Origin: Armatimonadota bacterium
GTDB taxonomy: Bacteria; Sysuimicrobiota; Sysuimicrobiia; Sysuimicrobiales; Kaftiobacteriaceae
Direction of reading: 5' to 3'
NCBI GenBank assembly: GCA_031081675.1
Contig: JAVHLZ010000008.1
Coordinates: 5,001-47,006, forward strand
DNA length: 42,006 nucleotides
Shown: positions 1 through 42,006 of the stretch, piece after piece
How positions within the stretch are numbered: the first letter of the stretch is position 1
How the letters are laid out: every line of letters starts with the position of its first letter
Made by a program: the position numbers and the translations under genes
Notes under the pieces: model-generated
What the model was told of the DNA's origin: nothing
Database searches by the model: none
The model's input: the letters and a program-made list of their open reading frames with translations, nothing else

Positions 1-16
1 CAGGCACGAGGGGGCA

Positions 17-48
17 GTGCAGGCTCTAGACAGCTACTCCTAAAGCGG
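17..48 (+). other. 5' arm of pre-23S processing stem
   Basis: Positions 17-48 are complementary to 3803-3834 over 32 bases, with one G-G mismatch (base 29) and one U-G wobble (base 27). The inner 18 bp (31-48 with 3803-3820) are perfect. Such a helix brackets the mature 23S rRNA and is the usual substrate for RNase III-type processing. It also shows that the window opens inside the 16S-23S spacer, whose earlier part is not included. Confidence 0.85.
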
Positions 49-592
49 GTTCCAAGCTAGTACGGGCGCACGGTGGATGCCTTGGCGCCAAGGGCCGATG
101 AAGGACGCTGTCGGCGGCGAAAGGGCCGGGGAGGTGCCGAGCAACCGTCGATCCGGCCGTCTCCGAATGGGGAAACCCCCCGCGGGTCATACCGCGGGAC
201 CCACCGCTGAATCCATAGGCGGTGTGGAGGGCACCCCGGGAACTGAAACATCTTAGTACCGGGAGGAAGAGAAATCAACCGAGATTCCCCTAGTAGTGGC
301 GAGCGAACGGGGAACAGCCCAAACCGCGCGGGCGCGGAAGCCCGCAGGCGTTGTCCGCGCGGGGTTGCAGGGCGCCATCGGGCCGGGCTGCGGACCGGCC
401 GGGAAGTGAGCAATCCTCGCCGTAGCCGAACTGTCCTGGAACGGCAGGCGATACAGGGTGACAGCCCCGTAGGCGACACGGCGAGGACTTCCTGGGTGGC
501 GTTCCTGAGTACCACGGGACACGAGGAATCCCGTGGGAAGCCGGGAGGACCACCTTCCAAGGCTAAACACCCTTGGCGACCGATAGTGCACG

Positions 593-623
<31 letters not shown>

Positions 624-1243
624 GGGAGGGGAGTGAAATAGAACCTGAAACCGTGTGCCCACAATCAGTCGGAGGGCTATGCCGATCCTTCGGGATCGGA
701 ATGCCTGACGGCGTGCCTATTGAAGAATGAGCCGGTGAGTTGTCGCGTGTGGCGAGCCTAAGGCCGGCGACGGCCGGAGGCGGAGGGAAACCGAGTCTGA
801 ACAGGGCGCACCCCTGTTGGGGCCCCCGGTCCGCCGCGAGGCGGGCCGGGGTGGAGTCGCACGCGGCAGACCCGAAACCGGGTGAGCTACCCCTGGCCAG
901 GGTGAAGCGGAGTTAACCCTCCGCGGAGGCCCGCACCCGTTGGTGTTGAAAAACCATGGGATGAGCTGGGGGTAGGGGTGATATGCCAACCGAACCCGGA
1001 GATAGCTGGTTCTCCCCGAAAGGCATTGAGGTGCCGCCTCGGCGCCGAGCCGCGCGGTGGTAGAGCTCTGGATGGGCTAGGGCGGGAGGACCCGTACCGA
1101 ACCCAACCAAACTTCGAATGCCGCGCGGTGCTCGCCGGGAGTGAGTCCGTGAGGGATAAGCTTCATGGACGAGAGGGGAACAACCCAGACCGCCAGCTAA
1201 GGTCCCCAAATGGTGGCTAAGTGGGAAAGGAAGTGGCACCGCC

Positions 1244-1281
<38 letters not shown>

Positions 1282-2047
1282 TAAAGAGTGCGTAACAGCT
1301 CACTGGTCGAGTGGTGCTGCGCCGAAAATTCAACGGGGCTCAAGCCGCCTACCGAAGCTGCGGATCCGGTGCGGGTGTCGTCCCGCGCCGGGTGGTAGGG
1401 GAGCGTTCCGCGCCAGGGTGAAGGCAGACCGGAAGGACTGCTGGACGAGGCGGAAGTGCGACTGCCGGCATGAGTAGCGAAAAGACAGGTGAGAATCCTG
1501 TCCGCCGTAAGGCCAAGGATTCTTACGGAAGGTTCGTCCGCGTAAGGTTAGGCGGGACCTAAGGCGAGGCCGACAGGCGTAGCCGATGGACAGCCGGTCG
1601 ACATTCCGGCCCCGCTCCGTACCCGTTATCGAGCCACGGGGGGACGCAGGAGGGTAGGCCTACCGGGTGCTGGTCGTCCCGGGTTAAGCGGGTAGGCGGG
1701 GGATCTAGGCAAATCCGGATCCCCGTTAACGCCGAGACGCGAACACGAGCCCGAGCGCATGCGAGGGCGAAGTGGCTGAGCCCACACTGACGAGAAAAGC
1801 CTCGTGGTGAGGGTGCGGGGCGCCCGTACCGGAAACCGACACAGGTGGCCAGGCACGCAACGTGCCAAGGCGCGCGAGAGAACTCTCGTCAAGGAACTCG
1901 GCAAAATGACCCCGTAACCTCGGGAGAAGGGGTGCCCTGGTAGGGTGACCGCGCGCAGCGGGAGCCCGAAGGGGTCGCAGAGAATAGGCTCAGCCGACTG
2001 TTTAACAAAAACACAGGTCTCTGCTAAGCCGCAAGGCGACGTATAGG

Positions 2048-2078
<31 letters not shown>

Positions 2079-2122
2079 AGGGAGGGGTTAGTCCGGGGGC
2101 GACCCCGGGCGACGCCCCAAAC

Positions 2123-2159
<37 letters not shown>

Positions 2160-2826
2160 AATCCCACGCTACCGGGATGGCCGTTGGAAAATCCGGCTAT
2201 ATGCTGGGACGGCTGTGGATGTCATGGTACCGAGGAGGTGACAACCCATGACTGCAGCCTATCAGCAGGAAAGGCTGTCTGCTACCGAAGCGCAGCGATG
2301 GTTCCTCGCCGGTTTCATCGAAGGCGAGGGCTCCGTCACGGTGTCCATCAAGGAGGATCCGACGGCGCAGTTCGGGTATTACGTGGATCCCGAGTTCCTT
2401 CTCTACCAGCATCGGGAGTACCCGCAGATGCTCGAGCTGGCGCGGCGGATCTTCGGCACGGGTCGCATCCGTCCCAAGCCCGGCAACGAGCGGGTATGGG
2501 AGTTTGCGATCACGAGCCGGCGGAGCCTGGCGGAAAAGGTGGTGCCCTTCCTGCGCAAGTACATGGTGTACTCTCCCCGGCGCGAGATCTACGAGCGATT
2601 CTGCGCTATCGTGGAGGCCATGGAACGCAAGGAGCACCGCACGCCGGACGGGTTGGCGCGTATCGTCGAGCAGGCGTACGCGTTGAACCCCGCTGCCAAG
2701 GGCACGGCCCGGAAGCGGGCCGTGTCGGCGGTAGTAGGCAGAATCCTCAGAGACTATACGCCGGACCCGCGATCAGGCGGGAAGAGATAGTCCGTCCTGC
2801 ATGGCGACATGCAGATTAACACCGAG
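2160..2826 (+). mobile_element. Group I intron in 23S rRNA at the U1923 site (L1923)
   Basis: The conserved helix 69 sequence TAACTATAACGGTCCTAAGG is split after TAACGGT (exon ends at 2159) and resumes as CCTAAGG at 2827. Counting along helix 69, the last 5'-exon base equals E. coli U1923, the site also used by the Chlamydomonas I-CeuI intron. Group I hallmarks are visible. P1 pairs exon AACGGU (2154-2159) with guide GCCGUU (2180-2185), placing the U-G wobble at the 5' splice site. P7 pairs GACUAU (2752-2757) with AUAGUC (2787-2792). P8 pairs 2766-2770 with 2777-2781. A P9 hairpin at 2797-2814 has a GCGA loop. The last intron base is G (2826). A short P2-like hairpin lies at 2192-2208. P3, P4 and P6 were not resolved by eye. 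The intron carries a homing endonuclease gene. Confidence 0.93.
2248..2790 (+). CDS. LAGLIDADG homing endonuclease encoded in the 23S intron
   Basis: This 180-residue protein has a single LAGLIDADG motif, LAGFIEGEG at residues 20-28, in which the acidic residues near its end (E25/E27) would bind the catalytic metal. One motif implies a homodimer, as in I-CreI and I-CeuI. It is predicted to cut intronless 23S genes at the TAACGGT/CCTAAGG region and so drive homing of the intron. The ATG at 2248 has a strong ribosome-binding site, GAGGAGGTG at 2232-2240, which would allow translation from the precursor or excised intron. That site lies in the loop of a short UGUCA/UGACA hairpin (2220-2243). The last 13 codons overlap the P7 and P8 strands of the ribozyme core, which constrains the C-terminus (residues about 168-180). 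The frame is intact, which suggests a recent or active element. The cut site itself is inferred from position, not shown. Confidence 0.9.
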   Translation: MTAAYQQERLSATEAQRWFLAGFIEGEGSVTVSIKEDPTAQFGYYVDPEFLLYQHREYPQMLELARRIFGTGRIRPKPGNERVWEFAITSRRSLAEKVVPFLRKYMVYSPRREIYERFCAIVEAMERKEHRTPDGLARIVEQAYALNPAAKGTARKRAVSAVVGRILRDYTPDPRSGGKR

Positions 2827-2881
<55 letters not shown>

Positions 2882-3133
2882 CGAGCTGAGCGCTGTCTCG
2901 ACGAGAGACTCGGCGAAGTTGTGCGGCCTGTGAAGACACAGGCTACCCGCAGCTGGACGGAAAGACCCCGTGAAGCTTTACTGCAGCTTGTCATTGGATT
3001 TGGTCTTACCATGCAGAGGATAGGTGGGAGGCTGAGAAGCCGGGGCTCCGGCCTCGGTGGAGCCGCCCTTGGAATACCACCCTTGGCAAGGCTAAGTCCT
3101 AACCGGGGACCTCACCGGTTTCCGGGACAGTGG

Positions 3134-3170
<37 letters not shown>

Positions 3171-3382
3171 CGGTAACGGAGGCGCCCAAAGGTCCCCTCA
3201 GCACGGTTGGAAACCGTGCGGCGAGTGTAAGGGCATAAGGGGGCTTGACTGTGAGGCCGACAAGCCGAGCAGGGACGAAAGTCGGGCCTAGTGATCCTAC
3301 GGCGGCAAGTGGAAGCGCCGTGGCTTAACGGATAAAAGCTACTCCGGGGATAACAGGCTGATCTCCCCCAATAGTCCACATA

Positions 3383-3431
<49 letters not shown>

Positions 3432-3435
3432 CAGT

Positions 3436-3472
<37 letters not shown>

Positions 3473-3477
3473 TACGT

Positions 3478-3520
<43 letters not shown>

Positions 3521-3638
3521 CTGCGGGCGCAGGTGGCTTGAGGGGAGCTGCTCCTAGTACGAGAGGACCGGAGTGGACGGACCTCTGGCGTACCGGTTGT
3601 CCTGCCAAGGGCACGCGCCGGGTACCTATGTCCGGACG

Positions 3639-3671
<33 letters not shown>

Positions 3672-3802
3672 CACCCCAAGATGAGGCCACCCACCGGGTC
3701 AACCGGGTAAGCCCCCAGGAAGACGACCTGGTTGATAGGCCGGAGGTGTAAGCGCCGCAAGGCGTTGAGCTGACCGGTACTAATCGGGCGAGGGCTTGAT
3801 CA

Positions 3803-3834
3803 CCGCTTTAGGAGTAGCTGTGTGGAGCCTGCAC
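3803..3834 (+). other. 3' arm of pre-23S processing stem
   Basis: This arm pairs with 17-48 as described for the 5' arm. The mature 23S 3' end falls immediately before it. Confidence 0.85.
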
Positions 3835-3929
3835 GAGGCGATGTCGAAGGACCACGGTCACGGTCGATGGCCCAGACCCCGGTCGGGGTCGTGCCGGAGC
3901 CGTCCCTGACCTTCGACACCGAGACGTCT
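3835..3929 (+). other. 23S-5S spacer with a hairpin, no tRNA
   Basis: TGTCGAAGG at 3842-3850 pairs with CCTTCGACA at 3910-3918 to form an outer stem. A smaller hairpin, GACCCC/GGGGTC, sits inside near 3875-3890. No tRNA-like cloverleaf or T-arm sequence was seen. The stem probably helps separate the 23S and 5S precursors. Confidence 0.6.
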
Positions 3930-4047
3930 TCCCGGTGGCCATGCCGGAGGGGCCACACCCGTTCCCATTCCGAACACGGTCGTTAAGCCCTCCAGGGCCG
4001 ATGGTACTGCACTGGCAACGGTGTGGGAGAGTAGGTCGCTGCCGGGA
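3930..4047 (+). rRNA. rrf: 5S ribosomal RNA
   Basis: The sequence contains the conserved CACACCCGTTCCCATTCCGA (3954-3973) and ends with GGGAGAGTAGGTCGCTGCC. The terminal helix pairs UCCCGGU at 3930-3936 with GCCGGGA at 4041-4047, giving a 118-nt RNA of normal 5S length. It is the last gene of this rRNA operon and is followed eight bases later by an intrinsic terminator. Confidence 0.95.
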
Positions 4048-4054
4048 GTCATCG

Positions 4055-4094
4055 CGCGGGGACGCGGCGTCATGCCGCGTCCCCGCGTGTTTTT
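4055..4094 (+). terminator. Intrinsic terminator of the rRNA operon
   Basis: A perfect 14-bp GC-rich stem (4055-4068 with 4074-4087) and a 5-nt loop GTCAT are followed by GTGTTTTT. This is a strong Rho-independent terminator closing the rRNA operon. It lies just beyond the 3' end of the convergent methyltransferase gene and may also end that transcript. Confidence 0.93.
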
Positions 4095-4108
4095 ATGCGC
4101 GCGGGAGA

Positions 4109-4951
4109 TCAGGGCCGCGGCGCGATCACCTGCAGCCAGTTGCGGGGGACCGCCGACAGGCCCAGCTCGTCAAACGCCTCGTCCACCCCCCGGCGCAGCG
4201 CTTCGGCGCCCGCTTCCAGGGGGACGCCCGGGAGGGCGCCCTGGATGAACAGGGAAAACGATCCGATGTCCTTCAGGCTCTGGCGGCTGAGGGGCTGCTG
4301 GTGGAGGGTGACCACCGGGTCGCCGAACCCCACGGCCCGCAGCAGGTCCCGGTACTGATCCACGGTAAGCCACTGCATGGCGGTGGCCTTGACGCCGCGG
4401 GTGACGGAATACCCCTGCTCGGCCAGCCAGCGCATCGCCCGCAGCACCCACAGGCGGTAAAAGCGCTGGGTGCCGTCGGGATAGGCGCCGTGGAAGAAGG
4501 TCGTGTTGAAGCTGAGCAGACCCCCCGATCGCAGGCAGCGGAAGATCTGGTCGAGCACCGCCGCCTTGTCGCCGATCAGGTGGATGGCGTTGGCGAACAC
4601 CACCCGGTCCACCGGGGGCACCAGGGCCGCCAGGCGCTCCGCGGTGCCCTGGATGAAGCGGACGATCCGGGAGCGAATGCGCTCACGGGCCCGGGCCAGG
4701 GCAGACGGTGACGGGTCCACGGCGTAGACGCAGGCGCCGGGCGCGGACTCGTCCATCTCGCGCAGGATCAGTTCGGTGACCGCCCCCGGCCCGCAGGCCA
4801 GGTCCACCACCGCGCCGTCCCGGGGGATGCGGCTGTGGGCGACCAGCCAGGCGTTGACCTGTCGGAAAAAGGGGTGCCGGGCGAATCGCTCAAACGAAAA
4901 ACGCTCGTCGTCCACCGCCGCCGGCCCGGCGGCCGACACGGGTTCCTCCAC
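4109..4951 (-). CDS. Class I SAM-dependent methyltransferase
   Basis: A Rossmann-type methyltransferase domain is visible. Motif I, VVDLACGPGAVTE, lies near residues 48-60. A following YAVDPS strand would bind the adenosyl ribose, and a VVFANAIHL motif follows. The C-terminal third is a helical segment with no motif I can assign. The substrate is unknown; small molecules, including polyketide-like or quinone-type substrates, are typical of this broad family. The GTG at 4951 is chosen because a purine-rich site (reverse complement of 4952-4965, reading GGGAGGGGGGACC) precedes it. An in-frame ATG at 4984 would add 11 residues but has no evident ribosome-binding site. The gene converges on the rRNA operon, and ssb lies upstream on the same strand, about 80 bp from the start. 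No clear operon partner is present. Confidence 0.8.
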   Translation of the reverse strand: MEEPVSAAGPAAVDDERFSFERFARHPFFRQVNAWLVAHSRIPRDGAVVDLACGPGAVTELILREMDESAPGACVYAVDPSPSALARARERIRSRIVRFIQGTAERLAALVPPVDRVVFANAIHLIGDKAAVLDQIFRCLRSGGLLSFNTTFFHGAYPDGTQRFYRLWVLRAMRWLAEQGYSVTRGVKATAMQWLTVDQYRDLLRAVGFGDPVVTLHQQPLSRQSLKDIGSFSLFIQGALPGVPLEAGAEALRRGVDEAFDELGLSAVPRNWLQVIAPRP

Positions 4952-5032
4952 AGGTCCCCCCTCCCGGGCGCTGCTGCCCCCCATCGCGTGTAGCAGAGGC
5001 TTCGGCCGGCGCCGCCGGATTCCTGCCGGGCC

Positions 5033-5437
5033 TCACTCCTCCGCCGGAGAGGGCCGCGGCGGGGCGTCCAGGAACACCACCTGTTCGGCCACCACCTCCA
5101 CGGCGGTGCGCCGGCCGCCCTCGGCGTCCATCTGCTCGACCCGCAGGTGTCCGGCGACCCCCACCAGGCGCCCCGCCCGCAGGTGGTCGGCCACCACCGA
5201 GGCCAGCCGCCGCCAGGCGATCACCGGGATGAAGTCGGCATCGCGGCGCCCGTCGCGCCCCACGGCCGTCCGGGGAACCGCCAGCACGAACCACGCCCGC
5301 TGGACCCCGGTCTCCGTCGTCCGGACATCGGGATCGCGGGCGAGCCGGCCCACCAGAGAGACCACGTTCAGTCCCCGCCCGCCCGCTCTCCGGGCCGGGC
5401 CGGAGGGGCTGCCTTCGCGCGCGCCGCCGTCTGCCAT
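5033..5437 (-). CDS. ssb: Single-stranded DNA-binding protein (short form)
   Basis: This 134-residue OB-fold protein has the family's first strand, NVVSLVGRLARDPDVR, near residues 24-39. It continues with an FVLAVPR segment and FIPVIAWRRLA, which matches the usual F-x-P-V-x-x-W/F-x-x-L core. It coats single-stranded DNA during replication, repair or recombination. A good ribosome-binding site (AAAGGAG in the reverse strand) precedes the ATG at 5437. The tail is short and ends in PRPSPAEE; the acidic DDDIPF-type tip that recruits partner proteins in most bacterial SSBs is missing. It is not near rpsF or rpsR as main ssb genes usually are, so this may be a second, accessory SSB. Family assignment is firm; the paralogue role is inferred. 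Confidence 0.88.
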   Translation of the reverse strand: MADGGAREGSPSGPARRAGGRGLNVVSLVGRLARDPDVRTTETGVQRAWFVLAVPRTAVGRDGRRDADFIPVIAWRRLASVVADHLRAGRLVGVAGHLRVEQMDAEGGRRTAVEVVAEQVVFLDAPPRPSPAEE

Positions 5438-5589
5438 CGCTACGCTCCTTTCTGTCCCTCGGCTCCACCCTACCGGGTGGCGGCGCGGGGGGCCATGCCC
5501 CGGGCGGGCCATCCACCCCCGGCCCGGGCCGGCCGCCAGGGATGAGGGCGCGCGCGGCGAACACACCGGGGCGTCGGGGAGGCGCACGG

Positions 5590-5820
5590 GTGGGCGATCC
5601 GGCGGGCGGGTGTCTGCTCCTGCACGGGTTTTCGGGGTCTCCCCTGGAGATGACCCCGCTGGCCGAGGCGCTGGCCGGCGCCGGATGGGAGGTGTCGGTC
5701 GTCCGGCTGGCCGGCCATGGGACCTCGCCCGACGACCTGGCGCGGGTGAGCTGGGAGGACTGGGTCGCATCCGCCCGGCACGGCTACCGCCTCCTGCGGG
5801 CCTGCTGTCCCCGGGTGGGG
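5590..5820 (+). pseudogene. Alpha/beta hydrolase, 5' fragment (truncated)
   Basis: From GTG 5590, preceded by GGGGAGG at 5577-5583, the frame encodes the N-terminal strand of a carboxylesterase or monoacylglycerol-lipase-like hydrolase. Visible motifs are CLLLHGFSGSP (oxyanion-hole HGF), a PLAEALAGAGW segment, and RLAGHGTSPDDL, followed by WEDWVASARHGYRLLRA. Similarity stops near 5815-5822, just before the GxSxG nucleophile elbow should appear, and the DNA then becomes the antisense of a histidine kinase gene. Without the serine nucleophile or the rest of the triad the product cannot be an active hydrolase. An in-frame ATG at 5542 is also possible. The open frame continues to 5904 but as antisense sequence. 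Confidence 0.75.
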
Positions 5821-5821
5821 C

Positions 5822-6500
5822 TGCCCGCAGGCGCTCCCGCAGGCCGGCCAGCCCCTCGGCACCCTCGGTGGCCACCTCGAATCCCACGCCGTCGTCTTCC
5901 ATGATGCAGCGGAGACGGCCGTCCGCCGGCTCGACGGTGACCTGCACGTGCCGGACCCGGGCGTGGCGCGCGGCGGTGGTCAGACCCTCCTGGATCATCC
6001 GCAGCAGCGCGTGATCGGCAGCCGGCGAGATGCGGGGCAGCGACGGAGGGGGCGGACCACCAGCTCGAGCGGCCACCGGTCGGCGGTGCCGGCCACCAGG
6101 GTGCGCAGGGCGGCGGCCAGATCCACCGGCGCCGCCCGCAGCCGGCGGACCAGGTAGCGCATCTCGTCGGCCGCCCGGCGGGCGGTGTCGGTTTCGGCGG
6201 CGGCGATGCGCCCCGCCCGCTCGGGCGCCTCCCGGATCAGGCGGGACGCCGGGTCCAGGCGCTGGGCCAGGGTGACCAGCAGGTGCTGGACCTCGTCGTG
6301 GATCTCCCGCGCCAGCTCCCTCTGGAAACGGTCCCTCTCCGCGGCCCGTTCAGCGGCGACCACCGTCCGGACGGTCGACGCGACCAGAGGACGGTGCGGA
6401 CCAGGAGGTCGGCCGTGGCGGGCACGGCGAACCAGGCCACCGCCAAGGGAGCCAGCGCCCACATGTGGGCCAGGATGACCAGGTTCAGCCGGCGCCGCAT
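5822..6500 (-). pseudogene. NarL-family sensor histidine kinase remnant with frameshifts and a lost 3' end
   Basis: Read on the minus strand, three frames together give one kinase. An N-terminal membrane segment (NLVILAHMWALAPLAVAWF, starting at ATG 6500) comes first. A HisKA_3 helix containing the phospho-acceptor in ELAREIHDEVQHLLV (near 6290-6330) follows. Then comes a HATPase domain with MIQEGLTTAARHA, an EDDGVGFE ATP-binding box and GLAGLRERLRA. Frame changes fall near 6385-6395 and near 6045-6055. The second is at a run of five C on the coding strand, where one extra C would restore the frame. The protein ends at the junction with the hydrolase remnant (about 5822), short of the usual C-terminus. 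The frameshifts could be real decay or sequence error; the missing 3' end could not be a single-base error. Confidence 0.8.
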
Positions 6501-6590
6501 CGTCCGGAGAATCCCCCGGCGGCGGGGCGGTCTCCTGCCGGACGGTGACGGAGGCTCCCGCGCGCGGATGGCGAACACACCTTCCCGGGG

Positions 6591-7580
6591 ATGGCGGCGA
6601 TGCTATTGCTGCGGGAAAGCGACGTGCGCGCCCTGCTGCCCATGGCGGACGCCATCGACCTGATGGACCGGGCCCTGCGGGCGTTCTCCACCGGGCAGGT
6701 GGTGCAGCCGGTGCGTCTGGCGATGCTGATCGGACCCCACGGGGGCTACCTGGGGCTGATGCCGGCGCACCTGCGCGCGCCCGAGGAGGCCCTGGGCGCC
6801 AAGGCGGTCACCTTCTATCCGGGCAACGCGGCCCGGGGGCTGCCCACCCACCTGGCGGTGATTCTGCTGTGGGAGGGCGCCACCGGCCAGCCGCTGGCCC
6901 TCCTGGACGGCCGGCTGATCACGGAGGTGCGGACGGCCGCCACCTCCGCCGCGGCGGCCCGGGTTCTGGCGCGGCCGCAGGCCGCGGTCCTGGCGATCCT
7001 GGGGGCCGGGGTGCAGGCCCGCAGCCATCTGGAGGCGCTGCGCCTGGTCCGTCCCATCCGGGAGGTGCGGGTGTGGTCGCGCACCTCCGCGCGGGCGGCG
7101 GCCCTGGCGGAGGAGGCCCGGGAGAAGCTGGGCGTGGCCGCGCGGGCCTGCGCCACGGCCGAAGAGGCCGTGCGCGGGGCCGATCTGATCGTCACCGCCA
7201 CCTCCTCGCCCACGCCCGTCCTGGCCGGCGCGTGGGTGGCTCCCGGGGCCCACATCACGTCCGTGGGCGCGGCGCGTCCCGACTGGCGGGAACTGGACAC
7301 CGAGGCCGTCCGGCGGGCCCGGGTGTTCGTGGACTCGCGCGCAGGAGCCCTGGCGGAGTCGGGGGACCTGCTGATCCCGATGCGCGAAGGCGCGCTGTCG
7401 GCCGACCACATCGCGGGCGAGGTCGGGGAGGTCCTGGCGGGCCGCGTGCCCGGGCGGACCGCCGATGAGGAGATCACGCTGTTCAAGTCGCTGGGCATGG
7501 CGGTGGAGGATGTGGCCGCCGCGCACCTGGTGTACACCCGCGCCCGCCAGCGGGGCGTGGGAGAGGAGATCTCGCTGTAG
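6591..7580 (+). CDS. Ornithine cyclodeaminase / mu-crystallin family protein
   Basis: This 329-residue protein covers the full family length. The candidate catalytic lysine is K71 in GAKAVTFYPGN, and R114 lies in TEVRTAATSA. The NAD(H)-binding motif is ILGAGVQARSH (137-147). A late ARPDWRELD segment contributes the acidic residue, and AGEVGEVLAGRVPGR follows. Family members include ornithine cyclodeaminase, alanine dehydrogenase of the archaeal type, ketimine reductase and enzymes of siderophore-precursor synthesis. The exact substrate cannot be read from the sequence, and no arginine or proline pathway gene is adjacent. The start at ATG 6591 has only a weak CCGGGG element; ATG 6600 is an alternative. 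The gene is divergent from the kinase remnant and about 100 bp upstream of the flavoprotein gene, separated by repeats. Confidence 0.9.
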   Translation: MAAMLLLRESDVRALLPMADAIDLMDRALRAFSTGQVVQPVRLAMLIGPHGGYLGLMPAHLRAPEEALGAKAVTFYPGNAARGLPTHLAVILLWEGATGQPLALLDGRLITEVRTAATSAAAARVLARPQAAVLAILGAGVQARSHLEALRLVRPIREVRVWSRTSARAAALAEEAREKLGVAARACATAEEAVRGADLIVTATSSPTPVLAGAWVAPGAHITSVGAARPDWRELDTEAVRRARVFVDSRAGALAESGDLLIPMREGALSADHIAGEVGEVLAGRVPGRTADEEITLFKSLGMAVEDVAAAHLVYTRARQRGVGEEISL

Positions 7581-7598
7581 GCGCCGCGAGCGGGCAAC

Positions 7599-7628
7599 GT
7601 TGAAGGTTGAAGGTGACAGGTTGAAGGT
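7599..7628 (+). repeat. Short tandem repeats with unit GTTGAAGGT
   Basis: GTTGAAGGTTGAAGGT occupies 7599-7614 and GTTGAAGGT recurs at 7620-7628. The core TGAAGGTTGAAGG is found again at 10630-10642 inside a large hairpin in the dcw cluster. This suggests a dispersed intergenic repeat family in this genome. Confidence 0.7.
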
Positions 7629-7679
7629 CAAAAGGTGGGAGGCTGGCGAGGACCGCCAGAAGGCGAGGGGAGGGCGACG

Positions 7680-8828
7680 ATGGGCAGGCGCATCGTGATT
7701 CTGGGCGGGGGATTTGGCGGCGTCACGGCCGCCCTCAGCCTCCGGGGGGCCCTGGGATCCGAGCACACCATCACCCTGGTGGACCGCCGTGGCGAGTTCA
7801 TGATGGGCCTGCGCACGCTGTGGGTCCTGGTGGGCCGGGCCACCCGGCAGGAGGGGACACGACCGCTGACGGCCCTGTCGGCCCGCGGCGTGGACGTCCG
7901 CCGGACCACGGTGCGGGGCATCGACCTCCGCACCCGCACCGTCGCGACCGACGAGGCCCCGCTGCCCTTCGACTACCTGGTGGTGGCTCTGGGGGCGGAC
8001 CCCCGGCCTGACCTGATCGCCGGCTGGAGCCCGGCCGCCTGCAACCTGTACGACGCCGAAGACGTGGAGCGGATCGTCCCGCGGATCCGGGGCCTGCGGG
8101 AGGGGCGCGTCCACGTGGCCGTGCTGGGCGTGCCCTACAAGTGCCCGCCGGCGCCCTACGAGGCCGCGCTGCTGCTGGACGACCTCTTCCGGCGGCGCGG
8201 GCTGCGGGACGGCGTGGAGATCCAGACGTCCACCGTGCAGCCCATGTCGCTGCCCGCGGCCGGGCCGGCGGCCTGCGCCCAGGTGGAGGGCCAGCTGTCG
8301 CGGCAGGGAATCGGATTTGCGCCCAACCGCCGCCCCGTGCGGCTGGAGGGAACGACCGTGGTGTACGACTCCGGGCGGGCGGAGGCGGATGTGCTTCTGG
8401 CGGTCCCACCGCACCGCCCTCCCGCGGTCGTCGCCGACAGCGGGCTGGCCCTGCGGGGGGAGTGGGTTCAGGTGGACCCGGGGACGCTGCGCACATCCGC
8501 GGACGGCGTCTTCGCCGTGGGGGACGTGGTGGACATTCCCCTGCCCACCGGTCTGTCTCTGCCCAAGGCGGGAGTCTTTGCCGAGGCGCAGGCCCGGGTG
8601 GTCGCCGGGCAGATCGTCGCCGAGATCACCGGCGCCCGGCCCCCGGCGCCCTTTGACGGGTATGGCTACTGTTTCATCGAGATGGGCGGAGAGCGGGCGG
8701 CGATGGTGCGGGGTACCTTCTATGCCTCGCCCGCCCCCCGGCTCGAGGTCGCCCCCCCTTCCGCGGAGGCCTACCGGCAGAAGGTGGAATTCGAACGCGA
8801 GCGCCTGGCGCGCTGGTTCGGCTCCTGA
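7680..8828 (+). CDS. FAD-dependent oxidoreductase, sulfide:quinone reductase / flavocytochrome c type
   Basis: This 382-residue protein has an N-terminal ADP-binding GGGFGGVTAALSL (residues 9-21). An FDYLVVALGA motif follows at 97-106, and a C-terminal FAD motif DGVFAVGDVVDIPLP precedes the cysteine-containing end. Three cysteines sit where sulfide:quinone oxidoreductases carry theirs: C121, C155 in PYKCPPAPYE, and C331 in YGYCFIEMG. C155 and C331 also match the redox disulfide pair of flavocytochrome c sulfide dehydrogenase. It likely oxidises sulfide or a related sulfur compound at the membrane surface, with quinone or a cytochrome as acceptor. No cytochrome gene is adjacent, which favours a quinone partner. 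The ATG at 7680 follows GAGGGGAGGG. Family membership is strong; the sulfide role is an inference from the cysteines. Downstream lies the dcw regulatory region. Confidence 0.85.
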   Translation: MGRRIVILGGGFGGVTAALSLRGALGSEHTITLVDRRGEFMMGLRTLWVLVGRATRQEGTRPLTALSARGVDVRRTTVRGIDLRTRTVATDEAPLPFDYLVVALGADPRPDLIAGWSPAACNLYDAEDVERIVPRIRGLREGRVHVAVLGVPYKCPPAPYEAALLLDDLFRRRGLRDGVEIQTSTVQPMSLPAAGPAACAQVEGQLSRQGIGFAPNRRPVRLEGTTVVYDSGRAEADVLLAVPPHRPPAVVADSGLALRGEWVQVDPGTLRTSADGVFAVGDVVDIPLPTGLSLPKAGVFAEAQARVVAGQIVAEITGARPPAPFDGYGYCFIEMGGERAAMVRGTFYASPAPRLEVAPPSAEAYRQKVEFERERLARWFGS

Positions 8829-8995
8829 CCTCCGCGCCCCGCGATCCGGGAAATCCTCACACCGTCTGGAGATTCCGCCCCGGCGGGTTTCCCTCCTACC
8901 CGTGGGGGTCTGTGCCTCTCTGCCTCACTGGATCTGGGGTCGTCCGCCCGCCCGGGGGAAATTTTCCCGCCCCGGAGGTCTGACAGAAGGAGATT
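8829..8995 (+). other. Intergenic region upstream of the dcw cluster
   Basis: The stretch contains an odd 13-base palindrome, GGGAAA-T-TTTCCC, at 8956-8968. A CTGACA hexamer at 8980-8985 could be a -35 element for mraZ, but no convincing -10 sequence is found at the right distance. No gene or T-rich terminator is visible. Confidence 0.4.
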
Positions 8996-9039
8996 GGGGG
9001 AACTAGTGGAATAGAGGGTCAGAAAGTGGTGAACGGTGG
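8996..9039 (+). promoter_or_regulatory. Probable MraZ operator: 10-bp phased GTGG boxes
   Basis: GTGG occurs at 9006-9009, 9026-9029 and 9036-9039. Degenerate copies stand at the same phase: GGGG at 8996 and GGGT at 9016. MraZ proteins are known to bind several TGGG/GTGG-like boxes spaced one helical turn apart just upstream of mraZ and to repress the dcw operon. The last box ends six bases before the mraZ start codon, so bound MraZ could also block translation initiation or transcript elongation. Confidence 0.7.
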
Positions 9040-9045
9040 GAACCA

Positions 9046-9468
9046 TTGTTCAGGGGGGAGCACCACTACTCGCTGGACGAGAAGGGGCGGATCGTCCTGC
9101 CCCCCAAGTTCCGTGCGGCCCTGGGCAACCGGGTGGTGGTGACCCGCGGGCTGGACGAATGCGTGGCCGTGTACTCCCCCCCGGAGTGGGCGCGCAACGA
9201 GCGAAAGCTGCGCGCCCTGTCGGTCAGCCGGCGTGACTTCGTGCGGTTCCTGCTGGCGAGCGCCGAGGACGTGGAGATCGACCGCCAGGGCCGCATGACG
9301 ATCCCGCCGCACCTGCGGGCGTACGCCAAGATCGAGCGGGACGCGGTGGTGGTCGGGGTCGGCAGCCGGCTGGAGATCTGGAGCCTGCAGAACTGGGAGC
9401 GCTACATCGCCCGGGTGCAGGCGGAGGCGACGGCCATCGCCTCCGAACTGAAGGACCTGAGCCTGTAG
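9046..9468 (+). CDS. mraZ: Transcriptional regulator MraZ
   Basis: This 140-residue protein has two AbrB-like swapped-hairpin repeats, each marked by a DxxGR motif: DEKGR at 11-15 and DRQGR at 79-83. MraZ forms a ring-shaped oligomer that binds direct repeats in front of the dcw operon and controls its own expression. The start is taken as TTG 9046, because the protein then begins MFRGEHHYSLDEKGR, matching the family's MFxGE start. Only a weak GGTGGG precedes it, overlapping the last operator box. It heads the division and cell wall cluster and is followed 31 bp later by rsmH, with a short GGCCCCGCGCGGGGC hairpin between them. Confidence 0.95.
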   Translation: MFRGEHHYSLDEKGRIVLPPKFRAALGNRVVVTRGLDECVAVYSPPEWARNERKLRALSVSRRDFVRFLLASAEDVEIDRQGRMTIPPHLRAYAKIERDAVVVGVGSRLEIWSLQNWERYIARVQAEATAIASELKDLSL

Positions 9469-9499
9469 GATCGGAGAACGGCCCCGCGCGGGGCAGGGC

Positions 9500-10471
9500 A
9501 TGGACGAGCCCGCGCACGTTCCGGTCCTGCTGGAGGAGACGATCCGGTGGCTGCAGCCCCGCCCCGGGGGCGTCTACGTGGACGCCACGGTGGGCACCGG
9601 CGGCCACGCCGAGGCCATCCTGGAACGCATCGGCCCCGGCGGGCTGCTGGTGGGGATTGACCGGGACGGGGACGCCCTGGAGCTGGCCGCCCGCCGGCTG
9701 GCCCGGTTCGGGAGCGCGGTGGTGCTGGTGCAAGAGACCTATGCGGCCATCAAAGAGGTTCTGCGCGCCCAGGGGCTGGAGCGGGTGGATGGGGTGGTGT
9801 TCGACCTGGGCGTTTCCTGGCTGCAGCTGAGCCGGGCCGAGCGCGGGTTTTCGTTCGCGCTGCCGGGCCCCCTGGACATGCGCATGGACCGGCGGCAGCG
9901 CACTACGGCGGCGGATCTGGTCAACAGCCTGCCCGAACAGGCGCTGGCGGATCTGCTGTGGCGTTACGGCGAGGAGCGGTGGGCGCGGCGGATCGCCCGG
10001 GCCGTTGTGCGGGCGCGGCCCCTGCGGACCACCGACGAGCTGGCCCGGGTGGTCCGGCAGGCCATCCCGCGGAAGGCGTGGCCGCGGGCCATCGACCCGG
10101 CGACGCGGACGTTTCAGGCGCTGCGCATTGCGGTGAACGACGAGTTGACGCACCTGCAGAAAGCCATTCCCGATGCGGCGGAGGTACTCCGGGAGGCAGG
10201 GCGACTCTGCGCCATTACCTTCCACTCCCTGGAGGACCGAACCATCAAACACACCTTCCTGCGCCTCTCCCGTGGGTGCACCTGTCCTCCCGGGGCCTCC
10301 GCCTGCACCTGTGGGGGAAAGCGGTGGCTGCGCATTCTCACGCGCCGGCCGGTCACCCCCACCGCCGAGGAGATCGCCCGCAACCCCCGCGCCCGGAGCG
10401 CCAAGCTGCGGGTGGCGGAGAGGATCGCCGATGCAAACGCGATGACCGCTGGACGCGAGCGGGAGGGCTGA
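9500..10471 (+). CDS. rsmH: 16S rRNA (cytosine(1402)-N(4))-methyltransferase RsmH
   Basis: This 323-residue enzyme N4-methylates C1402 of 16S rRNA in the decoding centre using S-adenosylmethionine. Family motifs are present in order: HVPVLLEETIRWL at the start, SAM-binding DATVGTGGHAEAIL at 28-41, DLGVSWLQL, RGFSF...DMRMD, TRTFQALRIAVNDEL, and ITFHSLEDRTIK. A cysteine-bearing CTCPPGASACTCG segment and the C-terminal NPRARSAKLRVAERI complete it. The ATG at 9500 follows GGGGCAGGG. It is the second gene of the cluster, in the usual position. A 289-bp repeat-bearing gap separates it from ftsL, wider than other gaps in the cluster. Confidence 0.97.
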   Translation: MDEPAHVPVLLEETIRWLQPRPGGVYVDATVGTGGHAEAILERIGPGGLLVGIDRDGDALELAARRLARFGSAVVLVQETYAAIKEVLRAQGLERVDGVVFDLGVSWLQLSRAERGFSFALPGPLDMRMDRRQRTTAADLVNSLPEQALADLLWRYGEERWARRIARAVVRARPLRTTDELARVVRQAIPRKAWPRAIDPATRTFQALRIAVNDELTHLQKAIPDAAEVLREAGRLCAITFHSLEDRTIKHTFLRLSRGCTCPPGASACTCGGKRWLRILTRRPVTPTAEEIARNPRARSAKLRVAERIADANAMTAGREREG

Positions 10472-10623
10472 GAACAGGACGCGCATGCCGATCGGGAACT
10501 GACGACAGACGTGGGGCCGGGACGTCGGGGTCGGTCTTCGCACCTCCACACACACCCCGAAGATCCCCTCCGCAGCATCGAGAGCACCTCCGGCAACCGA
10601 TGCCCGGCGCCCGGCCCCGCTGA

Positions 10624-10672
10624 TGACGGTGAAGGTTGAAGGGGGGGGTGCCCCTTCGACCTTCACCCGTCA
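10624..10672 (+). repeat. Large imperfect hairpin between rsmH and ftsL
   Basis: Bases 10624-10644 pair with 10651-10672 around a six-base loop, forming about 21 bp with one G-T wobble and one bulged C (10668). The left arm contains the TGAAGGTTGAAGG core shared with 7600-7612. There is no T-run, so it is not a standard intrinsic terminator. It could attenuate transcription, stabilise an mRNA end, or be an immobile repeat. Confidence 0.75.
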
Positions 10673-10682
10673 CCGTTTCACT

Positions 10683-10733
10683 GTGTTGACGTTTCACCGG
10701 TCCGACGTGTTAACGGTGTTCAACGGCTCAACG
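10683..10733 (+). repeat. GTGTT-AACG short repeats upstream of ftsL
   Basis: Related units follow the hairpin: GTGTTGACG (10683), GTGTTAACG (10707), GTGTTCAACG (10716) and CTCAACG (10727). CGTTTCAC is also repeated (10674 and 10690). With the hairpin they fill the gap 10472-10760, in which I see no gene. The rest of that gap (10472-10620) shows nothing I can assign. Confidence 0.55.
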
Positions 10734-10760
10734 CAGTCACGGGTGGCCTGTCGAGGACAC

Positions 10761-11222
10761 ATGCTGGCGTTGATCCCGCACTCCCGCCTGTACCCGGTGC
10801 TGCTGCCCCCGCGGCCGGCGGGCGAGGCCGTCGGGCCGGCCCGCCGGCGGCGGCGCTCCCTGGGGGCTGTGGTCGCCGCCGTGGCGCTGGTCATCGTGCC
10901 GGCGGTCGCCCTGGTCGCTCAGCGCACCCACGCGGCCCGCACCGGATACGCCATCCTCGCCCTGCGGGGCGAGGTCGAGGCGTTGCAGGCGGAGCACGCC
11001 CGCCTGCTCGCGGATGTGGCCGCGCTGCGCGCGCCGGACCGCATCGAGCGCATCGCCATCGTGCAGCTGGGCATGGTCCCCCCGCGCCCCCACCAGGTGG
11101 CGTCCCTGCCCGTGGTCCCGCCCGCCCGGTCGGTGGCCCGGTCCCCCGCGCCGTCCCCCCTGCAGCGGATCGCCGCGTGGCTGATCCGCCCCGAAGCGGC
11201 GGCCGCCGAACCGGCGCGCTGA
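10761..11222 (+). CDS. ftsL: FtsL-like cell division protein
   Basis: This 153-residue bitopic protein has a basic cytoplasmic start (RRRRRS around 28-33) and one transmembrane segment at about 34-53. A predicted coiled coil (residues about 60-95, containing LRGEVEALQAEHARLLADVAALR) and PDRIERIAIVQLGMVPP follow. That last motif is typical of FtsL/DivIC septum proteins. A proline- and alanine-rich tail of about 40 residues ends it. FtsL joins FtsB and FtsQ and activates the FtsWI synthase. The ATG at 10761 follows CGAGGAC. The position between rsmH and ftsI, six bases before ftsI, supports the call even though FtsL sequences diverge strongly. Confidence 0.85.
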   Translation: MLALIPHSRLYPVLLPPRPAGEAVGPARRRRRSLGAVVAAVALVIVPAVALVAQRTHAARTGYAILALRGEVEALQAEHARLLADVAALRAPDRIERIAIVQLGMVPPRPHQVASLPVVPPARSVARSPAPSPLQRIAAWLIRPEAAAAEPAR

Positions 11223-11228
11223 CCGGCG

Positions 11229-13025
11229 GTGCGATCCCGTCGGGTCCGATCCGCCCGCCGGCGCCGGCCCCCGGGGCGGCCTTCGGCGGCGTCGGCGATG
11301 CCCCAGCTGGTGGCCGACCACCGCCGCCTGGTCCGGCGGCGGCTGGCGGCCACGCTGTCCGGCCTGCTCCTGTTCCTGGCCGTGCTGGCGGGGCGGCTGG
11401 TTCAGTTGCAGGTCGTCCAGGGGAGCCGCCTGCAGGACCTGGCGGCCCGGCAGCAACTGGAGACGATCGTCCTCGGACCCCGCCGGGGCCGCATTCTGGA
11501 CCGCCGCGGTCGTCCGCTCGCCGTGACCGTGGACGCGCCCTCCCTGTACGCCGTGCCCAGCGCCATCCCCGACCGGGCCGCCTTTGCCCGCCGCGTCGCG
11601 CCCCTGGTGGGCCAGCCGCCGGCGGAGATCGAGCGACGGCTGCGGGCCGGCCGGCATTTCGCCTGGCTGGCCCGCAAGGTGGATCCCGAGGTGGTGAGCC
11701 GGGTGCGGTCGGCCGTGGGCGCGGAGCAGGTCGGAATCCTCACCGAGCAGCGCCGGTCTTACCCCAACGGGCGGCTGGGGGCGCACGTGCTGGGGTTTGC
11801 GGGGATCGACAACCAGGGACTGGCCGGGGTGGAACTGTCGTACGACGCGATCCTGCGCGGGACGGCCGGCCGCGCGGTGGCGGCCCGGGACGGGCTGGGG
11901 CGCATCCTGGTGGAAACCCAGAGGGTTCAGGTCGCGCCCCGGGAGGGGCAGGAGGTGCTGCTCACCATCGATCAGGTCCTCCAGCACATCGCCGAGCGCG
12001 AGCTGGCCGCCGCCGTCCGGCGGTACGAGTCCCACGGCGGGTGGGTGGTGGTCCTGGACCCGCGCACCGGCGAGGTGCTGGCCCTCGCGTCATCGCCCGG
12101 ATTCGACCCCAACGCCGGCGCCGACGCCGACCCGGATCGGTGGAGGAACCGGGCGATCTCCGATGCCCACGAGCCGGGGTCCACCTTCAAGATCTTCGTC
12201 ATCGCCGCCGCCCTGGACGCCGGAGCGGTGACCCCCGGGCAGTCCTTCCTGTGCACCGGCCAGCTGGCGGCCCCGGGAGGGGTGATCCTGCGGGACGCCG
12301 GCGGGCAGCGGCACGGGTGGGTCAGCCCTGCCGACATCATCCGGTATTCGTGCAACATCGGCGCCGCCCAGGTGGGCACCCTCCTGGGCAGGGAGCGCCT
12401 GTACCACTATATACGCGCGTTCGGGTTCGGCCGACCCGTGGGCATCGACCTGCCGGGCGAGTCGGGTGGCATCGTCCCTCCACCCGAGCGGTGGCTGGGC
12501 CCGGGGCTGCAGACCATCTCCTTCGGCCAGGGCCTCTCGGTGACCGCGATGCAGCTGGCCGCCGCCGCGACGGCGCTGGCCAACGAGGGGGTCATGCTCA
12601 GGCCGTTCGTGGCGCGGGCCATCCGGGAGGTGGACGGTCGGCTGGTGCGGGTGGTCGGCCGGCACCCCGTGCGGCGCGTCGTCCGGCCGGAGGTGGCCGC
12701 CCAGGTGCTGCGGATGATGGTGGGCACCACCGAGTCCGGCACCGGCACCGAGGCCCGGATCCCCGGCTACCAGGTGGCCGGCAAGACGGCGACAGCCCAG
12801 AAGGCGGCCGCGGGGGGCGGGTACGATCCCGCGCGGGTCGTCGCCTCCTTCCTGGGCCTGGTGCCGGCATCCCGGCCGCGCCTGCTGATCCTGGTGGGCC
12901 TCGACGAACCGCGCCGGGCGTCGTCGGGGGGCGAGGCGGCGGCGCCGGTGTTCCGGGAGATCGCCTCCCAGGCGCTGTGGTACCTGCGGATCCCCCCCAC
13001 CGAGCCGCCGCCTGACGGTCCCTGA
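11229..13025 (+). CDS. ftsI: Septal peptidoglycan transpeptidase FtsI (class B PBP)
   Basis: This 598-residue protein has a basic N-terminus and one transmembrane helix (about 37-57). A dimerisation/pedestal domain opens with GRILDRRGRPLAVT, and a transpeptidase domain follows. Active-site motifs are S318-T-F-K321, S374-C-N376 and K519-T-A. The KTA box replaces the commoner KTG, a variant known among FtsI proteins. It crosslinks septal peptidoglycan with FtsW as partner. The chosen start is GTG 11229, six bases after ftsL. An ATG at 11298 would remove 23 residues of arginine-rich cytoplasmic tail, and I cannot exclude it. No PASTA domains are present at the C-terminus, unlike the sporulation and many monoderm homologues. 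Confidence 0.95.
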   Translation: MRSRRVRSARRRRPPGRPSAASAMPQLVADHRRLVRRRLAATLSGLLLFLAVLAGRLVQLQVVQGSRLQDLAARQQLETIVLGPRRGRILDRRGRPLAVTVDAPSLYAVPSAIPDRAAFARRVAPLVGQPPAEIERRLRAGRHFAWLARKVDPEVVSRVRSAVGAEQVGILTEQRRSYPNGRLGAHVLGFAGIDNQGLAGVELSYDAILRGTAGRAVAARDGLGRILVETQRVQVAPREGQEVLLTIDQVLQHIAERELAAAVRRYESHGGWVVVLDPRTGEVLALASSPGFDPNAGADADPDRWRNRAISDAHEPGSTFKIFVIAAALDAGAVTPGQSFLCTGQLAAPGGVILRDAGGQRHGWVSPADIIRYSCNIGAAQVGTLLGRERLYHYIRAFGFGRPVGIDLPGESGGIVPPPERWLGPGLQTISFGQGLSVTAMQLAAAATALANEGVMLRPFVARAIREVDGRLVRVVGRHPVRRVVRPEVAAQVLRMMVGTTESGTGTEARIPGYQVAGKTATAQKAAAGGGYDPARVVASFLGLVPASRPRLLILVGLDEPRRASSGGEAAAPVFREIASQALWYLRIPPTEPPPDGP

Positions 13026-13046
13026 GCGGCGGGGCGGGGGGACCGC

Positions 13047-13052
13047 TATAAT
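13047..13052 (+). promoter_or_regulatory. Candidate internal -10 element (TATAAT) upstream of murE
   Basis: A perfect TATAAT stands in an otherwise very GC-rich 45-bp gap, 18 bp before the murE GTG. No good -35 hexamer is seen 16-18 bp upstream. The similar elements GCTAGAAT (32800-32807) and CCTAGAAT (28737-28744) precede other transcription units here, so this may be a local promoter for murE and downstream genes. Confidence 0.45.
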
Positions 13053-13070
13053 GGCCTGGGGCTGCCGTCT

Positions 13071-14558
13071 GTGACCACCGCGCTGCGCCTCCTGCTCCAG
13101 CAGATCTCGCCGGTGACCGTCCGGGGCGCCGTGGACCGGCCGGTGGAGGCGGTGGTGTCCCACTCCGACGACGCCGTCCCCGGATCCCTCTTCGTGGCCG
13201 TGCGGGGCCGGATGCACGACGGTCATACGTTTGTCGGTCAGGCGGTGGCCCGCGGCGCGACGGTGGTGGTGGTGGAGCGCCCCGTGCCGGTTCCCGACCA
13301 TGTCACCCAGGTGGTGGTCGAGGACAGCCGCCGGGCCCTGGCCGAGCTGAGCGCGGCCTGGTACGGCCACCCCTCGCGGGACCTGACCGTGGTGGGCATC
13401 ACCGGGACCAACGGCAAAGGGACCACCGCCCACCTGCTGGAGGCCGCCCTGACCCGCGCCGGCTACCGGACAGCCGTCATCGGCACGCTGGGAGTCACGG
13501 TCGGGGCGGTGACCACGCCGCTGCAGCGCACCACCCCTGAGGCCCCGGAGCTGCAGGGCCTGCTGCGCCGGCTGGCCGACGGGGGCGTGCAGGTGGTCGC
13601 CATGGAGGTGGCCTCCCATGGTCTGGTCCTGCACCGGGTGACGGCCACGCGCTTTCGGGGAGCGGTGTTCACCAACCTCACTCAGGACCACCTGGACTTT
13701 CACGGCACCCTGGACGCCTACCGGGAGGCGAAGGCGCGCCTGTTCCGGATGGTCGAGCCCTCCGGGTTCGCCGTGGTCAACGCCGACGACCCCTCGGCCG
13801 AGGCGATGGCCCGCGCCAGCCGCGCGCCCGTGACCACCTACGGGGTGCGGGCGCCGGCTGATGTCCGGGCCACCGACGTGCAGGTGGGGCTGGACGGCGT
13901 GCGCTTTGTCGCCGTGACCGGCGACGGGCGCTGCCCGGTGCGGCTGCGGTTGCGGGGCCGGTTCAACGTCAGCAACGCCCTGGCCGCCCTGGCGGCGGCG
14001 CGGGCCCTGGGCGTGGCCCTGGAGGCGGCGGCCGCCGGCCTGGAAGACGTGGCGGGCGTGCCGGGGCGGTTTGAGGCGGTGGACGCCGGCCAGCCCTTTG
14101 CGGTGATCGTGGACTACGCCCACACCCCCGACGGGCTGCGGCGGGCGCTGGAGGCGGCGCGGGACCTGGCCTCCGGGCGGGTGGTGGTCGTCTTCGGGTG
14201 CGGGGGCGACCGGGATCGCACCAAGCGGCCGGTGATGGGCCGCATCGCGTGCGAGCTGGCCGACCGCGTGATCGTCACGTCCGACAATCCCCGCAGCGAG
14301 GACCCGATGGCCATCATCGAGGAGATTCTCGCCGGCACCCGGGGCGCGGCGGATCGGGTGGACGTGGAGCCCGACCGGCGGGCGGCCATCTACCGCGCGG
14401 TGGCCCTGGCCCGGCCGGGAGACGTGGTCCTGATCGCCGGCAAGGGGCATGAGCCCTATCAGGAGATCGCCGGCGTCCGGCATCCCTTCGACGACCGCCG
14501 GGTGGCCGCCGAGGCCCTGCGCGCCGCCGGCGCTGCTGTCCATGACGATGACCGGTGA
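13071..14558 (+). CDS. murE: UDP-MurNAc-L-Ala-D-Glu:meso-diaminopimelate ligase MurE
   Basis: This 495-residue Mur ligase adds the third peptide residue. The N-terminal UDP-binding domain is followed by an ATP-binding P-loop GTNGKGTT (112-119). A central segment TNLTQDHLDFHGTLDAYREAK contains the lysine expected to be carbamylated. The C-terminal domain contains VDYAHTPDGL and the specificity motif DNPR (405-408). DNPR marks meso-diaminopimelate-specific enzymes, so the peptidoglycan is predicted to be of the DAP type. The P-loop has an extra glycine (GKG-T-T, as in folylpolyglutamate synthases) where most MurE have GKTT. The start is GTG 13071. The 3' end overlaps murF by 17 bases. Confidence 0.95.
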   Translation: MTTALRLLLQQISPVTVRGAVDRPVEAVVSHSDDAVPGSLFVAVRGRMHDGHTFVGQAVARGATVVVVERPVPVPDHVTQVVVEDSRRALAELSAAWYGHPSRDLTVVGITGTNGKGTTAHLLEAALTRAGYRTAVIGTLGVTVGAVTTPLQRTTPEAPELQGLLRRLADGGVQVVAMEVASHGLVLHRVTATRFRGAVFTNLTQDHLDFHGTLDAYREAKARLFRMVEPSGFAVVNADDPSAEAMARASRAPVTTYGVRAPADVRATDVQVGLDGVRFVAVTGDGRCPVRLRLRGRFNVSNALAALAAARALGVALEAAAAGLEDVAGVPGRFEAVDAGQPFAVIVDYAHTPDGLRRALEAARDLASGRVVVVFGCGGDRDRTKRPVMGRIACELADRVIVTSDNPRSEDPMAIIEEILAGTRGAADRVDVEPDRRAAIYRAVALARPGDVVLIAGKGHEPYQEIAGVRHPFDDRRVAAEALRAAGAAVHDDDR

Positions 14559-15966
14559 GGAGATCCTGCGGGCCACCGGGGGCGTGGTCCTCTCGGGGAC
14601 GCCGGCGGGATGCGTGGTCACCGGGGTGAGCACCGACAGCCGCACCCTGCGTCCGGGAGAGCTCTTTGTCCCGTTGCGGGGCCCGCGGGCCGACGGCCAC
14701 GACTTCATCGCCGACGCCGTCCGGCGGGGTGCGGCCGCGGCGCTGTGCGCGCGCCCGGTGCCCGACATCCCTCCGGGAGTCCTGCTGGTGCGGGTGGACG
14801 ACCCGCTGCAGGCGCTGGGACACCTGGCCCGCGCCTGGCGGCGGCGCCTGTCCGTGCAGGTGGTGGGCGTGACCGGCAGCGTGGGCAAGACCTCCACCAC
14901 CCAGATGTGCGCGGCGGTGCTGGCGCGCCGCTACCGGGTGGCGGCCACGCGGGAGGAGTGGAACGCCGAGATCGGCGTGCCCCTCCTGCTCCTGGGCCTG
15001 CGGGCGCACCACCAGGTCGCCGTGGTGGAGATGGCGATGCGCGGACCGGGCCAGATTTCCGCCCTGGTGGAGATGGCCGCTCCCTCGGTGGGCGTGGTGA
15101 CCGCCGTCGGGGAAGCGCACCTGGAGTTTCTGGGCAGCGTGGAGGCCATCGCCCGGGCCAAGGGTGAACTCGTTGCGGGCCTGCCGCCCGAGGGCGTGGC
15201 GGTGCTCAACCGCGACGACCCCCTGGCCTGGGGACTGCGCACTCTGTGCCGCGGGCGGGTGGTGGGGTACGGCCTGTCGGCCGGAGCGGAGGTCACCGCC
15301 TCCGACATCCGCCTGGATGACGGGGGCACCACCTTCCGCCTGCATGCCGCCGGGTGGACCCGACAGGTGCGTCTGTCAGCCTGGGGCCGCCACACCGTCA
15401 GCAACGCCCTGGCCGCCGCGGCCGTGGGCCTGGTGTGGGGGGTGAGTCCGGACGACATCGTCGCGGGCCTGGACGCCTGGCGGCCACCGCCCATGCGCCT
15501 GCAGCCGGTGCGGGCGGGCGATGTCCTGGTGATCAACGACGCGTACAACAGCAGTCCCCGGTCGGCGCGGGCAGCGCTGGAGGTGCTGGCGGAGGTGGGC
15601 CGCGGGAGGCGGCGGGTGGCGGTTCTGGGCGAGATGCGCGAACTGGGCCCGCGCTCGGCGGACCTGCACCGGGAGGTGGGCGCGCTGGCCGCCCGCCACG
15701 CGGACGTGGTGGTGGCGGTGGGCGGCGGCGCCGGCGCCCTGGCCGAGGGAGCGGTGCAGGCGGGCGGGCGGGCCGTCGAGTACGCCCCGACGGTGGAGGA
15801 GGCAGCGCGCCTGGCGCAGGCGCTCGTGCGGCCGGGCGATGTGATCCTGGTCAAAGGATCCCGCGCGCTGCGCATGGAGCGGGTAGTGGACGCGCTGGCC
15901 GCGCGGGGAGAACACCCGGGGTCGGGGGACTGCGGTCTCAGCCCCGGAACGGGCGCGGGAGGCTGA
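14542..15966 (+). CDS. murF: UDP-MurNAc-tripeptide:D-Ala-D-Ala ligase MurF
   Basis: This 474-residue ligase completes the pentapeptide precursor. The N-terminal domain shows the GVSTDSRTLRPGELFVPLRG pattern of MurF/MurE. The ATP P-loop is GSVGKT (112-117). The central domain has NAEIGVPLLLL, and the C-terminal domain contains NDAYNSSPRSARAALEVL and LGEMRELG, both MurF-type. The start at ATG 14542 lies inside the murE 3' end, giving translational coupling; ATG 14548 is a close alternative. mraY follows after three bases. The D-Ala-D-Ala substrate must come from a ddl gene elsewhere, since none is in this cluster. Confidence 0.95.
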   Translation: MTMTGEEILRATGGVVLSGTPAGCVVTGVSTDSRTLRPGELFVPLRGPRADGHDFIADAVRRGAAAALCARPVPDIPPGVLLVRVDDPLQALGHLARAWRRRLSVQVVGVTGSVGKTSTTQMCAAVLARRYRVAATREEWNAEIGVPLLLLGLRAHHQVAVVEMAMRGPGQISALVEMAAPSVGVVTAVGEAHLEFLGSVEAIARAKGELVAGLPPEGVAVLNRDDPLAWGLRTLCRGRVVGYGLSAGAEVTASDIRLDDGGTTFRLHAAGWTRQVRLSAWGRHTVSNALAAAAVGLVWGVSPDDIVAGLDAWRPPPMRLQPVRAGDVLVINDAYNSSPRSARAALEVLAEVGRGRRRVAVLGEMRELGPRSADLHREVGALAARHADVVVAVGGGAGALAEGAVQAGGRAVEYAPTVEEAARLAQALVRPGDVILVKGSRALRMERVVDALAARGEHPGSGDCGLSPGTGAGG

Positions 15967-15969
15967 GCC

Positions 15970-16923
15970 GTGGACCGGCCGCTGCTCGCCGCCGCCGCTG
16001 CCGCCGCCCTGACCCTGATCCTGGGGCGGTGGGCGATCCCCCGCCTGGGCGCGCTCCAGGTGCGCCAGCGCATCCGGGAGGACGCGCCGGCCCGCCACCG
16101 GCAGAAGGCTGGCACCCCGACCATGGGAGGGCTGTTCGTGCTCGCCGCTGCCGGAGCGGTGGCCCTGGCGCTCGCGCCCCGCACCCCCCAGGTGGTCTGG
16201 ATCCTGGGCCTGATGGCGGCGTTCGGAGCCGTGGGGGCCGCAGACGACGTGCTGGCCCTGCGCCGCGGGCGCAACCTGGGCCTGCGCGCGCGGGAGCGGC
16301 TGGCCCTGCAGGGGCTGGTGGCCGTCGCGGCGGCAGTGGCCCTGAGCCGGTGGGCGCTCGCGGGCGCCGCGGTGCAGATCCCCCGGGTGGGCGCCGTGGC
16401 CCTGGGACCGCTGTATGCAGCCTTCGTGGTGGTGTACCTGATGGGCGTGACCAACGCGGTCAACCTCTCCGACGGGCTGGACGGGCTGGCCGCAGGGCTG
16501 GTCGCGATGGCCGCGGGGGTATACGCTGTCCTGGCCGCGCGCGCCGGCCGGACCGACGTGGCGGTCGTGGCGGCGGCGGTGGCGGGCGCATCTGCTGCCT
16601 TCGTGTGGTTCAACGCCCACCCGGCGACAGTCTTCATGGGGGACGTCGGATCCAACGGGCTGGGAGGGGCCCTCGGCGGGATCGCCATCGCCGCCCGCGA
16701 GGAGATCCTGTTGCTGGTGGTGGGACTGGTGTTCGTCCTGGAGGCCGCCTCCGTCCTGGCCCAGGTGCTCTACTTCAAGGCCACCGGAGGCCGCCGGATC
16801 CTGCGCATGAGCCCCCTGCACCATCACTTCGAGCTGGTGGGGTGGAGCGAGACCCAGATCGTCACCCGCCTGTGGCTGGTGGGGCTGGCCGCCGCCCTGG
16901 CCGGGCTGGCGCTGGGCGCGTAG
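15970..16923 (+). CDS. mraY: Phospho-MurNAc-pentapeptide transferase MraY
   Basis: This 317-residue multi-pass membrane enzyme transfers phospho-MurNAc-pentapeptide to undecaprenyl phosphate, forming lipid I. Catalytic motifs are visible: the aspartate pair D92-D93 in ADDVLAL, NLSDGLDGLAAG at 165-176, GDVGSNGLGG with D225, and the HHH loop at 284-286. About ten hydrophobic segments alternate with short loops, as in the family. It is slightly shorter than E. coli MraY (360). The start is GTG 15970, three bases after murF; murD follows 24 bp downstream. Confidence 0.96.
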   Translation: MDRPLLAAAAAAALTLILGRWAIPRLGALQVRQRIREDAPARHRQKAGTPTMGGLFVLAAAGAVALALAPRTPQVVWILGLMAAFGAVGAADDVLALRRGRNLGLRARERLALQGLVAVAAAVALSRWALAGAAVQIPRVGAVALGPLYAAFVVVYLMGVTNAVNLSDGLDGLAAGLVAMAAGVYAVLAARAGRTDVAVVAAAVAGASAAFVWFNAHPATVFMGDVGSNGLGGALGGIAIAAREEILLLVVGLVFVLEAASVLAQVLYFKATGGRRILRMSPLHHHFELVGWSETQIVTRLWLVGLAAALAGLALGA

Positions 16924-16947
16924 GGATCGGGCAGGGACGGCAGAACC

Positions 16948-18417
16948 ATGGAGCACGCGAGGGTGGACGCGGTGATCCGCCGGCTGCGGGGACAGGCCAT
17001 TCACGTGGTGGGGCCGGCCGGAACCGAGGGCGCCGCCGTGGTGGACTTCCTGGTCGGTCGGGGCATCACCACCCTGACCGTTCACGAACTCCGCCGTCCG
17101 GAGGAGTTTGAGGCGGAGTTCGCCCGCACCCACGCCTGGATGGAGCCGGAGCAGCGGGCGCGCGCCGCGCGGCGTCTGCAGGCATACCCCATCCAGTGGC
17201 GATGGGCGGACCGGTACTTGGAGGGGGTCGAGGACGCCGACGTGGTCTTCGTCCCCCAGTCCTGGTTCCGCCACCCGGCCAACGCCCCGCTGCACCGCCT
17301 GCGGGATCGGGGCGCCCTGCACTCCCTGACGCGCCTGGTCTTCGAGATCTGCCCCTGCCCCGTCATCGGCGTCACCGGAACCAACGGCAAGTACACCGTG
17401 GCCCACCTCGTCCACCAGATGCTCCTGGCCAGCGGCCTGCGGGCCCACGTCTCCGGCAACGACCGCACCCACGTGCCGGCGGTGTACTTCCTGGATGCGA
17501 TCCGTCCCGAAGACTGGCTGGTGCTGGAACTGTCCAACCGGCAGCTGGTGGACCTGCCCTACAGTCCCCACATCGCCGTCCTGACCAACCTGGCGCCCCA
17601 CCACCTGGACGACCACGGGTCGCTGGAGGCCTACCTGGAAGTCAAGCGCACCATCGTCCGCCACCAGGGTCCCGGCGACCTGGCGGTGCTGAACGCCGAC
17701 AACCCGTATACCGCGGCCACCGCGGCGGCCTGCCCCCAGCCCTACCTGTTCAGCCGCATCCGGCGGCTCGGCGCCGGGGCGTGGGTGGACGGTGCCGACT
17801 TCGTCATCCGCCACGATCGCGCCGAGCAGAGGGTCCCCCGCCGCGCCCTGCGCCTGCCGGGCACCCACCAGGTGGAGAACGCGCTGGCGGCCTGCCTGGC
17901 GGCCTCCCTGGCCGGCGCGACGGCGGAGGCGATGGCCCGGGTCCTGGAGGAGTTCACGGGCCTGCCCTACCGCTTCCGCCTGGCCGGGGACGTGGACGGC
18001 GTGCGGTACTACGAGGACTCCCTGGCCACCAACCCGGCCGCCGCCGCGGCCGCCATCCGCAGCATGGACCGGCCGTTCGCGCTCATTGCCGGCGGGATCC
18101 GTCCCGGGGCCACCCCCGATCAGTTCGCGCCCATGGCGCAGGCGCTCCGGGACTCGCCGGTGAAGGTCGTCGTCCTGCTGGGCGCCGCCGCCCCGGTCCT
18201 GGCCCAGGCCCTGCGGGGGCTGCCGGTCCGCCTGGCCGCCACCCTGGAGGAGGCCGTGGAGGCCGCCGCCGCGGCGGTGGGGCCCGGGGAGGCGGTGGTG
18301 CTGTCCCCGGGGTGCGAGAGCTTTGACCAGTTCACCGACTACCGCGAGCGCGGCGACCGCTTCCTGGCCCTGGTCCGCCGGCGGGCCGGCGGCGGCCCAT
18401 CCGGGGGACGACCGTGA
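16948..18417 (+). CDS. murD: Divergent UDP-MurNAc-L-Ala:D-Glu ligase (MurD-type Mur ligase)
   Basis: Position between mraY and ftsW and overall Mur-ligase layout identify this 489-residue protein as MurD, which adds D-glutamate to UDP-MurNAc-L-Ala. Retained features are the P-loop GTNGKYT (144-150), ELSNRQL (194-200, for ELSSFQL), HHLDDHG, and K233 in YLEVKR at the position of the carbamylated lysine. Departures are clear. The P-loop has GKY instead of GKS/T. The C-terminal HRLE/HRxE motif reads YRFR (341-344). NDSKATN reads EDSLATN (356-362). GGxDKG reads GGIRPG (382-387). The N-terminal domain is also unusual, with a long charged stretch at 45-90. It may be a lineage-specific MurD with altered glutamate binding. 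The ATG at 16948 is used, and the stop overlaps ftsW by four bases. Confidence 0.85.
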   Translation: MEHARVDAVIRRLRGQAIHVVGPAGTEGAAVVDFLVGRGITTLTVHELRRPEEFEAEFARTHAWMEPEQRARAARRLQAYPIQWRWADRYLEGVEDADVVFVPQSWFRHPANAPLHRLRDRGALHSLTRLVFEICPCPVIGVTGTNGKYTVAHLVHQMLLASGLRAHVSGNDRTHVPAVYFLDAIRPEDWLVLELSNRQLVDLPYSPHIAVLTNLAPHHLDDHGSLEAYLEVKRTIVRHQGPGDLAVLNADNPYTAATAAACPQPYLFSRIRRLGAGAWVDGADFVIRHDRAEQRVPRRALRLPGTHQVENALAACLAASLAGATAEAMARVLEEFTGLPYRFRLAGDVDGVRYYEDSLATNPAAAAAAIRSMDRPFALIAGGIRPGATPDQFAPMAQALRDSPVKVVVLLGAAAPVLAQALRGLPVRLAATLEEAVEAAAAAVGPGEAVVLSPGCESFDQFTDYRERGDRFLALVRRRAGGGPSGGRP

Positions 18418-19568
18418 CGGGTCCTCCGCGGCGGGCTCCGGACCCGTGGGTGCTGGTTCCGGTGGTGATCCTGACCGGGGTGGGGGTGGTCATGGTGTAC
18501 AGCGCCAGCGCCATCGTGGCCCACGAGTGGTACGGGGACAGCGCATTCTTCCTCAAGCGACAGGCCACCTGGGCGGTCCTGGGGCTGGTGGCCCTGGCTC
18601 TGGCCCAGCGCGTGCACTACCTCCGCCTGCGCCCCCTGGCCCCGGCGCTGCTGGCGATCGGCGCGGTCGCCCTGGTCCTGGTCCTCGTGCCGGGAATCGG
18701 CCGGACGGCCGGCGGGGCGCGGCGGTGGCTGCCGGTGGGCGGGCCCGTGTCGGTGCAGCCCTCGGAGGGGATGAAGCTGGCGCTGGTCCTGTTCCTGGCC
18801 GATGCGCTGGACCGCCGGGGTTCCCGGATCGGCGAGCTGCGGGCGATCGCGGGGCCCGTGGCCGTCACCGCCGCCGTGTTCGGCCTCATCCTCGCCCAGC
18901 CCGACATGGGCACGGCGCTGCTGACCGCGCTTGTGGCCGGAGGGATGCTGTTCGCGGCGGGGGCGCGACTGCGGCACCTGGTGGGGATGGGTCTGGCGGG
19001 GCTTCCCGTGGTGGCTGTCGCCGCCCTGGGGGAAGAGTACCGCCGCCAGAGGCTGCTGGCGTTCGTGAACCCGTGGGCCGATCCCCAGGGAGCCGGCTTT
19101 CACATCATCCAGTCGCTGCTGGCCCTGGGCTCGGGGGGCCTGCGGGGCGTCGGGTTGGGGCAGAGCCGCCAGAAGTTCTATTACCTGCCCGAGCGGCACA
19201 CCGACTTCATCTTCAGCATCCTGGGCGAGGAGCTGGGGCTGGTGGGCGGGCTCAGCATCCTGGCCCTGTACGGCGTCCTGGCGGTGCGGGGAATGCGCAT
19301 CGCCCGGACGGCGCCCGACCGGTTCGGCAGCCTCCTGGCGGCCGGTCTCACGGTGACCATCGTGGCGCAGGCTGTCATCAACATCGGGGTCACCACCGGC
19401 GTGCTGCCCATCACCGGGGTGCCGCTGCCGCTGGTCAGCTTCGGGGGATCCTCCCTGCTGTTCACCATGATCGCCGCCGGCATCCTGCTGAACATCTCCC
19501 AGCACGCCGGGAGCGACCCCTCCGTCCGGTCCAGTCCCGGCGCCCGGGTGGGGCGGTGGCCGACATGA
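18414..19568 (+). CDS. ftsW: Septal peptidoglycan glycosyltransferase FtsW (SEDS family)
   Basis: This 384-residue integral membrane protein has about ten transmembrane segments. SEDS landmarks are MVYSASAIVA near the start, QPSEGMKLALVLFLAD, AQPDMGTALLTALVAGG (with the catalytic-loop region downstream), and NPWADPQGAGFHIIQSLLALGSGG. LPERHTDFIFSILGEELGLVGG and GVLPITGVPLPLVSFGGSS complete the set. With FtsI it polymerises lipid II at the septum. The start GTG 18414 overlaps the murD stop (GTGA), and its own stop overlaps murG (ATGA), so translation is probably coupled across the three genes. The C-terminal tail is short and soluble. Confidence 0.96.
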   Translation: MTGPPRRAPDPWVLVPVVILTGVGVVMVYSASAIVAHEWYGDSAFFLKRQATWAVLGLVALALAQRVHYLRLRPLAPALLAIGAVALVLVLVPGIGRTAGGARRWLPVGGPVSVQPSEGMKLALVLFLADALDRRGSRIGELRAIAGPVAVTAAVFGLILAQPDMGTALLTALVAGGMLFAAGARLRHLVGMGLAGLPVVAVAALGEEYRRQRLLAFVNPWADPQGAGFHIIQSLLALGSGGLRGVGLGQSRQKFYYLPERHTDFIFSILGEELGLVGGLSILALYGVLAVRGMRIARTAPDRFGSLLAAGLTVTIVAQAVINIGVTTGVLPITGVPLPLVSFGGSSLLFTMIAAGILLNISQHAGSDPSVRSSPGARVGRWPT

Positions 19569-20650
19569 GGGTGGTCATCGCGGGCGGCGGCACCGGGGGG
19601 CACGTCTATCCCGGCCTGGCCGTGGCCGAAGCGCTGGCGTCCCTGGCTCCGGAGGCGGAGATCGTCTTTGCCGGCGGGGACGGCCTGGAGCGCCGGGTGG
19701 TTCCTCGGGCCGGCTGGCCGTTCCGCCGCATCCTCTCCCGCCCGTGGACCCGCTCGGGCCTGAGGAGGATCCCCGGAGCGGCCCTCACCGCCGCCGGCCT
19801 GGCGCAGTCGGTGGTGTGGCTGAGCCGCTGGCGGCCCCGGGTGGTCCTGGCGACGGGCGGCTACGCGGCGCTCCCCGTCGGTCTGGCAGCCGTGCTGCTG
19901 GGCATTCCCCTGGTGGTGCAGGAGCAGAACGTCGTCCCCGGCGCCGCCAACCGCCTGCTCGCCCGCTGGGCGCGGGCGGTGAGCGTGCCGCACGGGGCGG
20001 CCGGCCTGGGTCCCCGCACGGTGGTCACCGGCGTGCCGGTGCGCTCGGCGGCCCTGGACGGAGACCGGGATCGCGGCCGCCGGCGCTTTCGCCTGGAGGA
20101 GGGGCGCACCACGGTGCTGATTCTGGGAGGCAGCCAGGGAGCCCGCAGCCTGAACGCCGCGGCCGTCCGGATGGCCCCCGCGCTTGCCGGCAGCCCCGTG
20201 CAGATCCTCCACCAGACGGGCGAAGCCCACTACGCCTGGGTGCAGCGCGAGCGGGATGGGCTGGAGGCCTCGCCGCCGTACACGTGCGTCCCCTACATCG
20301 AGCACGTCGCGGACAGCTACGCCTGCGCCGACCTGGTGGTCTGCCGCGCCGGGGCGGGAACCCTGGCCGAGGCGACCGCCCACGGGCTGCCGGTGGTGGC
20401 GGTGCCGTATCCGCACGCTGCCTCCGCCCACCAGGAGGCCAACGCCCGCGTTCTGGAGGAGGCCGGGGCGGCCGTGGTGATCGCCGACCGGGACCTGTCG
20501 CCCCGGCGCCTGGCCGACACCGTGGCGGATCTGTGCGCCCGTCCCCAGGTCCTCCAGGCGATGGCGCGCGCCAGCCGGTCGCTGGGCCGACCGGATGCCG
20601 CCCGGGAGGTGGCAGGCCTGGTCCTGCAGGCCGCCGGAGGACGGCCATGA
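19565..20650 (+). CDS. murG: UDP-GlcNAc:lipid I N-acetylglucosaminyltransferase MurG
   Basis: This 361-residue GT-B enzyme turns lipid I into lipid II at the inner face of the membrane. It begins MRVVIAGGGTGGHVYPGLAVAEAL with the glycine-rich loop. It also has ATGGYAALPVGLAA, the VVQEQNVVPGAANR loop, LGGSQGARSLN in the UDP-GlcNAc-binding domain, and the donor-binding VCRAGAGTLAEATAHGLPVVAVPYPHA... region. All family motifs are intact. The ATG overlaps the end of ftsW and the stop overlaps murC by four bases. Confidence 0.96.
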   Translation: MRVVIAGGGTGGHVYPGLAVAEALASLAPEAEIVFAGGDGLERRVVPRAGWPFRRILSRPWTRSGLRRIPGAALTAAGLAQSVVWLSRWRPRVVLATGGYAALPVGLAAVLLGIPLVVQEQNVVPGAANRLLARWARAVSVPHGAAGLGPRTVVTGVPVRSAALDGDRDRGRRRFRLEEGRTTVLILGGSQGARSLNAAAVRMAPALAGSPVQILHQTGEAHYAWVQRERDGLEASPPYTCVPYIEHVADSYACADLVVCRAGAGTLAEATAHGLPVVAVPYPHAASAHQEANARVLEEAGAAVVIADRDLSPRRLADTVADLCARPQVLQAMARASRSLGRPDAAREVAGLVLQAAGGRP

Positions 20651-22083
20651 TCCCGCCGGCCTCCCGCGTGCACTTCGTGGGCATCGGGGGGGCGGGCATG
20701 AGCGCCCTCGCCCGCGTCCTGCTGGAGCGCGGCTACCGGGTCAGCGGATGCGACCTGCGCGCGTCGGAGACCACCCGGCGCCTGGCCGCGGCCGGGATCG
20801 CGGTGAGCCTCGGCCACGACCCGTCCCACCTGGACGCGGCGGACACGGTGGTGGCCTCGCGGGCGGTGCCCGAGCAGTCGCCGGAGATCGTGGCGGCCCG
20901 GTCCCGCGGAATGCCCGTCTACCACCGGGCGCAGCTGCTGGCCCAGGTCCTGGCCGAGGGATGCGGGATCGCGGTGGTGGGGACCCACGGCAAGACCACC
21001 ACCGCGGCCATGATCACCCACGTCCTCGCTGCCGGCGGGCGGGACCCCACGGCCCTGATCGGGGCCGACGTGGACGGCCTGGACGGCAACGTGCGCCTGG
21101 GCCGCGGCCCGTGGGTGGTGGCCGAGGTGGACGAGTCCGACGGCTCGCTGCTGTACGTCCGCCCCCACGCCGCCGTCGTCACCAGCCTGGACACCACCGA
21201 CCACCGCGACTACTACCGCACGGCGGAGCGCCTGGTGGAGACCTTCGCGCGGTTCGTCGCCCAGCTGCCGGACGACGGCTTCGCGGTCCTGTGCACCGAC
21301 TTCCCCTACGTCCGCGACCTGCGCCCGCGGGTGCGGGCTCGCGTCCTGACCTGCGGCCTGTCCGGACGCCCGGACCTGCGGGCCGAGATCCAGGCGCTGG
21401 CGGGGGGGCGCACCCGGTGCGTGTTCATCCGGGAGGGGCGCCGCCTGGGGCCGGTGACGCTGGCGGTGCCCGGCCGGTACAACGTCCGCAACGCCCTGGC
21501 CGCCGCCGCCGTGGGCCTGGCCGCGGGGGTGGAGTTTGACCGCATCGCCCAGGCCCTGCAGGCGTTCGGGGGGGTGAGCCGGAGGTTTGCGGTACGCGGC
21601 GACGTGGGCGGGGTGATGGTGGTGGATGACTATGCCCACAATCCCGTGAAGGTGGCGGCGGTCCTGCGGGCTGCCCGGGAGTCCTGGCCGGATCGGCGGG
21701 TGATCGCCGTCTTCCAGCCCCACCGCTACACCCGCACCCGCACCACATACCGCCGGTTCGCCACCGCCTTCGCGGACGCCGATGAGCTGATCATCACCGA
21801 ACTGTATCCCGCCGACGAGCCTCCCATTCCCGGCGTGAGCGCCTCCCTGATCGTCAACGCCATCCGCCCGCACCGGCCGGTGACCTTCCTGCCCGATCCC
21901 GCGGGTGTGGTGGAGCACCTGCTGGAGGTGGTGCGGCCGGGCGACCTGGTCCTCACCCTGGGGGCGGGCGACATCGGACGGGTCGCCGACGCCCTGGTGG
22001 CCGCCCTGCGCGCCGGCCGGGCCTCCGCCGGCGGCGCCTCCTCCGGGCGCGGGGGCCCCGGCGGCCGGGAGGGAGAGCGGTGA
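20647..22083 (+). CDS. murC: UDP-MurNAc:L-alanine ligase MurC
   Basis: This 478-residue enzyme is the first of the Mur ligases, adding L-alanine to UDP-MurNAc. It opens with VHFVGIGGAGMSALARVLLERG, the MurC-type Rossmann loop. The ATP P-loop is THGKTTTA with K116. Further motifs are EVDESDGSLLYVRP, TSLDTTDHRDYYRT and VPGRYNVRNALAAAAV, then VDDYAHNPVKVAAVL and FQPHRYTRTRTTYRRFA in the C-terminal domain. Start and stop overlap murG and murB by four bases each. The tail after residue 455 is a low-complexity Gly/Ser/Arg extension. Confidence 0.96.
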   Translation: MIPPASRVHFVGIGGAGMSALARVLLERGYRVSGCDLRASETTRRLAAAGIAVSLGHDPSHLDAADTVVASRAVPEQSPEIVAARSRGMPVYHRAQLLAQVLAEGCGIAVVGTHGKTTTAAMITHVLAAGGRDPTALIGADVDGLDGNVRLGRGPWVVAEVDESDGSLLYVRPHAAVVTSLDTTDHRDYYRTAERLVETFARFVAQLPDDGFAVLCTDFPYVRDLRPRVRARVLTCGLSGRPDLRAEIQALAGGRTRCVFIREGRRLGPVTLAVPGRYNVRNALAAAAVGLAAGVEFDRIAQALQAFGGVSRRFAVRGDVGGVMVVDDYAHNPVKVAAVLRAARESWPDRRVIAVFQPHRYTRTRTTYRRFATAFADADELIITELYPADEPPIPGVSASLIVNAIRPHRPVTFLPDPAGVVEHLLEVVRPGDLVLTLGAGDIGRVADALVAALRAGRASAGGASSGRGGPGGREGER

Positions 22084-23015
22084 GCGCCCTGCCGTCGCGG
22101 GTCGAGGTGGCCCGCCGCCTGCGGGCGCTGTGCCGGGACGTGCGGGAGAACGAGCCCCTGGCCCGCCACGTCTCCTTCCGGATCGGCGGGCCGGCGGACG
22201 TCCTGGCGGTACCGCGGTCGGTGCGGGAGCTGCGGGCGGTGGTCCGCTGGCTGTTCGACGCGGGGCTGCCGTTTGTCGTGCTGGGCCAGGGCTCCAACGT
22301 GCTGATCGCCGACGCCGGCATCCGCGCGGTGGTCCTCAAGATCGGGAAGGGACTGGACGGCGTCGCCTTCGACGGCGGTCGGGTGACGGCCCAGGCGGGC
22401 GCCGGCCTGCCGTTTCTCGCCCGCGCCGCCGCGGCCCGGGGACTGGCGGGCCTGGAGTTCGCCGCGGGCATTCCGGCCTCGGTCGGCGGGGCGGTGGTGA
22501 TGAACGCCGGAGCCCACGGCCACGCCATGGCCGAGGTGGTGCGCTCGGTGCGGGTCCTGCAGCCCGACGGCGAGCGGGTGCTGGCGGCGGCTGAGCTGGC
22601 GTACGGCTACCGCACCAGCGCCCTGCAGCGCCAGGTGGGGGTGGTGGTGGAGGCCACGCTGCAGCTCCGCCAGGGCGATCCCGCCGCCGTCCGCGAGCTC
22701 ACCGACCGCTGGCTGGCCCAGCGGGCGGCCACCCAGCCCCTGGGTCCGCCCAGCTCGGGCTGCGTCTTCCGCAACCCCCCCGGGGACCACGCTGGCCGCC
22801 TGATCGACCTCGCGGGGGGGAAGGGGCTGCAGGTGGGGGGCGCCCGGGTGTCCGAGGTCCACGCCAACTACATCCTCAACACCGGGGCGGCCACCGCGGC
22901 GGACGTCCTGGCCCTGATGCGACAGGTATCTGGGCTGGTTATGGAGAAATTCGGGGTAAGGTTGGAGCCGGAAATCAAGCTTGTGGGGGAGTTCGATCCG
23001 GATCAGCTGACCTGA
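22080..23015 (+). CDS. murB: UDP-N-acetylenolpyruvoylglucosamine reductase MurB
   Basis: This 311-residue flavoenzyme reduces UDP-GlcNAc-enolpyruvate to UDP-MurNAc with NADPH. FAD-binding motifs are FRIGGPADVLAVP and LGQGSNVLIADAG. GIPASVGGAVVMNAGAHG and YGYRTSAL follow. The proton-donor position lies in PSSGCVFRNP, where C228 replaces the serine of E. coli MurB; cysteine occurs in other MurB proteins. The overall size and layout suggest the type II form. The start GTG 22080 overlaps murC (GTGA). The 50-bp gap to ftsQ holds no clear signal. Confidence 0.95.
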   Translation: MSALPSRVEVARRLRALCRDVRENEPLARHVSFRIGGPADVLAVPRSVRELRAVVRWLFDAGLPFVVLGQGSNVLIADAGIRAVVLKIGKGLDGVAFDGGRVTAQAGAGLPFLARAAAARGLAGLEFAAGIPASVGGAVVMNAGAHGHAMAEVVRSVRVLQPDGERVLAAAELAYGYRTSALQRQVGVVVEATLQLRQGDPAAVRELTDRWLAQRAATQPLGPPSSGCVFRNPPGDHAGRLIDLAGGKGLQVGGARVSEVHANYILNTGAATAADVLALMRQVSGLVMEKFGVRLEPEIKLVGEFDPDQLT

Positions 23016-23065
23016 CATCCTGACGCCAGTCGCACCCGTCGCCGACGCACTCGCCGCACCTGCCG

Positions 23066-23842
23066 ATGAGCCGTCTTCCCGCTCCCTTGCCCGTCGCGCC
23101 CGGGGCCGATCCCCCGGCTCTGGGATCCCTGGACCTGTTGATGCGATTTGGCGCGGCCCTGGCCGCGTTTGCCGCCTTCGCGTCGGTTGGCACGTCTTCC
23201 CTGCTGGTGGTCACCCGGATCCAGGTGGAAGGCACCCGAGTCCTGTCTCCGGCGACGGTGGAGGCGGCGGCGGGCGTGCGCGTGGGTCAGCGGCTGGCCG
23301 AGGTCGATCCGGTACGGGTTACTGCCCGCCTGCGGCTGCTGCCGCGGATCGCCCGGGCGTCGGTGGAGGTGGCGCCCACCGGGCGCGTGGTCCTGCGGGT
23401 GGTGGAGCGCACTCCCCGGGCCGCCGTCCCCTACCGGGAGGGATACCTGCTGGTGGACCAGGAGGCCGTGGTCGTGGAGCACGCGTCCGATCCCGGCGTG
23501 CTGCCGGTGGTGACCGTGGACGGGGCACCTCCGCCATGGGCGCGAGGCGGGGACCGGATTCCGCTGCCGGGCGTGGCGGCGGCGGTGCGGGTCGTCGGCC
23601 TCCTGCCCGCATCCGAGACGGAGCGCGGGGTGCGGGTGCGGCTCACCGCCAGCGGGGACGTGGTGGTGATCACCGCCGACGGCCTCACCGTGCTGCTGGG
23701 TCCCGGCGCCGCCGCGGACCAGCGGGCGGCCATCCTCCCGGCAGCGCTGGAGGCCGCCCGCCGGAGGGGAAGGTCCGGGACGGTGGTGGACCTGCGGTTT
23801 GCCGGCAGCGTCTACCTGCGTGCGGGAGGAGTCCCGCCGTGA
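23066..23842 (+). CDS. ftsQ: Cell division protein FtsQ (DivIB)
   Basis: This 258-residue bitopic protein has a proline-rich cytoplasmic N-terminus and a transmembrane helix at about 27-48. A POTRA domain at about 49-118 (VTRIQVEGTRVLSPATVEAAAGV and following strands) precedes the FtsQ/DivIB beta domain, which includes LRVVERTPRAAVPYREGYLLVDQEAVV. It bridges FtsL/FtsB to other divisome proteins. The family is poorly conserved; the POTRA pattern and the position between murB and ftsA make the call secure. The start is ATG 23066. Confidence 0.93.
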   Translation: MSRLPAPLPVAPGADPPALGSLDLLMRFGAALAAFAAFASVGTSSLLVVTRIQVEGTRVLSPATVEAAAGVRVGQRLAEVDPVRVTARLRLLPRIARASVEVAPTGRVVLRVVERTPRAAVPYREGYLLVDQEAVVVEHASDPGVLPVVTVDGAPPPWARGGDRIPLPGVAAAVRVVGLLPASETERGVRVRLTASGDVVVITADGLTVLLGPGAAADQRAAILPAALEAARRRGRSGTVVDLRFAGSVYLRAGGVPP

Positions 23843-23855
23843 ACGTGGAATGCCC

Positions 23856-23871
23856 ACACAAGATGTAGGGA
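23856..23871 (+). promoter_or_regulatory. NrdR-box-like sequence upstream of ftsA
   Basis: ACACAAGATGTAGGGA matches the NrdR-like box at 28721-28736 in 13 of 16 positions and shares its ACACAA-ATGT core. It lies 91 bp before ftsA in the only wide gap of the late dcw cluster. A single box without a second copy one to three turns away is weaker evidence than the pair in front of nrdR. Confidence 0.35.
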
Positions 23872-23875
23872 AAGC

Positions 23876-23941
23876 ATGCGGCGAGGACCACCAGATCTAG
23901 CGATGGCCGCCGGCCCGCGGACACCCAGCGGGGAGGCCTAG
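23876..23941 (+). CDS. Possible short upstream reading frame before ftsA
   Basis: An ATG at 23876 preceded by TAGGGA (23866-23871) opens a 21-codon frame, MRRGPPDLAMAAGPRTPSGEA, ending at TAG 23939-23941. It ends 20 bp before ftsA. It may be a leader peptide or just chance; no family is recognisable. Confidence 0.25.
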   Translation: MRRGPPDLAMAAGPRTPSGEA

Positions 23942-23961
23942 GCGCCGTCCGGGGTGCGACG

Positions 23962-25197
23962 ATGTCGCGCAAGCAGCACGTGGTCGGTCTGGACATCGGC
24001 ACCACCAAAGTGTGCGCGGTGGTGGGCGAGGTGGACGACGACGGCGAGGTACACATCGCCGGAGTGGGCAGCACCCCGTCGTCGGGCATCCGCAAGGGGG
24101 TGGTCATCGACCTGGACGCCACCACCCGGGCCATCGAGGAGGCGGTGGAGCGCGCCGAGCGCATGGCCGGGATCACCATCTCCTCCCTGTACGTGGGCGT
24201 CTCCGGCGAGCACATCACTTCCACCAACTCCCGCGGCGTGGTCGCCGTGAGCCGCGGCGACCACGAGATCTCCTCGGCCGACGTGGAGCGGGTGATCGAG
24301 GCGGCGCGCATGGCCGCCCTCCCGGCCTCGGACAGGGAGATCGTGCACATGCTGCCCCGGGGCTTCGTGGTGGATGGCCACGACGGGGTTCGCAACCCGG
24401 TGGGCATGTACGGATCGCGCCTGGAGGTCGAAGCGCACATTGTCACCGGCACCTCCACGGTCCTGGCGAACCTCCTCAAGTGCGTCCAGCGGGCCGGGCT
24501 GGAGCTGGAGGAGATCGTCCTGGAGCCCCTGGCCTCGGCGGAGGCCGTGCTGACCCCCGCCGAGCGGGAGCTGGGCGTGGTCCTGGCCGATATCGGCGGC
24601 GGCACCACCAGCATCGGCGTGTTCGTCGGCGGCGGCCTGTGCCATACGGCCATCCTCCCGGTGGGAGGGCACCACATCACCAGCGACGTGGCCGTCGGGC
24701 TGCGCACGCCGGTGGCCGAAGCCGAGAAACTGAAGATCCGCCACGGGGCGGCGTCCGCCGCCGACGCCCGGGAAGGGGAACTGATCGAGGTGTTCAACGT
24801 GGGCGACCGGGAGCCGCGGGTGCTGCCCCGGCGGGTGCTGTGCGAGATCATCGAGCCGCGGTTGCAGGAGATCTGCGGCCTGCTGCGCCTCCAGATCCGC
24901 CGCAGCGGCTACGCCCACCTGGTGCCGGCGGGGATCGTCCTGACCGGGGGCACGGCGCTGCTGCGGGGGATCACCCGCTACGTGAGCGAGCACCTGGAAC
25001 TGCCCGCCCGGGTGGGGGTGCCGGACCAGGTGGGGGGGCTGACCGACGCGGTGGCCAGTCCCATCTACGCCACCGGGGTCGGGCTGGTGCTGTACGGGGT
25101 GCGCCACGGCGGGTCTCGCCCCTCCCGGGGCGGCAACGGCACCGGCCTGTGGAGCCGGGTGCGGTCCTGGTGGCGCGAGGTGGTGCACGGAGGATAG
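23962..25197 (+). CDS. ftsA: Cell division protein FtsA
   Basis: This 411-residue actin-like ATPase tethers FtsZ to the membrane. Phosphate 1 is [16 protein letters not shown] near residues 9-24. The 1C (SHS2) domain includes [21 protein letters not shown]. Phosphate 2 is [14 protein letters not shown], and the adenosine motif is [14 protein letters not shown] glycine/serine-rich linker leads to a C-terminal amphipathic helix, [16 protein letters not shown], which is the membrane-targeting sequence. The start is ATG 23962 after a 119-bp gap that could hold a promoter. ftsZ follows 40 bp downstream. Presence of both FtsA and SepF (39053-39439) gives this cell two FtsZ anchors. Confidence 0.97.
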
Positions 25198-25237
25198 GCG
25201 GGCCGGCCCGGAGCCGGCTGTCGAGGGGGAACCGAGC

Positions 25238-26296
25238 ATGGGACATCTGGATCGAGACCTGCGCCGGTACGCGGCCATCAAGGTGGTCGGCGTCGGGGGC
25301 GGCGGCAGCAACGCGGTCAACCGGATGATCAGCGCCGGCCTGCGGGGCGTGGAGTTCATCGCCATCAACACCGACGCCCAGGCCCTCGCCCTGAGCAGCG
25401 CCGACAAGAAGATCCACATCGGCAGCAAGCTCACCAAGGGGCTGGGGGCGGGGGGAGACCCCGAGGTGGGCCGCCAGGCGGCCGAGGAGAGCAAGGAGGA
25501 CCTCTACGAGGCCCTGGAGGGGGCCGACATGGTGTTCATCACCGCCGGCATGGGCGGCGGCACCGGCACCGGGGGCTCCCCGGTGGTGGCGGAGGTGGCC
25601 CGGGAACTGGGGGCGCTGACCATCGGGGTGGTCACCAAGCCCTTCGGCTTCGAGGGCCGGCGGCGGGCGCAGGCGGCCGAGGAAGGCGTCCGGGCGCTCA
25701 AGCAGAAGGTCAACACGCTGATCACCATCCCCAACGACCGGCTGCTGCAGATCATCGACCGCACCGCCACCGTGGTGGAGGCATTCCGGGTGGCCGACGA
25801 TGTCCTGCGGCAGGGGGTGCAGGGGATCGCCGATCTGATCACGGTGCCGGGCCTGATCAACCTGGACTTTGCCGACGTGCGGACCATCATGCACGAGGCG
25901 GGGTCGGCCCTGATCGGCATCGGAGTGGCCAGCGGCGAGGACCGCGCCCTGCGGGCCGCCCAGGCGGCCATCAGCAGCCCCCTGCTGGAGACCTCCATGC
26001 AGGGCGCCCGGGGCGTGCTGATCAACGTGACCGGCGGGCTGGACCTGGGGCTGCTGGAGGTCAGCGAGGCCGCGCAGATCATCAAGGACGCCGCCGACCC
26101 CGACGCCAACATCATCTTCGGGGCGGTCATCGACGACAAGGTCAACGGCGAGGTGCGCATCACCGTCATCGCCACGGGGTTCGACGCCGAGCGCAAGCCC
26201 GCCCAGACCGTGGCCGAGGAGCCCGAGGTCACCGACGACGGGGTGCGGGCGCTGATCAACGACCTGGATATCCCCGCCTTCCTGCGGCGGCGCTGA
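25238..26296 (+). CDS. ftsZ: Cell division GTPase FtsZ
   Basis: This 352-residue tubulin homologue forms the Z ring. It has [14 protein letters not shown] at the nucleotide pocket and the tubulin signature [10 protein letters not shown] (106-115). In that signature G113-S114 replaces the usual Ala-Ala. The T7-loop region [11 protein letters not shown] carries the catalytic aspartate. The disordered linker is very short (about 20 residues from around 318). The protein ends with the conserved C-terminal peptide [10 protein letters not shown], which binds FtsA and SepF. The ATG at 25238 follows GAGGGGGA. It is the last gene of the contiguous dcw cluster; an 89-bp gap follows. Confidence 0.98.
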
Positions 26297-26386
26297 CGGC
26301 GCCGGGGCGCACCTGCCGGCGGGGCCGCGCCGGAGGCGGGATCCCCTCTTCCGTTCCCCGCCCGGGGGCCGTACCCTAGGGATGTC

Positions 26387-27457
26387 GTGAGGGATCTGTT
26401 CACCGAGCCGGAGCGGCTGTCCGGTCTCGTCTCCAGCCACTTTCCCGTCGCTGGCGTGGTGGAGGACGGGGGGAGGGTGGCTTTTGTCGTCCTCGTGCCC
26501 CCCGACGGCCGAGAGCGCTTCCTGGCCCTGCGGCGGCGCCTGGAGCCCCTGGGGCTGCTGCCCATGCTGCGGGAGCGCGACGGCCGCGTGCTGCTGGTCC
26601 TGCTGCCCCGCCCGCCGCGGACGCCGTGGCGGTGGGCTCCCAACGCGGCGCTGTTTGCCGCCACCATCCTCACCACCTTTCTGGCCGGCTACCTGATGGC
26701 CCGGCCGCTGGTGGAGGCGGGCTATCTGTCCTCGGCGGCCTCCGGGGGCGCCAGCTTCGCGGCGGCGCTGATGGCGATCCTGGTGACCCACGAGATGGGC
26801 CACAAAGTGGCGTCCGTCCTGCGGGGGGTGGACAGCAGCCTGCCCTACTTCATTCCCATGTTCCCTCCCCTGGGCACCATGGGGGCGGTCATCATCACCC
26901 GCACCCCGGCTCCCAACCGCGACGCTCTCATCGACGTAGGGGCCGCGGGACCCATCGCCGGGTTTGCGGTCGCCGTGCCGGTGCTGATCATCGGCATCAC
27001 CCATTCGTTCGTGATCCGGCCCACGGACTTCAGCGGGATCACCCTGCCCGATCCCCTGCTGCTGCAGTGGCTGATCCGGTGGCTGCTGCACCCGCCGTCC
27101 GACGCGGTGGTCCTGGGCCATCCCATCCTGTTCGCGGGATGGATCGGCCTGCTCGTCACCAGCCTGAACCTGCTGCCGGCGGGCATGCTGGACGGGGGCC
27201 ACGCGGTCCGGGCCCTGCTGGGCCGCCGAGGCCACCAGGTCCTGTCGTGGGCGGCGGTGGGGGTGGCGGTTCTTCTGGGATACTGGGTGATGGCCGTCCT
27301 GATCTTCCTGATGATCCCCCGGGGGCACCCCGGCCCGCTGGACGACGTCTCCCCGGCTCGCCCCAGCCGGTGGGTGATGGGGCTGGCGCTGCTGGCGATC
27401 TTCGCGGTGAGCGTCGTGCCCTCCGAGGCCTCCCCCCTCGGGCGGTGGTGGCGGTGA
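26387..27457 (+). CDS. Membrane-embedded zinc metalloprotease, M50 (site-2 protease) family
   Basis: This 356-residue protein has a soluble N-terminal domain (about 1-80) and then several transmembrane helices. The zinc-binding HEMGH is at 135-139. The second motif NLLPAGMLDGGH at 261-272 supplies the third ligand, D269. Between them is GTMGAVIITR and the NRDALIDVGAAGPIAGF segment seen in the branch containing plant EGY1 and many bacterial and archaeal homologues. It should cleave a transmembrane substrate within the bilayer; no anti-sigma factor or other obvious substrate is adjacent. There is no PDZ domain. The start is GTG 26387. The stop overlaps the permease gene by four bases, so the two are probably co-translated. 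Confidence 0.92.
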   Translation: MRDLFTEPERLSGLVSSHFPVAGVVEDGGRVAFVVLVPPDGRERFLALRRRLEPLGLLPMLRERDGRVLLVLLPRPPRTPWRWAPNAALFAATILTTFLAGYLMARPLVEAGYLSSAASGGASFAAALMAILVTHEMGHKVASVLRGVDSSLPYFIPMFPPLGTMGAVIITRTPAPNRDALIDVGAAGPIAGFAVAVPVLIIGITHSFVIRPTDFSGITLPDPLLLQWLIRWLLHPPSDAVVLGHPILFAGWIGLLVTSLNLLPAGMLDGGHAVRALLGRRGHQVLSWAAVGVAVLLGYWVMAVLIFLMIPRGHPGPLDDVSPARPSRWVMGLALLAIFAVSVVPSEASPLGRWWR

Positions 27458-28614
27458 GCTGGTCCGTGGCGGCCGCCGTCTTCCGCAAGGAGACGGTGGA
27501 GGCCCTGCGGGATCACCGGACGGTCCTGGTGGCCCTGCTGCTGCCGGCGATCCTGATGCCCACCCTCACCGTGGCTCTTCCCGCCCTGGCCGAGCGCCAG
27601 CGCCGCGCCCGCGAGTCCGCGGCGGTGGTGGTGGCGGTGGAGGGAGAGACCGCAGACCTGCTGGAGGCCGCCGGAGGAATCCGGTCTGTCCGGGTCCCCG
27701 ACCCCGAAGCCGCCCTGGAGGCGGGCACGGTGGACGCCGTCCTCCGGGCCGAGCCGGTCGGGGGCGGGATCCGCCGCGTCGTCGTGCTGTACGACCGCAC
27801 GCGCCCGGGCTCGGTGGTGGCGCGGGCGCGGGTGCAGCAGGCGCTGGCGGCCGCCACTCAGGCTCACGTCCGGCGGCGACTGGCGGAGGCAGGGCTGGCG
27901 GAGGCGGCCCTGGTGGCGCTGGCCGTCAGCGAGCGCGATGTGGCCGGACGCGCCCGGTCGGGCCAGCTGCTCCTGGCCGGCGTGCTGCCCTTCGTCGTGG
28001 TCCTGTGGGCCGTGCTGGGCGGCCAGCACGCCGCCCTGGACACCGGCGCCGGAGAGGCCGAGCGCCAGACCCTGGAGCTGCTTCTGGCCACCCCCGCGCC
28101 CCGGGCGGCGATCGCGGCGGGAAAGTTTCTGGCGGTCTGGACCACGGCACTGGCCGCCGTCGCCATGGTGGTGGCCAGCACTGTGGCCGGCCTGTGGGCG
28201 GGAGCCCGCCTGCCGCTGGGGCTGCCCCCCGTGTCCCTTGCCGTCCCTCCGGCCGCCGCGGCGGCCCTGGTCCTCCTGGCCGTGACGGTGGTGGCTTTCC
28301 TGTCCGCCGTCCAGCTCGCCCTCAGCCTGCTGGCCCGCAGCGTGCGCCAGGCCCAGCAGTATTTCACGCCGGTCTACCTGCTGGTGAGCCTGCCCGCCCT
28401 GGCCGCGCCTGTCCTGGACGGGTGGGAGAAGGCCGCCTGGGCCTACCTGGTGCCTGGCCTGGGAACCGTGTTCGCCTCCCGAGGGCTGCTCCTGGGCACG
28501 CTGCCGCCTGCCTGGCTGGCCCTGGCCGTCCTGTCTCCCGCGGCCGGTGCCCTGGTCGGCCTGGCCGCCTCCGCCCGCCTGTTGGGCCGCGAGGAAGCGC
28601 TTTTTCGAGCCTGA
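27454..28614 (+). CDS. ABC-2 type transporter permease (NatB-like)
   Basis: This 386-residue protein starts with AAVFRKETVEALRDHRTVLVALLLPAILMPTL, the pattern of NatB-type permeases. It has one N-terminal transmembrane helix and a large extracytoplasmic domain (about 45-165). Five or so C-terminal helices include an ERQTLELLLATPAPRAAIAAGKFLAV motif typical of the family. NatA/NatB exports sodium in Bacillus; related pumps export other ions or peptides, so the substrate is unknown. No ABC ATPase gene accompanies it in this window, so its motor must be encoded elsewhere. The GTG start overlaps the protease stop (GTGA). Confidence 0.85.
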   Translation: MSWSVAAAVFRKETVEALRDHRTVLVALLLPAILMPTLTVALPALAERQRRARESAAVVVAVEGETADLLEAAGGIRSVRVPDPEAALEAGTVDAVLRAEPVGGGIRRVVVLYDRTRPGSVVARARVQQALAAATQAHVRRRLAEAGLAEAALVALAVSERDVAGRARSGQLLLAGVLPFVVVLWAVLGGQHAALDTGAGEAERQTLELLLATPAPRAAIAAGKFLAVWTTALAAVAMVVASTVAGLWAGARLPLGLPPVSLAVPPAAAAALVLLAVTVVAFLSAVQLALSLLARSVRQAQQYFTPVYLLVSLPALAAPVLDGWEKAAWAYLVPGLGTVFASRGLLLGTLPPAWLALAVLSPAAGALVGLAASARLLGREEALFRA

Positions 28615-28633
28615 GCCCGCCCGGGAAGCTTCT

Positions 28634-28662
28634 GCGGGGCTCTCCCGACCCGTGCGCCCCGC
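28634..28662 (+). other. Weak hairpin after the permease gene
   Basis: GCGGGGC at 28634-28640 pairs with GCCCCGC at 28656-28662 around a 15-base loop. There is no T-run. It could be a poor terminator between the protease-permease pair and nrdR. Confidence 0.3.
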
Positions 28663-28715
28663 CATGGCCGTGCCGGGCGGCAGGGCGGCCCCGGGATTTC
28701 GGCGGAATTGGGACG

Positions 28716-28744
28716 TTGACACACAACATGTGGGGTCCTAGAAT
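28716..28744 (+). promoter_or_regulatory. Consensus sigma-70-type promoter of nrdR-nrdJ
   Basis: TTGACA at 28716-28721 and TAGAAT at 28739-28744 are separated by exactly 17 bp. This is the best promoter seen in the window. Transcription would start near 28751. Confidence 0.85.
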
Positions 28745-28768
28745 CGGGGGTGCCCCAGGATGTTGTGG
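28721..28768 (+). promoter_or_regulatory. Pair of NrdR boxes over the nrdR promoter
   Basis: Box 1, ACACAACATGTGGGGT (28721-28736), lies in the spacer between -35 and -10. Box 2, CCCCAGGATGTTGTGG (28753-28768), covers the start region. Read on the minus strand, box 2 shares CACAACAT with box 1. Centres are 32 bp apart, about three helical turns, as known for NrdR sites. NrdR with bound dATP/ATP would repress its own operon and the reductase. Confidence 0.75.
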
Positions 28769-28779
28769 GGCCCCGCATC

Positions 28780-29307
28780 ATGCGCTGCCCGTACTGCTCT
28801 CACGATGACACCAGGGTCCTCGACTCCCGGCCGGTGGATGAGGGTGCGGCCATCCGCAGGCGCAGGGAGTGCCCCCGCTGCAGCCGCCGCTTCACCACCT
28901 ACGAGAGGATGGACCATGTGCCCGTGATGGTGGTCAAGCGGGACGGGCGCCGGGAGCCCTTCGACCGCTCCAAGGTCCTGCGGGGGCTGATGCTGGCCTG
29001 CGGCAAACGCCCCGTCAGCATGGACGACCTGGAGAAGATCGTGGACGAGGTGGAGCGGGAGGTGACCGGGCGCGGCGACCGGGAGGTCAGCTCGCTGCAG
29101 ATCGGCGCGCTGGTGATGGAGCGGTTGCGACGGCTGGATGATGTGGCCTACGTGCGGTTTGCCTCCGAGCACCGGCGGTTCCGGGACCTGGACATGCTCG
29201 TGGAGGAAGCCGAGACCCTCAAGGAGCGCAAGAGGCGGGAAGAGGCCCTGCGCGCCCAGGTCCCCTTGCTGTCCGTCGAAGGCGGTCCGACCAAGACACC
29301 CTCGTAA
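28780..29307 (+). CDS. nrdR: Transcriptional repressor NrdR
   Basis: This 175-residue regulator of ribonucleotide reductase genes senses nucleotides. A zinc ribbon (C3, C6, C31, C34) binds DNA. An ATP-cone domain follows at about 49-139, starting VVKRDGRREPFDRSKVLRGL. A charged helical tail ends it. The ATG at 28780 is chosen because the protein then starts MRCPYC, as in the family. A GTG at 28750 would add ten residues and would lie at the predicted transcription start. The reductase gene follows 64 bp downstream, consistent with one operon. Confidence 0.95.
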   Translation: MRCPYCSHDDTRVLDSRPVDEGAAIRRRRECPRCSRRFTTYERMDHVPVMVVKRDGRREPFDRSKVLRGLMLACGKRPVSMDDLEKIVDEVEREVTGRGDREVSSLQIGALVMERLRRLDDVAYVRFASEHRRFRDLDMLVEEAETLKERKRREEALRAQVPLLSVEGGPTKTPS

Positions 29308-29371
29308 CCGCAGGGACCCGCGCCCGGCCGGCCGGATGCGCGGGCCCGCCGTTCGGGAAGGGGTGAGCCCC

Positions 29372-31777
29372 GTGGATGCCGATGTTCCCGTGACGACGTC
29401 CTCTCCGGCGACCGACCTGCCGCGCGAGACCCTGGAGTATTTCGGTGGCGACGAGCTGCGGGCCCGGGTGTTCTTCGACAAGTACGCCCTCCGGGATCCC
29501 GGCGGACGGCCCCTGGAAACCCTCCCCCCGCAGATGTGGCGGCGGATCGCCCGGGAGCTGGCGTCGGTGGAGGCCACCCCCCAGGCCCGGCGGGAGTGGG
29601 AGGAGAAGTTCTACTGGCTGCTGGAGGACTTCCGGTTCATCCCGGGCGGGCGCATCATGCACGGGGCCGGCAACCCCAAGCGGGTCACCCTGCTGAACTG
29701 TTACGTCATCCCCATCCGGGACGACTCCATTGAGGCGATCTTCGACTGGATGAAGGAGGCGGCCCGTACCTACTCCCTGGGCGGCGGCGTGGGGACGGAC
29801 ATCAGCATCCTCCGCCCCCGGGGGGCCCCGGTGAACAACGCGGCCCGCTCCAGCACCGGCGCGGTCTCCTTCATGGAGCTCATGTCCCTGACCACCGGCA
29901 CCATCGGCCAGAGCGGCCGGCGGGGAGCGCTGATGATCACCATCGCCGACTCGCACCCCGACGTGCTGGACTTCGTGCGGGTCAAGCGCAACCTCACCCG
30001 GGTTCGCTATGCCAACATCAGCGTGCGGGTGAGCGATGCCTTCATGCGGGCCGTGGAGGCCGACGGCACCTGGGACCTGGTGTTCCACAACGAGAAGGCC
30101 TCGGTACGGCGGACGGTGCGGGCGCGGGAACTGTGGGCCGAACTGATCCGGGGCGCCCGGGACTACGCCGAGCCGGGGGTCATCTTCTGGGACCAGGTGG
30201 TCCGCTGGTCCACCTCCGAGTACGACGGCATGGAGGTCATCACCACCAATCCCTGCTCCGAGATCCCCCTGGAGCCGTATGGCAACTGCTGCCTGGGCAA
30301 CGTGAACCTGGCGCGCTTTGTCGCGGACCCGTTCACATCCCAGGCCCGGGTGGACTGGGACCAGCTGGAGCCGGCGCTGCGCTACGCCACCCGGTTTCTG
30401 GACAACGTGCTGGACTACAACGCCGACAAGCACCCCCTGCCCCAGCAGCGCGAGGCCAGCCTGCGGTCCCGCCGCATCGGCGTGGGGTTCACGGGGCTGG
30501 GCGACATGCTGATCCAGCTGGGCCTGCGCTACGACTCCGAGGAGGCCATCGCGTTCGTGGACCGGCTGTTCGACCGCATCAAGAACGTGGTCTATGACGC
30601 CAGCGCCTCCCTGGCCGCCGAGAAGGGCGTCTTTCCCGCCTACGACCCCGAGCGCCACCTCCGCGGCCCGTTCCTGGCCACCCTGCAGCCGGCTGTCTTG
30701 GAGCGCATCCGCCGCCACGGCCTGCGCAACGTGGCCCTGCTCACGGTGCCCCCGGTGGGCAGCGGGGCCGCCCTGGCGGGCGTCACCAGCGGCATCGAGC
30801 CTGTGTTCGCCCTGTCCTACATCCGGCGGTCCGAGTCCCTGTCCCAGGAGACGTTCACCGTCTACCACCCGCTGGTGCGCGAGTACATGGCCCGCTTCGG
30901 GATCGAGCGGGAGGCCGACCTCCCTCCGTACTTCGTCACCGCCCACCAGATCAAGCCCGAGATGCGGGTCCGGATGCAGGCGGCGATCCAGAAGCACATC
31001 GACCACTCCATCAGCAGCACCGTCAACCTGCCGCGGGACACGCCGCCGGAAGAGGTGGAGCGGATCTACTTCCTGGCCTGGAAGCTGGGGTGCAAGGGGA
31101 TCACCGTGTACCGGGAGGGCAGCCGGGAGGGCATCCTGCTGACCGAGGAGCAGGCGGCCGAGCAGGCGGCCCCGACCGCCGCGGCTCCGGCGGGACCCGC
31201 CCGCGCCGCCCCCCGCCCCCGGCCCAAGGTCACCGCCGGCCGCACCGAGCGGGTGGAGACTCCCCGCGGGCGGGTGTACGTGGTCGTCAACGAGGACGAG
31301 TGGGGGGTCTGCGAGGTCTTCGTCCACTCCCTGGACGCGGAGGCGGAGGCCATCGGGCGGCTAGCGTCGCTGGCCCTGCGCGGCGGCCTCGACCCCCGGC
31401 AGGTCATCGAGCAGCTGTGGCGGGTCCAGAGCAAGGAGGTGGCGTTCGACCGCTCGGCCAGCGGGACGGTGGTGCGGGTGTCCACCATCGCCCAGGCCGT
31501 GGCCCTGGCCCTGGGCCGGGCGCTGTACGGAGACGACTTCCGCCCCGACAAGGAGTTCCCGCGGGCCGACGTGCTGCCCGAGCCGCGGGTCCGCGCCCGC
31601 CAGCAGCCGCTGCGGTTCGCCGCGGGATCCCCGGTCCCGGCGGCGGAAGCCGCCGAAGGGAACGGCGAGCGGGCCGTCCACCTGGAGTTCATCGGCATCT
31701 GCCCCGACTGCGGCAGCCAGCTGGTGCACGAGAACGGGTGCGCCCACTGTCCGTCGTGCGGCTACTCCCGGTGCTGA
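29372..31777 (+). CDS. nrdJ: Adenosylcobalamin-dependent (class II) ribonucleotide reductase
   Basis: This 801-residue enzyme reduces ribonucleotides using coenzyme B12. By spacing, C295 (in NPCSEIPLEPYG) matches the thiyl-radical cysteine of Thermotoga NrdJ. C110 (LLNCYV) and C306 (GNCCLG) match its redox pair. YSLGGGVGTDISILRPRG and PPVGSGAALAGVTSGIEP are further core motifs. After the barrel, a proline/alanine linker (about 595-625) leads to a TSCPD domain (EDEWGVCEVFVHSLDAEAEA). The protein ends in a cysteine-rich zinc-ribbon tail (C777, C780, C790, C793, C796, C801) that probably re-reduces the active site. There is no N-terminal ATP cone and no intein. The start GTG 29372 lies eight bases after GGGAAGGGG; GTG 29363 and ATG 29336 are alternatives. 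Confidence 0.96.
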   Translation: MDADVPVTTSSPATDLPRETLEYFGGDELRARVFFDKYALRDPGGRPLETLPPQMWRRIARELASVEATPQARREWEEKFYWLLEDFRFIPGGRIMHGAGNPKRVTLLNCYVIPIRDDSIEAIFDWMKEAARTYSLGGGVGTDISILRPRGAPVNNAARSSTGAVSFMELMSLTTGTIGQSGRRGALMITIADSHPDVLDFVRVKRNLTRVRYANISVRVSDAFMRAVEADGTWDLVFHNEKASVRRTVRARELWAELIRGARDYAEPGVIFWDQVVRWSTSEYDGMEVITTNPCSEIPLEPYGNCCLGNVNLARFVADPFTSQARVDWDQLEPALRYATRFLDNVLDYNADKHPLPQQREASLRSRRIGVGFTGLGDMLIQLGLRYDSEEAIAFVDRLFDRIKNVVYDASASLAAEKGVFPAYDPERHLRGPFLATLQPAVLERIRRHGLRNVALLTVPPVGSGAALAGVTSGIEPVFALSYIRRSESLSQETFTVYHPLVREYMARFGIEREADLPPYFVTAHQIKPEMRVRMQAAIQKHIDHSISSTVNLPRDTPPEEVERIYFLAWKLGCKGITVYREGSREGILLTEEQAAEQAAPTAAAPAGPARAAPRPRPKVTAGRTERVETPRGRVYVVVNEDEWGVCEVFVHSLDAEAEAIGRLASLALRGGLDPRQVIEQLWRVQSKEVAFDRSASGTVVRVSTIAQAVALALGRALYGDDFRPDKEFPRADVLPEPRVRARQQPLRFAAGSPVPAAEAAEGNGERAVHLEFIGICPDCGSQLVHENGCAHCPSCGYSRC

Positions 31778-31847
31778 CCGGGGGGCCGGGGAGGATCGGG
31801 AAGACCGGGGGCCGGCAGGGCCGTGTGCCTGTTCGGATGGCCCGGCG

Positions 31848-32774
31848 ATGACCACTCTGCCCGACCCTGACCGGTACCTGCCCGACGGCACCACGGTGGG
31901 CTACGTCCACCTCGGCGCCTCCGACCCCCGGGGGCTGGCCGCCTTTTACCGGGAACGCCTGGGCTTTCGCCTGATCGCGGAGGCGTCCGGCACCTGGGTG
32001 CTCTCCGCCGACGGGCGCCCGCCGCTGCACCTGGCCATCTCGCCGGCGTCGGCGCCCCGCCGCCGGACCGCCGGCCTGTACCACCTGGCCGTGCTGTATC
32101 CCACCCGCCAGGTGCTGGCCGGGGTTCTGGCGCGCCTGCTGGCCTCGGGCTGGCCCCTGCAGGGGGCCGCCGACCACGGCGTCAGCGAGGCCATCTATCT
32201 GGCCGACCCGGAGGGGAACGGCGTCGAGATCTATGCCGACAGGGACCCCGACGTCTGGCCGCGCCGCGGCGGTGCCCTGGCCATGGTGACGCGGCCGCTG
32301 GACCTGGACGGCCTTCTCCGGCTGGCCGCGCCGGACCGGGAGGCGGCGGGCGGGCGGATCGGCCACGTCCACCTGCACGTCACGGATCTGGACCGGGCCG
32401 ATGGGTTCTACGCCGACGCCCTGGGGTTCGTGGTCACCCAGCGCAGTTATCCCGGGGCGCGGTTCTACGCCGCGGGGGATTACCACCACCACGTGGGGGT
32501 GAACATCTGGGCCGGCACCGACCTGCCCTCACCTCAGGCGGACGCCCCGGGCCTGCGCGAGTTCTCGGTCCGCCTGCCGTCGGCCGCGGCGTGGCCGGCG
32601 GTGCGGGCCCGCCTGGGCCGTCACCGGGTGGCGGTGGAGGACGTTCGGGACAGAGGGGAGCACCTGGCCGTGCGGGTGCGGGACCCCGACGGCATCGCGG
32701 TGGTCGTGGAGGTGCCCGCGGGAGGGCCGCTGTCCTGGCCGGGTCGTCCGGCCGAGCTGCCAGCGGACGGGTGA
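31848..32774 (+). CDS. VOC-family protein, CatE-like extradiol dioxygenase (two glyoxalase folds)
   Basis: This 308-residue protein carries two vicinal-oxygen-chelate modules. The first (about 15-135) has GYVHLGASD (H21), GLYHLAVLYPTR (H79) and the metal-ligand region DPEGNGVEIYADR (E127), matching Bacillus CatE catechol-2,3-dioxygenase-type proteins. The second (about 170-295) begins GHVHLHVTDLDRADGFYADALGF and has YHHHVGVNIW. It is predicted to be a soluble metal-dependent enzyme. Ring-cleavage of a catechol is the closest analogy, but no aromatic pathway gene is nearby and another substrate is possible. The ATG at 31848 has no strong ribosome-binding site. Citrate synthase follows 61 bp downstream behind its own -10-like element. 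Confidence 0.82.
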   Translation: MTTLPDPDRYLPDGTTVGYVHLGASDPRGLAAFYRERLGFRLIAEASGTWVLSADGRPPLHLAISPASAPRRRTAGLYHLAVLYPTRQVLAGVLARLLASGWPLQGAADHGVSEAIYLADPEGNGVEIYADRDPDVWPRRGGALAMVTRPLDLDGLLRLAAPDREAAGGRIGHVHLHVTDLDRADGFYADALGFVVTQRSYPGARFYAAGDYHHHVGVNIWAGTDLPSPQADAPGLREFSVRLPSAAAWPAVRARLGRHRVAVEDVRDRGEHLAVRVRDPDGIAVVVEVPAGGPLSWPGRPAELPADG

Positions 32775-32801
32775 CGCCGGCCGGACGCCCGCGCGACCTG
32801 C

Positions 32802-32807
32802 TAGAAT
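32802..32807 (+). promoter_or_regulatory. Candidate -10 element (TAGAAT) upstream of citrate synthase
   Basis: GCTAGAATGGG at 32800-32810 resembles the murE and nrdR -10 contexts. It is 28 bp from the start codon, leaving room for the GGAGG ribosome-binding site at 32823-32827. No convincing -35 hexamer is seen. Confidence 0.45.
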
Positions 32808-32835
32808 GGGTCCGGCGGTCCGCGGAGGCAGATCC

Positions 32836-33996
32836 ATGGGGGTGGAGTTCCGGGCAGGACTGAAGGACGTGGTGGCGGTCACCTCCGCCATCTCGACCGT
32901 GGATGGGGAGGCGGGGCGCCTTTTGTACCGCGGCTACGATATCCGCGACCTGGCCCTGCACACCACGTACGAAGAGGTGGTCCACCTCCTGTGGGAGGGC
33001 GAGCTGCCCACCCGGGCGCAGGCGGCGGCGCTGACCGCCAGCCTGGCCGACGCCCGGGCGCTGCCCGAGCCCGTCCTGTCCTCCCTGCGCTCGTGTCCTC
33101 CCGCCGCCCACCCCCTGGATGTCCTGCGGACGGCGGTATCGGTGGCGGGCCTGGTCGATCCCGACGGCCGGGCCACCGACGACGCCGCGGTCCGCCGCAA
33201 GGCGGTGCGCCTGACCGCCCAGATCCCGGCGATGGTGGCGGCCTGGCATAACCTGCGCCGCAGCCGCCCGGTGGTCCCGGCGCATCCGCAGGGAGGGACG
33301 GCTGCCCACTTTCTGTACGCGCTGACCGGCCGCCCGCCCAGCCCGGTGGCGGCGCGGACCATGGACATGATCTTTGTGCTCCACGCCGAGCACGAGATCA
33401 ACGCCAGCACGTTCGCAGTCCGGGTGGCGGCCGCCACCCACACCGACCTGCATTCGGCCGTGGTGGCCGCCATCGGCACCCTCAAAGGTCCCCGTCACGG
33501 TGGGGCCAACGAGGATGTGCTGGCCATGCTGCTGGAGATCGGGGAGCCTGAGCGCGCGGAGGGATACATCCAGCGCCGGCTGGCCGAGCGCGCCCGCATG
33601 TCCAAAGAGGAGCGCGCCCGCCCCGAAAACCGGATTCCGGGGTTCGGCCACGCCGTCTACCGGGTGGATGATCCGCGGGCCGGAGTCCTGCGGGAGATGG
33701 CCCGCCAGCTCAGCGAGGAGGCCGGTACGGCGCGGGTGTACGAGACCGCGGTCCGGGTGTACGAGACCATGCGCCGGGAGACGGACCTGCCGGTCAACGT
33801 GGACTTCTTCTCGGCGGTGGTGTACCACGCCCTGGGCATCCCCGCCGACCTGTGCACGTCGATCTTCGCCTGCGCCCGGGTCAGCGGGTGGTGCGCCCAC
33901 GCCCGGGAGCAGTACCACGACCGGCTCATCCGGCCCCGGGCCCGGTATACGGGCCCGCCGCCGCGGCCTCTGGTGCCTCTGGAGCGGCGAGGCTAG
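32836..33996 (+). CDS. Citrate synthase (or 2-methylcitrate synthase)
   Basis: This 386-residue enzyme has the dimeric bacterial type length. Catalytic residues are H221 (GPRHGGANED), H272 (GFGHAVYRVDDPRA) and D323 (VNVDFFSAVVYHALGIP). Conserved features include LLYRGYDIRDLA near the N-terminus, MDMIFVLHAEHEINASTF, and the C-terminal SGWCAHAREQYHDRLIRPRARYTGP. It condenses oxaloacetate with acetyl-CoA, or with propionyl-CoA if it is a methylcitrate synthase; no prp genes are adjacent, so citrate is favoured but not proved. The ATG at 32836 is preceded by GGAGG (32823-32827). An ATG at 32806 would add ten residues but lies in the promoter-like element. A glutaredoxin-like gene follows 12 bp later. 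Confidence 0.93.
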   Translation: MGVEFRAGLKDVVAVTSAISTVDGEAGRLLYRGYDIRDLALHTTYEEVVHLLWEGELPTRAQAAALTASLADARALPEPVLSSLRSCPPAAHPLDVLRTAVSVAGLVDPDGRATDDAAVRRKAVRLTAQIPAMVAAWHNLRRSRPVVPAHPQGGTAAHFLYALTGRPPSPVAARTMDMIFVLHAEHEINASTFAVRVAAATHTDLHSAVVAAIGTLKGPRHGGANEDVLAMLLEIGEPERAEGYIQRRLAERARMSKEERARPENRIPGFGHAVYRVDDPRAGVLREMARQLSEEAGTARVYETAVRVYETMRRETDLPVNVDFFSAVVYHALGIPADLCTSIFACARVSGWCAHAREQYHDRLIRPRARYTGPPPRPLVPLERRG

Positions 33997-34008
33997 GGGG
34001 GCCTGCGG

Positions 34009-34323
34009 ATGCCCACCGTCATCGTCTACTGCGTCCCCCACTGCGGGCACGCGCGGACGGTGTTGGGCGAACTGCGCCGCTGCGGGATTCCCTTCGAGCA
34101 GCGCTCCCTCAGCCCGGAGGCGGCGGAGGAGATCGTCGCCGCTTACCACCTCTACGGCAGCCCCATCCTGGTGGTGGACGGCGAGGTGGTGTGCGGGCTC
34201 GACCGCATCCGGGCGCGGGTGCGCGAGCTGGCGGCGGAGGCCCGGACGGGCGGCGGAGGAGGGGTTTCCTTCAGTCCCGAACTGCAGCGCAGGAGCATCA
34301 GAGAGGAGGAGGGACACGCGTGA
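34009..34323 (+). CDS. Glutaredoxin-like thioredoxin-fold protein
   Basis: This 104-residue protein begins VIVYCVPHCGHARTVLGELRRCGIPFEQRSL, the first strand and active-site helix of a glutaredoxin. GSPILVVDGEVVCGLDRIRARVREL includes the cis-proline and second half. When aligned on the proline before the active site, C12 takes the place of the nucleophilic cysteine while the second position of CxxC is alanine (CGHA). An extra cysteine at C8 gives an unusual C-x3-C. It may work as a monothiol or with C8 as resolving residue. The tail after residue 78 is disordered and contains the ribosome-binding site of the next gene. It sits between citrate synthase and phnD, and its stop overlaps the GTG start of phnD. 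Confidence 0.8.
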   Translation: MPTVIVYCVPHCGHARTVLGELRRCGIPFEQRSLSPEAAEEIVAAYHLYGSPILVVDGEVVCGLDRIRARVRELAAEARTGGGGGVSFSPELQRRSIREEEGHA

Positions 34324-35315
34324 CGATGCAGCGCAGGGTAGGCCTGCTGGGTGTGGCGCTGGCCCTGGCGGTGACGCTGGTCGGCCTCCCGGCCGGGACC
34401 GCCGTCGGCCAGAGCAAACTGGTGATGGTGTTCGTCCCCTCCCGGGAGACCGACGTCATTCTCACCAGCGGTCAGATCCTGGGACGGATGCTCAGCGTGT
34501 CGCTGGGGATTCCGGTCGAGGCCGTGGTCTCCACCAGCTACACGGCCGCCGTGGAGGCCATGTGCGCCGGGCGGGCGGACATCGGGGCCCTCAACCCGTT
34601 CAGCTACGTCCTGGCGCACCAGAAGTGCGGCGTGGAGGTGGCGGCCATCTCGGTCCGGTTCGGGCTGCCCTACTACCGGGCGCAGATCAGCGTCCGCGCC
34701 GACAGCGGCATCACCCGGATCGAGCAACTGCGGGGCAAGCGGTTCGCCTTCGTGGATCCCGCCTCCACCTCCGGATACCTGTTCCCGGCGGCCATGCTCA
34801 AGAAGATGGGCTACGACCCCGACACCTTCTTCTCCCAGACCGTCTTCGCCGGCTCCCACCCCAACGTCATCCTGGCCATCTACCGGGGGCAGGTGGACGG
34901 CGGAGCCACCTTTGAGGACGCCCGGACCACCGTGCAGGCCCAGTTCCCCGACGTGATGGAAAAGGTGAAGCCCATCGCCTACACCAACCCCATTCCCAAC
35001 GACACCTGGAGCCTGAGCGTGCGGCTGAGCCCGGAGATGCGGGCGCGCATCAAGGACCGCCTGCTCCGCATCGCCACCACCACCGAGGGCAAGGAGGCGC
35101 TGCGGAACCTGTACAGCATCGAAGGCCTGACCGACGTGGTGGAGCTCACCGACGAGCAGGTCCGCCAGCTGGGCATCCGCTTCCCCCCGAGCATCGCCGA
35201 GCGGATCGTGCGCCGGGGCGGGCGGGTCGTGATCCCCATCGGGGACTGGTACTTCCAGCCCATCCGGGATGCGGCAACCTATCTGGGCCTGGATCTGCAG
35301 AAGCTGGCCCGCTAG
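34320..35315 (+). CDS. phnD: Phosphate/phosphite/phosphonate ABC transporter substrate-binding protein (PhnD family)
   Basis: This 331-residue exported protein has a signal peptide (about 1-31, VGLLGVALALAVTLVGLPAGTAVG). A two-lobed binding fold follows. Family motifs are VFVPSRETDVILTSGQILGRML, VSTSYTAAVEAMCAGRADIGALNPFSYVLA, KRFAFVDPASTSGYLFPAAMLKK and VFAGSHPNVILAIYRGQVDGG. It binds an oxyanion of phosphorus. No phosphonate lyase or phosphite dehydrogenase gene is near, so the ligand is open. No lipobox cysteine is present, so it is probably periplasmic rather than a lipoprotein. The GTG at 34320 lies seven bases from an AGGAGGAGGG site; ATG 34326 is an alternative. A hairpin separates it from phnC. 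Confidence 0.9.
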   Translation: MTMQRRVGLLGVALALAVTLVGLPAGTAVGQSKLVMVFVPSRETDVILTSGQILGRMLSVSLGIPVEAVVSTSYTAAVEAMCAGRADIGALNPFSYVLAHQKCGVEVAAISVRFGLPYYRAQISVRADSGITRIEQLRGKRFAFVDPASTSGYLFPAAMLKKMGYDPDTFFSQTVFAGSHPNVILAIYRGQVDGGATFEDARTTVQAQFPDVMEKVKPIAYTNPIPNDTWSLSVRLSPEMRARIKDRLLRIATTTEGKEALRNLYSIEGLTDVVELTDEQVRQLGIRFPPSIAERIVRRGGRVVIPIGDWYFQPIRDAATYLGLDLQKLAR

Positions 35316-35392
35316 CAGCCGTGGGCGGGACGTCCCGAGGGCGGACGGCGGGGCGCTGTTAGGGCGGCGTCCCGGAGGCGTGAGGGACGGGT

Positions 35393-35420
35393 GGGGAGGA
35401 GGGCGGCCGCCCTCCTCCCC
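35393..35420 (+). repeat. 28-bp perfect palindrome between phnD and phnC
   Basis: Bases 35393-35406 are exactly complementary to 35407-35420 with no loop, starting GGGGAGGAGGG. In RNA it would form a roughly 12-bp hairpin with a GGCC loop 19 bp before the phnC start. A hairpin after a binding-protein gene commonly keeps that protein in excess over the membrane components. Confidence 0.85.
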
Positions 35421-35438
35421 GGCTGTCGGGAGGCCGCC

Positions 35439-36209
35439 GTGAAGGGATCGTCTCTGCGGGTAGAGGGTCTGACCAAGATCTATCCCGACGGCACGGTGGC
35501 GCTGCGGGACGTCACCTTCAGCGTCGAGCCGGGGGAGTTTGTGGTCATCATCGGGCTGTCGGGATCGGGCAAGTCCACCCTGATGCGGTGCATCAACCGG
35601 CTGATCGAGCCCACCGCCGGGAAGATTTACATCGACGGCGTGGACATCACCAGCCTGTCCCCGGCGGAGCTGCGGCGGGTCCGCCGGCACATCGGCATGA
35701 TCTTCCAGCAGTTCAACCTCGTGCGGCGCATGCCGGTGCTCACCAACGTGCTGACGGGGCGGCTGGGGTATCTGCCGCCGGGGTGGGCGCTGCTGAATTA
35801 CTTCCCCCGGGAGGAGGTCGCCCGGGCGCTGCACAACCTGCAGCGGGTCGGCATCGCCGACAAGGCGTACAGCCGCGCCGACCAGCTCAGCGGAGGCCAG
35901 CAGCAGCGGGTGGGCATCGCCCGGGCCCTGATGCAGGAACCGACCCTGATCCTGGCCGACGAGCCCGTGGCCAGCCTCGACCCCGCCACCTCCCACTCGG
36001 TCCTGAAGTACGTGGAGGAGCTGAACAAGAAGGACGGGATCACCGTCCTGTGCGCCCTCCACTTCCTCAGCCTCGCCCGGCGGTACGGCACCCGCATCCT
36101 GGCCCTGAAGGCCGGGCGCATCATCTTCGACGGCCTGCCCACGGACATCGACGCCCGGCGCTTTCGGGAGATTTACGGTGAGGAGGCCGTGGAGGTGGAG
36201 ATCACGTGA
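35439..36209 (+). CDS. phnC: Phosphonate-type ABC transporter ATP-binding protein PhnC
   Basis: This 256-residue ATPase drives the importer. Walker A is GLSGSGKST, the Q-loop region is MIFQQFNLVRRM, the signature is LSGGQQQRVGIARAL, and Walker B is LILADEPVASLDP. The switch histidine is in ALHFLSLARR, and AGRIIFDG closes the domain. The segment GRLGYLPPGWALLNYF is characteristic of PhnC. The GTG at 35439 follows GGGAGG with good spacing. The stop overlaps phnE by four bases. Confidence 0.95.
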   Translation: MKGSSLRVEGLTKIYPDGTVALRDVTFSVEPGEFVVIIGLSGSGKSTLMRCINRLIEPTAGKIYIDGVDITSLSPAELRRVRRHIGMIFQQFNLVRRMPVLTNVLTGRLGYLPPGWALLNYFPREEVARALHNLQRVGIADKAYSRADQLSGGQQQRVGIARALMQEPTLILADEPVASLDPATSHSVLKYVEELNKKDGITVLCALHFLSLARRYGTRILALKAGRIIFDGLPTDIDARRFREIYGEEAVEVEIT

Positions 36210-37396
36210 GCCAGGAGGTCGTGCCGGCACCGGCTCCGGTGACCCGGCCGCGGCCGTGGTTCCAGAGCGCCAAGTTCCTGGGGCTGCTGCTGGTCCTGGT
36301 GGTGGTGTACTCCTACGGGTGGCGGGTCACCCAGATCGACCTGCCCGAGCTGGTCTCGGGGGCCCGCTTCGTCCGCCCCTTCGTGGTGGACCTGTTCCGC
36401 CCCGACGTCCTCTCCCGCCCGGTCCAGACCCAGGAGGTCCAGCTGGGCATGTCCGTCGACCCGTCGGTGCCGCCCGAGGATGTCGCCCCGCCCCCCGGGG
36501 GCCCGCAGCTGCTGGTTCCCACCCGCGTCACGGCCGTGGGGGAGTCCCTGACCGTGCGGGGTCGCGGGTTCCGGCCCCACAGCGCGGGCACGCTGTTCTG
36601 GGTCAACCCCATCGGCAACCCCCAGCCGGTGGCAACCTTCCGCACCGACGCCCAGGGGGCGTTTGAGGTCACCATCACCGTCCCCGAGGCCTTCCGGGGC
36701 CCGGAGGCCGGCCCCCGGGGCGCCCAGCAGCGCCTGGCCGCCCGGGTCACCTGGGAGAGCGGCCCGCTGCGGCCCAGCAAAACGCTGGTGCTGGTCGCGC
36801 AGAAGATCGTGGAGACGGTCTTTCTGGCCCTGATGGGCACCACCATCGCGGTGGTGGTCGCCGTCCCCCTGTCGTTCCTGGGCGCCAAGAACCTGATGGC
36901 CAAGAACCCTCTGGGCACCACCGTGTACTTCCTCACCCGGTCCTTCTTCAACATCATGCGGTCCATCGAGCCGCTCATCCTGGCCATCATCTTCACCGTG
37001 TGGGTGGGCCTGGGGCCGTTCGCCGGCGTGCTGGCCCTGGCCCTGCACTCGGTGGCCGCCCTGGGGAAGCTGTACTCGGAGCAGATCGAGTCCATCGATC
37101 CCGGCCCCATCGAGGCCATCACCGCCACCGGGGCCAGCCCGCTGCAGGTGGTGCGCTACGCGGTGGTTCCGCAGATCGTGCCCCCGTTCATCGCCTTCAC
37201 CATCTACCGGTGGGACACCAACGTGCGCATGTCCACCGTCATCGGGTTCGTGGGCGGGGGAGGGATCGGGTTCATCCTCCAGCAGTACATCAACCTGCTG
37301 CAGTACCGCCAGGCCGCCACCGCCGTGTGGGCCATCACTCTGGTGGTGGCCGTGCTGGACTACCTCAGCGCCGCCATCCGGGAGCGGGTGGTCTGA
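36206..37396 (+). CDS. phnE: Phosphonate-type ABC permease PhnE with an inserted extracytoplasmic domain
   Basis: This 396-residue permease is longer than usual (about 260-300). A first transmembrane helix (about 23-38) is followed by a PhnE-like ARFVRPFVVDLFRPDVL segment. A beta-rich extracytoplasmic domain at about 75-190 comes next (VTAVGESLTVRGRGFRPHSAGTLF..., then FRTDAQGAFEVTITVP), resembling an IPT/Ig-like fold. The permease core (200-396) then starts IVETVFLALMGTTIAVVVAVPLSFLGAKNL. It contains the ATPase-coupling loop EAITATGASPLQVVRYAVVPQIVPP. The inserted domain could contact PhnD or the cell envelope. Frame and codon use run smoothly through it. The start is GTG 36206, overlapping phnC (GTGA). 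Confidence 0.9.
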   Translation: MSQEVVPAPAPVTRPRPWFQSAKFLGLLLVLVVVYSYGWRVTQIDLPELVSGARFVRPFVVDLFRPDVLSRPVQTQEVQLGMSVDPSVPPEDVAPPPGGPQLLVPTRVTAVGESLTVRGRGFRPHSAGTLFWVNPIGNPQPVATFRTDAQGAFEVTITVPEAFRGPEAGPRGAQQRLAARVTWESGPLRPSKTLVLVAQKIVETVFLALMGTTIAVVVAVPLSFLGAKNLMAKNPLGTTVYFLTRSFFNIMRSIEPLILAIIFTVWVGLGPFAGVLALALHSVAALGKLYSEQIESIDPGPIEAITATGASPLQVVRYAVVPQIVPPFIAFTIYRWDTNVRMSTVIGFVGGGGIGFILQQYINLLQYRQAATAVWAITLVVAVLDYLSAAIRERVV

Positions 37397-37421
37397 GCCC
37401 TCCGCCCCGGCGCCACCGCCC

Positions 37422-38186
37422 GTGGAGCCGCTGCTGTTGACGTCTCACCACCTGCGGGCGCTGGGCGTGGTGCACGCCTTCACCACCCGCACCGGGGGCG
37501 CCAGCACCGGCCCCTGGGCCTGGCTGAATCTGGGGCGGGGGTCTTCCGACGACCCGCGGACCGTGGCGGCCAACCGCGCGCGGGTTCTGGAGGCCCTGGG
37601 CGCCGGGGGATGGGCCCACGTGGAGACGGCCCAGGTCCACGGAGACGTGGTGGCGGTGGTGGGACGCGCCGACGACGGCCAGGTCATCCCCGGGGCCGAC
37701 GGCCTCGCCACCGCCGAGCCGGGGGTGGTCCTGGCCGTGCACGCGGCCGACTGCGTGCCGGTGCTGCTGGCCGATCCCCGGGCGCGGGTGGTGGCGGCGG
37801 TGCATGCCGGGTGGCGGGGGATCGCCGCCGGGGTGGCCGTGCAGGCGGTCCTGGTGCTGGCCGACCGGTTCGGCTCCCGCCCGGAGGACCTGCGGGCGGC
37901 GCTGGGTCCGGCCATCTTGGCCTGTCACTACGAGGTGGACGAGCCGGTGGTCGCCCGCCTGCGCCGGTGGCCGTGGTGGGAAGACGTACTGACCCCGAGC
38001 CGGCCGGGCCACTGGCGGATGGATCTGCACGGGGCGGTGCGCCGGCAGCTGGTCGACGCGGGCGTCCCCCCCGCGCAGGTGGAGACCCTGGCGTGGTGCA
38101 CCTACGAGCACCCCGACCTGTTCTACTCGTACCGGCGGGATGGGACCACCGGCCGCCAGGCGGCGCTCATCGCCCTGCCACCCTGA
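37422..38186 (+). CDS. pgeF: Peptidoglycan editing factor / multicopper-like purine nucleoside enzyme PgeF (YfiH, DUF152)
   Basis: This 254-residue protein has the family's metal-site motifs: ETAQVHGDVV (histidine), VHAADCVPVLLAD (cysteine) and AAVHAGWRGIAAGV (histidine). An N-terminal TRTGGASTGPWAWLNLG is also typical, and the C-terminal half has ALGPAILACHYEVDEPV and DLFYSYRRDG. Homologues remove wrongly made UDP-MurNAc-L-Ser in E. coli or act on purine nucleosides (LACC1-like). Here it is next to yggS and sepF, the order often found after ftsZ. The start is GTG 37422, 25 bp after phnE. Confidence 0.9.
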   Translation: MEPLLLTSHHLRALGVVHAFTTRTGGASTGPWAWLNLGRGSSDDPRTVAANRARVLEALGAGGWAHVETAQVHGDVVAVVGRADDGQVIPGADGLATAEPGVVLAVHAADCVPVLLADPRARVVAAVHAGWRGIAAGVAVQAVLVLADRFGSRPEDLRAALGPAILACHYEVDEPVVARLRRWPWWEDVLTPSRPGHWRMDLHGAVRRQLVDAGVPPAQVETLAWCTYEHPDLFYSYRRDGTTGRQAALIALPP

Positions 38187-38298
38187 CGCCCCGCACCCGG
38201 CGCGAGATCCCCTGCGGTTCCGGCAGGGGCGGTCCCGCCTCTGGCCCGCCGCCGGGGTCAGCGGCGGAGGGAACCCCCGGTGGGGGGAGAATACGGTG
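38187..38298 (+). other. pgeF-yggS intergenic region with hairpins
   Basis: CCCCTGC and GCAGGGG (38212-38233) form a 7-bp hairpin. CCGCCG/CGGCGG near 38250-38270 could form another. No T-run and no recognisable riboswitch core are visible. GGGGGGAG at 38282-38289 is the yggS ribosome-binding site. Confidence 0.4.
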
Positions 38299-38985
38299 AT
38301 GGTGTCCGAGCTCGCCGCCCGGATCGCCCGGGTCCGGGAACGGATCGCCCGCGCGGCCCTCCGGAGCGGGCGGCAGCCCGAGGATGTCACGCTGGTGGCG
38401 GTGACCAAGGGGGTGGATCCGGCGCGGATCCTCGAGGCCGCCGCCTGCGGGATCACCGACGTCGGCGAGAACCGTGTGCAGGAGGCCGCCGCCAAGATCC
38501 AGGCCCTGGGCGAGGTGGCGGCCCGGCTGCGGTGGCACCTGGTGGGCCACCTGCAGCGCAACAAGGCCCGGCAGGCCGCCCAGCTGTTTGCGCTCATCCA
38601 CTCGGTGGACCGGCTGGCCCTGGGGGAGGAGCTGAGCCGCCGGACACGCCGCCCCCTGGAGGTGCTGGTCCAGGTGAACGTGGCGGGCGAGCCGCAGAAG
38701 TTCGGGGTGGCGCCGGCGGACGCCGCAGAGCTGGTGCGGGCCCTGTCCCGGCTGCCGGGGCTGCGGGTCGTGGGCCTGATGACCATCGCGCCCGTGGCCG
38801 ACGACCCGGAGGCCGTCCGGCCGGTCTTCGCCCGGCTGCGGGAGCTGCGGGACGACCTGGCGCGGCGGGGCGTGGCTGATCTGCCTCATCTGTCCATGGG
38901 CATGAGCCAGGACTTCGACGTGGCCGTAGAAGAAGGCGCCACCATGGTCCGGATCGGCCGGGCCCTCTTCGGCCCGGCCCCCTGA
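38299..38985 (+). CDS. yggS: PLP homeostasis protein YggS (PLPBP)
   Basis: This 228-residue single-domain barrel protein binds pyridoxal 5'-phosphate through K37 (TLVAVTKGVD). GITDVGENRVQEAAAKI, WHLVGHLQRNKAR, HSVDRL and VLVQVNVAGEPQKFGV follow. LSMGMSQDFDVAVEEGATMVRIGRALFG ends it; the last motif holds the phosphate. It buffers free PLP and affects amino-acid metabolism, and is commonly linked with division genes. ATG 38299 is chosen; GTG 38296 is equally possible. Confidence 0.94.
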   Translation: MVSELAARIARVRERIARAALRSGRQPEDVTLVAVTKGVDPARILEAAACGITDVGENRVQEAAAKIQALGEVAARLRWHLVGHLQRNKARQAAQLFALIHSVDRLALGEELSRRTRRPLEVLVQVNVAGEPQKFGVAPADAAELVRALSRLPGLRVVGLMTIAPVADDPEAVRPVFARLRELRDDLARRGVADLPHLSMGMSQDFDVAVEEGATMVRIGRALFGPAP

Positions 38986-39052
38986 CCGGCAACGCCAGGG
39001 CGACGGGAGAGGAGACGCAACGCCGGGGAGGGGAGACGATCGGGAGGATCCC

Positions 39053-39439
39053 GTGAGCGCACTGCAGCGCCTGATGATGTTTTTGGGGTTTGCCGACGGC
39101 GAGGGGGAGGACGCCGGCGACGGCCGGCGGCCCGGGACGGTGGTGGACCTGGCGTCCCGGACGCCGCAGGAAATCGTGGTCCTGCACCCGCGGACGTTCG
39201 ACGACGCCCGGGCGGCCGCCGACTATCTCAAGATGCGCCGTCCGGTGGTGGTGAATCTCCGGGGAACCTCCGGGGACCTGGCCCGGCGGATTGTGGACTT
39301 CACCAGCGGCGTGACCTACGCCCTGGACGGGCATCTGCACCGGGTGGCGGAGGAGATTTTCCTGTTCGCGCCCAGCCACGTGGTCATCACCGCCGACCCG
39401 GGGGTGGACGATGTCCGCTCCGCGTTCCCCCTGGAGTGA
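39053..39439 (+). CDS. sepF: Cell division protein SepF
   Basis: This 128-residue protein has a short N-terminal membrane-binding helix, MSALQRLMMFLGF. A variable acidic linker (14-28) and the SepF core follow. The core includes VLHPRTFDDARAAADYLKMRRPVVVNLRGTSGDLARRIVDFTSGVTYALDG and ends VAEEIFLFAPSHVVI. SepF polymerises into arcs, bundles FtsZ and anchors it to the membrane. The GTG at 39053 is preceded by GGGAGGATC. It lies with pgeF and yggS as in many monoderm genomes, but about 12.8 kb from ftsZ here. The downstream mtnA start is 19 bp after its stop. Confidence 0.95.
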   Translation: MSALQRLMMFLGFADGEGEDAGDGRRPGTVVDLASRTPQEIVVLHPRTFDDARAAADYLKMRRPVVVNLRGTSGDLARRIVDFTSGVTYALDGHLHRVAEEIFLFAPSHVVITADPGVDDVRSAFPLE

Positions 39440-39458
39440 TCCGGTCCGCGAGGGGAAG

Positions 39459-40508
39459 ATGCTGCGCAGCCTGCGGTGGGACGGAGACGCCCTGGTCGTA
39501 CTGGACCAGACCGCCTTGCCGGCCGAGGAGCGGTATCTGCGCTGCCGGACCGCCGCCGATGTCGCCGACGCCATCCGCTCGCTGAAGGTCCGGGGGGCGC
39601 CGGCCATCGGCGCCGCCGCAGCGTACGGTCTGGCGCTGGCGGCGCGGTCGGCGGCGGCGGACGGGGCCGCCGCCCAGCGGTCGGCTCTGCGTCGCGCCGC
39701 CCAGGATCTGCTGGCCACCCGCCCCACGGCGGTGAACCTGCGCTGGGCCGTGGAGAGGGTGCTGGCGGTCGCCGACGGCCTGTCCGACGCACCCCCCGAC
39801 GTCCTGGCCGACCGGCTCCTGGCCGAGGCCCAGGCGCTGGCCGCGGCCGATGCGGCCAGCAACCGCGCCCTGGCCGCCCACGGGGCGGCCCTGATCCGCC
39901 CCGGCGAGCGCATCCTCACCTACTGCAACACCGGCAGCCTGGCCACGGTGGACTACGGGACGGCCCTGGGGATCCTGCGGGCGGCCCACGAGCAGGGGAA
40001 GGGCATTCACGTCTACGTGTGCGAGACCCGCCCGGTCCTGCAGGGGGCGCGCCTGACGGCGGTGGAGGTGCTGCGGGATGGCATCCCGGCCACCCTCATC
40101 ACCGACAACGCCGCCGGGTGGCTCATGCGCACCGGACGCATCGACCGGGTGGTGGTGGGCGCCGACCGCATCGCCCGCAATGGCGACACCGCCAACAAGA
40201 TCGGCACCTACACTCTGGCGGTCCTGGCGCGGGCCCACGAGATCCCTTTCATCGTGGCCGCCCCCCTGTCCACCGTCGACTTCCGGACCGCCACGGGTGA
40301 CGCCATTCCAGTGGAAGAGCGCCGCCCCGAGGAGATCACCCACATCGCCGGCGTGCCGGTGGCTCCGCCCGGCATGCCCGCGATGAACATCGCCTTTGAC
40401 ATCACGCCGCACCACCTGATCAGCGCCATCGTCACCGACGTCGGCGTGGCCACGCCGCCCTACACCCGGTCGTTGCAGGAACTGGCCTCCTCGCGCCCAA
40501 GACAATAA
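39459..40508 (+). CDS. mtnA: S-methyl-5-thioribose-1-phosphate isomerase MtnA
   Basis: This 349-residue enzyme of the methionine salvage pathway converts methylthioribose-1-phosphate to methylthioribulose-1-phosphate. It has KVRGAPAIGAAAAYG and TRPTAVNLRWAVERV. The catalytic C156 lies in LTYCNTGSLATVDYGTALG. The catalytic aspartate D236 lies in VGADRIARNGDTANKIGTY, followed by VAAPLSTVD. The ATG at 39459 has AGGGGA just before it. An upstream ATG at 39411 would overlap sepF and add 16 residues unlike the family start. No other mtn gene is in the window. Confidence 0.95.
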   Translation: MLRSLRWDGDALVVLDQTALPAEERYLRCRTAADVADAIRSLKVRGAPAIGAAAAYGLALAARSAAADGAAAQRSALRRAAQDLLATRPTAVNLRWAVERVLAVADGLSDAPPDVLADRLLAEAQALAAADAASNRALAAHGAALIRPGERILTYCNTGSLATVDYGTALGILRAAHEQGKGIHVYVCETRPVLQGARLTAVEVLRDGIPATLITDNAAGWLMRTGRIDRVVVGADRIARNGDTANKIGTYTLAVLARAHEIPFIVAAPLSTVDFRTATGDAIPVEERRPEEITHIAGVPVAPPGMPAMNIAFDITPHHLISAIVTDVGVATPPYTRSLQELASSRPRQ

Positions 40509-40518
40509 CCGAGGCCGC

Positions 40519-41856
40519 ATGCGCTCCCGATCCGGATCCCTGGTTCTGGTGGCCCTCGCCGTGCTGTGGGTGGCGGGGGTGGCCCACAGCCTGCGCTATC
40601 GCGACCTGGCATGGCTGCGCGTGGTCTTCGTGGACGTCACCTGGCTGCAGGGGCTGGTCCTGGCCGTGGGGGGATTCGGGGCGCTCATGGTCCTGGTCGG
40701 TGCCCTCAGCCCGCGGCCGCGCCGTCCGGCACCGCCTGACCGCCTGCCCTTTGTCAGCATCGTGGTGCCAGCCAAGAACGAGGAGGCGGTGATCGAGGGG
40801 ACCGTGCGCAGCCTGTGCGCCCTGGACTATGCCGAGGGCGGGCGCCGGCGGTTTGAGGTCATCGTGGTGGACGACCAGTCCACCGACCGCACCGGCGTCC
40901 TCCTGGACCGGCTGGCCGCGGAGCTCCCGGTGCGGGTGGTGCGCACCCCGCCGGGGAGCGTGGGCAAGGCGGCGGCCCTGAACTTCGGCATCGCCCGCGC
41001 CCGCGGCGAGGTGGTGGCCGTCTTCGACGCCGACGCGCGGGTCCGCCCGGACTTCCTGCGGACGATGGTCGCCCTGCTGGACGACCCGCGGGTGGGCGGG
41101 GTGCAGGCCCAGCGGCAGCTGTACAACGCCGGGCAGAACCTCCTGACCCGCGTCCAGGACGACGAGTACCGGCTGTTCTACCACCCGCTGCAGCGGGCGC
41201 GCCGCTGGCTGGGGGGAATGGTCAGTTTCTCCGGCAACGGCCTGCTGGTGCGCCGCGACGTCCTGGACGAGGTGGGGGGATGGCGCGAGGAGGCGCTCAC
41301 CGAGGACATCGACCTGACCATCCGGCTGCACCTGGCCGGATGGGAGATCCGCTACTGCGAGGAGGCCGTGGTGTGGGAGGAGGCCCCTCCGCACCTGCGG
41401 GATCTCCTGCGCCAGCGCGTGCGGTGGTTTGAGGGAGCCCTGCGGTGCCTGGGCGAGCACCTGCCCGCCATCCTCTTCGGCCGGATGTCGCTGTTCAAGA
41501 AGCTGGACATGGTCGTCTTCCTCAGCGGCGGGCTGCTGGTGACCCTGAGCCTGCTGACCTCCTATCTGTATGCCGCGCTGGACGCCGCCGGCGCCGTGGT
41601 CCTGTACCTGCAGCTGCCCCGCCCCCTGACCACGGCGGCCTCGGCGGCGTTGACGGTAGCCGTACTGACGGCGCTGGGGCTGCAGCTGCAGGGGCGGGTG
41701 TGGGCGCTCATGCCGGTGGTGGTCCGTTCGGGGATCTTCTCCCTCCACCGGCTCCTGGTGGTGCCCCTGGCTGTACACCGCTTCGTGCGCAGCGCCGTCA
41801 CCGGCCACACCACCTGGGAGAAGACCGCCCACGGCCTGTCCCTGCCCCGGCGGTAA
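40519..41856 (+). CDS. Membrane-bound family 2 glycosyltransferase (processive type)
   Basis: This 445-residue protein has two N-terminal transmembrane helices (about 7-24 and 44-62) and a GT-A catalytic domain. VDDQ (117-120) and DAD (170-172) bind the nucleotide sugar and metal. TED (261-263) holds the catalytic base, and QRVRW (299-303) is the Q-x-x-RW acceptor motif. Three or four C-terminal helices follow. This layout is that of IcaA/PgaC, NodC and related beta-glycan or poly-N-acetylglucosamine synthases. The sugar and product are not known. The ATG at 40519 follows mtnA by 10 bp. The gene converges with the minus-strand gene at the window end. Confidence 0.9.
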   Translation: MRSRSGSLVLVALAVLWVAGVAHSLRYRDLAWLRVVFVDVTWLQGLVLAVGGFGALMVLVGALSPRPRRPAPPDRLPFVSIVVPAKNEEAVIEGTVRSLCALDYAEGGRRRFEVIVVDDQSTDRTGVLLDRLAAELPVRVVRTPPGSVGKAAALNFGIARARGEVVAVFDADARVRPDFLRTMVALLDDPRVGGVQAQRQLYNAGQNLLTRVQDDEYRLFYHPLQRARRWLGGMVSFSGNGLLVRRDVLDEVGGWREEALTEDIDLTIRLHLAGWEIRYCEEAVVWEEAPPHLRDLLRQRVRWFEGALRCLGEHLPAILFGRMSLFKKLDMVVFLSGGLLVTLSLLTSYLYAALDAAGAVVLYLQLPRPLTTAASAALTVAVLTALGLQLQGRVWALMPVVVRSGIFSLHRLLVVPLAVHRFVRSAVTGHTTWEKTAHGLSLPRR

Positions 41857-41859
41857 AGA

Positions 41860-41929
41860 AGGGAAGAAGGAAGAGGGAAGAGGGAAGAAGGCCATGCCAG
41901 AGCAGGGTCTTCCCTCTTCCTTCTTCCCT
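41860..41929 (+). repeat. Purine/pyrimidine inverted repeat between convergent genes
   Basis: Bases 41860-41881, all purines, are perfectly complementary to 41908-41929 (22 bp) around a 26-base loop. The purine run itself continues to 41891. The stem is only G and A on one strand and C and T on the other, with no T-run. Its place between two converging stop codons suggests a bidirectional transcription end or mRNA-stabilising hairpin. Confidence 0.8.
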
Positions 41930-41934
41930 CTTCC

Positions 41935-42006
41935 CTAGTGAAGCAAGTTCTGATAGATCGCCCGCAGGCGCTGGCCGACCTGTTCCAGGGAGTGGGCCCG
42001 GGCGTA
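41935..42006 (-). CDS. C-terminal end of a convergent gene, probably a glycosyltransferase (partial)
   Basis: On the minus strand the window ends in a frame reading YARAHSLEQVGQRLRAIYQNLLH followed by TAG (41937-41935). A SLEQVGQRLRAIYQNLL tail resembles the last helix of family 4 glycosyltransferases, where similar phrases close the protein. The fragment is only 23 residues, so the family is a guess. The adjacent glycosyltransferase gene fits a cell-surface polysaccharide region beyond the window. Confidence 0.5.
   Translation of the reverse strand, partial: YARAHSLEQVGQRLRAIYQNLLH

Follow-up and report, generated by a model that had tools for sequence, protein, structure and literature searches.

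We compared the element described below with the intron of I-CeuI, which we take to lie in the chloroplast LSU rRNA gene of Chlamydomonas eugametos at site L1923 and whose endonuclease presumably has E66 and Q93 as catalytic residues. The available part of PMC11270868 gives the host organelle of I-CeuI as mitochondrial. Introns at L1923 have already been published for archaea: in Table 1 of PMC6125680, a source available to us in part, 9 of the 39 listed introns are LSU/1923 group I introns of subtype IB4, and 21 of the 39 have LAGLIDADG ORFs, all sites taken together. For bacteria, the LAGLIDADG rows in the accessible part of PMC1995217 are confined to L1917, L1931, L1951 and L2593. The 23S insertion sequences of CPR bacteria are described in the part of PMC11270868 at hand as group I introns coding for proteins of about 180 aa with a single LAGLIDADG_1 domain; the same text reports that I-ShaI cuts its own site and dimerises, and it names 1917, 1931, 1952, 2593, 2604 and 2657 as the positions rich in LAGLIDADG_1. 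A bacterial L1923 intron was not found by name in the open-licence literature, the coverage of which was partial and makes this weak evidence of absence.

We analysed a window of 42,006 nucleotides, the whole stretch of DNA considered here, from the assembly of an Armatimonadota bacterium, in which a 23S rRNA gene is interrupted at L1923 (Table 1). The interrupting segment resembles the I-CeuI intron in its site and in its single-motif LAGLIDADG protein, which over 95 aa shares 45% identity with the I-CeuI fragment, has I-CeuI as its top fold match and aligns with it at the catalytic residues. It differs in having a bacterial host, in the N-terminus, which is longer in I-CeuI (the match begins at chain residue 40), and in that the first and last residues of the window protein are encoded by the ribozyme core. 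The archaeal LSU/1923 introns, compared by description only from part of PMC6125680, share the site and are group I IB4 introns but have archaeal hosts. The bacterial 23S introns in the seen part of PMC1995217 (654-774 nt, with an ORF running through the core at L1917) are of the same kind but occupy other sites, and the proteins of the CPR introns and I-ShaI are of the same type as that of the window, with 1923 absent among the positions named in the available text of PMC11270868.

From its sequence, the segment would almost certainly be a self-splicing group I intron that doubles as a mobile element. It probably belongs to subgroup IB4, since the archaeal introns at LSU/1923 are IB4 (PMC6125680, available part). 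In the RNA, the ribozyme would fold via P1 and a P3-P8/P4-P6 core, an external G would cut after U1923, and U1923 would then be joined to C1924, restoring the 23S rRNA. In the DNA, the single-motif LAGLIDADG protein, acting as a homodimer, would cut the I-CeuI-type site of 23S genes lacking the intron, and the intron would be copied in during repair from the intron-bearing copy. We infer splicing, dimerisation, cleavage and homing for this element.

The Rfam model LSU_rRNA_bacteria matched the plus strand across 49-3803 with 2588.5 bits (model positions 1-2925), with the insert inside the match, and a search of the window with Rfam placed the 5S rRNA gene downstream at 3931-4047. Alignment to the E. 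coli 23S gene (L031) identified 2159 as U1923 and 2827 as C1924, so that the insertion falls exactly after the U1923 equivalent, as the earlier note on this DNA had stated. The intron is present in a single copy in the host assembly, and the 3' exon also gave one match only; an unspliced product would therefore probably be harmful. A long inverted repeat, found by eye, flanks the gene (31-50, AGCTACTCCTAAAGCGG, and 3803-3821, CCGCTTTAGGAGTAGCT) and corresponds to the stem at which pre-23S rRNA is usually processed. On the contig, the 5 kb upstream of the window read N, so that the operon is visible from the 23S gene onwards.

Since the host assembly is a 50-contig draft, assembly or binning might have brought in an intron-bearing 23S gene from another organism in the sample. 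We regard such an artefact as extremely unlikely: the window gene is closest to those of same-family relatives, being 89-96% identical by segment to that of G004 (L021) and 91% identical over 300 bases to those of G003 and G004, and the 93-kb contig continues with protein genes, among them an ORF at 9500-10471 that by eye resembles rsmH. Because of this closeness to the 23S genes of its family, the gene very likely belongs to the host itself.

Table 1 Features of the interrupted 23S rRNA gene, the intron and its endonuclease gene in the window
Feature	Position	Strand	Details and basis
23S rRNA gene, interrupted	49-3803	+	Exons 49-2159 and 2827-3803
Group I intron, site L1923	2160-2826	+	667 nt, final base G2826
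P1 5' strand (5' exon)	2153-2159	+	UAACGGU, ends in the splice-site U; sequence, minimum-energy fold
P1 loop, proposed P10 partner of 3' exon GGUAGC	2168-2173	+	GCUACC; pairing inferred
P1 3' strand, internal guide	2180-2186	+	GCCGUUG, G2180·U2159; sequence, minimum-energy fold
P3 5' strand	2192-2197	+	UCCGGC; sequence, homologue pair count
P4 5' strand	2202-2206	+	UGCUG; sequence, minimum-energy fold
P5 5' strand	2211-2216	+	GGCUGU, partner 2254-2259; by eye
P5a 5' strand	2221-2227	+	GUCAUGG, partner 2246-2252 (contains the start codon); by eye
Shine-Dalgarno sequence of the endonuclease gene	2233-2240	+	AGGAGGTG; sequence
LAGLIDADG homing endonuclease gene	2248-2790	+	180 aa, TAG stop in P7 3' strand
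P5 3' strand	2254-2259	+	GCAGCC, also endonuclease-coding; by eye
P4 3' strand	2263-2267	+	CAGCA, also coding; sequence
P6 5' strand	2268-2269	+	GG, partner CC 2745-2746; by eye, CAGCAGGAAAG and AATCC conserved
P6a 5' strand	2275-2286	+	Twelve pairs with 2730-2741, counted by eye
P6a 3' strand	2730-2741	+	Partner of 2275-2286
P7 5' strand	2750-2756	+	Bulged A2751, also coding; pair counts, covariance model
P3 3' strand	2760-2765	+	GCCGGA, also coding; sequence, homologue pair count
P8 5' strand	2766-2770	+	Five pairs, partner 2777-2781, also coding; sequence, pair counts
P7 3' strand	2788-2793	+	UAGUCC, TAG stop codon at 2788-2790; pair counts, covariance model
P9 hairpin	2797-2814	+	Seven pairs, GCGA tetraloop; sequence, pair counts
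3' exon, proposed P10 partner	2832-2837	+	GGUAGC, E. coli 1929-1934; sequence

The segment has a complete group I core: P1 with its U·G pair (U2159·G2180) and P3-P9 are all pairable, and the last base is G2826, as for group I splice sites. The paired strands were read by eye, and P7-P9 were counted across homologues as well. The guide GGC[CT]GT is present in the 17 distinct homologue rows, and CAGCAGGAAAG, which covers the P4 3' strand and the P6 region, occurs in all 22 homologues examined.

In the window, the match to the Rfam group I model RF00028 was limited to the P9 side and, at 16.4 bits, stayed below the cut-off of 50. Two L1923 introns lacking an ORF (L063 and L098) matched positions 1-253 of this model above the cut-off, with 74.7 and 69.4 bits; the partial match in the window is thus probably explained by the ORF, which splits L6. 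We also used a covariance model of P7-P8-P9 (R1) built from 17 homologues, with the window excluded and L063, L085 and L130 left out for their long P8 inserts. On the whole window, this model gave one match only (E up to 10), which identifies the 3' domain at the intron with 82.8 bits and an E-value of 1.1e-28. On ten other loci, matches were confined to the two with L1923 introns, L108 (70.8 bits) and L035 (37.0 bits and a weak second match of 14.4 bits), and none was found in any of the eight control loci.

Pair counts point in the same direction. In 21 sequences, 97.9% of the 378 cells of P7, P8 and P9 are paired, versus 76.4% in shuffles, and pairing falls to 34-44% when the partners are slid by 1-3 columns. 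Compensatory, two-sided changes were found in 13 of the 18 pairs (9.0 in shuffles). One of the five measures gave no excess: further pair types numbered 29 versus 27.9 in shuffles, 201 of 500 of which were as high. P7, which has the bulged A and the G-C pair that binds guanosine, is paired in 100% of the cells of the 21 rows, with compensatory changes in two of its six pairs. For P3, which forms the P3-P8 pseudoknot, 120 of 126 cells are paired, a count lowered by one mis-anchored row (L079), and the best of 1000 shuffles reached 114. L035 and L108, though matched by model R1, are left out of the pair counts (S-element not located). By these sequence measures, the group I core at 2160-2826 is far beyond chance. 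The splice sites, P1 U·G, P7, P8, P9 and terminal G described in the earlier note were all located. Of the covariance searches, the one with the Rfam group I model, as called for in that note, stayed below its cut-off, and the one with model R1 found the 3' domain.

This evidence also bears on the idea that the segment is an intervening sequence of the RNase III type, excised with no joining of the ends, which would leave the 23S rRNA in fragments. Fragmented 23S rRNAs with intervening sequences do occur in bacteria (PMC11270868, available part), but the segment has a complete, covarying group I core and the correct splice-site signals, and fragmentation just after H69, beside the functional centre of the ribosome, would be expected to be costly; we give this explanation next to no weight.

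The endonuclease gene of this group I intron contains no internal stop codons and is preceded by a Shine-Dalgarno sequence, in line with the earlier description of a full-length frame with a ribosome-binding site; AGGAGGT was also present in 9 of the 17 distinct homologue rows. Pfam assigned the product to LAGLIDADG_1 (E-value 6e-16, 59.6 bits versus a cut-off of 23.1) with one domain at residues 20-122; NCBIfam returned no family. A single motif in 180 aa is within the expectation for I-CeuI-type enzymes of about 180-220 aa. In a sequence search of the PDB with the whole protein, the best match was the two-domain 4lq0 (2.8e-37; I-CeuI, 2.8e-22). I-CeuI ranked first with residues 30-108, which follow the motif helix (3.9e-13), and not first with longer and N-terminal parts. 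AlphaFold2 predicted the LAGLIDADG alpha-beta-beta-alpha-beta-beta-alpha fold with a mean pLDDT of 85 and both ends poorly defined, and a Foldseek search with this model returned I-CeuI at the top (E-value 5.6e-13) and I-TnaI second. E27 and Q54 are invariant in all 17 rows and align with the catalytic residues of I-CeuI; the solved I-CeuI chain has R at the position matching Q54. The protein is therefore, as judged from its predicted structure, an intact single-motif LAGLIDADG endonuclease with an I-CeuI-like fold and with the catalytic acid and glutamine kept. The homologue-based covariance model, Pfam and the fold match thus agree with the first reading of the locus as a group I intron with an intact LAGLIDADG gene at the I-CeuI site.

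The endonuclease gene is under purifying selection: dN/dS against the closest homologue (L077) was 0.12 over 136 codons outside the overlap with the core, at a dS of 1.66, and 0.05-0.22 in five other pairs, with dS values near saturation; the pair L144/L126 was saturated and gave no ratio. The value of 0.12 reflects past selection and not current activity. Purifying selection also speaks for a rival reading, in which the intron is spliced but its protein no longer homes: the gene would be maintained for a maturase role in ribozyme folding, mobility having been lost. This possibility also gains from Thermotoga neapolitana, in which a related protein of a 23S intron has maturase-like activity (PMC3984707, available part), and from the other genomes of the host phylum with a readable site, all of which are empty at L1923. 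Nevertheless, both catalytic residues (E27 and Q54) are intact and do not vary among the 17 rows, and the patchy distribution over phyla, with the nearest relatives at the same site, argues for past homing, so that we consider loss of mobility improbable.

To learn how widespread such introns are, we scanned a collection in which 84,980 species are represented by one genome each. The pattern was the bacterial site with any base except C after it, and at least 118 stretches matched. In 22 of the matches listed, an insert of 287-776 nt lies exactly at L1923 and is followed by the usual 3' exon. Three further loci (L101, L107 and L123) carry an L1923 insert of 229-751 nt and, eight exon bases on, a second insert at L1931; these three entered only the final tally and the P1-loop test below. 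Altogether, at least 25 L1923 inserts are complete at both ends. This number is a lower bound, because introns whose first base is C and sites that differ in the H69 letters escape the scan. Two loci (L112 and L138) have the same guide sequence but end before the intron does, and L122 was flagged but left out, as it does not resemble a 23S gene. A LAGLIDADG ORF is present in 18 of the 22 (16 found by motif, L071 and L097 added by hand), and among the matches listed these 18 loci bear 13 bacterial phylum labels, besides one archaeal-titled and one unclassified contig. All 16 titled homologues of the 22 are MAGs, for which misbinned rRNA contigs are possible. Among the loci listed by the scan, the 23S gene nearest to that of the window is 76.6% identical to it.

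L1923 introns are thus scattered across many bacterial phyla and are not rare in bacteria. The rarity in bacterial 23S genes that the earlier note had assumed did not hold up, given at least 25 complete L1923 inserts and matches of the 3'-domain model in 12 of 43 genomes of the host phylum. The window adds a clean, intact bacterial example at a site that introns occupy in bacteria of many phyla. Both standard 23S annotation and I-CeuI genome mapping presume that this site is uninterrupted. The bacterial set is also diverse enough for the origin of the algal I-CeuI introns to be addressed, and it provides natural I-CeuI relatives for enzyme work.

Some loci of the scan deserve separate mention. 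The Crenarchaeota-titled contig (L097) has a site of the bacterial type, its endonuclease clusters with those of Ignavibacteria, and it is probably misbinned. L035 (reverse strand, 2676-2746) has an L1923 insert with a weak 3' domain (37 bits) and no LAGLIDADG ORF and looks like a decaying intron. In seven loci (L036, L046, L073, L084, L095, L116 and L131), the natural 23S gene has no insert, and C1924 is replaced by A or G.

Among the matches listed, the closest endonuclease is that of L077, from an Acidobacteria MAG whose intron shares the insertion site (72% identity, support 100/99); eleven other L1923 proteins share 50-66% identity with the window protein and a further six 31-39%. The identity to the L2604 proteins of the same phylum is 30-34%, or up to 36% under another scoring. 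In the tree, 13 of the 19 L1923 rows (window included) form a clade of 14 rows with the I-CeuI fragment, the sole algal row compared (support 94/93), and the L2604 rows form one separate group (97/98). This tree groups the window with I-CeuI and apart from L2604. Six L1923 rows fall outside the I-CeuI clade, and there are four label changes on the tree; since the L1923 rows are not one clade, the tree gives no single origin for the site family. For this tree, an L1951 fragment (L020) was left out and the N-terminal extension of L071 was trimmed.

Relatedness of proteins from one site in different phyla is characteristic of homing accompanied by horizontal transfer. We consider a horizontal gain of the element from another bacterium most likely, as suggested by the 72% identity to the Acidobacteria L1923 protein versus 30-34% to the same-phylum L2604 proteins. 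The branch of I-CeuI itself is long and joins that of a Melainabacteria row (92/68), so that its exact placement is unsure. With I-CeuI nested inside the bacterial L1923 clade and the closest relative bacterial, no algal donor is indicated, and the transfer route via algae raised at first is not favoured.

We studied the overlap of ribozyme and gene as well. The endonuclease frame starts in P5a, runs through P4, P6, P7, P3 and P8 and stops in P7; a similar overlap is reported for the Synechococcus L1917 intron in the available part of PMC1995217. The C-terminal letters of the proteins track the P7 RNA: a U-A pair goes with RDY and a C-G pair with RGH or RGP, and RDC is found where the next P7 pair is G-C. 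Moreover, the core strand is read in two frames. Among the matches listed, 14 of the 18 L1923 ORFs (window included) read it as ILR... and four as SSET... (L048, L067, L094 and L097), and the ORF of L059 ends before this strand. The overlap is a convenient natural case of one sequence under two constraints.

The loop of P1 contains GCTAC in 13 of 26 L1923 introns (window included), versus 0.34 expected from shuffled loops, a chance figure that is too small because the rows are related; it is the most frequent 5-mer among these loops. GCTAC can pair with GUAGC of the 3' exon (1930-1934), starting six bases past the splice site, and on this complementarity we propose that the P1-loop GCUAC and the 3' exon could form an offset P10. 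A motif test that tolerated wobble pairs (18 of 27 observed versus 9.3 expected) was too lax, and the exact GCTAC test was adopted for this reason. A broader reading, which we offer tentatively and hold to be rather doubtful as a whole, is that of an old, pan-bacterial mobile L1923 lineage that would be the source of the green-algal I-CeuI introns. Its ribozyme and endonuclease would form one dual-coding unit, with P7 pairing dictating the C-terminal RDY, RGH, RGP or RDC and one strand used in two frames by clade, and the P1-loop GCUAC would serve as offset P10.

Within the host phylum (43 genomes), an exact-word search found the window alone occupied at L1923, and 10 of the 43 show an uninterrupted site. 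The earlier suggestion of recent gain or active homing is no more than consistent with this single occupied genome, the ten uninterrupted ones and the dN/dS of 0.12, the last of which speaks for past selection and not for current activity. The 12 genomes matched by the 3'-domain model (window included) have up to three matches each. In 9 of 11 loci from the phylum and one outgroup genome, the 23S inserts could be mapped to L1917, L1931, L1951, L2593 or L2604. In L022 (G030) and L026 (G013), there are up to three group I introns per 23S gene (L1917, L1931 and L2604); some of them are ORF-less, and the L1931 intron of L026 has a shortened LAGLIDADG ORF of 119 aa.

The H69 pair 1909:1921 (window 2145 and 2157) is C-G in E. 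coli as well as in the window. In 6 of the 10 phylum genomes with an uninterrupted site it is U-A (two genomes) or G-C (four), both sides being changed each time, and the phylum genomes with an L1917 or L1923 intron (the window, G013 and G030) have kept the canonical letters. A swap of this pair in the homing target could protect the site, though the numbers are small. As to co-conversion of the flanking exon, the window has C-G at 1909:1921 versus U-A in G003 and G004, the 23S gene being readable there in 3 of 10 genomes of the family (window included).
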